Both the position numbers and the translations under genes were made by a program. 64,000 nucleotides of DNA from Halobacteriovorax sp. GTDB lineage: Bacteria > Bdellovibrionota > Bacteriovoracia > Bacteriovoracales > Bacteriovoracaceae. Position 1 is the stretch's first letter, and every line of letters starts with the position of its first letter. The DNA is taken from assembly GCA_002720865.1 (NCBI GenBank), contig PBIO01000013.1, positions 1-64,000 of the forward strand, written 5' to 3'. Positions 1 to 64,000 of this stretch are shown in pieces. The notes under the pieces are model-generated. The model was not told where the DNA came from. It did no database searches and was given only the letters and a program-made list of their open reading frames with translations.

Positions 1-391
1 GGAGCTTTTCTTTCCATTGATCAGATGCTACATGAAGGATCGGATGATTAGGATCAATATCAGAACCAGGGGTTACATCAAATATCTCAATTGCTAATCC
101 ACCGTCTCCAGACCACTCATCTTCTAACATAAGAGCTGCCTTATGACCGCCGTCCTTAAGATATATGTTAAATGCATATGACATTAGGCCTTGCTGTTCA
201 AAATCAAACCACTGGCCGTCAACAATAGTTTCCCAACCATCACCCATGCCATCGCCGTCAAGATCACCTCTTACTGCTAACTTTGTCTCATCCCAGTCAG
301 TATAACCATCTGCCCAAACGACGACAGCTAGTTTTCTATCCCATGGTTCAGATTTTTTCTTTTTTAATTTTTGTCTAAACTCATTTTTCAT
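1..391 (-). CDS. Hypothetical adhesin-module protein, 3' end cut off by the window
   Basis: An open frame of 130 codons runs off the left edge, so the C-terminus is missing. The ATG at 391-389 is preceded by a good ribosome site (AGAGGAG, about 6 bases upstream), which fixes the start. The first 15 residues are Lys-rich. They are followed by a compact segment with an acidic loop, DLDGDGMGDGW (around residues 40-50), which resembles EF-hand or thrombospondin-type calcium loops. I do not recognise the family. It is the last gene of a block of fibre and lectin-like genes and is separated from the upstream Ig-like protein by a 249-base leader that carries a duplicated element. A virion adhesin or accessory role is inferred from context only. 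Confidence 0.7.
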   Translation of the reverse strand, partial: MKNEFRQKLKKKKSEPWDRKLAVVVWADGYTDWDETKLAVRGDLDGDGMGDGWETIVDGQWFDFEQQGLMSYAFNIYLKDGGHKAALMLEDEWSGDGGLAIEIFDVTPGSDIDPNHPILHVASDQWKEKL

Positions 392-445
392 TAGTTTTCT
401 CCTCTTACTAATTTATTGTTAATACGATAACGAAACGAAGCTCAT

Positions 446-521
446 GACACAAAAAAACAGCCGATACACCAATATGTTACACCTAGAAACTAGACTAACA
501 AATAAAACGTATGACTGTTAC
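446..521 (-). ncRNA. Candidate structured leader or small RNA with terminator-like end, copy 1
   Basis: On the minus strand it starts with GTAACAGTCA and ends with TCGGCTGTTTTTTTGTG. The AACAG at the start can pair with CTGTT next to the T-run, closing a roughly 45-base interior and giving an intrinsic-terminator-like end. The same two end blocks occur at 5945-6011 with a diverged interior. This could be a small RNA or a leader attenuator; the sequence alone cannot tell which. Confidence 0.35.
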
Positions 522-575
522 ATTAACGTTGTGCCGAACCGGAGAACGACTAACTTGACTCATCAAAACCAAACT

Positions 576-629
576 CTGTAGGTTCGGTCGATTCCCTTAT
601 AAATATGGAGCTCGACCGAATTCCTACAG
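576..629 (-). terminator. Large 3' hairpin after the Ig-like adhesin gene
   Basis: Arms 576-591 and 612-629 are complementary over 16 bases with a two-base bulge, around a 20-base loop. It sits 12 bases after the stop of the 620-residue gene. The following T-rich stretch is weak, so it may stabilise or process the 3' end rather than terminate strongly. Confidence 0.5.
598..610 (-). promoter_or_regulatory. Repeated 13-mer, copy A
   Basis: The plus strand reads TATAAATATGGAG; in gene direction this is CTCCATATTTATA. It differs at one or two positions from the copies at 6075-6087 and 6783-6795. Here it lies in the loop of the 576-629 hairpin. It may be a promoter or processing element for the adhesin module. 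Confidence 0.35.
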
Positions 630-640
630 ATAAAACTTAA

Positions 641-2503
641 TTAACCTATCATTCTCATGCGGACTAAGCCTCCACACTCGACGACTTTAACATACCTTAT
701 TAATTCATCAGCAGCATTGCCGGCCGAGTCCTTAACATTGTATGTAATCTGGTAGTCTCCTGCCTCGGACAGATCAACTGGCGCGCCAGATACTTCAATC
801 GATTTTGATATATCTGATATATTCCCGTCAGCATCTTCATCTTCAGCAGTAGCACCTTCATCGCTGTATTCAGCATCATCCGTTCTACAGATTACCAATG
901 GGCTATCTTTATCAAACCCATCGCCTGTACCACGAAGTATAGGCTTAATTGTATCTGGTTTCTTAAGCAGTTCGATGTACCGCTCTGCAGAGGCTACATT
1001 ACCTGAGGCATCTATTGCCATATAAGACACTGTAAATGATCCATCCTTTCCGCTAGCTAATGCATCTTGGATAGCTTTTACATCTGCCTGACTTGGATTG
1101 GCAACAACATCTTGATCAATACTATCTGATGCATCTGCACCATACTCAACATATGAGCCACCAAATTCAATTTCTAAAGGCTCGGCAATAGTACTACCGG
1201 GCCCAAGGATTGTTATGACGGGTGGTAATGTGTCAACAAAAGTTACTAACCTAGTTCTCTTTGTTTCATTTCCGCTATCATCAATTGCTGTGTATACGAC
1301 TTCAGTTGTACCTGGGACAAGCGGGTCAATCTCATCTAATTCTGGATTTATAGATACATTGACGTCGATGTCCTCATCATCTGATACACTATATTCGTCA
1401 AAAGAAGGTGGCCATGGGCTACCTGCTTCTAAAACAATATTGACTGAGTCACCGAATGGTAACAACGTCAAATCTGGGTCAGTAATATCTGCTGCTTCCA
1501 CAGAAAACATCTCAGTAACCGTCTGGCCGTCTGCATCTGTTATAACACAAGACATGGTAATGGATTCGCCGGTAGGCAGCTCAGATATATCAAGAACTGT
1601 CCCTTGTAAGGTTTCACCGTTTTCCCACAAGTATGCATAGGGTTTTGTACCACCAGCAGCGGTTACTTGAAACTCAGCACGCTGTGTCTCTCTATCCGCG
1701 GATACCACTACGTTACCATCAATTTGAGCAACCAAAGGATCTGGTACTACTTCACCTTCAATAACAACAGTGCGTATAGCGGATGGTATTGTAATCTTAT
1801 ATGAGTAGGGATCGTCGCCATAACGGCCATAGGACTTGTCATAATTAATAAAGTAACCCTGGCTCATATACGAGGCCATTCTTGCATAGACTGCAATAGA
1901 ATATTGATAATCCCTATGATATTTCCTGAATAGTTCAGGATGATCCGTAGTATCATCTGGCCAGACAAACTTATAAGATCCGTTAAGCGGTGCACTATCT
2001 AATAGCTTAAAAACCATAGTGGTTAAAATATACCTACCGTCGCTACCATCTGATTCAGGGACTATATCACCATGTCCATGGTACCTGGAGGACCAGTCGA
2101 ATTTATAAGCATAGATATACTCACCATGGGTATCGGTATGATAATGTCTTACATATCCTCCTGTATTTAAGTCACCGGTTTTGATTAATCCGTCGGCGAC
2201 ACTGGTCGATGGCTTTTCGATCCATCCGTGATCGTCCCCGGTCTCATGAAGTGCTTGTATGCGCGCGCGGTGCTCTTCAGTAAATCGTGCAGTGTGACCA
2301 GGTCCGTTTTCAAAGCCGTAGAAAAACATACTTTCATGTTGGTATCCGGGGACACTCAACATAGTGAAAAAACCCTTATCAATCTGTGAGGGTGTCGGAT
2401 CCTTTATAATCACTGGCAGCTTAACAATATTTTCACCAAAAATAGGATCATTAGCATGATATTCTGGTGTACCTAATTCAATATGATGATCTAAATAAGA
2501 CAT
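641..2503 (-). CDS. Ig-like-domain virion adhesin / tail fibre protein
   Basis: A 620-residue protein, probably a surface-exposed fibre or adhesin. Residues 1-250 form a unique aromatic-rich region. From about 255 there are successive Ig-like folds: a PKD/Ig-like domain (about 255-340, ending in VITDADGQTV), then three DUF5011/HYR-like repeats. Each repeat has a DxxPP or DTIKP entry and a T/SYxxxDxSGN exit (around 405-425, 490-515 and 590-605). The protein ends in GGLVRMRMIG, a short basic-hydrophobic tail shared with neighbouring adhesin-module proteins. It lies 1 base from the upstream 92-residue gene, so the two are probably co-transcribed. The domain reading is by eye. Adhesion is inferred from the fold type and the context. 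Confidence 0.65.
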   Translation of the reverse strand: MSYLDHHIELGTPEYHANDPIFGENIVKLPVIIKDPTPSQIDKGFFTMLSVPGYQHESMFFYGFENGPGHTARFTEEHRARIQALHETGDDHGWIEKPSTSVADGLIKTGDLNTGGYVRHYHTDTHGEYIYAYKFDWSSRYHGHGDIVPESDGSDGRYILTTMVFKLLDSAPLNGSYKFVWPDDTTDHPELFRKYHRDYQYSIAVYARMASYMSQGYFINYDKSYGRYGDDPYSYKITIPSAIRTVVIEGEVVPDPLVAQIDGNVVVSADRETQRAEFQVTAAGGTKPYAYLWENGETLQGTVLDISELPTGESITMSCVITDADGQTVTEMFSVEAADITDPDLTLLPFGDSVNIVLEAGSPWPPSFDEYSVSDDEDIDVNVSINPELDEIDPLVPGTTEVVYTAIDDSGNETKRTRLVTFVDTLPPVITILGPGSTIAEPLEIEFGGSYVEYGADASDSIDQDVVANPSQADVKAIQDALASGKDGSFTVSYMAIDASGNVASAERYIELLKKPDTIKPILRGTGDGFDKDSPLVICRTDDAEYSDEGATAEDEDADGNISDISKSIEVSGAPVDLSEAGDYQITYNVKDSAGNAADELIRYVKVVECGGLVRMRMIG

Positions 2504-2781
2504 TATTCATTTCCTCCCGCAAGTTGTTGCATTATCTGATCATTTAGTTCAACACCAATACCTGCGTTCAGGCCGTTGGTGTCACAATGCCGTATCATGT
2601 CTAGCACAACAATGGAGCCCATGAATAAAGAGATATCATCCTCAAATTCTGAGAGATCTGTCTCTGCATGTGCCTCCTTAGCATCTTCAACAGCAGCAAG
2701 AAGTGCTGCCCTATATTGTTCATCTTCAACTTTTGCAATTTCATCAAGCAAAGGTTGAATATCACTATTTTCAATAGCCAT
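2503..2781 (-). CDS. Small acidic hypothetical protein
   Basis: A 92-residue acidic, largely helical protein with no recognised domain. It starts at an ATG preceded by AGGAG and its stop overlaps the next start by one base, so it is translationally coupled to the Ig-like adhesin. It could be a chaperone or accessory factor for that adhesin, by position only. Confidence 0.6.
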   Translation of the reverse strand: MAIENSDIQPLLDEIAKVEDEQYRAALLAAVEDAKEAHAETDLSEFEDDISLFMGSIVVLDMIRHCDTNGLNAGIGVELNDQIMQQLAGGNE

Positions 2782-2838
2782 TTTATTTCTCCTTTTTATT
2801 TTTTGTTTGTTTCATAACTTAACTTAACGACAAATTGT

Positions 2839-4101
2839 TTACTCTTGAGGTTGTGGGGCCTGACCACCAAACATACCCTGTACAGCATTTGAGAACATCT
2901 GCTGCATCGAGACGAATGTGTCATGCCTTAATTGCACTTCATAAACTGCCTGATCTCTTTCTTCTATTTTCTCTTGCCTTTCTGCTTCTTTGCTCTCTAA
3001 CTCCGCTTTCTTGATATTTATGTCGGATAGCGAGATCGCGATTTCTTGCTCAAGTACAGTCTTTAAATCATTAAAGATTTGATGATTTGGCGCAATCGTA
3101 AGAAAATGATAATCGTCAGTTATACTATCAGGATCAATAACAGTATCTGGTTCAATTTGGGCCCAGGAAACTCCATCAGGTAACAAACCAGGTGTATGCT
3201 TATCTGCAATTCCAGTCAGGCCAATGAATTGAATACCATCTCCAAGAATAAGATTCATGATTTGTGATATCTTATTAACTAAGGAGTTAGAAACAACTGA
3301 TTTTTCATGCTGCTTTTCCTGACGCTGATCCTGGAGGGTATTCAACTGAGCGGTGTTTTCGACAATTTGGTGTATATAATTGCTACGAGCATTTTCAATA
3401 TCGCCGAGTACGGTCTGCGGTATCGAGGCCTCCTGGCCGTCCCAAGCGGGATTAAAGACTTGATAAGCCTCGAGGAAACGACTCCGAATTTCTGCATCAT
3501 CTGAATTAATATAGGCTTTATAATGGCCCATAAGAACCTCAACTGAACGATGGCCATCGTTAGCAATCTCAATGTTGGCCGTGGCGGAATTAATTAAACC
3601 AATTATACTGACTATATCTGCTTGCAATGAAGACCAAAGTTCGAAATCGGTTGTATATTCTTGCTGGATAGATGCTACTTCGTTTAACATCTGCGTTGTT
3701 GATCTAAGATCTCCCTTAAGTTCAATCTCCACCCGGCGTTCTTGAGCTTGGATCAATGCAGAAAGCTCTGTGCAGATCTGAACGAGCGTCCGGAGTTCCG
3801 TTTCCGTAGTATTACGTTGGGAAACTGCCTCTGACCATGCTTCCCTGACTGCCTCAACTTCTTCAATAAGGCCAATTATCATAGGCTCATATGGCTCAAT
3901 CGCATGAAGAGTTTCGATTCTTTCCTCAAGTTGTATTATCTTTACTTGAAGTCCTGAAATTACTTCAGCGTAATCAGACAGCGGTTTACCATCAACGTAG
4001 ATTCTCTCTGCGTGAACCTCTGACCATTGTTTGTCAATTTTCCCAAGTGCACCGCCGTTGTGTACCCGAGGAACGAAATTTAATTTATTATCTTCTGGCA
4101 T
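2839..4101 (-). CDS. Coiled-coil tail fibre protein
   Basis: 420 residues. The N-terminal 50 contain GGALGKIDKQWSEVHAERI followed by YVDGKPL. This is the LGxxxxxWxxVHAxxIxVDGxxL pattern seen in many phage fibre and appendage proteins, where it leads into a trimeric shaft. Most of the rest is predicted helical and charged: coiled-coil-like heptads around residues 50-150, and again around 360-400 with many Glu and Lys. The C-terminus is Gln/Pro-rich (GGQAPQPQE). A ribosome site AGGAG precedes the ATG. It probably forms a fibre shaft or connector. No receptor-binding domain is recognised. Confidence 0.6.
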   Translation of the reverse strand: MPEDNKLNFVPRVHNGGALGKIDKQWSEVHAERIYVDGKPLSDYAEVISGLQVKIIQLEERIETLHAIEPYEPMIIGLIEEVEAVREAWSEAVSQRNTTETELRTLVQICTELSALIQAQERRVEIELKGDLRSTTQMLNEVASIQQEYTTDFELWSSLQADIVSIIGLINSATANIEIANDGHRSVEVLMGHYKAYINSDDAEIRSRFLEAYQVFNPAWDGQEASIPQTVLGDIENARSNYIHQIVENTAQLNTLQDQRQEKQHEKSVVSNSLVNKISQIMNLILGDGIQFIGLTGIADKHTPGLLPDGVSWAQIEPDTVIDPDSITDDYHFLTIAPNHQIFNDLKTVLEQEIAISLSDINIKKAELESKEAERQEKIEERDQAVYEVQLRHDTFVSMQQMFSNAVQGMFGGQAPQPQE

Positions 4102-4118
4102 TTTATTCTCCTTTTAGT

Positions 4119-4535
4119 TTAAATTTTTATGGTGTAGTCATTATCAACCAGTATGAGTAATGACTCGCCAGATCCCTCGGGATCAAATGTTATATCTAAG
4201 TCTTCATCAAGCTTAATAGATGCATCTAATTCAACTTTTTTAGAATTAAGTGATATATCTCCAGAGCATGAATAATAGACTAACGGTTCTTCAAAAACTT
4301 CAACTTGTAACTTACTGCTAGGTAGCACATCATCAGAAATGCCTTGTAACAAAGAATCCTCATATATAGAATTGCTTAGTATAATATCTCTATCTGTATC
4401 TAAATCTACACCTGAGTCTAGTTCAACATTCCTAGAGTTTAATATTAAGTGACTAAGGCATTCATCCCATAGCAGGGGGGGAAGTAAAATAATATTAGAA
4501 CTTCCTGCCATTAATCTTAATCTAGCTAATTTCAT
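4119..4535 (-). CDS. Hypothetical adhesin-module protein with two internal repeats
   Basis: 138 residues, unknown family. It starts MKLARLRLMAGSS, so the RxRxx peptide seen at the C-terminus of neighbouring proteins is here at the N-terminus. The rest contains two copies of a roughly 35-residue repeat with the pattern LNSxxVELDxxxxLDxDxDI followed by SLL (around residues 30-65 and 92-127), suggesting duplicated beta-rich units with acidic loops. An AAGGAG-type ribosome site precedes the ATG. A small virion accessory or fibre-tip protein is possible from context. Confidence 0.55.
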   Translation of the reverse strand: MKLARLRLMAGSSNIILLPPLLWDECLSHLILNSRNVELDSGVDLDTDRDIILSNSIYEDSLLQGISDDVLPSSKLQVEVFEEPLVYYSCSGDISLNSKKVELDASIKLDEDLDITFDPEGSGESLLILVDNDYTIKI

Positions 4536-4560
4536 TTATTTCTCCTTAATTTTAAAATGC

Positions 4561-5289
4561 TTAACTTAATAACCGTAAACGAACTAATCCCGGCTTTTCA
4601 TTTACTAATGCTAAGATTTCTTCTTCAGAAAACTCACAATCATAAAATTTAAAATAGTCGAAATATTCAAATAACTGAGTGGCGTTGCTTTCAAAATCTA
4701 AAGAACTCTTACGGTTCCCTATGACGGTAAGATAATTGTCTTCGTCCTGTGCAACGTTCACGTCATACGTGCACGCGAGGAGACCGTCAATATAAATTTT
4801 TGTTTTAGAACCAGAACCAACTACTGCCATGTGATGCCACTCATTATCATTGCATGTAGATAGATCTATATCACAACCGATATACATCGTTTCATTAATA
4901 TCACTCCAGTCTCTCTTAGTTAGTCTGGTACCACCCATCTTATTGTCTGGGGTAACATATACCAAGTGACTAGCCCTTCCGTCTGGATCATTTTCGTTAC
5001 ATAGTTGTAATATCGTCCTGTGTGTCCCAACAGTCTTGATACCTTTAAAGAAAAATGAAAAAGTCCATCCTAAACCGGCCGAACATAGTCTTGTTTTTAC
5101 TTGATTAAATTTGCTTAGGTTTCCAGTGTCACCAGTAAACTGAAGTGAATACTTTCCGAACTTTGAATCATTACTAGACACTACGGCACCATTATGAAAA
5201 TACCAGCCGCCTGGGCCTTTTCCCATGCCGGACTTACTGGACTCAGTTGGAGACTCAAAGTCTAAATAATGTTTTAAGTTTTTAATCAT
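4561..5289 (-). CDS. LamG/concanavalin-like lectin domain protein
   Basis: 242 residues, nearly all one LamG-type (Laminin_G_3) jelly-roll domain. Visible hallmarks are the opening HYLDFES, the strand YSLQFTGD, FSFFFKG, and the typical DNEWHHMAVVGSG then KIYIDGLLA (around residues 150-175). Such domains bind carbohydrate in phage receptor-binding and appendage proteins. It ends in PGLVRLRLLS, matching the tails of two neighbours. It lies 8 bases from the upstream 202-residue gene, in the same unit. A glycan-binding adhesin is likely; the ligand is unknown. Confidence 0.75.
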   Translation of the reverse strand: MIKNLKHYLDFESPTESSKSGMGKGPGGWYFHNGAVVSSNDSKFGKYSLQFTGDTGNLSKFNQVKTRLCSAGLGWTFSFFFKGIKTVGTHRTILQLCNENDPDGRASHLVYVTPDNKMGGTRLTKRDWSDINETMYIGCDIDLSTCNDNEWHHMAVVGSGSKTKIYIDGLLACTYDVNVAQDEDNYLTVIGNRKSSLDFESNATQLFEYFDYFKFYDCEFSEEEILALVNEKPGLVRLRLLS

Positions 5290-5297
5290 TATATACC

Positions 5298-5906
5298 TTA
5301 TGCTAGCATTCTCATACGAACAAGCCCTTCCACAGATGGTTTAGGTTCATCTTTAGGATTCGCCTTAGAATGACCGATGATCTTTAATGCATTATAATAT
5401 GCAGCCTTATCAACATCACTCTCAGAATATATAAAGATCTGACCATCTTCCGGGGTCACTGGTTCAAAAATTGCAAATTCAGTTGACACGGTATCCTGTA
5501 TACAGACGTCTTTTATTCTCAATAAGACATCTGAAATTTCGCTAGTCCCTCTATGCTGAATTCGAAATCCCACAACATCACCGACCCTGTAGGGGCTATA
5601 TAAGGCACCATCATCGTTTGTTGTGTAGAATTCATTTGCATTCTTAATTGCATCTTTCATACCATCCGGGGTGTCTTCACAAAGACGGCCGTCTTCTGCA
5701 AAGCGCTGGGGCGACGTATTCCACCTAAACACGAAAGAACTGTATACTTTTCCATCATTTTCAATATCGTTTTGAGGGAAAAAATGGTTGACGGCTTGCC
5801 GGGGGCGGTTAAAATTACTGGCATGCATATTGGGATCTTCTTTTCCCACAGGATAATGTATATCATCACCAATGGCCCAAAACATACCTTCTTCAATTAA
5901 ATTCAT
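5298..5906 (-). CDS. Hypothetical adhesin-module structural protein
   Basis: 202 residues, no recognised family. The composition is that of a globular, aromatic-rich virion protein, with a possible small beta-domain around residues 100-150 (SPYRVGDVVGFRIQHRG). It ends in EGLVRMRMLA, the shared tail of this module. It sits immediately upstream of the lectin-like gene and downstream of leader element copy 2, suggesting that this leader governs both genes. A role in the fibre or tip complex is inferred from context and from the shared tail. Confidence 0.55.
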   Translation of the reverse strand: MNLIEEGMFWAIGDDIHYPVGKEDPNMHASNFNRPRQAVNHFFPQNDIENDGKVYSSFVFRWNTSPQRFAEDGRLCEDTPDGMKDAIKNANEFYTTNDDGALYSPYRVGDVVGFRIQHRGTSEISDVLLRIKDVCIQDTVSTEFAIFEPVTPEDGQIFIYSESDVDKAAYYNALKIIGHSKANPKDEPKPSVEGLVRMRMLA

Positions 5907-5944
5907 TTTATATCTCCTTAAATTGTTAAAACATCAAACTCAAC

Positions 5945-6011
5945 GCACAAAAAAACAGCCGAAGCACTTATCTTTATGCAATACAGCAACAAAAATAAAC
6001 TTGACTGTTAC
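5945..6011 (-). ncRNA. Candidate structured leader or small RNA with terminator-like end, copy 2
   Basis: On the minus strand it begins with AGTAACAGTCA and ends with TTCGGCTGTTTTTTTGTGC, the same end blocks as the element at 446-521. The interior differs in sequence and is about 8 bases shorter. Conserved ends with a diverged middle suggest that the paired ends and T-run matter. It lies between a 13-mer regulatory candidate and the start of the 202-residue gene. Confidence 0.35.
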
Positions 6012-6074
6012 TAACGGAGTCTACAACTAAAGGAGACTAAATTAAAACGTAATTCGTGATTTGCTCACGACAAT

Positions 6075-6087
6075 TATAAGTATGGAG
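6075..6087 (-). promoter_or_regulatory. Repeated 13-mer, copy B
   Basis: The plus strand reads TATAAGTATGGAG, in gene direction CTCCATACTTATA. It lies 64 bases before the conserved block of leader copy 2; the corresponding distance in copy 1 is 77 bases. Confidence 0.35.
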
Positions 6088-6101
6088 TTCAATAGTTTTT
6101 T

Positions 6102-6494
6102 TTAACTGTCGTCGTCTTTACCAGAGATGAATCGAGCTCTAACAATACCGCCTGTACCCATTAATCTCATCCTATTCAACACAGGGACAGTATAAAAAAA
6201 ATCAATAAAAGTAGAAAAATTTTCTGCATCAGCATCTATACCTTCGATTCCCAAAGTAACCGTACCAGATCCAGATAACGAAATAACATCTGCTAACACT
6301 AAGCCATATGTACCTCGGCCATTTATGTCATGGGTTCCGGTCGTACCTGCAACCTGATCCTTAACATCAGGTCCGGCATCTATAGAAAATGATGTAATCT
6401 CCCAACTAGAACTTGCCTGATTATCGCTAAGTGTTAAATTAACCTTTTTAGAGCTTATTGTCTGCAGGTCCCAATTGTCTGTTACTAATGCCAT
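6102..6494 (-). CDS. Hypothetical adhesin-module protein
   Basis: 130 residues, unknown, Ser/Thr/Asp-rich and probably beta-structured. Near the end it has two copies of the module's basic-hydrophobic peptide in tandem: VLNRMRLMG and then GGIVRARFISG, followed by an acidic tail KDDDS. It follows the DUF5659-like gene after 13 bases. Assignment to the fibre/adhesin complex rests on this peptide and on location. Confidence 0.5.
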   Translation of the reverse strand: MALVTDNWDLQTISSKKVNLTLSDNQASSSWEITSFSIDAGPDVKDQVAGTTGTHDINGRGTYGLVLADVISLSGSGTVTLGIEGIDADAENFSTFIDFFYTVPVLNRMRLMGTGGIVRARFISGKDDDS

Positions 6495-6507
6495 GCTCTT
6501 CCGCTAA

Positions 6508-6747
6508 TTAAGACTTATATAAAATTTTCTTTAAATTACGTACATGATTATCAAATTTGCAACAATCAGAATTTACAAACTCTACTGATTTAGCTCGAGC
6601 TTTATTGTCTGCATCATCAAACTCAAAATAAAACCTACCATCTGGAAGCCGCTTACACTCAGTAAGCGAGAACCCGTGGGTCGCTAAATACGCTGCTATA
6701 GCAATATCTGATGTCACAAAAACATTATTTTGTGATGATGTAGTCAT
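6508..6747 (-). CDS. DUF5659-like small protein
   Basis: 79 residues. The pattern VTSDIAIAAYLATHGFSL, then RFYFEFDDAD and a C-terminal VRNLKKIL matches my memory of the DUF5659 family of small phage proteins of unknown function. It starts 36 bases after a copy of the 13-mer found in three gaps of this module. No function can be assigned. A database profile search would confirm the family. Confidence 0.55.
   Translation of the reverse strand: MTTSSQNNVFVTSDIAIAAYLATHGFSLTECKRLPDGRFYFEFDDADNKARAKSVEFVNSDCCKFDNHVRNLKKILYKS
6598..6610 (-). other. Internal segment of the DUF5659-like gene, no separate element
   Basis: Checked for a further copy of the 13-mer and none is present here. The 13-mer nearest to this gene is at 6783-6795. 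Confidence 0.1.
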
Positions 6748-6782
6748 TAATCCTCGGCTCCTTAAACGTCCTAATCCACAAC

Positions 6783-6795
6783 TTTAAATATGGAG
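6783..6795 (-). promoter_or_regulatory. Repeated 13-mer, copy C
   Basis: The plus strand reads TTTAAATATGGAG, in gene direction CTCCATATTTAAA. It is about 36 bases upstream of the DUF5659-like start with no leader element in between. Confidence 0.35.
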
Positions 6796-6825
6796 ATGAT
6801 TTAATTCTTGACAGTATACTAACCG

Positions 6826-7902
6826 TCAATTTAGAATCAATACAGTTATAACGTCATCTGGCTCAAGGTCATAGTTAAATGTAATTCCGTCTACTTGATC
6901 AACAGTATAGTCAGCCGATGTTCCATTAACCTGAAGGACACCGTTCACAAAAATATCCCATCTTTGATCATCAAATTCAAATTCTGCCATATTCAATCCA
7001 GGCACAACAACAGGGGTTCCTTCATCAATAAGCTCTTCTATTTCGCCAACAAACTTGAACCTGCCTACCATTAATGCAGAAACTGTAGTTTGGCCGGTTA
7101 ATGGATCAGCAGAAACATCAATACCAGGTCCAGAAACTAGAAATGGTGAAGTACCGTCTGGGCAAAAAATATCTTTAATAGCTAATGTATCGGCAGAGAT
7201 TGATGTAGAAGATATTGCATCTGCTGTTAAATTATCTACTGTTAAATCTTGGGCAGACATCACGTTAGATGTTATATTACTTGCCGTTACTTCTTGAAAA
7301 GCCCCAGACAAGGAAGACACTATGCCAGCAGTAACTCCGGCTGTGGCATTTACCGACTGTGCAGTAATAGAACCACTTGCAAAAATTGAGGCCTCTGAAA
7401 ATAGGCTACCTATATGAAGCGCCTTAAAATCTTGTGAACTAGGATCTGGAAATATATTAAGTTCTGCTGAGCCGGTATTAATTGTGCTAGTATCAACACC
7501 TGCTAACCTAAACTCGTCTGCACTTTTGTCCCAGAAGAATGAAGGGTCATTTGATCCCTCAACATTAAACACTAATCCTCTATCACCCTGTATAGAAGAT
7601 GCTGTAGCACCATACCCTATAAAGATTACTGTAGACTCTACTGATAGGGTTGAGACTTCAATTTCGCTTACTTCACCATGATTTATAAAATCGCCGTATA
7701 AATGAATATCGCCAGTTACTGTAACATCTTGGCTAAATTCATTATCTTCGACAAATATATTCGCAGCCGACAAGAACGGCACCTGCACAGATTCACCGGT
7801 AGGAATTGATCCACTAAATATTAGATCATCGATTTGTGGGTGGGTTAATCTCCCTATCCCATCTAAATCTTCATGATTATCGATTACGACTACTGCGGTC
7901 AT
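6826..7902 (-). CDS. Tail fibre protein with repetitive shaft
   Basis: 358 residues. The central part (about 60-245) is a Ser/Thr/Ala-rich beta-repeat shaft with recurring segments such as VTASNITSNVMSAQDLTVDN and LTADAISSTSISADTLAIKD, typical of trimeric phage fibres. The last 75 residues form a compact domain (FVNGVLQVNGTSADYTVDQV) of the kind found in phage neck/fibre structural proteins. It follows the CPBP protease gene. It probably forms part of a tail or baseplate fibre; the receptor is unknown. It lacks the RxRxx tail of the genes downstream. Confidence 0.65.
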   Translation of the reverse strand: MTAVVVIDNHEDLDGIGRLTHPQIDDLIFSGSIPTGESVQVPFLSAANIFVEDNEFSQDVTVTGDIHLYGDFINHGEVSEIEVSTLSVESTVIFIGYGATASSIQGDRGLVFNVEGSNDPSFFWDKSADEFRLAGVDTSTINTGSAELNIFPDPSSQDFKALHIGSLFSEASIFASGSITAQSVNATAGVTAGIVSSLSGAFQEVTASNITSNVMSAQDLTVDNLTADAISSTSISADTLAIKDIFCPDGTSPFLVSGPGIDVSADPLTGQTTVSALMVGRFKFVGEIEELIDEGTPVVVPGLNMAEFEFDDQRWDIFVNGVLQVNGTSADYTVDQVDGITFNYDLEPDDVITVLILN

Positions 7903-7949
7903 TATAAGCCTCGATATAAATTTACACTAAAATCATGTCCTGTAACTTC

Positions 7950-8417
7950 TTATAATAATATTAAAGCACAGGCCAGAAGGTTATTTGACATATGTGCAAA
8001 TATACCAGGTATAACTGAATTTGTTTTTAGTCTTAACCATCCAAAAAATATTGCCAGCGGAAAAACTCCCAAAACATGGATTGGGTCAATATGTGCTGCT
8101 GCAAATAAAATTGATGTTGCATAAAATACAAACAGATCACTAAAACGACAAAACTTTAAGAGTTTCCATAAAAGGCCCCTGAATACTAATTCTTCGATTA
8201 TCGGCATGACTACGCCAATTATCAATACGGCGTATAGTATCTCAATGCCAGATATCTGTGTAATGAGATTTTGAAACTCACTAAGACTCTCTGACTTAAT
8301 CCTAAATGTATTAGAGACTAATGTAATAAATGCGCTGGAAGCTAATCCAATTAAAGGAGCTCCCAATATTGCTAATAACCAAGTTCTTTTTATTTTCCTA
8401 AATAAGCTTTGCCGCAA
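7950..8417 (-). CDS. CPBP (Abi/CAAX-type) intramembrane protease homologue
   Basis: A 155-residue membrane protein with several hydrophobic segments (about 13-35, 58-74, 95-108, 114-127 and 137-155). All three family motifs are present: EELVFR (E75, E76, R80), FAAAH (H109) and HMSNN (H142, N146). These are the catalytic residues of CPBP glutamic-type intramembrane proteases, which include the Rce1/CAAX enzymes and bacterial proteins linked to bacteriocin immunity. The start is a TTG, supported by GAGGT six bases upstream. It is 13 bases after the endolysin stop, so a role at the host membrane in lysis, superinfection immunity or defence is possible. Such a gene is unusual in a phage. The substrate is unknown. 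Confidence 0.8.
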   Translation of the reverse strand: MRQSLFRKIKRTWLLAILGAPLIGLASSAFITLVSNTFRIKSESLSEFQNLITQISGIEILYAVLIIGVVMPIIEELVFRGLLWKLLKFCRFSDLFVFYATSILFAAAHIDPIHVLGVFPLAIFFGWLRLKTNSVIPGIFAHMSNNLLACALILL

Positions 8418-8430
8418 ATATTACCTCGAT

Positions 8431-9081
8431 TCATGAACTACGAGCAAAGCCCTCAAGCCTTGTTTGCAAATCCATGTTATGCTCAAAACGCCTGACGACA
8501 GAAGGGTATCTTCCAACATTTCCCTCTACCGTACATAAAATTCCATTTTCAAGCTTCTCAACAAACCCAATATGCCCCTGCCAAGATCCCTTAACACCTC
8601 GGTCCCAACATACAACATCACCAGGTTGAGGTGAATTTATAAAATTCCCTGATTCACCGACATTTCTAAACAGTCTTTTGGCACCATGAGATGTGTTAAA
8701 TGATAATGGGATCCCAGTTCGTTTTGATGCTTCTTTAAAACACCAGCTAACAAATGATGCGCACCATGCACCGTCGTCGTCAGGGTCACCATCATCAAGA
8801 ATTCCCTTATATTTAGCAATGTAGGGCCCGCTATTATTTCCGCCGACCTCGCCATTCCCAAGCTCTTCAATTGCAATATTTAAAGCAACAACACCTAATG
8901 AATTATTCTCAGGCGCTTCTGGTAATCTCTCAGAATCCATTGATGCACGAGTATCTGGTCCGCAATACCCATCTTCCGTTAAGTCATGACATTTTTGCCA
9001 GCATTCTGTTAATTGAACTAAGTGCTTACCCGTAATTAGCCCGTCCTCAAATTGCCTTCTATTATAATTTTCCGCACTCAT
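8431..9081 (-). CDS. CHAP-domain endolysin with N-terminal peptidoglycan-binding segment
   Basis: 216 residues. Residues about 15-48 contain LTEDGYCGPDTRASM, like the DGxxGPxT core of a PG_binding_1 unit. Residues about 60-205 form a CHAP amidase/endopeptidase domain: catalytic Cys107 in GAWCASFVSWCF, His170 in GHIGFVEK and a polar residue in TVEGN (186-188). The layout matches the TIGR02594-type family. It probably cleaves peptidoglycan during host lysis; a virion-associated role is less likely. No signal peptide is visible, so export would need a holin, and none was recognised. It is located between the ClpP-like and CPBP protease genes. A GGAGG ribosome site precedes the ATG. Confidence 0.8.
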   Translation of the reverse strand: MSAENYNRRQFEDGLITGKHLVQLTECWQKCHDLTEDGYCGPDTRASMDSERLPEAPENNSLGVVALNIAIEELGNGEVGGNNSGPYIAKYKGILDDGDPDDDGAWCASFVSWCFKEASKRTGIPLSFNTSHGAKRLFRNVGESGNFINSPQPGDVVCWDRGVKGSWQGHIGFVEKLENGILCTVEGNVGRYPSVVRRFEHNMDLQTRLEGFARSS

Positions 9082-9105
9082 AATATTCCTCCGATGAACT
9101 AAATA

Positions 9106-9708
9106 TTATTCAAAATCGATATCAACGCTAATATCGATATTAATCTTTGGTACCCTAAGTTGATTTGCTAATCCATGCTTTTTCGCTTCTTCAGCATCTA
9201 AAAACCAATCAGCATGACCTTTCTTATGAACTAGCTTTAAAAAATAATCATCTTTCTTACCACAATTCTCGGCCATCATCTTATATACAATTTTATTCAA
9301 GCGATCCGTCTCTTCAGCGCTGGCTTTAATCTCTTCTACCTTGCCATATTCCATCGAAGAAACATCATGAATCATTAACGTTGCATTTGGATCCATAAAC
9401 CTTTTTCCATCTTCGCCAAACGTAAATAGTATCGCCCCGCAACTCATTGCCTTTCCTTCAATGATTGTAGCAACAGGAATCTCTGCATGCTTAATGGCAC
9501 TTATCATGGCCATTAAGCTATAAACTTGGCCACCATATGAATCAATAACAACCGGAATAACCTTTTGGCCGGTATTATGAGCTTGAGCCATTTCTAAAGA
9601 AAACTTCTTCGCTGACTCTTCGTCAAACTTATTAACCCTAACAATTACAGGATTTTTCCTAAGTTCAATTTCCTTAATAAGCGGAGATATCTTTGTTGTC
9701 CATTTCAT
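9106..9708 (-). CDS. ClpP-like serine protease
   Basis: 200 residues with the ClpP/crotonase-like fold: IDSYGGQVY (substrate-site glycines), catalytic Ser89 in GKAMSCGAILFTFG and His114 in LMIHDVSS. A C-terminal ADWFLDAEEAKKHGL matches the ClpP Asp region. It is close to the full length of bacterial ClpP. In many phages ClpP-like proteases mature the prohead, but here a separate gp21-like protease lies beside the portal gene. This enzyme may therefore act on host or phage proteins, perhaps with a host Clp ATPase. It lies 11 bases downstream of the ribonucleotide reductase gene and is probably co-transcribed with it. Confidence 0.8.
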   Translation of the reverse strand: MKWTTKISPLIKEIELRKNPVIVRVNKFDEESAKKFSLEMAQAHNTGQKVIPVVIDSYGGQVYSLMAMISAIKHAEIPVATIIEGKAMSCGAILFTFGEDGKRFMDPNATLMIHDVSSMEYGKVEEIKASAEETDRLNKIVYKMMAENCGKKDDYFLKLVHKKGHADWFLDAEEAKKHGLANQLRVPKINIDISVDIDFE

Positions 9709-9719
9709 TTAAATTTCCT

Positions 9720-12173
9720 TTATGAGCATGCGCTGTAGCTACAAGCAGTACATAATACACAACCCTCTTGATAGACTAGTGTATCTTCAGCACTGCAATT
9801 ACCACAAACTGTTTTTCCTGGCCGGGTGCCATCTTCTATATATGTCTTAAGAACTCGAGCAATTACCTTAGAGAAAGAAAATAAGTCTGCATCTCTATCT
9901 TTTTGAAGTTGTTCTACGACATAGTTTATTGGGGCACCATGGCGAAGTGCCAACGAAATAGTCCTTGTAAAAGCAGAATGATTTGGATTATCAAACAACG
10001 AAACAATATTCTTTAATATTACCTCATCACCATTTTCGCCAAACCTTAAATCATAAATAGAATTAACTGATTTTCTAGGGTGTTTGGTAATTTCGCCATG
10101 TTTATACTTTCGCGGAATTTCTACAAATTGTGCAAGTCCACCCATTACCTCATACGGCCTATTATTTAGTAGGCCAATCAAAATTGTCCAGGCTTCACCC
10201 TTAATTGTAGCATGATGAATATCACACTCGAGGCTTACTGGGCGCTTTGGGGCACTATTGGCATTAAATGTCTGGTCACGATCTTGGCTGACTAAAACAC
10301 CTGTCCTACAACCATCTCGGTATACCGTTACACCCTTGCAACCAGACTTCCACCCAGCCATATAAACATCTTTGACGGTTTCAGTAGTAACATCAGCAGG
10401 TAAATTTGTTGTATTTGATATTGCATGACATATCCACTTTTGGGCTGCTGCTTGAAGCTTAACTTTTTGCACCCAGTTAATGTCATTTGTTAGTGCGTTG
10501 TGATACGGGGATGATTTTACACTAGATTTACCGGTAACATTCATCCATTCCTGAAATCCATGATGGTATACATTATACTCTTGCCATTTATCTCCGACAT
10601 CATCAATAAAGTCAACCTTCCCATCAACATCATTCTCTGTTAGTTTTTTTCTACGTGTATATTTTAAAAGATACGCCGGCTCAATACCTGATGTAGTTTG
10701 TGTCAACGTGGAAACAGAGCCGGCGGGAGCAGTTGTCGTCAAAGCGATATTTCTTCTGCCTGTTTTTTGACACATTTCCTTAATATCAGGAGATGCATCC
10801 CAAATCCTGGTCAAAAATTCATGGCCACGTTCTAAATCATGATCATGAATGGGGAAGGCGCCTCTTTCTTTAGCCATTATACATGAAGACTTATATGCAT
10901 TAACAGTCAACGTCTTATAAAATTTTTCAACTACCTTTATAGACTCGTTTGAACCGTATCTAATACCAAGAGCAGCCAAAGCATCTCCAACAGCCGTAAC
11001 ACCTAAACCTGTACGTCTTCCTAATTGAGCTTGCTTCTTTACTTTTAACCACAAGTCTCTTTCAATTGCTTTTGTCTCTTTTGGTTCAGGATCACCCTTA
11101 ATTTTTTTAAGAATCTTATCAACTTGCTCAATTTCTAGGTCAATCATATCATCCATCAACCTTTGGGCCTTTTGGGAGACGCTAGCTAGCTGATCAAAGT
11201 TAAACCATGCATTTTTCGTAAACGGGTCTTCAACAAATGCTAATAAATTAACAACCATGAGCCGGCAACTGTCATATGGGCTCAAAATAATCTCCCCACA
11301 TGGATTTGTTGATGTTGAACCGAACCCGTATTCAGAATATGCATCAGAAGGTGTAGTTCTTATGGCATTATCCCAAAAAAGCAGCCCCGGTTCAGCGCAT
11401 GCGTGTGCGCACTCAATAATTTCATCCCAAAGCTCAAGTGCATCAACATTTAAAGACATATTTGGTTCTTTCGAGTCGACTGGAAACCGTAATTCAACGC
11501 TGGAGCCGCTTTCTACAGCTTTTAAAAATTCATCCGTTAATCTCACAGAAATATTTGCACCGGTAACCCTAGATAAATCCTTTTTTATACGTATAAAATC
11601 TCTAATTTGAGGATGATGAACAGAAATTGTTAACATTAAAGCGCCGCGGCGGCCACCTTGGGCAACTTCTCGACAAGAATTGGAAAATCTATCCATAAAA
11701 ACTTCAATTCCGTCTGTAGTTCTAGCACAATTTCCAGTTGCTCGGCCCTTGGGGCGGATTGTTGATATGTCAAATCCAACACCGCCGCGGCGTTTAGCAA
11801 TTTGAACTAATTCTTGATCGGATTTTAAAATCCCTCCGTAAGAATCCCAAGGAGATTCGATTACGAAGCAGTTAGATATCGATTGAACCTGATATGGGTT
11901 CCCAATTCCAGACATGGGAGAACCCTGGGGCACTATGTATTTAAAATCCTTAAACAACTCATAAATTTCATTTTCAGATAATGGATTTGGGTAGTTAGAT
12001 TCTATTCTTGCATATTCCTTTGCCAACCTACGATGCATATCATCCGGAGTTGCTTCATGAATGACACCATTCTTATCGGTCAATGCATATTTTGTTACAA
12101 ATACATTAGCAGCTAAATCATCACCATCAAAATATTCTAAAGATTGCTTAATTGCGTCATCAAATTTAATCAT
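9720..12173 (-). CDS. nrdJ: Class II (adenosylcobalamin-dependent) ribonucleotide reductase
   Basis: 817 residues. It reduces ribonucleotides to deoxyribonucleotides. Cys102 in SISNCFV and Cys303 in the segment after NPCGE fit the active-site redox pair, and Cys292 in STNPCGEI is the radical cysteine. The RGGVGFDIS and TTAPAGSVSTL motifs are also present. The C-terminal third (about 640-780) is the TSCPD-type domain found in NrdJ. It ends in a Cys-rich tail with CGNC and CVLC pairs (about 789-815), probably for zinc binding or re-reduction. The size and the absence of a neighbouring small-subunit gene support the B12-dependent class. It would depend on host cobalamin. It follows the helicase gene and precedes the ClpP-like gene. 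Confidence 0.88.
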   Translation of the reverse strand: MIKFDDAIKQSLEYFDGDDLAANVFVTKYALTDKNGVIHEATPDDMHRRLAKEYARIESNYPNPLSENEIYELFKDFKYIVPQGSPMSGIGNPYQVQSISNCFVIESPWDSYGGILKSDQELVQIAKRRGGVGFDISTIRPKGRATGNCARTTDGIEVFMDRFSNSCREVAQGGRRGALMLTISVHHPQIRDFIRIKKDLSRVTGANISVRLTDEFLKAVESGSSVELRFPVDSKEPNMSLNVDALELWDEIIECAHACAEPGLLFWDNAIRTTPSDAYSEYGFGSTSTNPCGEIILSPYDSCRLMVVNLLAFVEDPFTKNAWFNFDQLASVSQKAQRLMDDMIDLEIEQVDKILKKIKGDPEPKETKAIERDLWLKVKKQAQLGRRTGLGVTAVGDALAALGIRYGSNESIKVVEKFYKTLTVNAYKSSCIMAKERGAFPIHDHDLERGHEFLTRIWDASPDIKEMCQKTGRRNIALTTTAPAGSVSTLTQTTSGIEPAYLLKYTRRKKLTENDVDGKVDFIDDVGDKWQEYNVYHHGFQEWMNVTGKSSVKSSPYHNALTNDINWVQKVKLQAAAQKWICHAISNTTNLPADVTTETVKDVYMAGWKSGCKGVTVYRDGCRTGVLVSQDRDQTFNANSAPKRPVSLECDIHHATIKGEAWTILIGLLNNRPYEVMGGLAQFVEIPRKYKHGEITKHPRKSVNSIYDLRFGENGDEVILKNIVSLFDNPNHSAFTRTISLALRHGAPINYVVEQLQKDRDADLFSFSKVIARVLKTYIEDGTRPGKTVCGNCSAEDTLVYQEGCVLCTACSYSACS

Positions 12174-12188
12174 TAACCCACCTATTAG

Positions 12189-13595
12189 TTAGTTGCGATT
12201 AAGACCGCTAACTTCCTTCCACTTTTTCTTCAAGATATTCTTCATAGCATTTTCATCTTGCTCTACAGCTTCATTTAAAGTTAATTCAGGCTCATCTACT
12301 ATTTCTATTGTAGACATTGATGTGTCAATGTGAATAGGAAAAACCAACCCATCCTTTCCTGCGCGATTTTTTGCAATAAAAAGCCTACCAGTTCCTGTCG
12401 ATTTTTCCATCGCTTTTCTTGATAAAGATATTACAACATCTGCGACCATTGCTTTACCATATGCCTCTGACATATTCTCAAGGCCAACAATTTCTGAATT
12501 TGCTGATTCTCTATTTGCTTGTGATGCTGTCCAAACTGGTAATCCAAGATCCATAGCTAAATTACGAAGTTCTTCATAAATTAATTTTAACTCATGACGT
12601 AGTGAATCATAATTTCTACTAGATCTCATAATATCAGCATAGTCAATAATGATGACGCCAGGACTAAATCCTTTTAATGCTAATTTTTCAATATGGTTTC
12701 TAATCGTTAATACAGAGGCTGAGCCGGTCGGGTATTCTTTGATAATTAACCTTCCGAGATCTGAGTTCTTTTTATAAAATTCCTTTACCCTGTCTTTGTT
12801 ATCTTGCACGTCATTACTTGGGATCTTACAAAGATTTGAATCATATCTTAGCCCAACAGCATGCTCAGTTAGTTCAAATGTGTAATGTAAAACATTCTTC
12901 CCTGTTAACATGGCATTAGCACCCATGGCAACCAACCAGTGGCTCTTACCTACACCGGTATTTGCGGTAATAACACCAATTTCGCCACGTCCTAAACCCC
13001 CTCCAAGGATGTCTGAGGCATCTAGACGATCAATTCCTGTAGGACATACATGTCTATTAATTTTAATAAATCTTGCATCTAAATCTTCAAAAAAATCATG
13101 ACCGACGGTGCTCGGAATTCCAGCAGCACAAGCAGTTTTCATTCTCTCTACGACAGTCTCATATTTGCCTTCATTAATATCATCTACAGATTGTACTAGG
13201 GCTTCCTTCAAGGCCTGCCTTTTACAGAAATCAAGGGCCTTATCTTTTACATATTTTATGTCCCCCATATCTGGGTTGTGGCGAATCCTATGTAGGAACT
13301 CAACTATCTGATCTCTTAAAATAATATCAGATCCGTTTGATAAATCATCCTTAATAATCGATATTAGCAATGATAACGTCGGAAATGCCTTATATTTTCC
13401 AAAATAAACGAAATATTTCTCTGTTAAATATGCAAGGTATTTTACTTCAAAAAAATCAGGACTCATTACCTCAACCATTTGTGCAGCCCACTTATGATCT
13501 GTTAATAATCCTTGAAAAATCTTTTCCTGAAACGTTTTGCCATATTGGCCAAAATGTGGTGTACCCTGCTCACTTAGTTTTACTGCGGTCTGCAT
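12189..13595 (-). CDS. DnaB/gp41-like replicative helicase
   Basis: 468 residues. The N-terminal 160 form a helical domain like the DnaB collar. The RecA-fold ATPase follows, with Walker A ANTGVGKS (211-218) and Walker B VIIIDYADIM (around 316-325), and a downstream WTASQANRES motif typical of DnaB and T4 gp41. It unwinds DNA at the fork with the phage primase (61510-62481). It lies 10 bases from the FEN-like gene. No helicase loader (gp59-like) was recognised nearby. Confidence 0.88.
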   Translation of the reverse strand: MQTAVKLSEQGTPHFGQYGKTFQEKIFQGLLTDHKWAAQMVEVMSPDFFEVKYLAYLTEKYFVYFGKYKAFPTLSLLISIIKDDLSNGSDIILRDQIVEFLHRIRHNPDMGDIKYVKDKALDFCKRQALKEALVQSVDDINEGKYETVVERMKTACAAGIPSTVGHDFFEDLDARFIKINRHVCPTGIDRLDASDILGGGLGRGEIGVITANTGVGKSHWLVAMGANAMLTGKNVLHYTFELTEHAVGLRYDSNLCKIPSNDVQDNKDRVKEFYKKNSDLGRLIIKEYPTGSASVLTIRNHIEKLALKGFSPGVIIIDYADIMRSSRNYDSLRHELKLIYEELRNLAMDLGLPVWTASQANRESANSEIVGLENMSEAYGKAMVADVVISLSRKAMEKSTGTGRLFIAKNRAGKDGLVFPIHIDTSMSTIEIVDEPELTLNEAVEQDENAMKNILKKKWKEVSGLNRN

Positions 13596-13605
13596 TAATA
13601 ATCCT

Positions 13606-14568
13606 CTACGTTCTAGAAACGAAGTTTAATGACATAAAAAAAGAGTCTGCGTCAAATTTTGATAAGCCCTCGCGGACTAAAATCCTCATTAAGCCAATTT
13701 TATTACGTGAAGGTTGAAAAGTATCGATATTATAATCAATTTTTGAAATCTGTGTCGCCGCTAAATTTGAAACATCAAGATACATTAATTTCCAATTTCT
13801 TCTAACAATATCAGATGCAGCTATAGCATTATGATACAATTTAATTTTACTGGTCGGAGCTCTTTGCACGCACAATTTAAGTATGTCATCTACAGATATA
13901 AAACTATCCATTGTTATCTCTGGAACTCTCTTTGCGAGTGTTTTAAACCCAGCGCCTTGTACACCTTCAATATTATCTGACTTGTCTCCACAAAAACATC
14001 TTGCAACACAAAAATTGTGCACGGGTATACCATACTTTTGTAATACAGCTTCAGGTGTTACAAACGCGCGTTGGCCCGGGGACCATTGGCGGATATTCGG
14101 AGATAATAATTGGTAAAAATCCTTATCTGACGAAACTATTACACAGCCATCACTATAGCGGTACTTCGCAAGATAACCTATAACATCATCTGCTTCACAG
14201 TCTGATATATAGATCTGGGATACAGGCGTGCATCTTAGCATCTCTATTATTAATGCTATTTGATAATCCCTATTATTAGTAGAATCAGGTAGATCCTTAC
14301 CATAAAAACGATTTAGCTTTTGTGGTTTTCTATTGGCCTTATACCCTGAATATATTGTCCTTCGACGAGTGGATCCGCCACCTTCCCATACAACAACAAT
14401 CTCTTTAGGATTAACTTTATCTGCTAATAACCTAATTGCTTTTAAAAACCCGACAGCACCGCCAACATGTTGGCCCTGTGCATTCATTGTAGGGTTTGCA
14501 GCAAAATGACGCATAAACAAATTTAGTGCATCAATGATTAATACCGGTGAATCTTTTGTTAGGTCCAC
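13606..14568 (-). CDS. 5'-3' exonuclease / flap endonuclease (FEN, RNase H-like)
   Basis: 320 residues with the FEN/PIN fold: LIIDALNLFM (Asp13), the acidic cluster DCEADDVIGY and VSSDKDFYQLL, then the H3TH segment CGDKSDNIEGVQGAGFKTL. It matches the family of T4 RNase H and the 5'-nuclease domain of Pol I, and removes RNA primers and 5' flaps. A separate FEN beside a polymerase that lacks an N-terminal nuclease fits a split Pol I-type system. Its start directly abuts the recA stop. Confidence 0.85.
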   Translation of the reverse strand: MDLTKDSPVLIIDALNLFMRHFAANPTMNAQGQHVGGAVGFLKAIRLLADKVNPKEIVVVWEGGGSTRRRTIYSGYKANRKPQKLNRFYGKDLPDSTNNRDYQIALIIEMLRCTPVSQIYISDCEADDVIGYLAKYRYSDGCVIVSSDKDFYQLLSPNIRQWSPGQRAFVTPEAVLQKYGIPVHNFCVARCFCGDKSDNIEGVQGAGFKTLAKRVPEITMDSFISVDDILKLCVQRAPTSKIKLYHNAIAASDIVRRNWKLMYLDVSNLAATQISKIDYNIDTFQPSRNKIGLMRILVREGLSKFDADSFFMSLNFVSRT

Positions 14569-15750
14569 CTATGCCTCCGGGTCTAAAATATCTTCATTCA
14601 ACTCCATTGCGATTGAACGAACTTCTTCATAAGACTCGGCATCAATATCAATATTCTCTGCAGTTACTGATTCTCGAACTAATGCTTTCTCAAGTAATTG
14701 ATCAATATATACACCATACTCTGGGTCTTTCATTAATTCTTCAAAGTCATTCTTATAGAACTTCTTTTCTAAAACAGTTTTCTTTGTTTTTTCATCGATA
14801 ACCGTCAATGTTTTCCACGCTGATGTTCCTGCGATGGTGACAGTCTTACCATCGATTGTCTCAGAACCATGTTTTCTTAATACATCAAATACCTGTTCAT
14901 GCTCTTTAATCCCAAGACCAAAGTGAATTTCAAAATTGCATGATCTAAAGGGTGCTGAAACTTTATTTTTAATCGTTTTTGCCGAAACATGAATGCCGAT
15001 AACTTCCTTATTCTTATTCTCAATTCTTTGGCCGGCTCCGAGCTTAATTCTTACTGATGAATGAAATGGAATTGCTTTCCCACCAGGTGTTGTTGTGGGG
15101 TCTCCATACATCACACCAATCTTTGTCCTAATTTGATTTAGGATAAGAAATAGCACGTTTTGATTTGCGATAACACCCGTGATCTTTCTCATTCCCTTTG
15201 AGATTGCACGGGCCTGTAGCCCGATCGATTCTTTATCATAGTCGCCAATAAGTTCAGCCTTGGGTGAACTAGCTGCAACGGAATCCCAGACAATTGTAAT
15301 TGGGACATCTTTATCCATTGCCTTCGCCTTCATGATGGTTGACTCCGCAATTGAAAGTACTTCTTCTGTACAATGTGTGTCAACATAAACAAACCGTTTA
15401 CTAATATCTACACCGAGAAGCCTAAGATTCTCAACAGATGTAGCATTCTCGGTGTCAATATAGACAACAATTCCCCCCATCTGTTGCGTTGATCTTGCAA
15501 CCTGAATCGCTAAGTGCGACTTTCCAATTCCAGGAGGCCCGAAAACCTCAACGATTCTTCCTTCTGGAAGACCACCGTTTGATCTATTCGCAACAATATA
15601 ATCAAGCTGCTTACACCCGGTTGAGACCCAACGTTTAACATGTGTTGGGGATTCATCATAAGCAAGGTTATATGCAACCTTATTTCCTGCCTCCTTATTA
15701 AGAGACTTAATCAAGTCGCTGGTAAAATCTTCCGTCTTATTTTTTGCCAT
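14569..15750 (-). CDS. recA: RecA/UvsX recombinase
   Basis: 393 residues. It has the RecA core with Walker A GPPGIGKS (71-78), VYIDTEN, Walker B ITIVWDSVAA, the L1/L2 region with IFLILNQ-like strand (LFLILNQIRTKIG) and TTTPGGKAIPFHSSVRIKL. The length and motifs are closer to bacterial RecA than to T4 UvsX. It catalyses strand exchange for recombination-dependent replication and repair with the SSB and SbcDC proteins. A sigma70-like promoter candidate (15773-15802) and a strong terminator for the upstream gene (15806-15839) suggest that it starts a transcription unit continuing through FEN, helicase and RNR. Confidence 0.9.
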   Translation of the reverse strand: MAKNKTEDFTSDLIKSLNKEAGNKVAYNLAYDESPTHVKRWVSTGCKQLDYIVANRSNGGLPEGRIVEVFGPPGIGKSHLAIQVARSTQQMGGIVVYIDTENATSVENLRLLGVDISKRFVYVDTHCTEEVLSIAESTIMKAKAMDKDVPITIVWDSVAASSPKAELIGDYDKESIGLQARAISKGMRKITGVIANQNVLFLILNQIRTKIGVMYGDPTTTPGGKAIPFHSSVRIKLGAGQRIENKNKEVIGIHVSAKTIKNKVSAPFRSCNFEIHFGLGIKEHEQVFDVLRKHGSETIDGKTVTIAGTSAWKTLTVIDEKTKKTVLEKKFYKNDFEELMKDPEYGVYIDQLLEKALVRESVTAENIDIDAESYEEVRSIAMELNEDILDPEA

Positions 15751-15772
15751 ATTATGCTCCGAATGTTAATCA

Positions 15773-15802
15773 ACTATACACACAACTGCAGCCCTTGTTC
15801 AA
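15773..15802 (-). promoter_or_regulatory. Sigma70-like promoter candidate for recA
   Basis: In gene direction: TTGAAC, 18 bases, TATAGT. It sits just after the terminator of the SSB gene and about 23 bases before the recA start, with a GGAG ribosome site between. Confidence 0.55.
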
Positions 15803-15805
15803 CCT

Positions 15806-15839
15806 AAAAAAAAGGGGGAGGAACAAAGTTCCTCCCCCC
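15806..15839 (-). terminator. Rho-independent terminator after the SSB gene
   Basis: GGGGGAGGAAC (15814-15824) pairs with GTTCCTCCCCC, followed in gene direction by an eight-T run (15806-15813). Confidence 0.9.
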
Positions 15840-15862
15840 TAGCCTAATCTGCAGAGGGGATC

Positions 15863-16672
15863 TTAGAGATCCTCTAGATCGGCGAATGCCTCATCCAAAC
15901 TGCGAAATTGATTATTAGACTTAGTTGATGTTGTGGTCTCATCAGTGTCATCAGTTTCAGTGAAGGCAACGGTTGGGCCGCGGGTGGTTCCAACATTATC
16001 AGAGCTGTTATCATCTGTATCACCAGACAACCAATCATTTACAATCTTTTCAAGCTCATCATATGACTTAAGTGTGTACATATCGTCAATGTTAGGAATT
16101 GCGTTAGTCCATTCCGTAGTTTGCTCAGGATCAGAAGAAAGAGGTGTTGCCTTTCCTCGAGGACGAACCGTTGTGGTTGCCCACATTCGACCAGGTGGCT
16201 TATTACAAACAACCTTTACGTCACGGCCGTCATTCGGATCTGTGATATCACCATAGTCTTCATCAAGCATAATGTTTAGAAGTGATTGATAAACTGTTTT
16301 ACCAAAAGACCAGAGGCGTACACCCTTATCTTCTTCACCCCGTACAACTACAGGGGCAAAACAGCGCATCTTAGGATAAAGCTTCTTTGCCAATTCGTAA
16401 GAATCCTTTGAAGCATCATCTCGAAGCTTATTAATAAGTTCCTGAATGGGATCTGGCTTGCCAAACTGCTTTGGTGCCAAAAGTCCAGGATTGTTTCCAA
16501 TATTATAATAGAACCAAAGTTCCTTAAATGGTTGTCCGTCATTACCTGGAAATGAAAGTAAACGAACGGTGGCTTCTTCACCCTCCTGGGGGCGCCACAT
16601 TGTATTACGCCGAGAACTAGTCCCGGAAAGCTGATTTAGCTTATTCCGAATTGCATCAAAATCAATTGCCAT
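15863..16672 (-). CDS. gp32-like single-stranded DNA-binding protein
   Basis: 269 residues. It resembles the T4 gp32 family: an N-terminal basic segment, RLLSFPGNDGQPFKELWFYY, a central OB region with RCFAPVVVRGEEDKGVRLW and KVVCNKPPGRMWATTTVRP, then a disordered Asp/Ser/Thr-rich linker (about 205-250). The acidic hydrophobic tail DEAFADLEDL recruits partner proteins in this family. The gp32-type CysHis zinc cluster is not evident; only scattered cysteines are seen. It is followed by a strong terminator and preceded by a 100-base leader containing a perfect 15-base palindrome, so it is probably expressed and controlled on its own. Confidence 0.82.
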   Translation of the reverse strand: MAIDFDAIRNKLNQLSGTSSRRNTMWRPQEGEEATVRLLSFPGNDGQPFKELWFYYNIGNNPGLLAPKQFGKPDPIQELINKLRDDASKDSYELAKKLYPKMRCFAPVVVRGEEDKGVRLWSFGKTVYQSLLNIMLDEDYGDITDPNDGRDVKVVCNKPPGRMWATTTVRPRGKATPLSSDPEQTTEWTNAIPNIDDMYTLKSYDELEKIVNDWLSGDTDDNSSDNVGTTRGPTVAFTETDDTDETTTSTKSNNQFRSLDEAFADLEDL

Positions 16673-16727
16673 TTTTTTAACTCCTTAATGTTTAATTTGC
16701 AACTTTTCTATGGCCACCACGACCATG

Positions 16728-16742
16728 TTAGTACTGTACTAA
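16728..16742. promoter_or_regulatory. Palindrome in the SSB leader
   Basis: TTAGTACTGTACTAA is a perfect dyad with 7-base arms, about 56 bases upstream of the SSB start. An imperfect second dyad (ATGG...CCAT) lies at 16710-16726. This is a possible operator or leader RNA structure. T4 gp32 represses its own translation through a leader structure, but the same mechanism is not shown here. Confidence 0.35.
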
Positions 16743-16772
16743 TTTATTGTTAATTGTATAAACGTATCTTTA

Positions 16773-17030
16773 TTATTTTGGCCACTTATCAATTGGGCAC
16801 TTTTTTCGTGGCGCATAAACCATTGCAGGAAATGCACAACCACACTTTCCGCAACGATATCTTGAAATCTTTTTACCCATAACTGTAACCGGTTGGCTTC
16901 GAAGAAATGGGCATGCCTTACAAATCTCTGCGCGCTTAATCGACATCTCTTCAATTTCCGGAGGTAAACCCTTGGGTTTTTTACTTTTTATAAAGTTGAT
17001 CCAACCCTCTGCAATATTTCGAAGACTCAT
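16773..17030 (-). CDS. Small zinc-ribbon-like protein
   Basis: 85 residues with Cys pairs CKAC, CGKC(GC) and a final CP before DKWPK, which fits a zinc-binding ribbon. Similar small Cys-rich proteins are common in phages, but their role is unknown. It overlaps the upstream gene by an ATGA, indicating coupled translation. Confidence 0.65.
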   Translation of the reverse strand: MSLRNIAEGWINFIKSKKPKGLPPEIEEMSIKRAEICKACPFLRSQPVTVMGKKISRYRCGKCGCAFPAMVYAPRKKCPIDKWPK

Positions 17031-17272
17031 TTACTTTTACCTAGCTTCTTCTTTGTCTTTTTTTTCTTTTTCTTTGGATATGTCGAATCAGTCCCAAGTG
17101 GTGTAACAGCACCTGGAACACCGCCTACTGCTAACTCATTTTTATCAGATGATTTAGCATCATCTGGTTCAACTAATAGCTTGTCACTCTTATCATTATC
17201 CTCATCTTCATCATGATGAGATTCAAATATTTCTAATAAAGAACGTATATAGTTTCGTAATAAATTACTCAT
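17027..17272 (-). CDS. Small hypothetical protein with acidic middle and Lys-rich tail
   Basis: 81 residues. A short N-terminal amphipathic helix (NLLRNYIRSLLEIF) is followed by an acidic segment (HHDEDEDNDKSD) and a tail of almost only Lys (PKKKKKKTKKKLGKSK). It is probably disordered outside the helix and may bind nucleic acid through its tail. An ATATTTA element lies 18 bases upstream of the start. Family unknown. Confidence 0.55.
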   Translation of the reverse strand: MSNLLRNYIRSLLEIFESHHDEDEDNDKSDKLLVEPDDAKSSDKNELAVGGVPGAVTPLGTDSTYPKKKKKKTKKKLGKSK

Positions 17273-17307
17273 TTTGAATACCTCTTTTTTAAATATTGTA
17301 TAGGATG

Positions 17308-17637
17308 TTATTCCTCTACTACACTCTCAAGAATATATCCTCGTTCAAACTCTCCCCGCTGAATTGCTTTCTCAGTTCGAATAATCTCAAGATCCATATG
17401 GCAAAAACCCATTCTGTCTTGAATAGCCATTAGTACTTGCTGAATGTCTGCTAATTCCTCAATACTAGGTTTTTCTAGAAACTCTGTAACTTCTTCCTGC
17501 AGCTTTTCACATAGCTTATCCCAATATTCTCCATCATTTGCGACCCTATAAGAAAACTCTTTTTCTTTTGCGCGTAAAATATCCGGAATCTTATCCCTAA
17601 CTAATTTATCATACGTTAGTACCATTTTAGTCGTCAT
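17308..17637 (-). CDS. MazG-like all-alpha NTP pyrophosphohydrolase
   Basis: 109 residues. It opens with TYDKLVRDKIPDIL and has the metal-binding pattern EEVTEFLE followed by EELADIQQVL, matching the short house-cleaning NTP-PPase family (COG4997-like). It would hydrolyse non-canonical or alarmone-like nucleotides. It overlaps the HD-domain gene by 11 bases, so the pair is probably a nucleotide-metabolism unit. Confidence 0.75.
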   Translation of the reverse strand: MTTKMVLTYDKLVRDKIPDILRAKEKEFSYRVANDGEYWDKLCEKLQEEVTEFLEKPSIEELADIQQVLMAIQDRMGFCHMDLEIIRTEKAIQRGEFERGYILESVVEE

Positions 17638-18232
17638 TATTTTTTGCCTCTAGAATAATCATCTGTTTAGCTTGCTGTAAGATCACAGCAAGAAGTGGTT
17701 CATTACGAATATAAAAACGATTCTCATCTAAATGAGAACCCTGAGATAGGTGTATGGCTAGCCATTCATCCCTTGTTAGTTGTATACAAAAATATTGTAA
17801 TAAAAATAGCGTTAGATGGGGAACTGCCATTTTTGGTAATTCTTCATTGTATTTATACATTTGCCCTAGCTTTTCGCGGTGCCAATTCGAATCCTGCTCT
17901 ACAAAGAGATCTTCCTCTAAGTCACCTATCTTTCCAAGTTCATGAAGTAATCCAACACGAAGAATTGACTTTACATCTATAGATACTTCATGAGCAGCTG
18001 CTAGCTTGCGCATGCGTGATGTTACAGTTAATGCATGCTCAATTAAACCACCGGGATATGCACCATACTGATCTAGCTTTGTTGATGCAGGGCAAACAGA
18101 AGCGCGTTCACCTAGATTATCTAGCAATTCTGAAATTAGGTCTGCCTGATCTGTTTCAAATGCTTTGCGGCACAATCGATCAAACGTTTCCCAATTTGTT
18201 TTAATCTGATCAAATTCTAATTCTGTAGACAT
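17627..18232 (-). CDS. HD-domain phosphohydrolase-like protein
   Basis: 201 residues. It has an HD-superfamily arrangement: GLIEHALTVTSRM (first His), LLHELGKIGDLEED (HE in place of the usual HD) and later histidines in LAIHLSQGSHL. The Asp-to-Glu change may still allow metal binding. Members hydrolyse phosphate esters of nucleotides; the substrate here is unknown. It is coupled to the MazG-like gene downstream and preceded by an extended -10 promoter candidate. Confidence 0.65.
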   Translation of the reverse strand: MSTELEFDQIKTNWETFDRLCRKAFETDQADLISELLDNLGERASVCPASTKLDQYGAYPGGLIEHALTVTSRMRKLAAAHEVSIDVKSILRVGLLHELGKIGDLEEDLFVEQDSNWHREKLGQMYKYNEELPKMAVPHLTLFLLQYFCIQLTRDEWLAIHLSQGSHLDENRFYIRNEPLLAVILQQAKQMIILEAKNNDD

Positions 18233-18252
18233 ATTAATAACCCTTTTGCTGT

Positions 18253-18281
18253 ATTATACCACAGCATGGGGTAATTTATAA
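18253..18281 (-). promoter_or_regulatory. Extended -10 promoter candidate
   Basis: In gene direction: TTATAA, 17 bases, TATAAT, with TGG directly before the -10 (TGn extended -10). It sits between the 188-residue gene and the HD-domain gene, about 20 bases before the latter's start. Confidence 0.6.
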
Positions 18282-18824
18282 ATCAGTATCAGGAATATAT
18301 TCAATTGAGCCGGGCTGCTCGCGCCACATATAGTCTTTCTTTCCAAGATAAACTATCACACCTTCTCCTGCCTTTTCTACATGAAGGTCTTCCTCAATAC
18401 CCTGTAAGAATCCTGAACGATATGCTCCATAGAGTGTATGTGACATATACTTCGTTGCGTCCCTAACATCTAGCTCACCAGGTTGAATCGCTATGGCAAT
18501 CAAATCACCCTTTTTAACTGCATGGGTCTTATTATATGCCTGTTGCATTGCATCTGCGCCAGAAACTGCTTGATCTATTACATCCTTAATTTTTTCCATT
18601 GAAGACCCACCGGGTGGTTGTTTAATTTGTAGATTCTTCATTAGCTGGCCGGGATTTACCTCCGCTAAGGCACCGGCTTCGCGGACGGGATTAGAAAAGC
18701 TGCCACGGCCGGTATGGGCCTTTACCTTTTTCTTTTTTTCTTTTTCCGGTTGCTCTTCTTTATCTTCAGAAATAATTTTTCGAATCTGAGCCCTGATAAA
18801 ATCTTCTGTTGTTAAACTTGGCAT
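18276..18824 (-). CDS. Hypothetical protein with charged N-terminal region
   Basis: 182 residues from the ATG at 18824, which has AAGGA seven bases upstream. An upstream in-frame ATG at 18842 has no ribosome site. The N-terminus is an amphipathic helix (TTEDFIRAQIRKIISED), followed by a Lys/Glu-rich linker and a globular C-terminal half (about 85-180). No family is recognised. Its neighbours are PolA and the HD-domain gene. The N-terminal helix resembles those of several head-region proteins in this window. Confidence 0.6.
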   Translation of the reverse strand: MPSLTTEDFIRAQIRKIISEDKEEQPEKEKKKKVKAHTGRGSFSNPVREAGALAEVNPGQLMKNLQIKQPPGGSSMEKIKDVIDQAVSGADAMQQAYNKTHAVKKGDLIAIAIQPGELDVRDATKYMSHTLYGAYRSGFLQGIEEDLHVEKAGEGVIVYLGKKDYMWREQPGSIEYIPDTDL

Positions 18825-18848
18825 AACATTTTCCTTTACCATTAAATA

Positions 18849-20072
18849 TTACCCTGGTGATCTAATAGCATCGATATCAATCGGAAATTTCCCTAAGCCG
18901 TCGATATGAAGACCTTCCTCTGAAAACTTACAGATTTTTGAAAGATCATCAGGGTGCACATCTAAAACTAGCGCATCATGAATAACAAATAGTGGTTGAG
19001 CCCTTAGCTCGGCTAGCATTATCTTCTTTACAAAGTTTGAGAACCCCAGTAAAGATACATCAACAGCAGAAGATTGCAAGTAGTGGTTGACCATTATATT
19101 GTTGTCAGCAGACTGAGTAGAAAGTGATCGACCGAAGAAATTTTGAATCTTTCCAGAAGTAAGCATATCATTTCTAAGCTTGGCAATAAGATCAGAGATG
19201 CCAAAATAGTCTTTAATTTTCGATATTGCTAGTTCAGGGTTAAACTGATTATCTAAAACAGCTCTAAGCTTATTAGCTGATGCGCCATACAATGCACATA
19301 AAACAGCAATTTTTACATGCTCCCTGTCTAGGCCTCCGTTAAATAAGTTATCTGAAATTTCGTTGTATAAATCTCTACTAGATTCGTGGGCATATAATAA
19401 CCTTGCTAAGCGAGGCTCTAAAGAAACAAAATCAACTTGAATTACAGATCCGCCTGGATATCTCGACATTAAAATGTCCCTATGTCTCTTAGGAAGAGTC
19501 AAAATAGACGGACCTGACTTTACTGTTAAACGCCCAGTAGTTGTAGCCAGTTGATCATAGCTAACTTTTTTTGCATAGTTTTCCCCATCTGGTAAAAAAG
19601 ATCTCAAAATACCTTTAATTGTTGGGTTATTCTCTGCTGCCATGTACCTTGCTAACAATTGTTTATCTACCAGAGCCCTTGAAAGGCCCAGGAGAAGGCT
19701 CCTCTCAGCTACAAAGGTTTCCCCATAGGGACATTTATGAAGGACCTCAAGGGCCTTGGAGAGGACAACAAGTATATCTTGGATTATACTATAAAACTTA
19801 CGAGCTGGTAGCACATTATGCCAAGGAATATTAGTATTATTAATGCCTAAGGCCTTAAATGATTGAGCATATTCTTTTGGAATGGGTTGAGGTATATTTT
19901 TGTTATATAAAGATAAGATAACATCCAGGCTATTGGGTACGGTTGTGTCTCCAAAAACCCAATCGCTGTTAGATATATTAGTTACCCAAGCATATGATCC
20001 GGTTGCAGTATCATACCGAAGATATTTCGATGTCCCTAGAACACTTGGGTGTATGCATAAGATCATACCCAA
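18849..20072 (-). CDS. Short family A DNA polymerase (polymerase domain only)
   Basis: 407 residues. It has the palm and fingers of family A polymerases: TTTGRLT, motif A QVDFVSLEPRLARLL (Asp214), motif B with R250 and K254 before ALYGA, and motif C FVIHDALVLDV (Asp366). The usual HDE of motif C is HDA here. There is no 3'-5' exonuclease and little thumb, since only about 170 residues precede TGRL. It could be a split replicative polymerase with a separate exonuclease gene, as described for Rhodothermus phage RM378, or an accessory polymerase. The first codon would be TTG at 20072; the in-frame ATG at 20066 is an alternative, and neither has a clear ribosome site. Confidence 0.82.
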   Translation of the reverse strand: MGMILCIHPSVLGTSKYLRYDTATGSYAWVTNISNSDWVFGDTTVPNSLDVILSLYNKNIPQPIPKEYAQSFKALGINNTNIPWHNVLPARKFYSIIQDILVVLSKALEVLHKCPYGETFVAERSLLLGLSRALVDKQLLARYMAAENNPTIKGILRSFLPDGENYAKKVSYDQLATTTGRLTVKSGPSILTLPKRHRDILMSRYPGGSVIQVDFVSLEPRLARLLYAHESSRDLYNEISDNLFNGGLDREHVKIAVLCALYGASANKLRAVLDNQFNPELAISKIKDYFGISDLIAKLRNDMLTSGKIQNFFGRSLSTQSADNNIMVNHYLQSSAVDVSLLGFSNFVKKIMLAELRAQPLFVIHDALVLDVHPDDLSKICKFSEEGLHIDGLGKFPIDIDAIRSPG

Positions 20073-20114
20073 ATATAAGCATAATCAGATAAGTGTATCA
20101 TGTATGCCAATGGT

Positions 20115-23100
20115 TTATCTTGTCTCGTTCAAAACCCTTTCGACATGATTAAGTGTCGATTCATATTTTGAAAGACCATCTGATTGCACAAAACTAAGTT
20201 TTGACTTAAATTCACCAGGAGAAATTGTATGTGTTATTCCAGTAATTGAATAAATGTTATCTATAGTTGTGCCGGTACCAAAGTCCCAAAATAATTGTTG
20301 CGTAAATCTAAAAAATGGAAATCCAATTGTTTCCGCAGATAAAGATACAGGTGAAACAGACACCGGGAGACCTTGGTCTAGGGCTCTTGATGAATCCCTT
20401 GCCGCGGCATTGTTTCTTCTCAGCATCTGAATGGATGATAATTCAGAACTATTATTGCTGGCCACAGTTGCGCTTAAAATAGCAGAGTTCATTGAACCAT
20501 ATGTGACGGACGGCATCGTTCGTTTAATAAACTGTTTCATCTGATGGAACCCACCTTTTAGCCTTAGGTATGCATCAGGATTTGCTGGATTAGAACTAAG
20601 GTCAGCAAGACGATCACCTGCTGAGGCACCGGCTACAGGTGGTACAATCTCTAAGAGCCCTGCATCGATAGCTTGCTGTAATACGGCAGCTACATTTTGA
20701 CGGTGCGTAGATCGAGCAGGTGTTTCACTAGCTGATAATTCTCTTGCTGAAGAATTAATTTGGTTTAGCCTATTATCCCTTGATGCATTAAGCATCTCTT
20801 GCTGCCCCAAATATTTTGTACATTGCCTATCATATATGTGGACCTTTAAGATTGTTTTTCCAGGTTGGGGGCGGCCGGCATTGTCATGGCCAGGTGGATA
20901 AACTGCAGGAATTGCCTCCAAAGACATTCCGATATTAGGTTGGCGGAAAATTAAATCTTGCACTGGGGCGCTGGATCCATCGCCAGGAGTATATGCATCC
21001 GCTAGCCTCTGGTTCCTACGTTCAGCCAATATGGTGGCATCCATATCATTTACTCTAAGTTCCCTATTTAACTCACGATTAATATGATATAAGTCATTTA
21101 GCCCCCAAGCATCTGCTGCAGGGTCACGCATAAACTTCTCTATTAAAAATGCTAAAAATTGCCGTAATGAAATAGTGGTTGATGCCTTCATTAATTCTCT
21201 AATCTCAAGCTGAAATAACCTTGCATTAATCGGAAACTCTGCTATATTGTGGTCTCTGACATACGATGCATAATGATTAAACGGATAAAAAATTAATTGA
21301 ACTTCATCAAAGTTTCCTGTGGCCGCTAGAGGCTGACCTACAAATAACATCATTAACTTTCCTAATGATACATAGTGTGGGTCAGTGTCTTGAAAATAAT
21401 CATCATTATGCCGATCAGCGCCGCGGCGGTCTCTACCCGCATTCCAGGGTGTATTATCTCCCGTCCTTAAATCTGTAACGGTCCAACCGGTGGCGCCGGC
21501 GCCGGCCATATCTCGTTGACTACGTATACAAGCTGCCTTTTCAATTGACCTAACTGTATATGTAGCATTGGAACTACCTGGTTCATTAGGGACAATCCTG
21601 CCAGTGCCACTTCGAATTATTCTTCGATGAAATGGATCACCACTTTTATAATCATATATTAATGATAGTTTTTTCCCTAAGCTTGTATCAATTATCTGTG
21701 CCAATGATTGTCTTGACCCTTCTCTTGCCGGTTGGTGGCCGCGCTGTCCGCGTCGGCCAACAGCTGGTGTACCGAAAATTTCATCAATAGCGGCGAGAGC
21801 ATTACGTGCATCAGCTGATACTGCGGTTGTTGTATCTTCTACAGTAGCTCGAAGTGCATTTTGAAAGGTTCGTAATTTTTCTAAATTATCCGTGCTAATT
21901 GTCATTGCACCTCTTACAGAACTCATAGAGGCTAGCCATGTATTTCCGGAAACGTCAGATGATGATGATGATGAGTCGCCGGTTGATGATGGTGTTGACA
22001 TCGTTCTACCATATCTTCTAATGGCCTCAAGCATATCACTCATTCGGGTTTGCTGTCGTACTACACTCTCATCTTCATGAATAGATGAAGTATCTACATT
22101 GATTGTGCCCATCATACTCAAATTAATAACAATCTTAACCTGACCATCATCTTGAAAACTAAAACTTGAGTTTGTAACCTGAAATTTTTCGGTCATTTTA
22201 AGTGAATTTATAAACTGGCCCATCGGATTCTCTGATGCTGCTGAACCCTCTGGGTGGTTCCACCCATATTCTATTAATAAATGTGTAGAGCTATATAGTG
22301 ATGGTTTTACTAATCCTGCTACCTCAGATAACCTCGAACGATCATGAACTATGATATTTAATGTGCCACTTTTGTGAGCCATGGCACCACCGGCAGGAGT
22401 AACTGTCAACTCTAATGACTCAATCGTCATAAACGGTCGAAATGGGTCTATTATTGGGGCTGCCCTAGGGCCACCGGCAGCAGCCGCTGTAGCTCCATTA
22501 GGAGTAACAAAGGCAGAATAATTTGGCTCATCAGCATTTACTAGCGTCTGTGGCGATGTGAATAATTCCATCCCTGCAACTTGGATTTGAGAATCTGCAT
22601 CAAACCCCATTATCTGATTAATGTTCTCCCCTGTACCGTATACGGGTAACGCATCAATAAAATACGCATCCTCTGAACCATCTGGCGCAGCGGTTGAGCC
22701 TTGAAGGAATCTGAACATGGAAATGCCCTGGGCTCGATTTGTACCTACTGCACGAGGCTTAAACTTTGAAACAATATTAACATTTAGACATGGTACACAT
22801 TTAGACAACTCTAATGTAGGCACATTTTCTAAAAAATATTGTGTTGCCCCAGAATCCCTAACAGCATATGTTAACCTTGAAGGCCTAACTAATATTGCAC
22901 ATAATGAAGGTGCAGACTTTGATGGGTCAGTTGGTGAACTATTTATTGTCTGAACACCGTCACGATCCCAAACTTCTGAACTAGTTGGCGCGCCCCGAAT
23001 CATACCTATTACTGATGCAAACTTATTGTTTAAACCACCAGGTTGTTGCGATTCATTCCCTGGTTCTCCATCAGCAAAGTTATTGATGTATACGTTGCCG

Positions 23101-23576
23101 CCGACTTCATTGATGGCGGCCCCGTGACGCACGGAAAGGCAAGGTGTAGCTTCGTCGTCGTTACCAACGAGGCCACCAGCAAATACACTGGGTTCATAAA
23201 AAATATCTGCGACGCCGAATAAGTGGTCAAGATCTGAGTCCATGATTAGTGAGCGGTCGGAGGCCTCGGTGATGGCGGTGCCAGCATTAGCACCAGACGC
23301 TAGTTCTTTTAATTTCTCTATAACATCTTTTATAAAGAGACCGCCGTCATGGACATCCAACAAAAACTTTCCAACAAAATGCTCTTCTGGGGTACCATTT
23401 TCTCCAGAACTCGATGCACTAAAACTTGATAGGTCGGCAGGGGGATCATCAGGCTGCCGATCAGCATCAATTGCATTCATGTAAGATAATCTATCAAGAA
23501 ATTCGCTGGGTGAAGCGATACCATAGAATTCAGATAATTTTTCTAATGATTTATCTAAATCGTAATTACGGCCCAT
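20115..23576 (-). CDS. Large baseplate/hub-like virion protein
   Basis: 1153 residues. No catalytic motif is seen. It is Ser/Asn/Ala-rich with several long loops. A conserved-looking core lies near 400-500 (VHDRSRLSEVAGLVKPSLY, LLIEYGWNHPEG, FSFQDDGQVKIVINLSM), and the C-terminus (GITHTISPGEFKSKLSFVQ) resembles the end of phage hub proteins, where GxHxIxxGxFxTxL is common. Its start overlaps the LysM-like gene by TAATG. Position after the tape measure and the other baseplate genes supports a hub or central baseplate role. The size is well above T4 gp27/gp5. The exact T4 equivalent is uncertain. Confidence 0.55.
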   Translation of the reverse strand: MGRNYDLDKSLEKLSEFYGIASPSEFLDRLSYMNAIDADRQPDDPPADLSSFSASSSGENGTPEEHFVGKFLLDVHDGGLFIKDVIEKLKELASGANAGTAITEASDRSLIMDSDLDHLFGVADIFYEPSVFAGGLVGNDDEATPCLSVRHGAAINEVGGNVYINNFADGEPGNESQQPGGLNNKFASVIGMIRGAPTSSEVWDRDGVQTINSSPTDPSKSAPSLCAILVRPSRLTYAVRDSGATQYFLENVPTLELSKCVPCLNVNIVSKFKPRAVGTNRAQGISMFRFLQGSTAAPDGSEDAYFIDALPVYGTGENINQIMGFDADSQIQVAGMELFTSPQTLVNADEPNYSAFVTPNGATAAAAGGPRAAPIIDPFRPFMTIESLELTVTPAGGAMAHKSGTLNIIVHDRSRLSEVAGLVKPSLYSSTHLLIEYGWNHPEGSAASENPMGQFINSLKMTEKFQVTNSSFSFQDDGQVKIVINLSMMGTINVDTSSIHEDESVVRQQTRMSDMLEAIRRYGRTMSTPSSTGDSSSSSSDVSGNTWLASMSSVRGAMTISTDNLEKLRTFQNALRATVEDTTTAVSADARNALAAIDEIFGTPAVGRRGQRGHQPAREGSRQSLAQIIDTSLGKKLSLIYDYKSGDPFHRRIIRSGTGRIVPNEPGSSNATYTVRSIEKAACIRSQRDMAGAGATGWTVTDLRTGDNTPWNAGRDRRGADRHNDDYFQDTDPHYVSLGKLMMLFVGQPLAATGNFDEVQLIFYPFNHYASYVRDHNIAEFPINARLFQLEIRELMKASTTISLRQFLAFLIEKFMRDPAADAWGLNDLYHINRELNRELRVNDMDATILAERRNQRLADAYTPGDGSSAPVQDLIFRQPNIGMSLEAIPAVYPPGHDNAGRPQPGKTILKVHIYDRQCTKYLGQQEMLNASRDNRLNQINSSARELSASETPARSTHRQNVAAVLQQAIDAGLLEIVPPVAGASAGDRLADLSSNPANPDAYLRLKGGFHQMKQFIKRTMPSVTYGSMNSAILSATVASNNSSELSSIQMLRRNNAAARDSSRALDQGLPVSVSPVSLSAETIGFPFFRFTQQLFWDFGTGTTIDNIYSITGITHTISPGEFKSKLSFVQSDGLSKYESTLNHVERVLNETR

Positions 23577-23869
23577 TATGACACCAACGCAGCTACTTCA
23601 TTAATATTAGTGGGAATTCTTAAAGATGTCCCAGGGGGTACTTGCATAGACCAGCCTATACCACTTGCAGCTGCAATTACCCACCATAGCCTAGCATTAC
23701 CGTATACCCGGCCGGCAATTATATCCAACCTATCACTTTCCTTAAGAACGAACCTTCTTGACTTGATCTGCCCTGTCTCTACAGCATTATAAATAATTGT
23801 AGGCTGAATCGTTCCTAACGATTTTCCCATCCTTAATACTGGTGCCCTTACATATCTTCCTATTGCCAT
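23576..23869 (-). CDS. LysM-like baseplate protein (gp53 / tail protein X-like)
   Basis: 97 residues. The segment LKESDRLDIIAGRVYGNARLWWVIAAASGI and the following PGTSLRIP fit the LysM fold of tail protein X and the gp53-type wedge protein. Such proteins link the baseplate and hub and may contact peptidoglycan. It lies between two giant baseplate genes and overlaps the downstream one. Confidence 0.75.
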   Translation of the reverse strand: MAIGRYVRAPVLRMGKSLGTIQPTIIYNAVETGQIKSRRFVLKESDRLDIIAGRVYGNARLWWVIAAASGIGWSMQVPPGTSLRIPTNINEVAALVS

Positions 23870-23878
23870 TTATAATAC

Positions 23879-26800
23879 CTAATCATCTGATTCTTCTATA
23901 TTCGCAGGTTTATTATTCCCTGCGCTTTGATCAGTTGCAGTTACCCTTTCATCTCTTGTCATCAGCCTACCATGTATATCATGCCCCGTTGATGCATTTA
24001 ATATATTACCCACTTGATATACAGGGGCCCGATTAAATCCGTCAGAGTCAAGTCCAGGTGCAATATCATGAATCGGAGCAAAGCCGAGGTTAACCTTTAA
24101 CCATTGTGGGGCTCGGGATCCGATATCCATCTCCCATGGGGATTCTAAATAATCAAAACTTAAACTGGTAATATGACCGGCAAGGCCGCGACCAGCTGTT
24201 GATTCGAATGACTTGATAACAACATTTTTTTCAGGTGAAAAGAAACCTTCGCCCTTTGAGCCTGTTAACCCAACTGTCTCAGCCCCCTCCATTGCCGTAC
24301 GACCCTCTGCTGCCTTAATTATTTGGGCAGACGTCATAGTCAACTTTTCAGAATATAAAAAGACTTCACCATTAAACTCTGGCGGATCTGGTAGTTCGGG
24401 ATTGTTTTCGTTTTCGCGCTGCGCGGCGACCTCCTGTTGGCGCTCAGTGTTTATCTGCGCAGTATGTTTATCATGAAGCTTAACCTTGTAGCCTGGACGA
24501 GTGGGAGATGAAGATAAATCAGCCCCTGCGGCTGCAATTGCGAATAGGGGCCCTGCACCAGAATAATAAGGGGAGCCATCGATTTCGCCTACCCAACCTG
24601 ATCTAAGAGATACATCCTGGTATCTGTCTCGTTGACCGGAATCTTCGTCAAGATCTTCAAATGCAGCAACAGTTGCCGGTGTATTATCCCTAAGTGTCAC
24701 CTCCCAGCCATCTGTAAAACCAGCTATATTACCTTTAGCATCAACTGCTTCTGATATTGGACCGAAAAAAGGAATAGACGCACCGGTGGGCATCTGTACA
24801 ACTCTATTAATCTGAGCCTTAATTTCCTTAACTCTGTCAAGGTGCTTAATATACTTATCATATGAGTCGGATGCAGTAGTCGTTATGCTGTCTATTTTAA
24901 AACTTGAATTTTCGGCGTTTTTCTCACCGATACCAAAAAGCCTGGCCATATTAAACCTGCTATAATTAGACTTAATCATGTCACCAAGACGCATCCTTAC
25001 AAGGGGAGTTGCAGTTGGGATCTGCGACATAGGCATTATAAAGTTTCGATCGCCTGATTTTACGCTTGTGCCCTTAGACCAGGTTGGGTATATCATCGTT
25101 AGTAATTTATTTAATGATACCCACATGATATCAAAATCTTCCGGACTTGTCGACGCAACTATAAATTGGATATTGATGCTTCTACTTGTCTTTTTCCATA
25201 TTTTAACATCATCGACCCTTCCATAGCCAGCTACAGAACTATATTCAGGAGAAAAATCATCAGAAAGTGAAGATAAAAATGCATGAAATGAAACTATTTC
25301 ATTTGTTCGGATATCTTGAAAATAAAATGGCATATATTCACACTCTAATTGGTTTTCAATTTTCTCTACCATCTCCCTCTTAATTCTAGGGCCTGCTTCA
25401 TTATAGCCATTCTTAGAATTAGGCGCTACGAGTGTCTTCTTATTTTTACTGGCACCGCCGCGAAGAGCAAACCCAGTAACATATGCATCAATACCTGTAC
25501 CAACTGGAAGTGAAAATTGCTCAGTTGCTATTCTAAATGAATCTGGCATTAAAAATGCGGCCGGCAGAACACTATGCCGCCAAACCAGGCGACCGTCGCC
25601 AGCTTTTACATCACGACTTTGGCCCGGGCGGTTTTCTGGTGTTGTGTCCTTATTATCAACAGCATATTTTTTAGCACCGGACTTGAGGCTGACTATTACG
25701 TCACCAAGTTTAATAAGTGTTATAAAAAACGTTACAGTTTTTGAACTAAAAAATGCGTTTAATATCCCGATCACTGATGAGATTGCACCTGTCACACTAT
25801 TCGGCATTGCCAAAATAGCATCAGACATTTGTTCAACATCTCTTATGACACCCCTTGTTATCGTCGCATAGTAGCCGGCCGATATTATATTATTCATTAA
25901 TGCGTCTAGAACATCTTTGGCAACAGGTGCACCTGTATTTTCAACATTAATCCCATAAAATGCCATTAGGCCGCGCCACACGAATGAAAATGGCCCTCCG
26001 GAGCTATTTTTTTGATTTTTTAATTCAGGAATTCCGCATAGGGATGAAAACATGGAAAACCATGGATTTTGCTTTAAGTGTCTACCTTTTTCTAGATTCC
26101 AGGGTGTTTTGGGATCAACGTCGGGAGATGCAGCCGGTTGTAACATTGCTAATGCAGTCATAATTGTTCCTAAGACCGCGGCGCCTGCTGCCATGGCAAC
26201 GAAGTTAGCTGCAGCCACCTGTATCATTCCCATAGGCAGGGGACCTGAAAATGGCTCACCTGGATGATTTAAGTGTCCGTATGATTTATTATTATTTTCT
26301 AATAAATCTGTTGCACCCTCTTCTCCAGCCATAAGTGTATCTGCAAATCCCTTTGTTGCATCTCCACTATTTCCTCCTTCTAGAAAATCCATATGTGTAT
26401 AGTCAGTTGTGCCTTCTTTGTCCATGACATACTGAGCACGAAGTTCATGAGCTTCAGGTAATAATGGAACATAAGGAATTCCCATCTGACCAAGAGGGTT
26501 GATTACAGCACCATCGACACTATCATCCATCATTTGAAAGTCTGCAGTACCTGCCATCATTAGACGGCGACCTATTTTTCTAAGCTCTGAAACTTTCATT
26601 AAATCTGTTGGGCTTGCTTGCCCTTCTACAGTAGGTTGATTTGTGTATTTCCCTAATTCTCTATGAAGACCACCTAATGTACCCTGGGTTGCAGAAGAAA
26701 AACCACCGTCCTTAATATAGGGGCTACCTTCGACAGGATGGAATCGATTATTCTTTAATATAGCGCTGGTTCGTTTTTGAATTACGGTAGGTGCATCTGA

Positions 26801-27394
26801 TTCTGCCCACGTTTTTCCCTGGGGGTTCTTTATTTCACCCGGGACCTCAGGGATATTGCTATATAGTGTATGACCGATACCGTGGTGTCGCTTAAAGGCT
26901 GGTTTTATTGCTGGAACTTCATGATTACCACCAAAATCTGATTCCCCTAATCTGTCAAAATGATGCTCCTGAACCCCTCCTGGAATATTTTCAGCAGCCT
27001 TAAGTACATCATCAACAAATGTCCTTGTTGTCCCATCAGCAGGATTCCCTGATTGGTGTGATGGAGTTAATGCCGGCGTCCCTTTCCTAACTTGTACCCT
27101 AGAGGTACCTGCAAGTACTTCACCTTCGGTAAACGTCATATCGTTACCTGTGGGTGTTGTATGTACAGGTGAATCTACGAAAGTATCGGAAATGTTATAA
27201 TTGTTTTCCCTGGTAAGGTTCCCTAAGTAAGAGCCTAATGTCTCTTTAGTAGCAACTTTACCCGGGTTCTCTGCCAAAGTATCAGGAATATCATCACCTG
27301 AGTTTAGTTTAGAGTCGTCACCACCGGTGCTTGGGTCAGGATTCAAGACTGGCCCATACTGTTGTTCATCAAATGGCGGCTTCGGAGAGGACAT
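23879..27394 (-). CDS. Giant baseplate/tail structural protein
   Basis: 1171 residues, unknown family. The N-terminal 400 are low-complexity and loop-like, Gly/Pro/Asn-rich. A hydrophobic Ala-rich stretch lies around 390-415 (MIQVAAANFVAMAAGAAVLG). A more conserved-looking core follows around 690-800 (EYMPFYFQDIRTNEIVSFHA, then GYGRVDDVKIWKKTSRSINI), which resembles baseplate proteins next to the tape measure in other large myoviruses. It is followed directly by the LysM-like gene. A possible functional counterpart of T4 gp48/gp54 (tube initiation) is suggested by position only. Confidence 0.5.
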   Translation of the reverse strand: MSSPKPPFDEQQYGPVLNPDPSTGGDDSKLNSGDDIPDTLAENPGKVATKETLGSYLGNLTRENNYNISDTFVDSPVHTTPTGNDMTFTEGEVLAGTSRVQVRKGTPALTPSHQSGNPADGTTRTFVDDVLKAAENIPGGVQEHHFDRLGESDFGGNHEVPAIKPAFKRHHGIGHTLYSNIPEVPGEIKNPQGKTWAESDAPTVIQKRTSAILKNNRFHPVEGSPYIKDGGFSSATQGTLGGLHRELGKYTNQPTVEGQASPTDLMKVSELRKIGRRLMMAGTADFQMMDDSVDGAVINPLGQMGIPYVPLLPEAHELRAQYVMDKEGTTDYTHMDFLEGGNSGDATKGFADTLMAGEEGATDLLENNNKSYGHLNHPGEPFSGPLPMGMIQVAAANFVAMAAGAAVLGTIMTALAMLQPAASPDVDPKTPWNLEKGRHLKQNPWFSMFSSLCGIPELKNQKNSSGGPFSFVWRGLMAFYGINVENTGAPVAKDVLDALMNNIISAGYYATITRGVIRDVEQMSDAILAMPNSVTGAISSVIGILNAFFSSKTVTFFITLIKLGDVIVSLKSGAKKYAVDNKDTTPENRPGQSRDVKAGDGRLVWRHSVLPAAFLMPDSFRIATEQFSLPVGTGIDAYVTGFALRGGASKNKKTLVAPNSKNGYNEAGPRIKREMVEKIENQLECEYMPFYFQDIRTNEIVSFHAFLSSLSDDFSPEYSSVAGYGRVDDVKIWKKTSRSINIQFIVASTSPEDFDIMWVSLNKLLTMIYPTWSKGTSVKSGDRNFIMPMSQIPTATPLVRMRLGDMIKSNYSRFNMARLFGIGEKNAENSSFKIDSITTTASDSYDKYIKHLDRVKEIKAQINRVVQMPTGASIPFFGPISEAVDAKGNIAGFTDGWEVTLRDNTPATVAAFEDLDEDSGQRDRYQDVSLRSGWVGEIDGSPYYSGAGPLFAIAAAGADLSSSPTRPGYKVKLHDKHTAQINTERQQEVAAQRENENNPELPDPPEFNGEVFLYSEKLTMTSAQIIKAAEGRTAMEGAETVGLTGSKGEGFFSPEKNVVIKSFESTAGRGLAGHITSLSFDYLESPWEMDIGSRAPQWLKVNLGFAPIHDIAPGLDSDGFNRAPVYQVGNILNASTGHDIHGRLMTRDERVTATDQSAGNNKPANIEESDD

Positions 27395-27395
27395 T

Positions 27396-27719
27396 CTATT
27401 TCTCTTCTTTACTCATCTCTTTAATAATATCATCATATGATTTTTCGGGTTTAAGTTTATGCAAGTTTTTTTGCAATTCTTCCCTAGATGATGGATCATT
27501 AATTAGTTCTGCTAATTTAATTATCATGGGTTGAAAATCGTTGAGAATTTTTCTTCCTTGGGCCATAATAGCTTCTCGATTTTCATCTGTCAATTCTTCA
27601 CCAGATTCTTTTGCGGCTTGTGCAGCTGCCTCCAGTGTTGTTTTAATCTCTGGAGACTCTTCAAACTGCTTACGCATATTATCAATAAGTTCCTGTGTAT
27701 CAATTAATTTTTCACTCAT
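27396..27719 (-). CDS. Small helical protein between tape measure and baseplate genes
   Basis: 107 residues, highly charged, predicted all-helical. No family is recognised. It lies 14 bases after the tape measure gene and 1 base before the giant baseplate gene, so it may be a tail assembly factor. It starts at an ATG with a modest ribosome site (AAAGGATATAAA). Confidence 0.55.
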   Translation of the reverse strand: MSEKLIDTQELIDNMRKQFEESPEIKTTLEAAAQAAKESGEELTDENREAIMAQGRKILNDFQPMIIKLAELINDPSSREELQKNLHKLKPEKSYDDIIKEMSKEEK

Positions 27720-27733
27720 TTTATATCCTTTTT

Positions 27734-30700
27734 TTAGCGTGTATCGGCCGTAACATTCGACATACTGGTTGCGCTGCCCCTATCTGTTGAAGCTATAGCG
27801 TTGCGATCGGCAACGTTTAACCTTGTTACCCTAAACGCAGGATCCTGTTGCGTAGCAAGGCCTGTAGATATATCTTTCGCGTCCATGGTAAGATTTAATA
27901 CAACGTTGACATTAATGGGAGAATGACGTATACGTACTGTTTGTTCATCTAATCTTAGATTCCTTCCGAATCTATCAAGGTTTGCAGACAAACGTACCGG
28001 TGACGTATTTTGCAGGCTTTCAGAAATTACATTATAATCAGTAATCATTTGTGTAATAGCCCTGATCGTTGTGCCACTTACCCTTGTATCTAGACTATCT
28101 TTTGCAGTCTCGATAAATTCTGCGTACTTTTCAGTAAAACTAGCTAGCCTTGATACTGCTGAGCGACTACGGCCCATACCTCTACTGTGTTGTGCAATTC
28201 CGGAGGTGGCTATTACTTCAATTAGCTTTGGTATTGTATTAGGGTTTGATCCTGATGCAGGTGAAAATACCTGAATCATTGTGCCTACAAGGCTTCTAAT
28301 AACTGCAGCTGATGAAGAATCTGTTTCACCCTTCAGGCCTTTTAGTTTTTCTAATGTATCACCAAACTTAACGACGGCTTCCATCGCCATTCCAACAATC
28401 TTCATTTTGTATATAACGCGGCGGGGATTCTGGATGGATTCTGCAGCCTCTGTAACTGAGCTTATTAAACGAGGCAAATGACTACGCACTGCCCAAACGA
28501 TATCAGATATTGTTGATGTCATTGTAGATATGCGCCTGGAAAAACTAGCATCAGGCATTTCATCTTCTGATGGCATTAAACCGTATAGTTTCTTTATTGT
28601 GGTACCAAACTTGACAACCATATCCATTGCCATACCGACAATCTTCATCTTAGGCTCCATTGCTGCCGGATCGGTTATAGATTCAGCAGCTTGTACTACC
28701 GCGGTGACTAAGCTTCTCATATTAGTTCTCATTGCACTTGAAACTACACTCATAACTGTAGAGAATCGACTCATCATCTCAGAGATTGGGGGTGGATCAT
28801 CTAAGAATCCTGTCTCACCGGCCATATCCTGCGCAATCTTAAACATTGTCTTCATGGTCTTACCAACCTTTGAAACAACTTCGATAGCCATGCCGACAAT
28901 CTTCATCTTAGGCTCCATTTCAGCAGGATTTGTAATTGAATCGGCCGCTGCTTTAACATGGCGTACCATCTCTGGAATATATGATGATACGGCGCGCATA
29001 ATTGTACGAATAAAGTCGGCCATGGCCCTTATAACCTCTGGTGCATTTCCGGAAGCCGTTGTCGTTGAACTTGAAGAAGAAGAAAAGATTCCTGAGGATG
29101 ATCTTTTTGTTACTTTCTTAATTGCATCAAAAAATGAATCTGGAGGCATCATAGATTGAACCATAGTTCCAATAGCACCCATCAATTTTCCTACTGATGC
29201 AGCTTTGGCCATATCATCTTCTGAGAAGTCTTTGACTATTTCAATAATTGATGTAATAAGTGTACTAACACCGGATATTAAACCGTTTATCATTCCGGAT
29301 GCTGCATCAATTACAGCACCAGCTGCGCTAGCATCACTAAACTTAGATACATCAACATTGACTAGCTGTACAGCAACGTTGGCTAGCGTTCCTATGATTT
29401 CAAATGCTGCACCTAAAGCTTCCATCTTCGAAGATAGACTAGCTGGATCATTTATCTCTATTGCTGATAACGCACCAACTGCTGGGGCAAACTCGCCGGC
29501 TATCTTATCACCGAAATCCCCGATCTTATTAAATCCTTTCATAAGGATTTTGCCGATAAACGGAAGTGTAAATGGTAATAACGCAATTGATAAAAGTGCT
29601 GCCTTACCAATCACACCAAAAAATTCACCTAATACTTTCGTCTGCTCTGATAGGGCGGGGGTTAAAACACCTCTGGTTGCAGAACTAAACTCTCCAAGCT
29701 TTGTTAAAAACCCACCTTCTTTTGTTAGAGCACCCACAAATGCAACAACACCTGGAATCATTTTTGAACCGATGTATCCGCCAACCCCCGCTAAAACAGC
29801 AGCTAGGCCGGCTATACCGACATTTGCAAATATACTCCCAAGATAGGCAAACATTTTATTTGTTTTCCCCCATTTTACAGACTTGCCGGCATCATATACA
29901 GCTTTTATCTTACCTATAGTGTCTGGTAGGCCTAACAACATGGGTGCCATCAAGACTAGCCCTAGGACACCGATCAATGCGCCGGCTCCGCCGACAATTG
30001 CTGCTAAGCCGGCTGAACCAAGATCATAAAATAAATCTCCCATGGATCCAAAAACTTTCGCAGTCTTCTTCCAGTCAATATTCATCCCTTGAATCATTCC
30101 TACAACATTGTTTAGAAACTCTAATACGGGAGGAAGAGCTAATAAGAAATATACCATAAGGCCGAGGCCAACTGCACCAACTATAGCTGATAAGCCTCCG
30201 AGTGCGGCCGCGGACGCAGCTATGGCTAATGACCCAAACATTGAAGCTACCCGGACAAATGTTTTTGCAGTCTTCTTCCAGTCAATATTCATTGAAGATA
30301 GTTGGGTGCCGACAGCGCCGATTGCATCAACAATACTTGGCATTGCAGCAAGAAAAAGTGCACCGGCAACTACACCCGCAATTGCAATTGGAAATTGGGG
30401 AAGCATTAACCCTATTAATGTTACTGCACCGACCAGCGCTGCCAATGCTATAGCACCGATAGCAACAGCACCAAGGCCCATTGCAACTGCTTTAGGATCT
30501 GATATTTGTTTTGCTTGTTCGCCTACGGCAATTAATGCATGAATAAAGCCTCGCGCAGCAGCATATAGTAAGACTGGTGCCAATAAAATACCAGCTGTGG
30601 CTAATAGCATAGCTGGGCCGGTTGCACCCAAGGCAGCGCCGACCGCAATAAGGCCGAGTAACGCTAGAGCAGCCATGCCTAACGCGGCCATACCCCAGAC

Positions 30701-33385
30701 AACCTTTATTGGATCCAGCATTGCCATTGATGCAGAAACAGCCAATAATGCTAGGGCAAAGGCGACCCCACCGACTGTCAACAATGCGGCGCCGGCTAGC
30801 ATACCAACTAATGAAGCAACCATTAGCTCTTTAGTTGCACCAAGACCAGCGGTAACCGCAATCATCAATGCTAAAGCACCAGATGCCATGGCTAACCCTA
30901 AGAAACCCATTACTAATTGCATAGGTGGAACTAATGATATTATTTTTGCAACTGCGACCATTGCCAATGAGAATAATATCATTGATGTTCCCATTACTAC
31001 AGCTAATGCTGCCATAGCAAGGCCGGCTTTTATAATTGTGCCTGGTTTTAGATTGGCAATACGTTCAAAAAATCCCTTAATACCTTCTGCCAAAGCGCCG
31101 AAGCCGCTCTTTAAAGCTTTTCCCAAACTGCCTGCCTGTGTTCCGCTTCCTACCTGTGATGCAGCCGATGATGTTGCAGATCCAAAAAACCCAGCAATTA
31201 CACTGCCAACTTTTGCAGCAACAGCGCCTTTAACAGCTGAAAGTGTTGCAACTAACAACATCTTTCCTATTACAACACTAGCATATGCTGCACCGATTTT
31301 AACAATTGGGCCTTTGTACTTTGTCCAGATCGTCATTAAAAGATTCTTAACAGCATCGACTAAAACTGGAACTGCTTCCTGAATTGCTGCCCATGAAGCT
31401 ATGAACGCGTTCTTTAGGGCTTCCCCCATAGATCCCATAGCTGGAGATCCAGGGTTTGCTATAAAATCTGCTATCTTATTAATGACACTTGTTAAACCCT
31501 GAATTACCATTGGAATAGCTGCCATGAACATAATAGCTAATGTTCCAAAAAATTTCTTTGCACCATCTAAGAACATAGAGCCGGCGCCACCATTGGATGC
31601 AAAGAAATCAGAAAAATTTTGTTTTAATCCGTCCAGCAACGTCCCTATGCCTGCCTGGGGATCTGTCTTTAGTCTATCACAAAAATCCCTAAATGTCCGT
31701 ATTACACCTTGCATTAGGTCATGGAACTTTACGGGATCAAACATGTCCCGCAAAGCTTTCACCATATCTATTACACCCGGAAACCTTGTTATAAACAAGT
31801 TCCCTAATGCCATGGCACCGTGAAAAACTACTCTCAGAGAAGCGCGCAGATTCTGGAGCAGCTCCCTAAATTCTTTTGTATACATGACCCCACGCATGAA
31901 GCCTTTTATTAACGCATCAAAGAATCCTGTAAATTGATGACCCAATTCTACTGCACGTTCAATAGACTTTGACAATGTCTTCATTGCCTCAGCTTGGCTC
32001 ATGGGGCCTTTCTCAGCTTTCTTACTTTCTTTTAAGACATCATCATACCCCAGATTCTGGTTTGATAATGCCAACTTCGTTGCATTTTCATCAAGGCCCA
32101 TCTGGCTAGATAATAACTTAAGTTCTTGCCGGCTAAGATCCTCAACACTTTTCCCTGTCTGGAAAAATGCATTACGTAACATTTCCATACGCTTCGCCGG
32201 ATCTTGTTCTTGCATCATCTTCATAGCATCAACATTCATGCCAAATGCCTGTGACAACATTGATGCAGACTTTGCAGCATCCTCAAAGTTGTCAAACTTA
32301 TCGATTAACCCAGTTAACGCCTTGACTTCAATCCCTAGCTTGTGTGCATAAACTGAAACTTGTGCTAGTTGTTTGGGAGCCATTTGGCCGAAGTGACCAA
32401 CATCGGCAGCCATTTGTGCCATGTCTTGTGCAATTTCTTTGCCTGCTATACCGAAAGCGTCACCCATTTGTAGGGAGTAATTTGATACTTCTTGTAATGT
32501 CTCTTTTAATGACCTACCGGTTGTCCTCGCAAGATTAGCAAGGGCACCAGTCTGTTCTCCAGATATCCCTAATCCCTTAGTAAATGCAACAAACTCTGGA
32601 CCCATTGCAGCAATTTCACTTTTAAAATGATGAAATGCAGGACCCATTCCATGAGCTTGCTCACCAAGATAAGCTAAAGCCTTTGCTGCTCCCTCTGGGC
32701 CGAACCCAAACATTTTGGACATTGATAGGCCAGTACCTGCAACATTGCCAGCCTCAGACTTAAGTGATTTGAAACTACCAATTACAGCCTTACCGGGACC
32801 ACTAGACAGATCTCCGAATTGCTTTCTTACATTTTCATACTCTTGACGTAAAGCTAGTCCAGCCTGAGCTGCATCATTGGCCATTTGAGTCAGGCCACCA
32901 AGTAATCTAAATGGTGCCTTTATAATTGCAGTACCGACACCGGCAATGCCACTAGTTAGGCTACCTATAAATTTAAGTGTAGATCTAATTTGGGCGCCGG
33001 CGCCACGGAATGCATCAACAAGTCCGACGCCTAGTCCGACTGCACCAACCCGGGCGGGTGTAAAAGCTTTTGTTAGCTTTTGTAATGCGGTTTGGCTTTG
33101 CTGTATTTTCTTATTAGATTTTGTTGTAGAATCGCCAAGCGATGTTTGGGCAGTTGCCATATCAGACGCTGCATCGGCCGCGGCTGCCATGCCCTTACGA
33201 ATACCCTCAATGCGCTCTTCCATGCCATCAAGATCTTGACAGTCGAGTGCTGAACAAAGTTCTTTGGCTAGCTTAGCTTGCCCAGTAACATATGCTTCCT
33301 GCTGCTTTAGCATAGAGGAACGCTTAGCAAGAACTGAATTAATTTCTTGTTGTATTTTTAACTGTGCGCCAAGATCATCAGCCAT
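27734..33385 (-). CDS. Tape measure protein
   Basis: 1883 residues, the longest gene. A charged coiled-coil N-terminus (about 1-110) leads into a long Ala/Gly-rich region with many hydrophobic helices (about 600-1250), as in tape measure proteins that span the tail lumen and later contact the host membrane. Internal repeats are visible: MNIDWKKTAK occurs twice and a related KWGKTNKMF once (about 1030-1200); a KMKIVGMA unit occurs three times (about 1500-1740), spaced by roughly 90 residues. At about 0.15 nm per residue the tail would be near 280 nm. It follows the tube, chaperone and an 84-residue gene, the usual order. Confidence 0.88.
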   Translation of the reverse strand: MADDLGAQLKIQQEINSVLAKRSSMLKQQEAYVTGQAKLAKELCSALDCQDLDGMEERIEGIRKGMAAAADAASDMATAQTSLGDSTTKSNKKIQQSQTALQKLTKAFTPARVGAVGLGVGLVDAFRGAGAQIRSTLKFIGSLTSGIAGVGTAIIKAPFRLLGGLTQMANDAAQAGLALRQEYENVRKQFGDLSSGPGKAVIGSFKSLKSEAGNVAGTGLSMSKMFGFGPEGAAKALAYLGEQAHGMGPAFHHFKSEIAAMGPEFVAFTKGLGISGEQTGALANLARTTGRSLKETLQEVSNYSLQMGDAFGIAGKEIAQDMAQMAADVGHFGQMAPKQLAQVSVYAHKLGIEVKALTGLIDKFDNFEDAAKSASMLSQAFGMNVDAMKMMQEQDPAKRMEMLRNAFFQTGKSVEDLSRQELKLLSSQMGLDENATKLALSNQNLGYDDVLKESKKAEKGPMSQAEAMKTLSKSIERAVELGHQFTGFFDALIKGFMRGVMYTKEFRELLQNLRASLRVVFHGAMALGNLFITRFPGVIDMVKALRDMFDPVKFHDLMQGVIRTFRDFCDRLKTDPQAGIGTLLDGLKQNFSDFFASNGGAGSMFLDGAKKFFGTLAIMFMAAIPMVIQGLTSVINKIADFIANPGSPAMGSMGEALKNAFIASWAAIQEAVPVLVDAVKNLLMTIWTKYKGPIVKIGAAYASVVIGKMLLVATLSAVKGAVAAKVGSVIAGFFGSATSSAASQVGSGTQAGSLGKALKSGFGALAEGIKGFFERIANLKPGTIIKAGLAMAALAVVMGTSMILFSLAMVAVAKIISLVPPMQLVMGFLGLAMASGALALMIAVTAGLGATKELMVASLVGMLAGAALLTVGGVAFALALLAVSASMAMLDPIKVVWGMAALGMAALALLGLIAVGAALGATGPAMLLATAGILLAPVLLYAAARGFIHALIAVGEQAKQISDPKAVAMGLGAVAIGAIALAALVGAVTLIGLMLPQFPIAIAGVVAGALFLAAMPSIVDAIGAVGTQLSSMNIDWKKTAKTFVRVASMFGSLAIAASAAALGGLSAIVGAVGLGLMVYFLLALPPVLEFLNNVVGMIQGMNIDWKKTAKVFGSMGDLFYDLGSAGLAAIVGGAGALIGVLGLVLMAPMLLGLPDTIGKIKAVYDAGKSVKWGKTNKMFAYLGSIFANVGIAGLAAVLAGVGGYIGSKMIPGVVAFVGALTKEGGFLTKLGEFSSATRGVLTPALSEQTKVLGEFFGVIGKAALLSIALLPFTLPFIGKILMKGFNKIGDFGDKIAGEFAPAVGALSAIEINDPASLSSKMEALGAAFEIIGTLANVAVQLVNVDVSKFSDASAAGAVIDAASGMINGLISGVSTLITSIIEIVKDFSEDDMAKAASVGKLMGAIGTMVQSMMPPDSFFDAIKKVTKRSSSGIFSSSSSSTTTASGNAPEVIRAMADFIRTIMRAVSSYIPEMVRHVKAAADSITNPAEMEPKMKIVGMAIEVVSKVGKTMKTMFKIAQDMAGETGFLDDPPPISEMMSRFSTVMSVVSSAMRTNMRSLVTAVVQAAESITDPAAMEPKMKIVGMAMDMVVKFGTTIKKLYGLMPSEDEMPDASFSRRISTMTSTISDIVWAVRSHLPRLISSVTEAAESIQNPRRVIYKMKIVGMAMEAVVKFGDTLEKLKGLKGETDSSSAAVIRSLVGTMIQVFSPASGSNPNTIPKLIEVIATSGIAQHSRGMGRSRSAVSRLASFTEKYAEFIETAKDSLDTRVSGTTIRAITQMITDYNVISESLQNTSPVRLSANLDRFGRNLRLDEQTVRIRHSPINVNVVLNLTMDAKDISTGLATQQDPAFRVTRLNVADRNAIASTDRGSATSMSNVTADTR

Positions 33386-33455
33386 TTAAGCAAACCTCAC
33401 CTGTAATAACCTTATATGAGTATATAGGCTAGTAGTAAAATTTCTAGACTGTTCT

Positions 33456-33710
33456 TTATAGCAACCAGGGTGTACCTACTACTTCTAGAAATTGCCTAGA
33501 GGCAACCCTCTTTTTATCTAGTAGCTCAACGACCCTTTCCATACTAGCGGTTGAACTAGTTAATTCTTCGTATAGATTTTTAGATGTTGTAATTACATTT
33601 TGGCAGGTTTTTATTTTTTCCGGACTACCACTTAAACGTACATTGGTCTCTTTGCCCAATATATACGCTGCAGCTGCTGCCTGAAACCGTTTCATATTAT
33701 TTGTGGCCAT
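33456..33710 (-). CDS. Small hypothetical tail-assembly region protein
   Basis: 84 residues, helical, no recognised domain. It has a clear GGGAG ribosome site. It sits between the frameshifted chaperone gene and the tape measure gene, a position that suggests an assembly or tape-measure-binding role. Confidence 0.55.
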   Translation of the reverse strand: MATNNMKRFQAAAAAYILGKETNVRLSGSPEKIKTCQNVITTSKNLYEELTSSTASMERVVELLDKKRVASRQFLEVVGTPWLL

Positions 33711-33747
33711 AATTAACTCCCTTAATACTTTATTAACTATGGCGGTC

Positions 33748-34011
33748 CTAAGTGAAACGCCTTAATCTAGATGGTACTTGTGCACGCTGCCTACCCATCA
33801 GTGACCTAGCATCAGGAGAATTTGCATGTGCTGCCCTAGATGCGCCCTGATTACTTTCATTGGCGCGTTTAATTTCCTTATTAATTCTATCTAAAAACCA
33901 TAGTCTTTCCCAAATAGGAAGCATATATGCCTCTGAATAGGTAAAACCCATGTAATACATTAATAAGAAAATTTGTTCTAAGTATACTTCCTTATCACTC
34001 GGCGTCAGGCC
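33748..34011 (-). CDS. Tail assembly chaperone, downstream (T) part, probably made by frameshift
   Basis: From the slippery T-run at 34012-34018 the downstream frame stays open for 87 residues: GLTPSDKEVYLEQIFLL, then MYYMGFTYSEAYMLPIWERL to the stop. An ATG exists at 33960, but no ribosome site is seen before it, which argues against independent initiation. This frame is reached from the upstream gp26-like gene by a +1 or -2 shift. The gene order (tube, G, GT, tape measure) matches the conserved tail assembly chaperone pair of tailed phages. The fused product would be about 365 residues. Confidence 0.6.
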   Translation of the reverse strand, partial: GLTPSDKEVYLEQIFLLMYYMGFTYSEAYMLPIWERLWFLDRINKEIKRANESNQGASRAAHANSPDARSLMGRQRAQVPSRLRRFT

Positions 34012-34843
34012 AAAAAAACGAAGCGCCCATCGGTAGGCGCACCTCCGATGTCTCCAAGCAGTGGGGACAGTCCATCCAGGATTTCATCTCAATCCCTGGC
34101 TCGCTTTTGTCTATATGGCGGCGGAGGGCTAACGAATCCCTTGCCGGCATATTCCGAATGAATGTATCAATCTTACCTTTGTCAGTAACATTATCAATAG
34201 CAGTGATGGCATGCTTAAGGCGAGTTGTAACCAGGTTCTCACCAGAAAGACCAGATTTCTTTTTTCTTTCTTCCATTACCATGATGTTTGTTTCTGCATG
34301 ACCATCTAGAAAACTAAACCTTACAACCTTCTTTGTAATAGGTAGCGTAAACTCAAATGCGTTTGACCCATCAGCGATGGGATTTGTTTCAAGTCGCTTA
34401 ATTGGTAACTCTGCAAGATTAAATGCCTGCTTGGACCTGGTACTACATGCAGGGCAATCTACTTCAACATTATAATCCGTACCATAACCGGTGATTCGCA
34501 GTGCTGTCATTACTGCATTTCTATCACCAGCTAGCATATCGTCAGGATTAATATCTTTATTGACCATACATGATTTAAGCAAGTGTGAAATAACAGTACC
34601 CTTTTTAATAAGGGCTTTAGAAGTTAAAATATCTTCTTCTCGGGCTGTCATAGCCCTAATTTCGATCGTTTCTTTACCATATAGTGGACTATCAACAGGA
34701 TAACATACACCACGTGATGGAAGGGGCACAGCCTCAACAGGAATCTCAAACCCGAAATCGTCTTTCATTACATTACGAGTCGGCATACCCTGTGCTTGCG
34801 CAGCCTTAAATATTTCATTTTCAGTTCTGGTTTTATCAGACAC
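33995..34843 (-). CDS. gp26-like baseplate/tail assembly protein (PF12322-like)
   Basis: 282 residues. VPLPSRGVCYPVDSPLYGKETIEIRAMTAREEDILTS-type sequence (about 37-75) and the zinc-like CPAC (about 133-136) and CPHC (about 262-265) pairs match the T4 base plate protein family typified by gp26. The last codons contain a T7 run (TTT TTT TGG). A shift there extends the product into the following open frame, so this gene may encode the G part of a G/GT tail assembly chaperone as well as the short form. An ATATTTA element lies 48 bases upstream. Its start follows the tube gene and that gene's terminator. Confidence 0.72.
   Translation of the reverse strand: MSDKTRTENEIFKAAQAQGMPTRNVMKDDFGFEIPVEAVPLPSRGVCYPVDSPLYGKETIEIRAMTAREEDILTSKALIKKGTVISHLLKSCMVNKDINPDDMLAGDRNAVMTALRITGYGTDYNVEVDCPACSTRSKQAFNLAELPIKRLETNPIADGSNAFEFTLPITKKVVRFSFLDGHAETNIMVMEERKKKSGLSGENLVTTRLKHAITAIDNVTDKGKIDTFIRNMPARDSLALRRHIDKSEPGIEMKSWMDCPHCLETSEVRLPMGASFFWPDAE
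34012..34018 (-). promoter_or_regulatory. Candidate programmed frameshift site
   Basis: In gene direction: TCG TTT TTT TGG. A T7 run lets Phe-tRNA re-pair after +1 or -2 slippage with no mismatch, whereas a -1 shift would hit TGA within three codons. A 5-bp GC stem (GCGCC/GGCGC) lies just upstream. Confidence 0.5.
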
Positions 34844-34931
34844 AGTTTCTCTCCGTTCAATTATTATTGTGCCCTATCGCACGTGCAAATTAAATATCAC
34901 CATTCTAAGATTTCTTGTAAACTATTAGGAT

Positions 34932-34965
34932 AAAAAAAAAGAAAGCTCCGGAAAGGAGCTTTCTT
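34932..34965 (-). terminator. Rho-independent terminator after the tail tube gene
   Basis: AAGAAAGCTCC pairs with GGAGCTTTCTT around a short loop, followed in gene direction by a nine-T run. It separates tube transcripts from the downstream chaperone and tape measure genes. Confidence 0.9.
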
Positions 34966-34988
34966 ATAAACCGAGATTAAATTTTGAT

Positions 34989-35477
34989 TTAGTACTGTAG
35001 TACTGCGTTGTCGAATCGAACAGTTAATGAAATCTCTGTAGGATCTTCTGCACCATAATCCAGGTCACCAAATGCTGCTGAAGTTAGGAAACAACCTTTA
35101 AGGTCCCATAATTCAACAACTGTGCCGACAGGATCAAGCAGCTTAAGCTGACAATCGCGCTTATAAAAATCTGCATAACCAGAGCGGCCTGATACGGATT
35201 CAAAGTGGGTGCGAATCCACTCCATTACTTGCTGTGAACCAGATGGTGCAATTGGATCATGTAGTGTTAAACTAATTGCATCAAACTTTGTTTTACCTGC
35301 AAGGTAACGAGTAGAGTTCATATAAGGAACTTCTTGTTCCGCTGTATTAATAGTTGGTCTAGCAGCAGTCTTCATTAAGAATGCGTCTATTCCCTCGATA
35401 GCAAATACCCACCTAAACTTACGCTTGGGTTCAAACTTGTTAGGTAGCATATCGGTAACTGATAGTGTCTCGGCCAT
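34989..35477 (-). CDS. Tail tube protein (gp19-like)
   Basis: 162 residues, the same length class as T4 gp19 (163). FRWVFAIEGIDAFLMKTAARPTI, then FDAISLTLHDPI and the C-terminal EISLTVRFDNAVL fit the tube fold. It polymerises into the rigid inner tube around the tape measure. It lies after the two sheath genes and is followed by a strong terminator, which fits high separate expression. Confidence 0.85.
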   Translation of the reverse strand: MAETLSVTDMLPNKFEPKRKFRWVFAIEGIDAFLMKTAARPTINTAEQEVPYMNSTRYLAGKTKFDAISLTLHDPIAPSGSQQVMEWIRTHFESVSGRSGYADFYKRDCQLKLLDPVGTVVELWDLKGCFLTSAAFGDLDYGAEDPTEISLTVRFDNAVLQY

Positions 35478-35532
35478 TTCTAAAATCTCCTATGATTTCG
35501 TTTCGTATTATAAATATTCATCTCTACCGAAT

Positions 35533-38500
35533 TTATACTTCAAATTGTCCTGCATTCTTGACAACAAAGTCAAGTGCGATGAACTCAACAGTCCTCGTCG
35601 GTTGTAAGAAGATCTTACCGCGAACCGTATTATTTTCAACATCCGCTTGAGTAGTTGTTGTGGTATCAATGATTACCTTAAACTTATCCAAGCCTTGCTG
35701 GGCCTGAATTCTTGCCAATATTGGATTTACAGCAGCAGAGAATCTCGCCAATGTAGCTTCACGATTCGGTTCGAATAAAATTCTATTACCGACAGCGCGA
35801 ACTCGCCGGCGGACTTCAATAAGCAACCGACGAACATTAACTCTGTCAAGAGAACTCTTTGCCTTCTGTAACGTTTTCTGGCCCCATACCACAACACCTG
35901 GAGTGTGTGGGAAGGCCGCTAGAGGATTAATATCTGCCTCGTATAGTGTATCAAGGTTTGCTCGACTTAGCTTCACCTGGGCCTCTATGACTGTGTCTAG
36001 GGCACCGCGGGTAAACCCTGCCGGGGCATACCATGGATGAGCAACAGAATCGTTAAGTGCAAAGGCACCTAATACTGCAACTGACGGTGGGCAAACTACT
36101 GCTGAGCCTAAGGCTGGATCGTTTACTACAACATCTGGATAATATACTGCTGCGAATGAAGAGTCAAGATTTCTGCCTAGTAATCTATCAGTCGTATTTG
36201 TAACACTTGGGTTTGTGTTAGTTGAATCAACAATTAGATTATTTTCAGAATCCATTTCTTCTGCATCTGCAATTAGCATTGCGTCGAATCGATTCTCAAC
36301 AACATCAATTGCATAATCTACAATACTTGGATCTCTAAGGCCTGGAATTGCTAACAACTTGATATCTACGTCAGCGGTTTCCTGCATTACATCCAATGCT
36401 TTTCGATATGCAGCAACTGTTGGGCCCTTAGTAGCCCCTTGCTGAGTTGAATCAATCATTTCTCTTACAGCTGCAAGGTTTGACAATTTGCCTTTTTCTC
36501 TATCAAGAATATTGACACCATCAAATCCACCTTGTAGGAAGAAACTGAATTTCATGTATTTCTTCATCGGTAGTGATGTAAAGTCGTCCTGGAAATTTAG
36601 GCGACCTAAGAATCTGGATGTTGTACCACCCTGAGCAAGCGTACCATCTCTACGATATTCTGCCGCGGCCCATTGTTTATTGTCAACATCGCCATCTGAT
36701 TCAAGTAATACTTCAACGTTCTCTAGGGAGAATGCATTATTATTAAATCTATCAGAGTCAAGTACTGTTGTTAACCACTCAGCCCCTAAAGCATCATCAG
36801 GAGTACCAGCATTATCACCAGCGACAACATCTAGATTTACTTCTTGAAAATCTGGAAAGTACTTACCGAATGAAAGAAGAGATTTATCAAATTTGTTATT
36901 CTTATTTTGTTGTAGAACATCATCATTGACCTGGAATTGCACACCCCAACAAAGTGCAGAATTAACTTTTTCCTTAGGTGAAACACCTGTTTTAATATTA
37001 TTTCTCATTGGAATGGGGAGCTGTACGACCTCATTCCAGATTGTAGGCTGTAATATCGATGCTAACGGAGGGCTAATTAATGGTCCATCCCCTACCTCAT
37101 TTGAAGATGTTGCAGCACCAGAAGCCCCAAGTTCTCCGGAAGTGATTAAGTGATCATGGCCTCTAAACCCTACTGGCAGTGCCGTAGCATCAATCGTTCC
37201 ATTATCAACCGTACTATCCATTTCTACCCTAATATATGTAGAGCGGCTTGGGTGCACACCTTCAATTACTAGCTTTTGAGCGCCCTGAGGTTTATCAAAA
37301 TCATAATATGCATACATATCACCAATTACCCTGGCAATGTATCTTTCAGATGATGGATTTAGATCAAGCTTAGCAAACTTCTCAAAAACAACTGGGTCAT
37401 TATCATTATCAGTCATACTCCTGACCAGTACATCAAATGTCCCATACTTAGTTGCTTCAGAATTTGAGGCCTGAACATTATCAATCGTAATCTTAAATTT
37501 GCCAGAACCGGCTGTGCCATCGTCTAATGCGTGTACCTTGAAGAGATTCTTTGGCTTGCCACCGAACATCTGGGATGTAACCCAAGGTGAACGTGCTGTT
37601 CTATATCTATCTTCAAAGTTTTCGTAGTTAGGAACACCTTGGTTCCCTCGGTTATGATCTGCTGAACCTGTTAACAAGAATGCAGCAACCTCTCCGAGGT
37701 TCGGAACCCCTGTACCAGGATCAACACCATGGCCATTATCAACATTTAAGACCTGGCTTCCTGTGACGACTGCATGGGAGGGATGGATATCATAATGTGC
37801 GTATAGATAATGTCCTGCATGTTCTATACAACCAGCATCTTGGTTTAAGATGTTTGGAAAGTAATCTGGGCGTTGCGGGTTTAAAGATGCCGTAATAATA
37901 TTTGGATTATCGGGTGTGTTTGTATGACCGTTTAAGATCATAACGAATTGATCTGCATCGCCTGTTAGGTCAACTGTTCCTAAGTGGTAGCCACCGTCGA
38001 GGGCTGCCCCGAATTCGCCAGTTGCGCCTGCTGCTGGAGCATTATTTGCGCCGGCGACTTCCGAACACGAAAGTGCAAGAACAACACCGGAAGGTGCCAT
38101 TATTACACCTCGGACGATTGGAACTGTAGAGGAGTCTCCTCCTGAAAATCCTGTGAGTGTAATGCCTGGATTTGAGGGTGTATTGACCATGCTAACATTA
38201 CCTGATGCACCTTCAATTGCTTGCTCCAGACTTAGGCTACCTACGCCACCCCCTGGGGAAGTGTCAGTAACAATAATCTTATCACCTGGTGTTCCGGCAT
38301 TGTGGCCGTTTGCGGAGTCTATTGCTATTTTCAATTCCGCAGCAATGGCAGGTTGAAGTCCTGTAGCGTCAACGTATATTTTGGTCGTCATCGCCTCAAC
38401 AAACGTGTCACCAGAGCTAAGTGCGGGCCCCCCCCAGTGTGAACCGTCATCATTGCAGAACTTGTATATCTTCTCCGTACCCTCTGCGTCTGTTATTACT

Positions 38501-39084
38501 AGATCAGTGTGATGAAACACTCCGGCGCCGCCGGTGATGCCGATCGTTCCTGTTGCAGCAGCAGAATCAACAAGACCTGCGCCGCTAAGCAACGTTGAGC
38601 CGTTTGTTTCTGCCATTAAGGCCCCGAGGAAGTATGTTCTACCCTCAGCAGACCCATTACCGATGAATGTACCGGCATGGATATTAGCATTAACCATGCC
38701 ATCCGTTACGCCGGCAACTGTAAGTGGCTGTACTTGTTCGCTACCAACGATAAAGCCAGCATTATTTACTCGTCCTGAGTTATTGGCATCTGTTAAGTCT
38801 CGGCGTAGGCCATCACCTGTGCCGAGGACGCGTACATAAGTTCCTGATCTGGATCGTCTCATCCACTCGTGCATAGCTATCGGGCCGAACTTCTTACCGT
38901 CGGTCGGTCCAAACTCTGCAACGAAATCTTGATATGTAGCGACTGTTACTGGGACAAAAGCAGGTCCCTTTAGTGCAGTACCAATAACGCCTGCAGGGAC
39001 TCCCTGTGGCTGTACAGCCGAGGGTCCACTAAGGTCAATTTCTTTGGTTGATACACCAGCGCTCTTAAAGGTCAATTCAGCCAT
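35533..39084 (-). CDS. Tail sheath protein 1 (gp18-like, enlarged)
   Basis: 1183 residues against about 659 for T4 gp18. The N-terminus (VPAGVIGTALKGPAFVPVTV, FGPIAMHEW) and the C-terminal core (WYAPAGFTRGAL, INPLAAFP, VVVWGQKTL, LDRVNVRRLLIEVRRRVR, RILFEPN) are classic contractile-sheath features. The extra length is Gly/Ala-rich insertions (about 120-480) that probably form surface domains. It is paralogous to the next gene, with near-identical terminal motifs. An AGGAG ribosome site precedes the ATG. Confidence 0.9.
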   Translation of the reverse strand: MAELTFKSAGVSTKEIDLSGPSAVQPQGVPAGVIGTALKGPAFVPVTVATYQDFVAEFGPTDGKKFGPIAMHEWMRRSRSGTYVRVLGTGDGLRRDLTDANNSGRVNNAGFIVGSEQVQPLTVAGVTDGMVNANIHAGTFIGNGSAEGRTYFLGALMAETNGSTLLSGAGLVDSAAATGTIGITGGAGVFHHTDLVITDAEGTEKIYKFCNDDGSHWGGPALSSGDTFVEAMTTKIYVDATGLQPAIAAELKIAIDSANGHNAGTPGDKIIVTDTSPGGGVGSLSLEQAIEGASGNVSMVNTPSNPGITLTGFSGGDSSTVPIVRGVIMAPSGVVLALSCSEVAGANNAPAAGATGEFGAALDGGYHLGTVDLTGDADQFVMILNGHTNTPDNPNIITASLNPQRPDYFPNILNQDAGCIEHAGHYLYAHYDIHPSHAVVTGSQVLNVDNGHGVDPGTGVPNLGEVAAFLLTGSADHNRGNQGVPNYENFEDRYRTARSPWVTSQMFGGKPKNLFKVHALDDGTAGSGKFKITIDNVQASNSEATKYGTFDVLVRSMTDNDNDPVVFEKFAKLDLNPSSERYIARVIGDMYAYYDFDKPQGAQKLVIEGVHPSRSTYIRVEMDSTVDNGTIDATALPVGFRGHDHLITSGELGASGAATSSNEVGDGPLISPPLASILQPTIWNEVVQLPIPMRNNIKTGVSPKEKVNSALCWGVQFQVNDDVLQQNKNNKFDKSLLSFGKYFPDFQEVNLDVVAGDNAGTPDDALGAEWLTTVLDSDRFNNNAFSLENVEVLLESDGDVDNKQWAAAEYRRDGTLAQGGTTSRFLGRLNFQDDFTSLPMKKYMKFSFFLQGGFDGVNILDREKGKLSNLAAVREMIDSTQQGATKGPTVAAYRKALDVMQETADVDIKLLAIPGLRDPSIVDYAIDVVENRFDAMLIADAEEMDSENNLIVDSTNTNPSVTNTTDRLLGRNLDSSFAAVYYPDVVVNDPALGSAVVCPPSVAVLGAFALNDSVAHPWYAPAGFTRGALDTVIEAQVKLSRANLDTLYEADINPLAAFPHTPGVVVWGQKTLQKAKSSLDRVNVRRLLIEVRRRVRAVGNRILFEPNREATLARFSAAVNPILARIQAQQGLDKFKVIIDTTTTTQADVENNTVRGKIFLQPTRTVEFIALDFVVKNAGQFEV

Positions 39085-39133
39085 TTGTCTATGCTCCTAC
39101 CTGTTAATCCTTTTATTCTACTATAGGTATACA

Positions 39134-42100
39134 TCATGCGAATATTACACCGCTATTCGTAATAATAAAATCGATTGCGATAAACTCGATTGCTCTCGTT
39201 GGTACCACAACAATCCTACCATTTAGTCTGTTATTTTCGTAATCTTCCTGAGAATTATTAGTGTCATCCATTATGACCTGGAACTTCTCAATACCAGCTT
39301 GTGCTTGTACCAGTGCTAATAATGGAGTAACAGAACCAATAAATCTTGCCCGAGTTTGTGGTGTATTAGGCTCGAATAAGATTCTGTTGGCAACACCAAC
39401 AATTTGTCTCTTAACCTCAAGCAACATTCTTCTTACGTTAACCCTGTCCAACGCCGATTTGTTCATTTGGAGAGTTTTCTGTCCAAAGATTACAAATCCA
39501 CCAGATGGGAATACTGCAATTGGGTTAATTCTTGCATCATATAAAGTATCTCTATCACCAGCAGACAATCGTGTTGTTACGTTTGAAACAAATGATAAGG
39601 CACCTCTATTAAAACCAGCTGGAGCAAACCATGGATAAGATACTTTGTCATTGTATCCTAAGGCAGCCAAAGCAGCAACAGATGCAGGAACTCTAACCTT
39701 GAGATTGTTCATAGGATCATCAATATATACATCTGGGAAATACGTTGCGCTGTAGTTGTTATCTACCGCACGAGATTCAAACTCCTCAGAAGTATTTCTT
39801 ACATCAGGCTTAAGCTCATCATGGACTAAAGATCCAACGAACATCCTTGTTCCGTCCTCTGCAACATTTGGAATGTCCATCACATACATAGCTTTGGAAT
39901 ATTCCTTTGTTCTATCAGCTGCAAAGTCTGTAACAAATGAATCCCTAATTCCTGGGATTGCCAAGAGGTTTGTATTCACTGTTAATGGATCAGTCATCTG
40001 GCGGACAGCAACGTTGTATGAATTTACAATGTTATTATCTCTACCTTCACCAGTAATCAATGTACCTCCAAGACCATCATCCTCAAATCCCTCTGCGGCC
40101 AGACCGTCAAGATCACTAGAACTTGCACGATCTGTCATTAGCGCATTGTCTTTATCAAGGATGTTAAGCCCATCGAATCCACCGTAGAATGGTAATGTGA
40201 ATTTCGCATAAGGTGTGAAACGGTTAAACTTAATAGCATCATTATGAACAAGCGATGCTAGTGTAACTCTATCACCAGCCCCTGGATCGTTAACAGTATA
40301 TGTTGCAGCATCCGGAACACCATTTCTAATATATGCCGTTTCTAGCATATGAGTCTTTGCTGTTCCATCAACATCAGCAATTGCTGTTTCATTAAGGGCA
40401 ACCCTGGCCAGGGTGAACTTATTGTTGTTGAATGTGTCAGCACCTGAACCTGTTACCAGTGTATCTAGTTTTGCAATACCCATAAATTTTGTGTATGCAG
40501 AAACTAACGGATTAGGTGTTGAAGAAAGATTTGCATTTAGAATTGCACGATCCATTGACCCTGTGGTTGGAAGTCTTTCAAACTTAACACCCCAGTATAG
40601 TCTAGAGTCGGCGCGTTCATCATTGCCTGATTGGCCTATATGTGTAACGGTTCCACCTTCACAAGAGCTCATAACATGCCCTCTAGTGCATTTGAACCTC
40701 AGTGGTAATGGTGGTACAATGGCATTTTGTAAATCACCTGTTGCACCTACACCTGCAAGGCGTGTATCTTGACCAGCTGGACCAAGTGTATCTGGACCAA
40801 GTGTCAATGCTAGAGCATTTTCATGTGTTAATGAATCAGCGGTCTTAATTGTCGGGATCCCCAAGAAACCGAATGGCATTATATCTTCTGGAAGACATGC
40901 ATCACCTGTGTCTACTGACTCATGTACAATGACCCTAATATGGTGAGACCGATTAGGATATTTTCCGCTAACAACCAATCTACGTTCATCAATTTGATCA
41001 GCGTCAAAATCATACAGGACTTTATAATCACCAATTAATCGGCCGATGTACCTATCACTCTGTGGATCTAGGTTACAATCTGGATATGCTTCAATGATCT
41101 CTCTTGTCATGTCAGTATCGCCAAAGCGCCTGACCTGAACTTCGAATGAACATGTCTTATTATTCGGATCTGTTGAGGCTCGAAGATTTGCAATAGAAAT
41201 CTTTATCTTATCATTAGCATATGCACCATCTGTTAGTGTTTCAAATCTGAATAATGGGTACTCTGTCCCACCATATGGCTGTGATACAATCCATGGTGTG
41301 GTAGGTGTAGTATAACGTGTGTCATACCTACCGTATAATTGTCTAAACGTTTCATCAGCAGTAAGTGGGCAATCCGCGGAGGTTGCTCCGGAGCCAGATA
41401 ATATTGCAACAGCCTTTGTAGCTTCAGTTACAACTCTTGCTAGCTCATCCTCAACTGCAAAATCTGCATAGAGATAATGTTCTAATGTTTGGAATTTATT
41501 AGGGTCCCTGTTAAGAATTTTTCCGACATATGTACTGGCAGATGGGTCCAGTGAGGCTGTCATAATTTTGATACCAGCCAGGCCGTCATCTTCTGCAAAC
41601 GTCTTTCCTGTTGAGGAAGAAATTATTAGCTTGAATGTCTTGTGGTCACCAGGGTTAAGGCCTGCGCAGTCATCCATACTTGACAAGTTTGAACCTGCTA
41701 GGTCTTCATCACCATTAGCAATCATGACGCGTGACCCGGAAGGGGTCATAATAACTGCCCTAACAAGATTTACCTCATCACCGGCTCCAGCAAGTCCTGC
41801 GAAACTATCATTATCACTAAATGCTGGATAACCTTCCATCTCACCACAAGAACTAGAAACCTGATGTCTTGCTACTAAGAATTGTGTTACGCCAGAATGT
41901 CGCCCTTGGGTTTCCGATGGATCCCAGTTAATTGCTCCAGTACCACCAAGAACAAATCCTGCGTTCTTTACGGTACCAAGCCTTTTTGTATTATCAATAT
42001 CAACTAGGGTGTCATTTGCTCCTGCCCCTAGCACTCTCATATATGTCACCGCGGTGCGATTTTTTAAGAATTCACGAACCGCATATGGTCCGAATCTATC

Positions 42101-42286
42101 TGGACTTAAGCCGCCAAATCTTGTTTGGAAATCGGCAAAAGAACCAACGGTTACCGGCACGAAGGCTGGGCCTTTCTCTGCGGTACCAATTATTCCGGCG
42201 GGGGTTCCAACTGGACCCACTTTTCTAGAAGATAGGTCAATTTCCTTCTCAAAAAACCCGGGTGATCGAAATGTCTGCTCAGCCAT
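39134..42286 (-). CDS. Tail sheath protein 2 (gp18-like, enlarged)
   Basis: 1050 residues. It has the same core as its neighbour: GTPAGIIGTAEKGPAFVPVTV, FGPYAVREF, WFAPAGFNRGAL, VIFGQKTLQMNKSALDRVNV and RILFEPNTPQTRARF. The middle insertions differ from those of sheath 1, so the two are diverged paralogues rather than a recent copy. It may form alternate rings or a distinct zone of the sheath, or a sheath-cap role. It starts after a 127-base gap with AAGGAG before the ATG, and sheath 1 follows after 49 bases. Confidence 0.9.
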   Translation of the reverse strand: MAEQTFRSPGFFEKEIDLSSRKVGPVGTPAGIIGTAEKGPAFVPVTVGSFADFQTRFGGLSPDRFGPYAVREFLKNRTAVTYMRVLGAGANDTLVDIDNTKRLGTVKNAGFVLGGTGAINWDPSETQGRHSGVTQFLVARHQVSSSCGEMEGYPAFSDNDSFAGLAGAGDEVNLVRAVIMTPSGSRVMIANGDEDLAGSNLSSMDDCAGLNPGDHKTFKLIISSSTGKTFAEDDGLAGIKIMTASLDPSASTYVGKILNRDPNKFQTLEHYLYADFAVEDELARVVTEATKAVAILSGSGATSADCPLTADETFRQLYGRYDTRYTTPTTPWIVSQPYGGTEYPLFRFETLTDGAYANDKIKISIANLRASTDPNNKTCSFEVQVRRFGDTDMTREIIEAYPDCNLDPQSDRYIGRLIGDYKVLYDFDADQIDERRLVVSGKYPNRSHHIRVIVHESVDTGDACLPEDIMPFGFLGIPTIKTADSLTHENALALTLGPDTLGPAGQDTRLAGVGATGDLQNAIVPPLPLRFKCTRGHVMSSCEGGTVTHIGQSGNDERADSRLYWGVKFERLPTTGSMDRAILNANLSSTPNPLVSAYTKFMGIAKLDTLVTGSGADTFNNNKFTLARVALNETAIADVDGTAKTHMLETAYIRNGVPDAATYTVNDPGAGDRVTLASLVHNDAIKFNRFTPYAKFTLPFYGGFDGLNILDKDNALMTDRASSSDLDGLAAEGFEDDGLGGTLITGEGRDNNIVNSYNVAVRQMTDPLTVNTNLLAIPGIRDSFVTDFAADRTKEYSKAMYVMDIPNVAEDGTRMFVGSLVHDELKPDVRNTSEEFESRAVDNNYSATYFPDVYIDDPMNNLKVRVPASVAALAALGYNDKVSYPWFAPAGFNRGALSFVSNVTTRLSAGDRDTLYDARINPIAVFPSGGFVIFGQKTLQMNKSALDRVNVRRMLLEVKRQIVGVANRILFEPNTPQTRARFIGSVTPLLALVQAQAGIEKFQVIMDDTNNSQEDYENNRLNGRIVVVPTRAIEFIAIDFIITNSGVIFA

Positions 42287-42413
42287 CGAATATATCTCCT
42301 TAGACTAGTGTCACTCTTTAATTAAGTATTGGGTTGAATATCAAACTTCTAGACTACTATTCATTCAAGCACATCATATTATGTATAATGTCATCGTGTA
42401 GCGTCATACCCAT

Positions 42414-43751
42414 CTAACTCTTAAAAGACCGTAAAACAGTCTCTCCTTTTCTACGATTTTTAGTTTTAACTTTTACCAATGTCTTTACCTCTTTCCCAGT
42501 AAACGGGTCTTTAGAAATTTTAAAAATTGTAATACCGCCCGGATTTGCAGTATGCCCGCCAACAGTCGTTGATGAGCTACCAGGAACCGCATAACCATCC
42601 GGACTATTATTATTTATTGCTCTAGAATCGCTAGTTGCCACAGATGATCCAATTTGTGGATGTCCGGCAGCATTATATGATGATGCTATCCCGGAAGATC
42701 CGATTGAATCACCAGGAACCGGTCCATGAATTGTTGCAAAATCCTGCAAAATATAGCTATCTGGGTCACCGCTGGGTAACGACCCTCTTTGGTCTGTATA
42801 AATACTAGAATTTCCAAGATCACTATGTTCAAATGAAATAATTGGTGCAGATACAAACTTTCGTAATGGAATACCGGCACCTGGATGATCTGATGCTAAA
42901 ACATACGCCGGTACGCTTATCTCAAAGCTATACCTCACTAGTCTCTCATCATCTGTGAAATCTTCGTAGTTATTACCTGGTGATAGCTCACTAGCAACAT
43001 ATGCAATAAACCAGTATCCCTTATCTGTTTCAATCCTGAATGTTCGCCTATGATTATCCATATATGAACTAAGGACAGCCATCATCATATCATTCATCTG
43101 CTGTGTATATTGAGCCCAAAACGTCACTTGGTATGTTGCACTATAAAACTTAACAGGGGGCATTGTTACAATTTCAAATATATTATCGGAAAGCTCTAAT
43201 TCTAATAACTGGCCTGATCTTGACCCAGTCGTTCTTGGTGCAGAATTTCTTCTAGTGGCTACAGTGCCTGGTTCTGTACCATCACCTTTTCCATCGATCT
43301 TATGAAGATCATGAGAAATATTATCTTGGTTCTTTAAACCCAGCCGATTAATAAGTGCCTGATAGGCGGGATCTGATTTTTCTAATCTTTTTCTTATAAT
43401 CATCGGCGAGCTCTGGCCTGGGCCGATGCCGCGATCGATATCCTGCGCTATACCTGTTCTCATTATAGAAACAAGGGGAAGTATTAATGCACCTGATTTA
43501 TCTCTAAGTGGCCGTTTTCGTCTAAGGACGGCAAATCTTTCGCCGGTTGCAAATATGACAGGAATACGCTTAGCTTCTTTTCCCTGATTAAAGATTAAGG
43601 GAAGCTCTTTATTAAAAAGATTAAAGATAGCCCTATCTACATCCTCTACAGTACATGAAGGTAATACCATATCCTCAGGAATATTATTTCCCTCATAACC
43701 AGTAGGGACGGATACCGAATCTGTGGATGTCTTGCTTGTCTTTATGGTCAT
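42414..43751 (-). CDS. Tail terminator / sheath-stabiliser-like protein (gp15- or gp3-like)
   Basis: 445 residues. The middle part (FYSATYQVTFWAQYTQQMND, RTFRIETDKGYWFIAYVA, VRYSFEISVPAYVLA; about 200-285) resembles the neck/tail-completion fold of T4 gp15 and relatives. The N-terminal 150 and the Ser/Gly-rich C-terminus (about 300-445) are extra. It lies between the gp14-like gene and the sheath genes, as gp15 does in T4. Its start overlaps the upstream stop by one base. The assignment rests on a short motif resemblance and on order. Confidence 0.5.
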   Translation of the reverse strand: MTIKTSKTSTDSVSVPTGYEGNNIPEDMVLPSCTVEDVDRAIFNLFNKELPLIFNQGKEAKRIPVIFATGERFAVLRRKRPLRDKSGALILPLVSIMRTGIAQDIDRGIGPGQSSPMIIRKRLEKSDPAYQALINRLGLKNQDNISHDLHKIDGKGDGTEPGTVATRRNSAPRTTGSRSGQLLELELSDNIFEIVTMPPVKFYSATYQVTFWAQYTQQMNDMMMAVLSSYMDNHRRTFRIETDKGYWFIAYVASELSPGNNYEDFTDDERLVRYSFEISVPAYVLASDHPGAGIPLRKFVSAPIISFEHSDLGNSSIYTDQRGSLPSGDPDSYILQDFATIHGPVPGDSIGSSGIASSYNAAGHPQIGSSVATSDSRAINNNSPDGYAVPGSSSTTVGGHTANPGGITIFKISKDPFTGKEVKTLVKVKTKNRRKGETVLRSFKS

Positions 43752-44422
43752 TAGCAGTCATCTCCATAAAATGATGAATCTGTTGTTGCAACACCGGGGT
43801 CATTATTCGATACTTCATGAGGCCCTGAAATAGGTGCTTCAAGTTTTTCATTCTCTTGAAGACTTCTAATATCGCCTGTTTCTCCAAGCCTATTTTCAGA
43901 AACTCCCCGCTGTTGTACAAATTCGGTTTGTACTGCATCATCATCTGAATATTCTTCACCAGTTGGGCCAATTGGTTTGATATTAATTTGTCCCTTACGT
44001 GCCTGCTTGCCTACTAATTTCACGCCAGTTTTATGTTCAACTTGGCCGTAGACATTTTTATCGGCAATTACAGACGTTATCTCAAAAAACATTGCACCGT
44101 AACTAAAATAATCACCTTGCAAAACCTTTATCTCTTTATCTAGTAAGTCTCTAGAATGCAGATATATTTCAATTGTAGCAATTTCTTCACTGCCAAATTG
44201 GTTCGTTCTAATAACTTCTGGCTGCCAGTCAACCAGCGCATCGATTTCGATTGGTGGATTAAAAATCTTTTCCGGAGCTTCTTCATATACATCATGTACA
44301 TTAGTTAGATCTTCCCTAACCTTGTAATAAAAGATTTTTTGACCAATAATATCTTTTGTAACTTCTTTTGTTAGATCAGATATATAGTCAATCTCTCGTG
44401 GTGTTATGAATAGACGTGCCAT
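43751..44422 (-). CDS. Neck protein (gp14-like)
   Basis: 223 residues. A beta-rich core (FNPPIEIDALVDWQPEV, IATIEIYLHSRDL, GDYFSYGAMFFEITSVI) resembles T4 gp14, a neck protein that joins head and tail, and is followed by a polar tail ending in SSFYGDDC. It lies between the gp13-like and gp15-like genes, the T4 order. The ribosome site is weak. Confidence 0.6.
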   Translation of the reverse strand: MARLFITPREIDYISDLTKEVTKDIIGQKIFYYKVREDLTNVHDVYEEAPEKIFNPPIEIDALVDWQPEVIRTNQFGSEEIATIEIYLHSRDLLDKEIKVLQGDYFSYGAMFFEITSVIADKNVYGQVEHKTGVKLVGKQARKGQINIKPIGPTGEEYSDDDAVQTEFVQQRGVSENRLGETGDIRSLQENEKLEAPISGPHEVSNNDPGVATTDSSFYGDDC

Positions 44423-44432
44423 TTAAAATCCG

Positions 44433-45629
44433 TTAACCAACTATTATTGCCTTGCCACCAGGAACCGGAATATGTCTTAGAATTTTCTGCATACTCTCAA
44501 CAGCCGAGGCCTCATCCTCAATCATTTTGCTGTATGTTAATTTAGTTAGCATTTCATTAAGGCTAGTTTTTAAGTTTGATTGTTCTTCTCTGCCCTGCGA
44601 TATAAGGTCAGACCCATTTAAACTAAGATCTCCTCCAGGAATAGGCACTGAAGAAAATTTAGACCTGATTAGTCCTAACATTTCTTTGCAGGCAGCTAAT
44701 GTATATTGTCTGACCCATTGGCGGCCCATGCTATTCACATTTTGAAATCTTAGATTCCCGTATGGAATATTAGACAAGTTACTGACACCATATATCTGGG
44801 CGTCTGGATAGCTGGGGTTAAACGGATTGGGACTAAATGCAATTCGCATCCACAACTTTTTAGGATTTGATTGGGTAGGTCGGGGAAAAACCCTAATTTT
44901 TGTACCAGAAATTCTGTAACTATAATTTGATCTTCTTACCCTATTAGATATATCCATTTGTCCTGCTCGAAGAATATCTTCAAAGACTGGTAGCACATAG
45001 AATACTGTTTCTGGGGTAAATGATTCAAAGCTAAATTCATTGTTAAGATAATTTATTGCAGATGTTGTATCAAAGAATCTATATGCAGCCTGAGGTGAAA
45101 AATGGTATACATCAAGAATCTTTATTTTTGTCTGGGGATCATTTTGTGCGCTGTCAAATAATGCATCACCGTTCTCGTCTTTAAGCTCAGAATATATATC
45201 ATAATCTTGTTGATCTTGTACTAACTGAATAGATCCTGACATCGTGTTATATGATCCACCTATGCCGGCTTCCATCGCATATGGCTCTGCGCGGCGTAAT
45301 AAAAATTCTAAATTTTCAAGTGGAAATAGCTGTTCTTTTCCATGGGGGCCTACATCATATGATCCAGACATATTGCTGCCAGTAGGAAATCCTAGCAGGT
45401 TCATTAAGTGAGACTCTGCCTGAAATTCGTTAACAATCTTGCCATATTCTAAAAATGATTCTTCAAAACATGTCCAAATTTGTTTTTTTGTTAGCTCTAC
45501 GCTTAGTATGTCATCCCCAAGCTTTCTTTTAACAAAAGTAACTAATGCATCGGCCTCAAATTGAAATGAAGCGTCGTCATCAAAGAAACCAAAAGGAGTC
45601 GGATTAAGTGTGTTTATAAATGATGCCAT
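44433..45629 (-). CDS. Neck protein (gp13-like)
   Basis: 398 residues. A helical N-terminus (LVTFVKRKLGDDILSVELTK, CFEESFLEYGKIVNEFQ) is typical of the head-completion/neck proteins that cap the portal. The C-terminus (QWVRQYTLAACKEMLGLIRS, then SKFSSVPIPGG) is like cyanophage and T4 gp13 relatives. It follows the major capsid gene after a strong terminator, with an ATATTTA element 30 bases before the start. Confidence 0.6.
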   Translation of the reverse strand: MASFINTLNPTPFGFFDDDASFQFEADALVTFVKRKLGDDILSVELTKKQIWTCFEESFLEYGKIVNEFQAESHLMNLLGFPTGSNMSGSYDVGPHGKEQLFPLENLEFLLRRAEPYAMEAGIGGSYNTMSGSIQLVQDQQDYDIYSELKDENGDALFDSAQNDPQTKIKILDVYHFSPQAAYRFFDTTSAINYLNNEFSFESFTPETVFYVLPVFEDILRAGQMDISNRVRRSNYSYRISGTKIRVFPRPTQSNPKKLWMRIAFSPNPFNPSYPDAQIYGVSNLSNIPYGNLRFQNVNSMGRQWVRQYTLAACKEMLGLIRSKFSSVPIPGGDLSLNGSDLISQGREEQSNLKTSLNEMLTKLTYSKMIEDEASAVESMQKILRHIPVPGGKAIIVG

Positions 45630-45741
45630 TAAGATACTCCGATTCGCTAAATCACTAATAAATATGTAGCTTCGACTATGGTTGACAGAACCAACTCAAT
45701 AAGCGGCTCAAGAATATCATAAGAATGAAAAAAAAGTAGAT

Positions 45742-45774
45742 AAAACAAAAGCGGCTCCTAAAAAGGAGCCGCTT
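45742..45774 (-). terminator. Rho-independent terminator after the major capsid gene
   Basis: AAGCGGCTCCT (45764-45774 read on the minus strand) pairs with AGGAGCCGCTT (45749-45759), followed in gene direction by TTTTGTTTT. Confidence 0.88.
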
Positions 45775-45798
45775 GGAAGGTTGGTTTTAAACTATCTG

Positions 45799-47664
45799 TT
45801 AGATAACGTCAAGATCTAGAACCGTAACTGTACCGTAGAAGTCAGCACGAACCATCTTCTTACCATACCGGGTCATTACGCCCTTACGAGGAGTGAAATC
45901 CTCAGGAGCGAAAATAGTCGGTGTGACAATCAATGGAACATATGGCGCGTAGACGTAACCGGTCTCAAGGTAGCTTCCACCCTTATACCCAACAAGAATC
46001 TTGTTGCGTGGGAAGTAAGGATCCTTGTAAACCGTAAAGCGGTTACTAAGTGTACCCACCTTCTCAGCACCAAGACTCATTGGGGCACCAACCTGACCAT
46101 CGCCGTCAAGGCTATAGGAAGGCCGGTAAAGGACGGAAGACTCAAGGATGGTAGCCACATCAGGACCAACAACCATGAAGTTCGCCGAACCCCTAAGGGT
46201 CTTACGGTGGATTGTATTTGCACAATCAATTACAGTCTCAGTAAGAGTCTCATACCACTCGCGGACGGTACCAGTAAACTGTGGACCAGGGGCACCGGCA
46301 GGAGTCTGGGTCTGGAAGACCTCAGCGCCGGAATTCTTATTAACAAACTTACCAGGTGCGCGACTCCAGAAGAGATTAGCACCAGAAGCCGAGGTAAGAA
46401 GATCGTTGAGGATTTCACGGTCAAGCTCTAGAGCAATCTGCTCAGAGAGAATCTGCGTAAGCTCAACCTCTGCATCAAGGCTGTGATAAGCGTTAAGATC
46501 CTGTGCAAGTTCCGGACTCCAACGAGCTCGTAACTTACGAGTTACTGCGGTAACAGCAATTGATTCAATCTTGATATCAATTTCTGGAATCTCAGGGGAA
46601 GGCTCAGTATCAAAATCTGATTCAAAGGATGGTACAACCAAACTATCACCAGAATCGCCAGATGCTCTTGTAGGAGCCTGAACAAATGATACTGCCATGC
46701 CAGCTGCTTGAGTAGCGGTATCGCCAACAATTACCAAAAGCTCGTCTCCGCTCATTGCATTTGGCGTCCACGGATTCGTAAGATTGCTTGGATCCCAATC
46801 ACCACGCTGATTAAGGCGTCGGATATTTTGGATACTAGTACCATGCTCTTGTAAGCCTCCTGGAAGTGCGCCTGCATCAGCATGCCCATGAACTGCAAAA
46901 TCCTTAATCATTGTTTTGTCTGCACGATTGAAATCGGAACCAGATATATCAATAATCAAGGCGCTGAAACCCTCACCGTCGTCGTCGATCGATGCTAGGA
47001 CAGCAGGATCAAATTGAAGCAGTTTGGCATCTTTACCAGCACTATCAAGTGTAGCACCATCAACGAATGCACCGTTTGTAGCACCATGAGCGCCACAAGA
47101 AACTCCGGCTGTTACGGTTACATTCTCATGTACTCGAGAATAACCGCTACCAGCAAGATTGTACATACCACCGAGAGCATCAGAACCAGCCTGAATGTTT
47201 CCTACAGGCGAGCTATAAATAGATGCACCCGCTGAGTATGTATGTGTTCCATCAGCTGGTGTTCCGCCTGTTGGACTTGCACTTGCACCGACGTTTGAGC
47301 CGTATGTATAGTCAAGATAGAAAAGAAGCCCACTGGGGAGGCTCATTGGTTGAATAGAAACGAGCTCGTTTGCTACTAGGCCACCGAATACACGGCGAAC
47401 GATTGGGAACGCAATATTGGTAAAACCACGAATATCACCACTAGCAACGCCAGTGCCGCTACCATCACCAAGTGAGTTAGCCTCTCGTAGCTGCTGTGCA
47501 GCCTGGTTTTCGAGTAGCATAGCCATATTTTCACGATATACGCTATCCAGACCACGAAGCAAACCAGTACGAGACCACTTTTCCACCAAGCGGCGGTTAG
47601 CCGTTCCAAGATGTCGCTGGCGAATTCCTTCGGTCAGCTGTTCTAAAGTAAAAGTCTTCGACAT
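45799..47664 (-). CDS. Major capsid protein precursor (gp23-like)
   Basis: 621 residues against 521 for T4 gp23. The helical N-terminal 61 residues look like the gp23 delta peptide, with a T4-type LxE cleavage site at LRE61|ANSLG, almost the same place as in gp23 (E65). The HK97-like core follows: FTNIAFPIVRRVFGGLVANE, KLRARWSPELAQDLNAYHSLD, ELDREILNDLL, FMVVGPDVATIL and KILVGYKGG. The extra length is a variable insertion around 115-340. The prohead protease at 52398-53021 would cleave it. It has its own terminator, fitting very high expression. Confidence 0.92.
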   Translation of the reverse strand: MSKTFTLEQLTEGIRQRHLGTANRRLVEKWSRTGLLRGLDSVYRENMAMLLENQAAQQLREANSLGDGSGTGVASGDIRGFTNIAFPIVRRVFGGLVANELVSIQPMSLPSGLLFYLDYTYGSNVGASASPTGGTPADGTHTYSAGASIYSSPVGNIQAGSDALGGMYNLAGSGYSRVHENVTVTAGVSCGAHGATNGAFVDGATLDSAGKDAKLLQFDPAVLASIDDDGEGFSALIIDISGSDFNRADKTMIKDFAVHGHADAGALPGGLQEHGTSIQNIRRLNQRGDWDPSNLTNPWTPNAMSGDELLVIVGDTATQAAGMAVSFVQAPTRASGDSGDSLVVPSFESDFDTEPSPEIPEIDIKIESIAVTAVTRKLRARWSPELAQDLNAYHSLDAEVELTQILSEQIALELDREILNDLLTSASGANLFWSRAPGKFVNKNSGAEVFQTQTPAGAPGPQFTGTVREWYETLTETVIDCANTIHRKTLRGSANFMVVGPDVATILESSVLYRPSYSLDGDGQVGAPMSLGAEKVGTLSNRFTVYKDPYFPRNKILVGYKGGSYLETGYVYAPYVPLIVTPTIFAPEDFTPRKGVMTRYGKKMVRADFYGTVTVLDLDVI

Positions 47665-47707
47665 TGTTAAATTCTCCTATTTGTTGTGTTAGACATATTA
47701 AATGCGT

Positions 47708-49534
47708 CTACTTTTTAATTCCCGCTAGAACTTGCCAGCGGTTATCTGCCTCAACACCACTTTTGGCCGGAGCTGCCGACCGGGTTGATCTGGAAGACGA
47801 ACCTGAAGTTCGAATACGACTCTCTTTTAACGTTGACGCTGAACGTCGTTGGAGTGAGGAAGTTAGGCTCTTATAAAGGAGCTTGGCTTCTCTAAGTGTC
47901 TTTGCCTCATCGAGAGCTTGGACAACTTGTCGCTGTTGTTTTGCCGTAATATTACGATTCTGCATAAGCTTATTTGCATAAAGCAACTTCGCATTAAACA
48001 GATTCATCTCAGAAAGCTGTGAACGCAGAGTCTTTACGGCCTTAGCGTATTCTGCTAGCTTCTTCTTAAGAGCTCGATTAGTCCGGCTCTCATTGGTCCT
48101 GTTTCTGCGCCGGCGCCGGGTCTCAGCAACAGCAGCAGCTGCGCTTCCGCTAGCGGCGGTCACACTCCCTAGCTCATCAGCTAAGGCATTTAAAAGCGTA
48201 TCTTCATCGACATCAACGAATGCTTCATCATCGACATCACCACCACCAAATGCATCGGCAGTCTGTGATGGATCATCTACACCAGATGTCTCTTCTCGAA
48301 TGTGGCGACGGCGAGTGCGGCTAGTTTCTTTAAGCTTCTTCATCCGGCGTAGTTCACTACGAAGCATAGCCTCATCAATCTCTACAACATCAGACTCATC
48401 AACTTCATCAACCTCGTCGACTTCATCGAATTCGTACATTCCCTCTCCGAGGTCAAAGTCATCGTCTCCACCCTCTTCTTCAGGGGCTTCCTCACCGACT
48501 TCGGCTTCTTCATCGCCACCCTCTTCTTCAGAAGGCTCTTCGATTTCGAGGTCTATATCTAAATCAGCAAGAACATCCTCTACTGTTTCTGCTTCATCCT
48601 CTTCAGGCGTTAGGGTCAGCACGGCATCCAACTCAGCAAGTTCTAACCGATCTGACTCAAAAAGCCTTGCAAATTTACTGTTACGGCTATTTGACATTAT
48701 TTTCATCTCCTTAATAATTGCAATTGCACGTTGACGGAGCCGACTTGAACTTGACTCTCCTTCACTAAATATTACGTGTCCTTTCAAACTTCCCACTTCT
48801 TTTAACAACTTTATGTAATAATTGCGCATAATCTCTCTCTGGGAGGAACTTAGTTTCCTTCCTTCGAATGCCTCAATTATACGTTTAAAGTTACTAACCT
48901 TATTTCCCAACTTATATATTTTTTTCTCAAGAACTACTCGTTGGGAAGTTTGCTCTCTTTTCCGCAACAAAAGCGCAAGCGCCTCAGCTATTGGTTCATC
49001 AAGCAACAAATCTTCTTCTCCGTCATCTTCTGCGCTTTCTTCATCAGAAGTAGCAAGGTCAATATTAACCTTGCTTGTGTCGACGTTAACACCACCGTCT
49101 GAAGAAACTTGTACATCAACATCAGCACCAACAGGAACTGTAAGTGATGGGCCGGTCTCATCAGCATCTAATTGCACCCCAGAATCATCAAGGCCGGACA
49201 TATCCGGGTCTAAAGCATCTGTGGAACTTAAATCATCTAAATTGATTGTCATCATCTCTGTATCGCCAGTACCATCAGTTGGCGAGTCAGTCCCTGCAGG
49301 ACCCTCAGGCGATGCCAAAGTCTCTGTGTCATCTGACAACCCTAAATCATCTAATTCTAGATCTTCAGATTCACCAGATTCTTCACTGCTGTCCTCCCCT
49401 AATAACTCACGCTCAATCATGCGCCGAATTTTTGGAGTAACTGCATCTATGATTCTATTTTTTGCATTACGTTCAGCCATCTCTTTTAACTGTTTGGCTT
49501 CGGCTATTGCTTCATGATATAGGCTAGCTGACAT
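47708..49534 (-). CDS. Prohead scaffold / core protein (gp22-like)
   Basis: 608 residues from the ATG at 49534, which has a GGAG site 7 bases upstream; an upstream GTG at 49570 lies within the promoter-like ATATTTA region. It is extremely acidic in the middle, with runs such as EEGGDEEAEVGEEAPEEEGG and tandem DEVDEVDEVDES. Basic helices lie at both ends (NAKNRIIDAVTPKIRRMIER near the N-terminus, many Arg near the C-terminus). High charge, helix propensity and location just upstream of the capsid gene support a scaffold. It would be digested by the gp21-like protease. The C-terminus is Arg/Ser-rich and could contact the capsid. Confidence 0.75.
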   Translation of the reverse strand: MSASLYHEAIAEAKQLKEMAERNAKNRIIDAVTPKIRRMIERELLGEDSSEESGESEDLELDDLGLSDDTETLASPEGPAGTDSPTDGTGDTEMMTINLDDLSSTDALDPDMSGLDDSGVQLDADETGPSLTVPVGADVDVQVSSDGGVNVDTSKVNIDLATSDEESAEDDGEEDLLLDEPIAEALALLLRKREQTSQRVVLEKKIYKLGNKVSNFKRIIEAFEGRKLSSSQREIMRNYYIKLLKEVGSLKGHVIFSEGESSSSRLRQRAIAIIKEMKIMSNSRNSKFARLFESDRLELAELDAVLTLTPEEDEAETVEDVLADLDIDLEIEEPSEEEGGDEEAEVGEEAPEEEGGDDDFDLGEGMYEFDEVDEVDEVDESDVVEIDEAMLRSELRRMKKLKETSRTRRRHIREETSGVDDPSQTADAFGGGDVDDEAFVDVDEDTLLNALADELGSVTAASGSAAAAVAETRRRRRNRTNESRTNRALKKKLAEYAKAVKTLRSQLSEMNLFNAKLLYANKLMQNRNITAKQQRQVVQALDEAKTLREAKLLYKSLTSSLQRRSASTLKESRIRTSGSSSRSTRSAAPAKSGVEADNRWQVLAGIKK

Positions 49535-49605
49535 AAATTTCTCCCGTGTATCCATTAAATATATCGTCACGTGTAAAAGTTACATATCAGACATCATAAC
49601 GATTA

Positions 49606-50208
49606 CTATAATTCCTTCTCGGTTTCTTGTTGATAAAAGATATTGGCTATTAATTTCCTGAGATCTTTAATCGTTAACTCATCATCTGATGTTAAATTTT
49701 CTAATTCGTATACTGGGTCATCTTCAACGACGTCAACATGCACAGGCTTAGACCACCCTATCTTGCTACCGGTTGGCCGGCCACTTGGATGATAGCCTGG
49801 TGGATGGAAATTGGCAGGGGATGCGCCCCCACCAGCGGAGGCAGTTCTTTTTTTATAAAGGTCAGGAATAGGACTTAACCCAGTTGATATCCCTTGTGCA
49901 CGTTCTTTCAATTTATTATTACCTGCCACAAAATAAAATGGATCTCCGCTTGCTGCATCTAAATAATCTACTGGATTGTAACCAATGTTAACCATCTTAA
50001 CAAACAAATCTATATCATCATCATCGATAGGTAAATCTATATCATCATCTAATTCTATATCATCATCAATATAAGGAAAAACGCCCTGCAGTTGGCGGGG
50101 CGTTTGAAATTTAGGCTCCAGGATTCCGTACCCTAGACCTTTGCGGTCATCATAGGATCCTATGCCTTGTTTATATCCTTGTAATTTTGCGTCTTGTCTT
50201 TTAGGCAT
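49606..50208 (-). CDS. Hypothetical head-region protein
   Basis: 200 residues, unknown. Acidic Asp repeats (DDDIELDDDIDLPIDDDDID, about 47-66) are followed by a Gly/Pro/Ser-rich part and an acidic helical C-terminus. It lies between other small unknown genes and the scaffold gene. A core or internal head protein is possible by context. Confidence 0.5.
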   Translation of the reverse strand: MPKRQDAKLQGYKQGIGSYDDRKGLGYGILEPKFQTPRQLQGVFPYIDDDIELDDDIDLPIDDDDIDLFVKMVNIGYNPVDYLDAASGDPFYFVAGNNKLKERAQGISTGLSPIPDLYKKRTASAGGGASPANFHPPGYHPSGRPTGSKIGWSKPVHVDVVEDDPVYELENLTSDDELTIKDLRKLIANIFYQQETEKEL

Positions 50209-50223
50209 ATTCTGGCCACCTTA

Positions 50224-50763
50224 TCAACCGGTAGGAGAAGAACCTAATATATAATCATTGACAGTAAACGTATCAATCTTTGCAGAAGAGCGGGCAGGTG
50301 ACAATACTGCACCTTCCCCAGAGCCCGGTGTTGATGCGGATGGCACAGCTTTCTCCATCCAGGCAGGAGGAGAAGACATTGCATCCCACGGGCTGCCGGC
50401 AGGGGCTGATGCTGCGACATTCGGGCCCCACGGACTACCAGGATCAGAATTTCCACCAGTTTTAAAAGCGGTGTTTACATCACCGTAATTAAAATTACTA
50501 GCATGTGCGGCAAACTCTCGACTATAATCAGCCATTCCCCAATGTGCTAATGCACCGGGGCCTTGAGGGGCCCCATCAATTACCAATTTCTGAAAATTGA
50601 CTAGAAGATCTTTTCGACCGTTATCACTGGTAATCCATTTGGGTGTATTAGGAAAACATGCCGTCAAAGATGCCTTATTTGATCTAGATATCCCGCTAAT
50701 TGGGCCAAGGCCGCCATCAGCACCTGGTCTGGTGTCTACCGTATTTTGACCTGCTGAAGGCAT
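50224..50763 (-). CDS. Hypothetical head-region protein
   Basis: 179 residues, Gly/Pro/Ser/Ala-rich, probably extended or disordered, with a short conserved-looking segment around 45-90 (KWITSDNGRKDLLVNFQKLV). No family is recognised. It shares low-complexity character with the 159-residue neighbour. It is followed 15 bases later by the next gene. Confidence 0.5.
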   Translation of the reverse strand: MPSAGQNTVDTRPGADGGLGPISGISRSNKASLTACFPNTPKWITSDNGRKDLLVNFQKLVIDGAPQGPGALAHWGMADYSREFAAHASNFNYGDVNTAFKTGGNSDPGSPWGPNVAASAPAGSPWDAMSSPPAWMEKAVPSASTPGSGEGAVLSPARSSAKIDTFTVNDYILGSSPTG

Positions 50764-50777
50764 TCAAGAATCCTTTA

Positions 50778-51257
50778 TTAGCTTGGCTGGCTTTTTCCAA
50801 ACCCATAATCACCAAGCGTCTGGCCAGATTGAGCTTTCGAAGAGGTTTTTGGATTTAATTGTGATCCAACACCAGAGCCCCATGTATCGCTCGGCGTTTC
50901 TCCATAACCTTTAGGCGCCTCGCCTTGTTTTGTTGGGTCTAGGCCGTTTCCTTCTCCAGGACTTGTTGGATTAGGCATCCAAGCGCTAGCAGGAAGACCG
51001 CCGCCGCCGGTTTCTACATCGCCGAAATCTGGGGCATCAGCATAATCTCTGCTAAAAACGCCAAAAGTATGTCCTTGATCGTTGACCGTTCCATCCAAAA
51101 CATTTTTTTGATAATCATCTTCTACGCTTTCTTTTGTAAGCGACCCATCATGGATAGGGCTAGAAGAATATATATCTGACATACTTTGTGATGCAGACTT
51201 GCCTAATGACCGATCTGTTACAACTGCTTCAACAGTTACTTGCTTATGTGTAGGCAT
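50778..51257 (-). CDS. Hypothetical head-region protein
   Basis: 159 residues, Gly/Ser/Asp-rich and probably disordered, with no recognised domain. It starts at an ATG with AAGGAG. The cluster position between prohead protease and scaffold suggests a virion or core component. Confidence 0.5.
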   Translation of the reverse strand: MPTHKQVTVEAVVTDRSLGKSASQSMSDIYSSSPIHDGSLTKESVEDDYQKNVLDGTVNDQGHTFGVFSRDYADAPDFGDVETGGGGLPASAWMPNPTSPGEGNGLDPTKQGEAPKGYGETPSDTWGSGVGSQLNPKTSSKAQSGQTLGDYGFGKSQPS

Positions 51258-51280
51258 TTAATATCTCCTTAAATTTAAAT

Positions 51281-51568
51281 TTATAGTTTTCTTAAAACTT
51301 TTCTACGGAGCTTCTTTCTGGCCTCATTTACTTTTGCTGCTCTGCGTTGCAAACGCTTCATTTCAACTTTAAGCACCTTAAGGTGGTCTAAATCTTTTTC
51401 AAGAGCACCTGCTTGCTCATCAGCATCTAATTCTTGAGCATCAACCTTCTCAGGATCATCCTTACCTTGCTCCAGTGTTTCCAAGCGGATTCTGCGGGCC
51501 AGTTTTCTTTTTTCTTCTAGCACCAAACGCCGTAGCATTTTAGGGGTTAACTTTCGTACATTCGCCAT
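51281..51568 (-). CDS. Small basic coiled-coil protein, possible prohead core
   Basis: 95 residues, rich in Lys, Arg and Glu. An N-terminal basic helix (TPKMLRRLVLEEKRKLARRI) and a C-terminal basic helix (EARKKLRRKVLRKL) flank an acidic coiled-coil middle. No family is recognised. It could be an internal head or DNA-binding core protein, by composition and location. Confidence 0.55.
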   Translation of the reverse strand: MANVRKLTPKMLRRLVLEEKRKLARRIRLETLEQGKDDPEKVDAQELDADEQAGALEKDLDHLKVLKVEMKRLQRRAAKVNEARKKLRRKVLRKL

Positions 51569-51640
51569 GATTTTAGTCTCCTATTAATTTAAACAAAACG
51601 AAACGATTCTATTATACATATTTCGTTGATGGGATTTATT

Positions 51641-52051
51641 CTAATTACCTTCTGTTTTTTTAGCATCAGAAAATGCTAGCGCTGCCCAATTTTGTGCAGC
51701 CTCTCCAAATGTATCATCTACACTCTCGACCGACGGTGTATCAATAATATCTGATTTTACATTTGAGCGTGGCTCATGAACCTGTTGTTCTTGCAGTGTT
51801 GTTGCAGCTGTATCAGCAAAAATTGATGCCATAGTACTATCACTAGTTAATGCATTAACCGTTCTATTGACAGCACTTTCAAATTGCTTCGTAGGACGAG
51901 ACTGAGTTCGAGTAGTTGGGCGAGCCCTTAGATCTCTTGATTCTTTAAGTGCTGATGTACTTTGGCTTTGACCGGTAAGGCCTTCTTCTAGTATTTCAAC
52001 AAGACATTCCTTAACAATCGACTTAAGTTGGCTTCTAGATAATTTTGCCAT
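51641..52051 (-). CDS. Hypothetical head-region protein with N-terminal helix motif
   Basis: 136 residues. It starts MAKLSRSQLKSIVKECLVEI, an amphipathic helix, followed by a Ser/Thr/Arg-rich disordered part and a second helical stretch (QNWAALAFSDAK). The N-terminal helix resembles those of other small genes here and could serve as a capsid-targeting signal. It overlaps the upstream gene by one base. Confidence 0.5.
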   Translation of the reverse strand: MAKLSRSQLKSIVKECLVEILEEGLTGQSQSTSALKESRDLRARPTTRTQSRPTKQFESAVNRTVNALTSDSTMASIFADTAATTLQEQQVHEPRSNVKSDIIDTPSVESVDDTFGEAAQNWAALAFSDAKKTEGN

Positions 52052-52398
52052 TATGCAACACTTCCTAAATTATTCTGATCAATTGCAGGCAATGCCTTGG
52101 CAGGAATGCCTGTTACTTCTGCACAAACTGAAACTCCTCCGTCGTTGACAGTGACCTCTATTTGTTTACATTTTACTTCAAATCTGACCGGGGTTCCGTT
52201 GGGCAGTGTAAAGACACCGTCATTTAAATTACCAAAGGCGACTGAATTGTCATCCCCGGTGGAACAAACAACAACAGCACTAGTAACAAACTCTAGGTCA
52301 ACAGTGTAAGATGAGGTGTCAGACGTTATAAAAGGTACACCTGATGATTGAAATTCAGCGGTTGAACCTATTCCTGGCTTATGATAATTTAAAGGCAT
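52051..52398 (-). CDS. Small beta-rich protein next to the prohead protease
   Basis: 115 residues, beta-structured with DLEFVTSAVVVCSTGDDNSV and FTLPNGTPVRFEVKCKQIEV, a compact sandwich-like pattern. No family is recognised. It is coupled to the protease gene by a one-base overlap. A head decoration or outer capsid protein is possible. Confidence 0.5.
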   Translation of the reverse strand: MPLNYHKPGIGSTAEFQSSGVPFITSDTSSYTVDLEFVTSAVVVCSTGDDNSVAFGNLNDGVFTLPNGTPVRFEVKCKQIEVTVNDGGVSVCAEVTGIPAKALPAIDQNNLGSVA

Positions 52399-53021
52399 TA
52401 TTTATTCTCCCAATTCATGATATCGTTGAAAATCCTATCAATGCGATCTGACTTTGTAAAGAATTTATCCAGGTCCCCGCGTGAAACTAAAATATCCTTA
52501 CCTTCCTGCATCATAAAAGCGCCAGGGGTTGAAGGTTCCGAAACAAAATCCCAGCAAATTAATTGAAAATCGTCTTGTACTACCTGGTAGTCACCCTCTG
52601 ACCGGGTGGAGCCTACACCTCTTGATGATATCCCTAATGTAACACCAGCCTCAACAAGATTTTGGAGAATCTTTCCACATGGGGTATCTAATAATTCGAC
52701 AGTCCCCTTACATACATCACCCTCCATCCAGGCCTCTCGTATAATATGGGAAACATTCTTTAGCTCTACAACTGATGAATCTGGATGGTCACATTCTCCC
52801 AAGGCACGATTTTCTTTAATAAACTTTTGATAATTTCTTACTTCTCTTTCCAAAATAGTCCGTGGGTATATTCTGCCATTCTGGTTTAGTGTATCAGACT
52901 TTTGAAGAATCCCCTTCATAACAATCTTACCATCATTATTATCTCGGGATTCCTTAATCATATCTGGTGTGTATTCCCAAGGAGTCCACCCTGTAAGCAG
53001 CTTTAATTTCGGCTCAGCCAT
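52398..53021 (-). CDS. Prohead protease (gp21-like)
   Basis: 207 residues from the ATG at 53021, which has GGAG seven bases upstream; a GTG six bases earlier overlaps that site. It has the herpesvirus-assemblin/gp21 fold with catalytic His in ALGECDHPDSS and Ser in LGISSRGVGS, and N-terminal NGRIYPRTILEREV. It cleaves capsid, scaffold and core precursors at LxE-type sites. It lies between the portal region and the core genes, the T4 order, and overlaps the upstream stop. Confidence 0.88.
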   Translation of the reverse strand: MAEPKLKLLTGWTPWEYTPDMIKESRDNNDGKIVMKGILQKSDTLNQNGRIYPRTILEREVRNYQKFIKENRALGECDHPDSSVVELKNVSHIIREAWMEGDVCKGTVELLDTPCGKILQNLVEAGVTLGISSRGVGSTRSEGDYQVVQDDFQLICWDFVSEPSTPGAFMMQEGKDILVSRGDLDKFFTKSDRIDRIFNDIMNWENK

Positions 53022-53868
53022 TTTCACTCTCCAATAATTCTTTCTTTAGGCCTGACACTAACAAGAACTTTGCTATTACGTCATCGTCTATAGAAGTAAA
53101 CTTAAAGTCGTTCACATTTTCTCTTACAACATTGATTTTTTCATTTAAAACATCATTATCACAGGTCTCAGAAAAATAATCAATTTCGCTTAATGTCGAC
53201 TCCCTTAAGTATTCTAAATATTTCCTAAATTGCCCCGTATCTCCGCTAGATAAGCTAAAAACATACTCTTGAATTAATTTTGCCTGATCACTGTTTAGGG
53301 CCTGGCCATATTTCTTATTAAACTTTTCTGTCATAATCTTAACTGATAGTGAGTTAACATCTTCATCACGATGGTATGACACGTCTTCTTCCACACGCTC
53401 AGTCATTAGCCACTCACAGACAATATCTTCATACTTTGCTATCCTTACTAAATCCGAAGCCCTTTCGCGGCGCCAATCATTTAATAAGGTTTGAATGGTC
53501 GCATATGACCTATAATCACCAACATGTTGGTGGTAAAAATTTTGATCATCTATTCGATAATTAATCTCTTTTATTAATGCTGCCTTTTCGCGGCGTAGCT
53601 GATCTTTATCAAATCCAATAGCGGCTTTTTTGGCCTCACCTAAAATTCTTGTAGCTAAAGACTCAGACTTAACAGTCGTCTTAACTAGCGCATTAAATAA
53701 TCTAAATTCTCTATATAATTGTGAGCCAGGTTTAAAATGCTTTTTTAAGATCTCTGATGTAACCTTGGCCTTGAGTTCATCGCCCTCAACCAAAGACTCA
53801 GAAATACATCTAAGTAACTGCTCATATATTATTCCAACATTACGTTTTTTATTATGTGCTTTTGCCAT
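53014..53868 (-). CDS. Conserved-looking hypothetical protein between portal and prohead protease
   Basis: 284 residues, helical, with no recognised domain. It starts KAHNKKRNVGIIYEQLLRCI and then SLVEGDELKAKVTSEILKKH, a pattern I associate with unnamed proteins at this place in other marine T4-like phages. It overlaps both the portal gene and the protease gene. A prohead assembly role is suggested by position. Confidence 0.55.
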   Translation of the reverse strand: MAKAHNKKRNVGIIYEQLLRCISESLVEGDELKAKVTSEILKKHFKPGSQLYREFRLFNALVKTTVKSESLATRILGEAKKAAIGFDKDQLRREKAALIKEINYRIDDQNFYHQHVGDYRSYATIQTLLNDWRRERASDLVRIAKYEDIVCEWLMTERVEEDVSYHRDEDVNSLSVKIMTEKFNKKYGQALNSDQAKLIQEYVFSLSSGDTGQFRKYLEYLRESTLSEIDYFSETCDNDVLNEKINVVRENVNDFKFTSIDDDVIAKFLLVSGLKKELLESENG

Positions 53869-55960
53869 TGTTCTTAGAATTTCCTTCTTCTAAATCAATT
53901 TCTAATTCGATGTCATCATCCACCATGCCTGTTTCAGCAAGGAGACCCTTCTTAGGAATACTTATTGCGCTACCAAGCTTACTTAACGTAGATTCAATCT
54001 CTTTAGTCATCTTAGCATGTTGAACTATCTTAGTATCCAAAAATTCATCCAATGCTGGATTGTATATCAAGTCTTCAGCATTTTCTCTAAATGGATTTCT
54101 CGTTACGGAACCCTTATCATACGGGTCATTCATTGAATCTTGAGTTCTTGCAGGTTTCCCTACAGAAGTCATCTTAACAAAATCTGGCATATGCGTTGAG
54201 CGGGGCCCCGAAGTAACCTTTCGTTTCTTTTTGATGGGTTGATTAAAGACATTCCTAATTTGCTTTTGAGCTTTAGCTGGTGAATCTTCATCATCTATCG
54301 ACAATCTAACTATGCTGTCTTCATCTTCATCGTCATCGTCGTCATCGTCATCAGAATTTAACGATGGTGTTAATGAAGTTAATAAGTCACCGGGGCTTAA
54401 ATCAGATGCAAATATGTCTCCGCCCTCTTCGCCACCCTCGTCGCCGGCGGCGTCGCCGCCTTCATCATCTCCAAAAAGACCACCGCCGGCATCACCGCCG
54501 GCATCACCGCCACCGGCATCAGGCATAGGGCCGGGGAGTTTAATAGCCTCTGATTCTGGTAATTGAGTTTGTTCAACCCTAAGATCATCAAGTTTATCAT
54601 CTAACTGGTCATCACGAATTTTTTGGATCTCTTCTGCTCGAAGGCCAATGACGTTTTTCCGAACCCATTCCCTTGATAAAACGCCTTCAGGCGCCTGGCC
54701 AGCTATTTCAAACTTTCTAGCAATTAGCTCTAACTTTTGCTGTTGGGCAACTGATGAAGGATTCGACAGCTTTAACTCAAAGTCAATTAGGTCTTCACCC
54801 TCATAACCATGTGAATATAAATGTATCATTGCCAATTTATTTAATTCAGCAAGTATTGTTTTCTGAATCCTTTGGATAGTCCTAGAAAATCGTATATCTT
54901 CCTGGGCCAACGTAGCCTTTGATCCAACATCTTCATCGTAGCCAAGATATGCACGGGGGATTTTTAATGCAGCAAAAAGCTTCTTCTGGATATATTCAAC
55001 ATCTTCAATTGCAGCAGTATTTGTTCCGCCGGCCAGCGTCTCAATTTTTGTACCGGATTCACCCCCGCGTACGGGAAGAAAATAATCCTCATCGACGCTA
55101 AGCGGATTATAACGTAGATCTACCTGTCCGGTCGTTTTATCAACAATCGCATTTCTTTTAAGCGATGACTGGGCTTGTTCAAGATAATTTGCAACATTTT
55201 CAGGCGGGACGTTACCAACATCAATATAAAATACTCGTCTTTCAGGCGCACGAATGACACGATATACAAGCATTGCATCCTCAATAAGGATTAACTGGCG
55301 CCAGATACGGCGCGCTGCTTCTAATACTGAGGATCCGTATGGTAAAAATGCATCATTTCCCAGCAGCCTAAAATGTGTAACCTGCCAGTTCTCTAATACC
55401 TGATTCCCTTGTGTAATCCACCTAAAACGAACAGCTGCCGGATCATTTGGGTCAAAGCCTTCCTCACGTTCAATCTCTGATATGGGTATTGGAAACGCAT
55501 TTAAAACACCAAACTCAGGTGAAACATCATTGAATAAGAAAAAATCACCGTATTTACATAAGTTCCTTACCCATAATACCAGATTAAAATCTATATTAAG
55601 AGTATCATAAAAAACGGTCTCAAGTAATTCCTGTATTTTTCTATTTTCTGAGTAAATGTGGAGCATGTGCCCCTTCTCATCTGTTGAGACAGTCTCCTCA
55701 GAGTATATATCTAATGCAGATGCTATCTCAGGAGTTGATTCCATCTCGCTAAAATCGCTATACCTGGACATTCTATCAAATGCACCGTATGCGCTTAGAG
55801 TGCTATTATAAACATCACTGTGAGCACGTTTAAACATCTCCATAGCAGATGATGCAGGCTTAGATGTAGAAACGTCGCGGACCCTTCTTTTAACAATCGG
55901 ACCAGATCGAAATAGTCTGGTTAATCTTTGAAACAAGTTTGGATTTTTCTTTGAAGCCAT
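53852..55960 (-). CDS. Portal protein (gp20-like) with acidic low-complexity insertion
   Basis: 702 residues against 524 for T4 gp20. The portal core spans about 1-420: YSDFSEMESTPEIASALDIY, LVLWVRNLCKYGDFFLFNDV, RIWRQLILIEDAMLVYRVIR, AIEDVEYIQKKLFAALKIPR and YLGYDEDVGSKATLAQEDIR. The C-terminal 220 are unusual: a Gly/Asp repeat (DAGGGDAGGDAGGGLFGDDE), a D8-plus run and a basic-then-acidic end. It forms the dodecameric packaging vertex with the terminase encoded just upstream. Confidence 0.92.
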   Translation of the reverse strand: MASKKNPNLFQRLTRLFRSGPIVKRRVRDVSTSKPASSAMEMFKRAHSDVYNSTLSAYGAFDRMSRYSDFSEMESTPEIASALDIYSEETVSTDEKGHMLHIYSENRKIQELLETVFYDTLNIDFNLVLWVRNLCKYGDFFLFNDVSPEFGVLNAFPIPISEIEREEGFDPNDPAAVRFRWITQGNQVLENWQVTHFRLLGNDAFLPYGSSVLEAARRIWRQLILIEDAMLVYRVIRAPERRVFYIDVGNVPPENVANYLEQAQSSLKRNAIVDKTTGQVDLRYNPLSVDEDYFLPVRGGESGTKIETLAGGTNTAAIEDVEYIQKKLFAALKIPRAYLGYDEDVGSKATLAQEDIRFSRTIQRIQKTILAELNKLAMIHLYSHGYEGEDLIDFELKLSNPSSVAQQQKLELIARKFEIAGQAPEGVLSREWVRKNVIGLRAEEIQKIRDDQLDDKLDDLRVEQTQLPESEAIKLPGPMPDAGGGDAGGDAGGGLFGDDEGGDAAGDEGGEEGGDIFASDLSPGDLLTSLTPSLNSDDDDDDDDEDEDSIVRLSIDDEDSPAKAQKQIRNVFNQPIKKKRKVTSGPRSTHMPDFVKMTSVGKPARTQDSMNDPYDKGSVTRNPFRENAEDLIYNPALDEFLDTKIVQHAKMTKEIESTLSKLGSAISIPKKGLLAETGMVDDDIELEIDLEEGNSKNNGKST

Positions 55961-56013
55961 GTCGTTCCCTATTCTCTTCTACCCAAATATACTAGTTTTT
56001 GTAAAAGAATAAA

Positions 56014-57603
56014 TTATTTCAATAACCATGACATATCACCTAATGGACCATCAGAGCCTGAAACTGGTGCACTTCCAATGCTAATTGGTTTAAATGGGTT
56101 TTGGTTCATGTTATTCCATGAACTAAATACCGATTTATCTGTAGAGTTACTATTTACAGCAAATGCCTGAAGCATTGCAGCGTTAATATCAACAGTGTGT
56201 TTATTGTATTCAGGTTTTGTATCATACAACCAAACACCTATAGCTAATGCTATTACTAAGTCATCATTTGCTCCTCTTTGAGCCTGAGCTTTGTTTCCTT
56301 TCCATATAAACGTCTTAAGTTCATCGTATAAACGAGAGGAATACGCATTAACTTGCCTATTTCTTAAAACCTCTTCAAGCTTTGTTAAGATCTGTACCCT
56401 TGACACACCTGATGTCGTGAAGCCGGCCTTGGAGATATTTCCTTCTCCATACATCGCAGCAAATTTATCTTTTTGATTTTTATAATAAAGATTTGGATAC
56501 CCAAGCTCCTGTAGTTTCATAATAACTGCATAACCATATGAATTATTTTCTGGACATATAACTGCCTTGTTATACCTCATCCCTGCTTCATTTAAAAGTG
56601 TAGCAAATTGATCAGGAGGTATTTTCCCTTTATATTCTGCAACTATCTCAGATTCGTTAGTATCTATAACATGAAATGTAGAATAATCAGCTGCATCTCC
56701 TCTAGAAACATCTGCTGAAATAATATATTTGTGTTCTGTCAATGCATATTTCCAGACCCATACCCCCATGTCGGGGCCCCATTTTTCTAACGGGTTTTTT
56801 ATACGGGTACGTATATATTCAATATCTTCAGCTGATAAAAATGTGTCTCCGGAGGCTGCAAAGTCACACAACAACTCTTGCGCAATTTGTTTATTTGTTA
56901 AATTTTTACATTCGTCCTCAAACCACTCATCGCTTCTTTCTGGGTGTACATCCCATGGTAGCTTCGTAGGATGAAACTCATTTTCCCCACTTGCTGCCTT
57001 CATATAGAGATCATAGTACTGACCACCTACGCCGTTAGGGGTCGACAAGACAATGGCACGGCCGCCCGTTGACAGGGTAGGATATAACCCCATCCATAAC
57101 TCATCAAAGTTTCTTACAAATGCGGCCTCATCGACGATTAGCAAAGACAATGCCTCTGATCTACCTGCATCATCAGATGTTGGTACTGCCTTTATTTGAG
57201 ATCCATTTGAAAACTCAATTGACTGCTTATTATTTGAAACTATCTCTGATAGCATCATCCATGGTGGTAGACTCTTAATACCTACCTTTACCTTTTTAAT
57301 AAAGTTCATTGCCACAGAAAGCTTTGTGGCAATTACTAATATGTTCTTATCTTTATAAAAAAGAGCTAACCATGTAGCATATGCAGCAGACAATGTAGAA
57401 ATACCCAGCTGCCTAGACTTCAAAATAACATTAAACCGGTTATCAACAAAGCTTTTAACACAATCATCTTGAAAATCATATGTATTAAAAGGAATTAGTC
57501 CTCTAGTGGGATGTTGAATCTTCATATATTTATTGAAAAAATATACGGGATCTTTTCCACACCGAACAATTTCTTTTACTTGTCTTTGTTTATTAACTGG
57601 CAC
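56014..57603 (-). CDS. Large terminase subunit (gp17-like)
   Basis: 529 residues. The ATPase has Walker A KSRQLGIST (62-70) and Walker B SLLIVDEAAF (D158, E159), followed by VLSTPNGVGG. The RNase H-like nuclease starts with ISADVSRGDAADY (about 296-308) and continues with AVICPENNSYG and NDDLVIALAIG. It packages DNA into the prohead through the portal. The first codon is a GTG at 57603 with GAGA upstream. It is somewhat shorter than T4 gp17 (610). Confidence 0.93.
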   Translation of the reverse strand: MPVNKQRQVKEIVRCGKDPVYFFNKYMKIQHPTRGLIPFNTYDFQDDCVKSFVDNRFNVILKSRQLGISTLSAAYATWLALFYKDKNILVIATKLSVAMNFIKKVKVGIKSLPPWMMLSEIVSNNKQSIEFSNGSQIKAVPTSDDAGRSEALSLLIVDEAAFVRNFDELWMGLYPTLSTGGRAIVLSTPNGVGGQYYDLYMKAASGENEFHPTKLPWDVHPERSDEWFEDECKNLTNKQIAQELLCDFAASGDTFLSAEDIEYIRTRIKNPLEKWGPDMGVWVWKYALTEHKYIISADVSRGDAADYSTFHVIDTNESEIVAEYKGKIPPDQFATLLNEAGMRYNKAVICPENNSYGYAVIMKLQELGYPNLYYKNQKDKFAAMYGEGNISKAGFTTSGVSRVQILTKLEEVLRNRQVNAYSSRLYDELKTFIWKGNKAQAQRGANDDLVIALAIGVWLYDTKPEYNKHTVDINAAMLQAFAVNSNSTDKSVFSSWNNMNQNPFKPISIGSAPVSGSDGPLGDMSWLLK

Positions 57604-57618
57604 CGTTTCATCTCTATT

Positions 57619-57996
57619 TTAGTTTTGTATTTCTAGCTCAATATCGCGCCGATAATACGCAACCTTACGAGGTGAATTTACTGTTGCAGATATTAGTTCA
57701 ACATTATCACGGTTTGAAAGCTCTGAAGTTTTTAATGTATTGCCAGTTCGGTCTTTAAACTGTGACTTAACATCGCCCACCGCATCATTCAATATTTGCA
57801 TTGATTCATCAATAAGCGCCTTGACTTGCTCTCTTAAAGCGATCTCAGACGCAAAATGAACAATTGTCTGAAATCTGAATGATACGATATCATCTTTAAG
57901 TTTGCATGTTACGCTGCGGCCATTTACTTCAGCAGATTTTCCCCACGTATGATTAACAATATCACCGAGTTGATTGATTTCTGTACTATTTAACAT
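57619..57996 (-). CDS. Hypothetical protein upstream of the terminase
   Basis: 125 residues. Residues about 20-65 (AEVNGRSVTCKLKDDIVSFR) look beta-rich and the C-terminal half helical, ending SPRKVAYYRRDIELEIQ. No family is recognised. Position upstream of the large terminase would fit a small terminase subunit, but no helix-turn-helix or gp16-like coiled coil is evident, so this is only a possibility. The ribosome site AGGAG lies in a 19-base tandem duplication. Confidence 0.5.
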   Translation of the reverse strand: MLNSTEINQLGDIVNHTWGKSAEVNGRSVTCKLKDDIVSFRFQTIVHFASEIALREQVKALIDESMQILNDAVGDVKSQFKDRTGNTLKTSELSNRDNVELISATVNSPRKVAYYRRDIELEIQN

Positions 57997-57998
57997 AA

Positions 57999-58036
57999 GT
58001 TCTCCTGTGATTCCTCAGTTCTCCTGTGATTCCTCA
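57999..58036 (-). repeat. 19-base tandem duplication containing the ribosome site
   Basis: Two adjacent perfect 19-base copies (57999-58017 and 58018-58036). In gene direction each reads TGAGGAATCACAGGAGAAC, so AGGAG occurs twice before the 125-residue gene. Confidence 0.9.
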
Positions 58037-58062
58037 TCATTAGTAATTATTTACCTTTATCA

Positions 58063-58362
58063 TTATTTAACTAGATAGGACGGTTGTAATAGTCTTTTCT
58101 CTTTTTCTTTTTCTATTTCATTGCTAGTCGGGCGCCTTCCTGCATGCCACCCGTCAATATCATATTCTACCCATTTCATAAAACAGCTAGCGCAACAACC
58201 GTATTTACTGTAAAGCGAGGCATCACTATAGTCACGCATTAAAAATCCACATATGTCACAATCTAAAGGAACTGTCTTCATGTGCCCTTCAGGAATTATA
58301 ATTTTAAATCCTGAAACGTCTTCTAGCATTTTTCTATTCTGTGTCAGTTTTTTCCAGACCAT
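58063..58362 (-). CDS. Small Cys-rich (zinc-ribbon-like) protein
   Basis: 99 residues with two CxxC pairs (CDIC at about 34-37 and CASC at about 56-59), suggesting zinc binding, then a WHAGRRPTS segment and a Lys/Glu-rich tail. The ATG at 58362 lies inside the end of the SbcDC gene (29-base overlap); the ATG at 58329 is an alternative start. Role unknown. Confidence 0.6.
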   Translation of the reverse strand: MVWKKLTQNRKMLEDVSGFKIIIPEGHMKTVPLDCDICGFLMRDYSDASLYSKYGCCASCFMKWVEYDIDGWHAGRRPTSNEIEKEKEKRLLQPSYLVK

Positions 58363-61300
58363 TACAAATTACCTGTGCATTTTTTCCGTTAGAAGATATT
58401 TCGATAGTATTATCAACAATATCCTTGACTCCATCAACATGAGAAATTACTAAAATATTCTTAAACCACCGTTTTAAAGACTTAAGCAGCCTATTACAAG
58501 ATTCAACATTCATATCATCTAATGCGCCAAATCCCTCATCAATTACCAGTAGATCAGTTTTTGGTAAAGAAGAAACATTAATAAGGGCTACTCGAATAGC
58601 TAAAGATGCCATCATTTTCTCCATCCCAGATCCGCATTCAATAATCCTACGTGAATCACCATAGTTTATGTAAATATCCATAGCATTCGACGTCGACTCA
58701 GCTTCGAGCTCCACAGTAAACCCAACAACATCCTGAAGAATTTTTGATATTTCTGCATTAATTGCAGGGAGTTGTGATGTTATAATTTGAAGTGGTATGC
58801 CTTTTTTTGAAACGGCATTCATAAATAATTCGTATGTTTTCCAGCTAGCCAATAACTCAGTGTACTTGTCCCTATCTGTCTTAAGCTTTATAATCTCATT
58901 TGATAAGCGGCCAATCAACTCACTTAAAGACATCCTCTTTGCATCAGTTGTGGTAATGTCATCAGTAAGAGAAACTATTTCACCCTTTATCTTTGTTATT
59001 TCAGCTGAAACATTGGCAGACGAAACCCTAAGCTTCATGTCATTTAAGATATTTGTATCTTTATCAATCTCAGAATCTAAAGAAGCTTCTCTAGATTGCA
59101 ATCCATGAAGCTCAACCGTTTTGCTTGAAACTGTTACCTTAAGCTCTGATTCCTGCTTTAAAACATCATCATACTTCTGTATTTTTGTACTTAAGTCTTC
59201 TAATAATAAAACGTCTAACGCTTTTTGTGCTACCTTTACCTGGCTTAATATCTCACCAGTCTTTTCTAGCTGCCCTGTTAATAATTTCTTGTTTTTATGT
59301 GATTCCTTTATAAATTTACATGTTGGAAATGAATCACCACAAGGGACTTCTTCAAGGCGCTTAATAGAATTCTTTTGTGTCTTTAATAACGTCTTTTCCC
59401 TCTCATGATCATGACGTAATTGAATTAGTGATCGCTCAAGACCAAGCTGCGCTGCTAATCTCTCTTTAAGATCATCAATCGGAAAGACATTTCTAATATT
59501 TTCAATTTTTACTAATTTTTCGTTTAATATAGTAATTTCATCATTAAGGGCAGATATCCTTGATCTTGCTTGTAGTAATTCATTATTAGCAGCATCAATT
59601 TTTTTCTGCTGAATAGTAACATCATCCGGTGTTACGATATCTTTATCTTTGTGAGTAGCCAAAGAAATCTTAAGACCTTGAAGCTTTTTCCTTAGCTTGG
59701 TTAATTCTGCATCAACTAAGTCGCGATCTTTTGCTTTTGCATCATGTTCAATTTGTGCTTCTAGAATCTTTGTTTCATATTCAATATTTGGGACTGATTT
59801 TAATAAAGCCTTAACGGTCGCAGATTCATCCTTAACTAGGTCTAACATATTCTCAAATATGTTTAGATCTAAAAAGTTTGTTAGTATTGACTTTCGCTGA
59901 GTTGCCTTGTGTTTTATAAATGCATTCATTTCACCCTGGCTGGCTAGTGACGTTAATAGAAAGTCATCGCTAGTACCAATAAGGCTACGTAGAACCTTCT
60001 CAGTCTCGCGGCGTTGCTCTTCTGTCATATCAATTGCTAAGCCATCGTCAATTTTATGCAAATTTAAGTGTGTCACAGCATGAAGCTTTCCAGCCCTAGT
60101 TTCATGCTTAACAGATTGACGTTCAACACGAAAGTTCTTACCAGAAATTGCGATATCAATCCCCGCCTTACAGAACCCCTTTCGTGAATTAATAATATGT
60201 AAATTTTTAATTGAACCCCTATCTGTTGTATTAAAAAGGCCATACATTATAGCGCCAGGGATTGATGATTTACCTATCCTGTTAGGGCCAAATAGGCCTG
60301 TGATTCCCCCTAAATTCTCAAAATCAATTACATTACCTTTACCATAGGAAAATATATTATCAAACTCTAAACGCCTAATAGACCACTTAATGTTTCTAGC
60401 AGCATCATTATGCGCTAGCTGATTTACGGTGGTTGTAGTTAGTTCCTCTAACTTATCCCACTCATCATCTGTTAAGTCTAAATCAGAATAATACTCTCTC
60501 ATTAACTTACAATGTGTCTTAGAGTCTCGTAGATCATCCTTAAAAAATGACGTTCCATTTGACTTAATAATTGTAACATCAGAGTCATACTCATTCTTAT
60601 ATACAACTTCAGTTGCATCCTTAAACTCTTTTAAAGCAGAATGTAATTGTTTTATCTCTGGTTGTGATATCGGTGAGTTCGTTCTAATTCTAAATCTAGA
60701 ACCATCTGGATATGTCTCTGCAAAGTCTAATGTTGACTGAACATCTTCACTCCAGTCAATCGTCACAAATGGTTGATCATGGGGAATTTCATAAAACGTA
60801 CTAGTGAAATTGTCTTTATCTTCAATTTCCCAAAACAAAAATCCCTTACCGGGTGTTTCCCCATAATTCTGCTGGATCGATGAACCACAATATGCCACAC
60901 GCTTATCATCGTCCAAATATTGTACCTTATGAATATCACCAAGCATAGTAAAGTCATAATTCTTAAAGAAATCTACATCTACTTCGCCCTCGATATTCCA
61001 ATTGATGTCTGTCTTTGAGCCCCTAACACCTCCATGGAATAATGCAATATTAATTTCGTTAGGAGTAGGCTTAACATTCGGCCAGTTTTCTTCATCAAAA
61101 CATGAAAATACTGACCAATTAAATCCCGGGATGCCAATCGGGTACGTACCAGAATTTTTGTATAAATGAATATTCGGATTATTTAATGCTGAAAGAATCG
61201 GGCTGATTGCATCTTGTCTATGCTTGTTTAAAATTAGGCCATCATGGTTCCCTAGAATGACATGTGTGGGGGCAATATCTGCTAGTGATGTAAACCACCA

Positions 61301-61492
61301 ATTTAATATATCAATTAACTCAGGTGATATCCCCTGTGTCTTCGAGTGAACAATGTCACCACCGACGTAAATAACATCCGGGTCAAGATCTTTTGCAATC
61401 TCAAAAAATTTCTCAAAAGACCTACGATATTCATCATGACGACTTAAGCCACGGAAATGAATATCCGAAATGTGTATACACTTTAAACTCAT
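58334..61492 (-). CDS. Fused SbcD-SbcC (Mre11-Rad50, gp47-gp46) nuclease-ATPase
   Basis: 1052 residues in one frame. Residues 1-340 are a Mre11/SbcD phosphoesterase: HISDIHFRG (D10, H12), YVGGDIVHS (D46), LGNHDG (N82, H83, D84) and FTMLGDIHKVQ. From about 365 a Rad50/SbcC ATPase follows: IRRLEFDNIFSYGKG, Walker A GPNRIGKSS (402-410), and two coiled-coil arms around a zinc-hook-like CGDSFPTC (C718, C725, wider than the usual CxxC). The signature ECGSGMEKMMASLAIR and Walker B LLVIDEGFGALDD are near 960-1000. In T4 and bacteria these are two proteins. Roles are double-strand break processing and recombination-dependent replication with RecA. Confidence 0.9.
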   Translation of the reverse strand: MSLKCIHISDIHFRGLSRHDEYRRSFEKFFEIAKDLDPDVIYVGGDIVHSKTQGISPELIDILNWWFTSLADIAPTHVILGNHDGLILNKHRQDAISPILSALNNPNIHLYKNSGTYPIGIPGFNWSVFSCFDEENWPNVKPTPNEINIALFHGGVRGSKTDINWNIEGEVDVDFFKNYDFTMLGDIHKVQYLDDDKRVAYCGSSIQQNYGETPGKGFLFWEIEDKDNFTSTFYEIPHDQPFVTIDWSEDVQSTLDFAETYPDGSRFRIRTNSPISQPEIKQLHSALKEFKDATEVVYKNEYDSDVTIIKSNGTSFFKDDLRDSKTHCKLMREYYSDLDLTDDEWDKLEELTTTTVNQLAHNDAARNIKWSIRRLEFDNIFSYGKGNVIDFENLGGITGLFGPNRIGKSSIPGAIMYGLFNTTDRGSIKNLHIINSRKGFCKAGIDIAISGKNFRVERQSVKHETRAGKLHAVTHLNLHKIDDGLAIDMTEEQRRETEKVLRSLIGTSDDFLLTSLASQGEMNAFIKHKATQRKSILTNFLDLNIFENMLDLVKDESATVKALLKSVPNIEYETKILEAQIEHDAKAKDRDLVDAELTKLRKKLQGLKISLATHKDKDIVTPDDVTIQQKKIDAANNELLQARSRISALNDEITILNEKLVKIENIRNVFPIDDLKERLAAQLGLERSLIQLRHDHEREKTLLKTQKNSIKRLEEVPCGDSFPTCKFIKESHKNKKLLTGQLEKTGEILSQVKVAQKALDVLLLEDLSTKIQKYDDVLKQESELKVTVSSKTVELHGLQSREASLDSEIDKDTNILNDMKLRVSSANVSAEITKIKGEIVSLTDDITTTDAKRMSLSELIGRLSNEIIKLKTDRDKYTELLASWKTYELFMNAVSKKGIPLQIITSQLPAINAEISKILQDVVGFTVELEAESTSNAMDIYINYGDSRRIIECGSGMEKMMASLAIRVALINVSSLPKTDLLVIDEGFGALDDMNVESCNRLLKSLKRWFKNILVISHVDGVKDIVDNTIEISSNGKNAQVICNGLEKTDTE

Positions 61493-61509
61493 AAACTATC
61501 CTACAGGAT

Positions 61510-62481
61510 CTACAAAATTGATCCACTTTTTACCGTATCAAATAGATTATATAGTCTATCATCCGGCTGCCACTCTTTTGCCTTTTGCAATGCACATGCA
61601 AAATCCAATTTTGACATTTCCCCAACATCAGAAAACTGCCCTAAATCCAACATCCGAATTCGGATACCGTAAGATGATAATTTACGTGCATATTCCTGCG
61701 TCTTCAATTTAACATCCGGATCCAGTGCCATCAGCACAGGAGTTGAATTTTTAATAATTTGTTGAAATAACTTATAGTCTTCTGAGAAGTGTGAACCCAA
61801 CAGACACGTCGCATTATCATTACATTTTGTTAGATCAAAGGGCCCTTCTACCAAAGTTAACTCAGAAGACCAGTCGATATTAATTTCGTTAAAAATAACA
61901 TCTTTCTTTGGTACTTTTGCATTTAAGTACTTCATTTTTGAATCATCATCGATCGTTCTTGCAACAAAGTAATTTAGATCCCCATCAGCATTAAAAGATG
62001 GCATTATAGCGCGGCGGCGGTACCTGCCCCTAGTGCAGGTTCCGAACCTAAAATACCATAAGTCTTTTGATGTGAGGCCCCTATTTGACAAGTATCTAAT
62101 TGTGCTCCGAACGTCGGGGTCCTTGCTCGATAGACTAGCTGCTAAAAGTACAAAATTCTCTGGAACTGATACTAGAATTTCTTCTTCGACAATATCAATC
62201 GGTTTAAATGACTTTTTAGAAAACCTTGTTAAGTACTCAGATAAATGTCTAGGAAAATGTCTTTTTAAAAGATATGATAAGTTTCTACCTTTAAGGTCAC
62301 ATACCCAACAATGATATTGATCAGTATCAACTCGGATAATCAATTTTTTCTTAGATGAATTACCATATGTGCTACATTTTGGATTTGGGCAACAAACAGA
62401 CACGTTTATGCCATCATTGCCAAGCACACATGTACCAAAAACCCTACTCAAAAATGATATTTTATCGCTCGTTAAAGACAT
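61510..62481 (-). CDS. DnaG-like primase
   Basis: 323 residues. An N-terminal zinc ribbon (C31 and C36 in CPNPKC, C58 and C61 in HCWVC) is followed by GTCTRGRYRRRAIMPSF and a TOPRIM domain with LTLVEGPFDLTKC and LMALDPDVK. It makes RNA primers with the DnaB-like helicase. It is shorter than bacterial DnaG because it lacks a helicase-binding C-terminal domain of normal size. It lies 17 bases upstream of the SbcDC gene. An AGGTAAG site precedes the ATG. Confidence 0.88.
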   Translation of the reverse strand: MSLTSDKISFLSRVFGTCVLGNDGINVSVCCPNPKCSTYGNSSKKKLIIRVDTDQYHCWVCDLKGRNLSYLLKRHFPRHLSEYLTRFSKKSFKPIDIVEEEILVSVPENFVLLAASLSSKDPDVRSTIRYLSNRGLTSKDLWYFRFGTCTRGRYRRRAIMPSFNADGDLNYFVARTIDDDSKMKYLNAKVPKKDVIFNEINIDWSSELTLVEGPFDLTKCNDNATCLLGSHFSEDYKLFQQIIKNSTPVLMALDPDVKLKTQEYARKLSSYGIRIRMLDLGQFSDVGEMSKLDFACALQKAKEWQPDDRLYNLFDTVKSGSIL

Positions 62482-62549
62482 CTTACCTATAATATACCCA
62501 CTAATGGATAAGTGTTCATTTCAGATTATCCTAGCCCATTCGAACTAAA

Positions 62550-63101
62550 CTAATCTTTTGTTAGATAACCTGCTTGAGCAATTACATATGCATCTGCGGC
62601 ATCGTAGCATCCTGGTTCTAAAATTGTTTGATTCTTTCTAGGCCCTGATTTTAGTGTCTTGGTCGGCCAGTTGAAGGCTACCCGTTCAGAAACCCATGTA
62701 TGTACCTGTTCCTTTGTAGGAGCCCCACCCTTAGACTTGCGGACAATCTTTAGGCCAACTAGCTTCCTTGCCGCGTTGACATTAATATATTCTGGTTCAA
62801 AATCAAATTGTTGTTGTACTAAATAACCCACTATCCCATTAAACCTGGCCAATGTTAGCAGGGTCTTTGCAGAAGATAAACCAGGTCGAAATGCTTGAAG
62901 GTTCTCCTCAATATAGGTTTTAGTTATATTATACGGCGCGGCTATAATAGACAGATGTTCTGATGCTTCTTGTGCCTTCTTAAAGAGGCCTATATGTTTA
63001 GACAGTGGTATATACCCCATCGCAACTAGTTGGCCCTTAGGGCCTAATACACACCACCCAATACATGATGTTGATATATCAAGGCCTAAAATATTATCCA
63101 C
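62550..63101 (-). CDS. RuvC-like Holliday junction resolvase
   Basis: 183 residues with an RNase H-like fold: ILGLDISTSCIGWCVL (Asp8), KTYIEENLQAF (Glu about 69) and the C-terminal DAADAYVIAQAG acidic motif. It matches RuvC family nucleases found in place of T4 endonuclease VII in several phages. It resolves branched DNA before packaging. The start is a GTG that overlaps the upstream TAG (TAGTG), so translation is coupled to the truncated virion gene upstream. Confidence 0.82.
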   Translation of the reverse strand: MDNILGLDISTSCIGWCVLGPKGQLVAMGYIPLSKHIGLFKKAQEASEHLSIIAAPYNITKTYIEENLQAFRPGLSSAKTLLTLARFNGIVGYLVQQQFDFEPEYINVNAARKLVGLKIVRKSKGGAPTKEQVHTWVSERVAFNWPTKTLKSGPRKNQTILEPGCYDAADAYVIAQAGYLTKD

Positions 63102-64000
63102 TAAAAATCTACCTTGACACGAAACACATACCCATCACTGTTTCTCTTAATAATAGGTCTAGCTAGGTTTGTTCTGGCTACAACATTCAAGTTTTCATCA
63201 TGAAAATTTAAACCGGTGATATAAACAAACTCTGATTCATTTTCACTGGCAAAATTTGATGCATATAATTTTTCAAACTGAGGGTTGGAGGAAGAGTTTA
63301 TTGTCCCTGCATCACAGGGAACATGGATCTCCATGATATGAATGTTTTGATCTCCTGCCATCTTTACCTCAAACTGTTCCTTACCATAATATGGTATAAC
63401 TGGAGATTTTATAACAGATATTCCTTCTTCATAAATTATACTACCTGCATCTGCCCACTTAGCGTGGGGTGTTTTAGCATCAGCACGATAAAGACCACCA
63501 ATCCCATTATCACGCATTCGAATTCTTACCTTACCATCAGAACCGGTAACATCAGAATCATATATTTCGTACGTGTTTGGTTGAATCGCATTTCCATAAA
63601 ATAAGTTTGATGCATCAAAAAACACAACTTCGTTCGACGACCCATCCCTAGTTCTCTGAAAAATTGTCAAAACAGAACCTGGTGCAATACCAGGATTTTC
63701 TGGAGAAGCACCCATAATTGCAGCCATGGTTCCAGATGCCTCTTCTGGTGTCCCTTCACCCAAGCTATCAACCTGAATAAGGCCTGGGTATAACGTTTCT
63801 TCAGGAATTAGGTTCGTCAAAGAAATCTTACTATAGTCTAAACTACCAAAATCGTTCGTATATTTCTCCGTTTCAGAACCAGAAACAGGGTGGGTTGTTA
63901 TTGAGCCAGAACTTAATAACCGAAACCCGGGAAAAAATAGACCGTTGTCACAAGGAAGTACAGTTAAATTACGCTTTCTAATTGATGACGTCGCAAACAA
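63101..64000 (-). CDS. Virion structural protein, 5' end cut off by the window
   Basis: 299 residues are visible and the frame is open to the right edge, so the true start lies outside. It is beta-rich. The end VYITGLNFHDENLNVVARTN, LARPIIKRNSDGYVFRVKV and an internal KVRIRMRDNGIGGLYRAD followed by IIYEEGISVIKSPVIPYYG resemble the C-terminus of large baseplate or tail structural proteins seen in other big myoviruses. It probably belongs to a baseplate gene cluster to the right of the window. Its end overlaps the RuvC-like start. Confidence 0.55.
   Translation of the reverse strand: MFATSSIRKRNLTVLPCDNGLFFPGFRLLSSGSITTHPVSGSETEKYTNDFGSLDYSKISLTNLIPEETLYPGLIQVDSLGEGTPEEASGTMAAIMGASPENPGIAPGSVLTIFQRTRDGSSNEVVFFDASNLFYGNAIQPNTYEIYDSDVTGSDGKVRIRMRDNGIGGLYRADAKTPHAKWADAGSIIYEEGISVIKSPVIPYYGKEQFEVKMAGDQNIHIMEIHVPCDAGTINSSSNPQFEKLYASNFASENESEFVYITGLNFHDENLNVVARTNLARPIIKRNSDGYVFRVKVDF

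Follow-up and report, generated by a model that had tools for sequence, protein, structure and literature searches.

Organization of the locus

The window, i.e. the complete stretch of 64,000 nucleotides that was analysed, belongs to a contig of 108,871 bases within a genome assembly of 4.9 Mb. According to its annotation, a tail tube gene, a gp26-like gene, an open frame referred to here as the T half and a tape measure gene follow each other on the minus strand (Table 1), so that the two middle elements occupy the position of a G/GT chaperone pair, between tail tube and tape measure. The gp26-like product matches the Pfam family PF12322 (T4_baseplate; E 1.3e-15, 58 bits against a cut-off of 24.5), in agreement with the T4 base plate membership suggested by a first-pass annotation of the sequence, as well as the baseplate hub family PHROG 150. 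It has more than 80 viral relatives, and an identical copy is found on an IMG/VR viral contig that is likewise 108,871 bases long; homologues elsewhere share the layout of the window locus. The frame that follows matches PF20546 (DUF6760) weakly (E 3.2e-5, just under the cut-off; 15 of 17 members match), and translation through a +1 shift would join both halves into a fusion product of 364 aa.

A search of the region against Rfam and one of the PDB by sequence gave no match, and an 84-aa open frame between the T half and the tape measure gene (33456-33710, minus strand) had no convincing match in Pfam or PHROG. Two adjacent, very long minus-strand genes, 35533-39084 (1183 aa) and 39134-42286 (1050 aa), have similar ends; the latter matches tail sheath families and the former looks similar.

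Table 1. Elements of the putative tail assembly chaperone locus in the window
Feature	Position	Strand	Remarks
gp26-like gene, short chaperone form (G / TAC-N)	33995..34843	minus	282 aa, GTG start, TGA stop 33997-33995
T7 run, candidate slip site TTT TTT T	34012..34018	minus	T7 in 94/113 relatives, TTCTTTT in 19
Proposed shift (P-site) codon TTT, re-pairing +1 on TTT	34013..34015	minus	TTT in 113/113
A-site TGG, then CCT	34007..34012	minus	invariant, 113/113
Shine-Dalgarno-like GGAGG, 26 nt before the shift codon	34042..34046	minus	87/105 relatives, same place
18-nt hairpin (7 bp) in the GGAGG-to-slip-site interval, 8 unpaired nt left	34023..34040	minus	fold -11.3 kcal/mol
+1 frame, C-terminal half of the putative long form (T / TAC-C), DUF6760-like	33748..34011	minus	87 codons; PF20546
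Tape measure gene	27734..33385	minus	1883 aa; PHROG 58 tape measure, E 3.2e-6
Tail tube gene, upstream of gp26	34989..35477	minus	PHROG 4542, E 2e-32

Sequence of the junction

On the minus strand, the gp26-like gene ends ATG GGC GCT TCG TTT TTT TGG CCT GAC GCC GAG TGA. The +1 frame starts with GGC directly after the T7 run, at 34011, and has its first ATG at 33960. This gene end and the open frame of 87 codons had been read correctly in the first-pass annotation, and so had the immediate stop after a -1 shift (TTG GCC TGA). The same overlap (34013-34005) can be seen as a two-codon mini-frame at a plausible distance past the hairpin, which is probably just a consequence of the dual coding. The window contains a single copy of TTTTTGGCCTGAC, against 0 expected. 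The tryptic peptide across the junction predicted from the window sequence is LPMGASFFGLTPSDK for a +1 and LPMGASFFFGLTPSDK for a -2 shift.

Two scans of viral contigs yielded 156 loci with both halves, corresponding to 114 distinct junctions, of which 113 could be scored; the sequences are mutually related, and the counts are not independent trials. In 113 of the 114 the second half is in the +1 frame. In the sole exception (L155), the T half follows the gp26 stop in frame 0, which an indel or an assembly error would probably explain. All scorable junctions have TTT as shift codon followed by TGG CCT; elsewhere in the same genes, TTT accounts for 64% of the Phe codons. Immediately before the shift codon stands another Phe codon, reading TTT in 94 junctions and TTC in the other 19. 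An alignment of homologues had been proposed at the outset as a check on the T7 run and the open frame: the downstream frame and TTT TGG CCT are kept, but the complete T7 run is missing from these 19. TTT TTT TGG CCT is also retained in distant relatives from other assemblies (~34-42% identity), on contigs binned with genomes of Flavobacteriales, Alphaproteobacteria, WOR-3 and Woesearchaeota, and in Microcystis phage Mel-JY01. Flavobacterium phage immuto reads TTT CTT TGG, in which CTT T matches the shift codon used by bacterial RF2, and a much more distant relative (L305) has TTT TTT TTC CCT instead. Comparison across the scored junctions shows a +1 frame with the features of coding sequence and a candidate slip site that is invariant.

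Some further loci deserve mention. Five of them (L167, L168, L169, L170 and L171: SP-15, LIS04, GXN1 and the Streptomyces phages LuckySocke and BRock) lack TTTTGG but do place the T half in the +1 frame. In Mel-JY01 (L163, ~3745-3830), an in-frame ATG lies ten codons ahead of the slip site and is itself preceded, at ~8 nt, by GGGGAGGA, which could allow internal initiation and a short T product.

A conserved element upstream of the candidate slip site

Along gp26, synonymous constraint is strongest in the overlap itself, followed by the codons TCG GAG, which together with a neighbouring base spell GGAGG (synonymous identity 0.76 and 0.85 observed, 0.31 and 0.54 expected). Of the 105 non-redundant sequences, 87 have the motif at one and the same spacing, exactly 26 nt ahead of the shift codon. 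The eight-codon interval between motif and slip site folds with a mean of -7.2 kcal/mol, compared with -3.5 for synonymous-codon shuffles, and is more stable than the mean of its own shuffles in 100 of 105 sequences; control windows further upstream had no extra folding stability relative to shuffles. The upstream GC stem pointed out in the first-pass annotation is part of this interval (34040-34023). Its register varies among subclades and its position is kept, most often with 8-10 unpaired nucleotides left. A second clade (~40% identity) combines GGGGAGG, at an identical spacing, with a hairpin of its own, in which one residue varies between Thr, Ala and Ser and the codon always ends in CG. 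Comparison thus shows GGAGG and the hairpin to be conserved beyond what the protein appears to need, as under selection. The hairpin seems not to be essential everywhere, because it is absent in some relatives of the +1 type (Mel-JY01, immuto, L192 and L306). Downstream of the junction, the window sequence has a predicted RNA structure with a z of -2.3.

A similar arrangement is known from initiation: in T4 genes 25 and 38, a hairpin brings a distant Shine-Dalgarno sequence close to the AUG, shortening the spacing from 27 to 11 nt and from 22 to 5 nt, respectively, and the split site of gene 25 is located where T4 gene 26 ends, at the 26-25 junction (PMC3014915). The element in the window resembles these split sites in having a Shine-Dalgarno sequence that is hairpin-bridged and lies at a similar distance (22-27 nt in T4); unlike them, it precedes a shift site and not an initiating AUG. 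Here it would act on the elongating ribosome. We know of no tested precedent for a Shine-Dalgarno sequence acting through a hairpin in this manner. That a Shine-Dalgarno sequence and an intervening hairpin form a new class of stimulator, which drives a +1 slip at TTT_TGG on elongating ribosomes, seems to us about as probable as its opposite.

Entry into the +1 frame and alternative explanations

The evidence of a single sequence for translation upstream of the ATG is weak: by the estimate (61/64)^17, the ~17 codons before it would be open by chance nearly half the time. Among the relatives, however, the stretch from the gp26 stop to the first ATG shows strong purifying selection in the +1 frame, with a pN/pS of 0.28 (92 sequences) close to the 0.25 further downstream, and no other known frame constrains it. 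The least probable of the readings considered, that the T half is an ordinary gene beginning at ATG 33960, could draw on the presence of this ATG at the same codon in 102 of 113 relatives. Against it, eleven or more codons upstream are conserved as protein, the ATG lies in the middle of the first predicted helix of the T-half model, more distant relatives have a residue other than Met at the aligned position, and a ribosome site is missing, as had been surmised from the window alone (mean anti-Shine-Dalgarno energy -3.1 kcal/mol, versus -7.4 at candidate gp26 starts). Protein-level selection before the ATG, the lack of a ribosome site and the position within a helix together argue that translation enters the frame at the overlap, ahead of any start codon; a second frame without a start of its own, joined by a conserved slip site, is also what characterizes a G/GT pair. 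Entry could also be at a non-AUG codon such as CTG 34008, reached across the hairpin by a ribosome bound to GGAGG, which would make the T half a separate protein. The layout is indeed strikingly like that of the split sites in T4 (genes 25 and 38; PMC3014915), and the T half seems to be expressed from its own ATG in a few distant relatives (L185, L190). Yet the CTG is replaced by CTA in several relatives (CCT AAC junctions; Mel-JY01, LR756508), its spacing of ~15 nt remains long even with the hairpin folded, the invariant TTT would be left unexplained, and the related T domain of T4 belongs to a fusion; we regard this reading as very improbable. A strong ribosome site with an independent start, named early on as evidence against a frameshift, was not found inside the clade, in which selection extends upstream of the ATG; separate ATGs are confined to a few more distant relatives.

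Given entry by a ribosomal shift at the overlap, the first-pass annotation left +1 and -2 as possible directions. A lambda-type -1 shift was rejected, the -1 frame being closed within two codons in 111 of 113 junctions; likewise an RF2-type +1 site, with TGG and not a stop codon in the A site and GGAGG 26 nt away and not 3. A -2 shift, as used by phage Mu (reviewed in PMC5009743), would produce the fusion with one extra Phe and is possible without mispairing on the T7 run of the window. The 19 junctions reading TTC TTT TGG decide against such a Mu-type site, because there a -2 slip would place tRNA-Phe on TCT, whereas a +1 slip moves it from TTT to TTT in TTT TTT and TTC TTT junctions alike. 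Moreover, the letters that are invariant are the TTT T needed for +1, and not a run of seven. The -2 reading is therefore very unlikely, and the comparison resolves the direction of the putative shift as +1: the non-standard shift proposed earlier is supported and narrowed. Runs of seven T can also be slippery for polymerases, and slippage beside an upstream hairpin of the nascent RNA, which would have a counterpart here, is known in Roseiflexus (PMC5009743). mRNAs one base shorter, read in the normal way, would then encode the fusion. This is extremely unlikely, as the same 19 relatives have just TTTT at the site with all else intact, and the Shine-Dalgarno-like sequence and the invariant TGG codon suggest the involvement of the ribosome. 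A programmed +1 frameshift, by which a T4-type tail assembly chaperone would be made both short and long, is on this comparative evidence very probably the correct reading.

Probable identity and predicted structure of the two products

The gp26-like protein and the T half were modelled separately. The former (pLDDT 85) matches viral baseplate-hub proteins. After realignment, its top solved structure is the HK97 tail assembly chaperone 2ob9, with a modest Z of 5.5 (below 8) and an rmsd of 3.6 over 82 of 104 residues (29-124 of the gp26 model); the Foldseek E of 2.8 is not significant. The match of this model lends support to a chaperone identity and is no proof of it. The predicted T half is helical (pLDDT 70). 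Because gene order, PF12322 membership, homologues of the same layout and the HK97 match agree, the assignment of the gp26-like protein and the following frame to a T4-type tail assembly chaperone, as its short form and, by way of a putative frameshift, its long form, largely holds, and with it the chaperone pair of the first-pass annotation.

A link to extracellular contractile injection systems was pursued and rejected: a search of plasmids was empty, and Alg6/Afp6 is a plug. A genome scan returned short metagenome-bin contigs, which were taken as phage.

Proposed mechanism

With occurrence and rate of the shift, the action of the stimulator and the roles of the proteins as we infer them, expression of the locus could proceed as follows: Most ribosomes would terminate at the TGA and release the short form of 282 aa. 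In a minority, GGAGG may pair with the 16S rRNA tail while tRNA-Phe occupies TTT in the P site and the A site holds TGG, which is presumably slow to decode (one Trp tRNA). Refolding of the hairpin behind the ribosome would shorten the apparent spacing from 26 to ~8 nt, favouring forward movement; the tRNA may then slip one base onto the overlapping TTT, and GGC would be read next, leading to the long form, whose role in assembly would be to connect the tape measure with the tail tube subunits.

Apparent routes to the two products within the family

More distant members of the family appear to obtain the same two products by other means. In all 65 distinct junctions of the cyanophage-type loci (L223-L302), gp26 ends T_TTT_TTC, in one case T_TTT_TTT, the T half is in the -1 frame and a Shine-Dalgarno sequence precedes the site by exactly 9 nt; single cases of this pattern are phiAS5, PA5oct, Atu_ph07 and LR756511. 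A T-half ATG of its own is apparent in L185, L190 and Pseudomonas phage Cygsa01; the first two have this ATG downstream of the gp26 stop, together with additional N-terminal sequence. In T4, gp26 and its paralogue gp51 are both members of PF12322, and a profile of the -1-type T domains has the gp51 end as its only significant match among 2396 T4 reading frames (E 2e-8). T4 thus seems to possess a short form and a permanent fusion, the T-half homologue of the -1 relatives being fused to gp51. The +1-type T domain reaches gp51 solely through -1-type intermediates (hhalign probability 89% for +1-type versus -1-type, 98% for -1-type versus the gp51 end and 4% for +1-type versus gp51 directly). Cyanophage gp51 has already been described as lacking the first 200 residues.

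The gp51 fusion was dropped as a discovery of this work and is credited to Vladimirov 2022. Vladimirov, Gautam and Davidson (2022) reportedly described the T4 gp26/gp51 chaperone fusion, as attributed to them by PRFect, and are said in citing work to have found polyT -1 signals in T4-like chaperone genes. The T4 part and the T4-type -1 signals hence appear to be published already; what seems new here is the +1 clade with its Shine-Dalgarno-hairpin architecture.

A sizeable group of T4-like phages, most of them uncultured, may make a two-form chaperone by a forward skip at TTT-T, which would add a widespread +1 branch to tail-chaperone frameshifting, a rule with few +1 examples. One protein family seems to have reached the same two products via +1, -1, a separate start and gene duplication, and constitutes a natural test of recoding evolution. 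The compact element of Shine-Dalgarno sequence, hairpin and slip site bears on the question of whether a remote Shine-Dalgarno sequence can be made to act on a moving ribosome by means of a hairpin. A putative role is also given to DUF6760 and to genes annotated as hypothetical.

Comparison with known systems

Like lambda G/GT, the window has overlapping frames upstream of the tape measure gene that would provide a short and a long form by a programmed shift; the lambda shift, unlike the +1 site proposed here, is -1 and occurs at a different heptamer. In most tailed phages, the frameshift in the tail chaperone genes goes backwards. The T4 pair gp26/gp51 likewise comprises a PF12322 short form and a long form with a C-terminal T domain, and both are reportedly needed for tail assembly; in contrast to the separate short and fused long genes of T4, the window contains one gene with a putative +1 shift. 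Cyanophage gp26 and the short gp51 share with the window two adjacent halves, a Phe-rich slip site at the gp26 end and an upstream Shine-Dalgarno sequence, whereas the direction (-1 at T_TTT_TTC versus +1 at TTT_T(GG)) and the spacing (9 nt versus 26 nt with a hairpin) differ. To our knowledge, no phage +1 site combines TTT_TGG with a hairpin-bridged Shine-Dalgarno sequence.

The +1 direction itself is shared with other phage tail genes, those of HSTV-2 (very likely) and of Listeria PSA, A118 and A500 (PMC5009743). The Listeria sites, unlike that of the window, are CCC_UGA or ACA_CCC and are located in coat or tail shaft genes. Outside phages, the candidate site resembles that of bacterial RF2 (prfB) in its putative P-site slip on a U-rich codon aided by a Shine-Dalgarno sequence, which in RF2 lies 3 nt away, with a stop codon in the A site.
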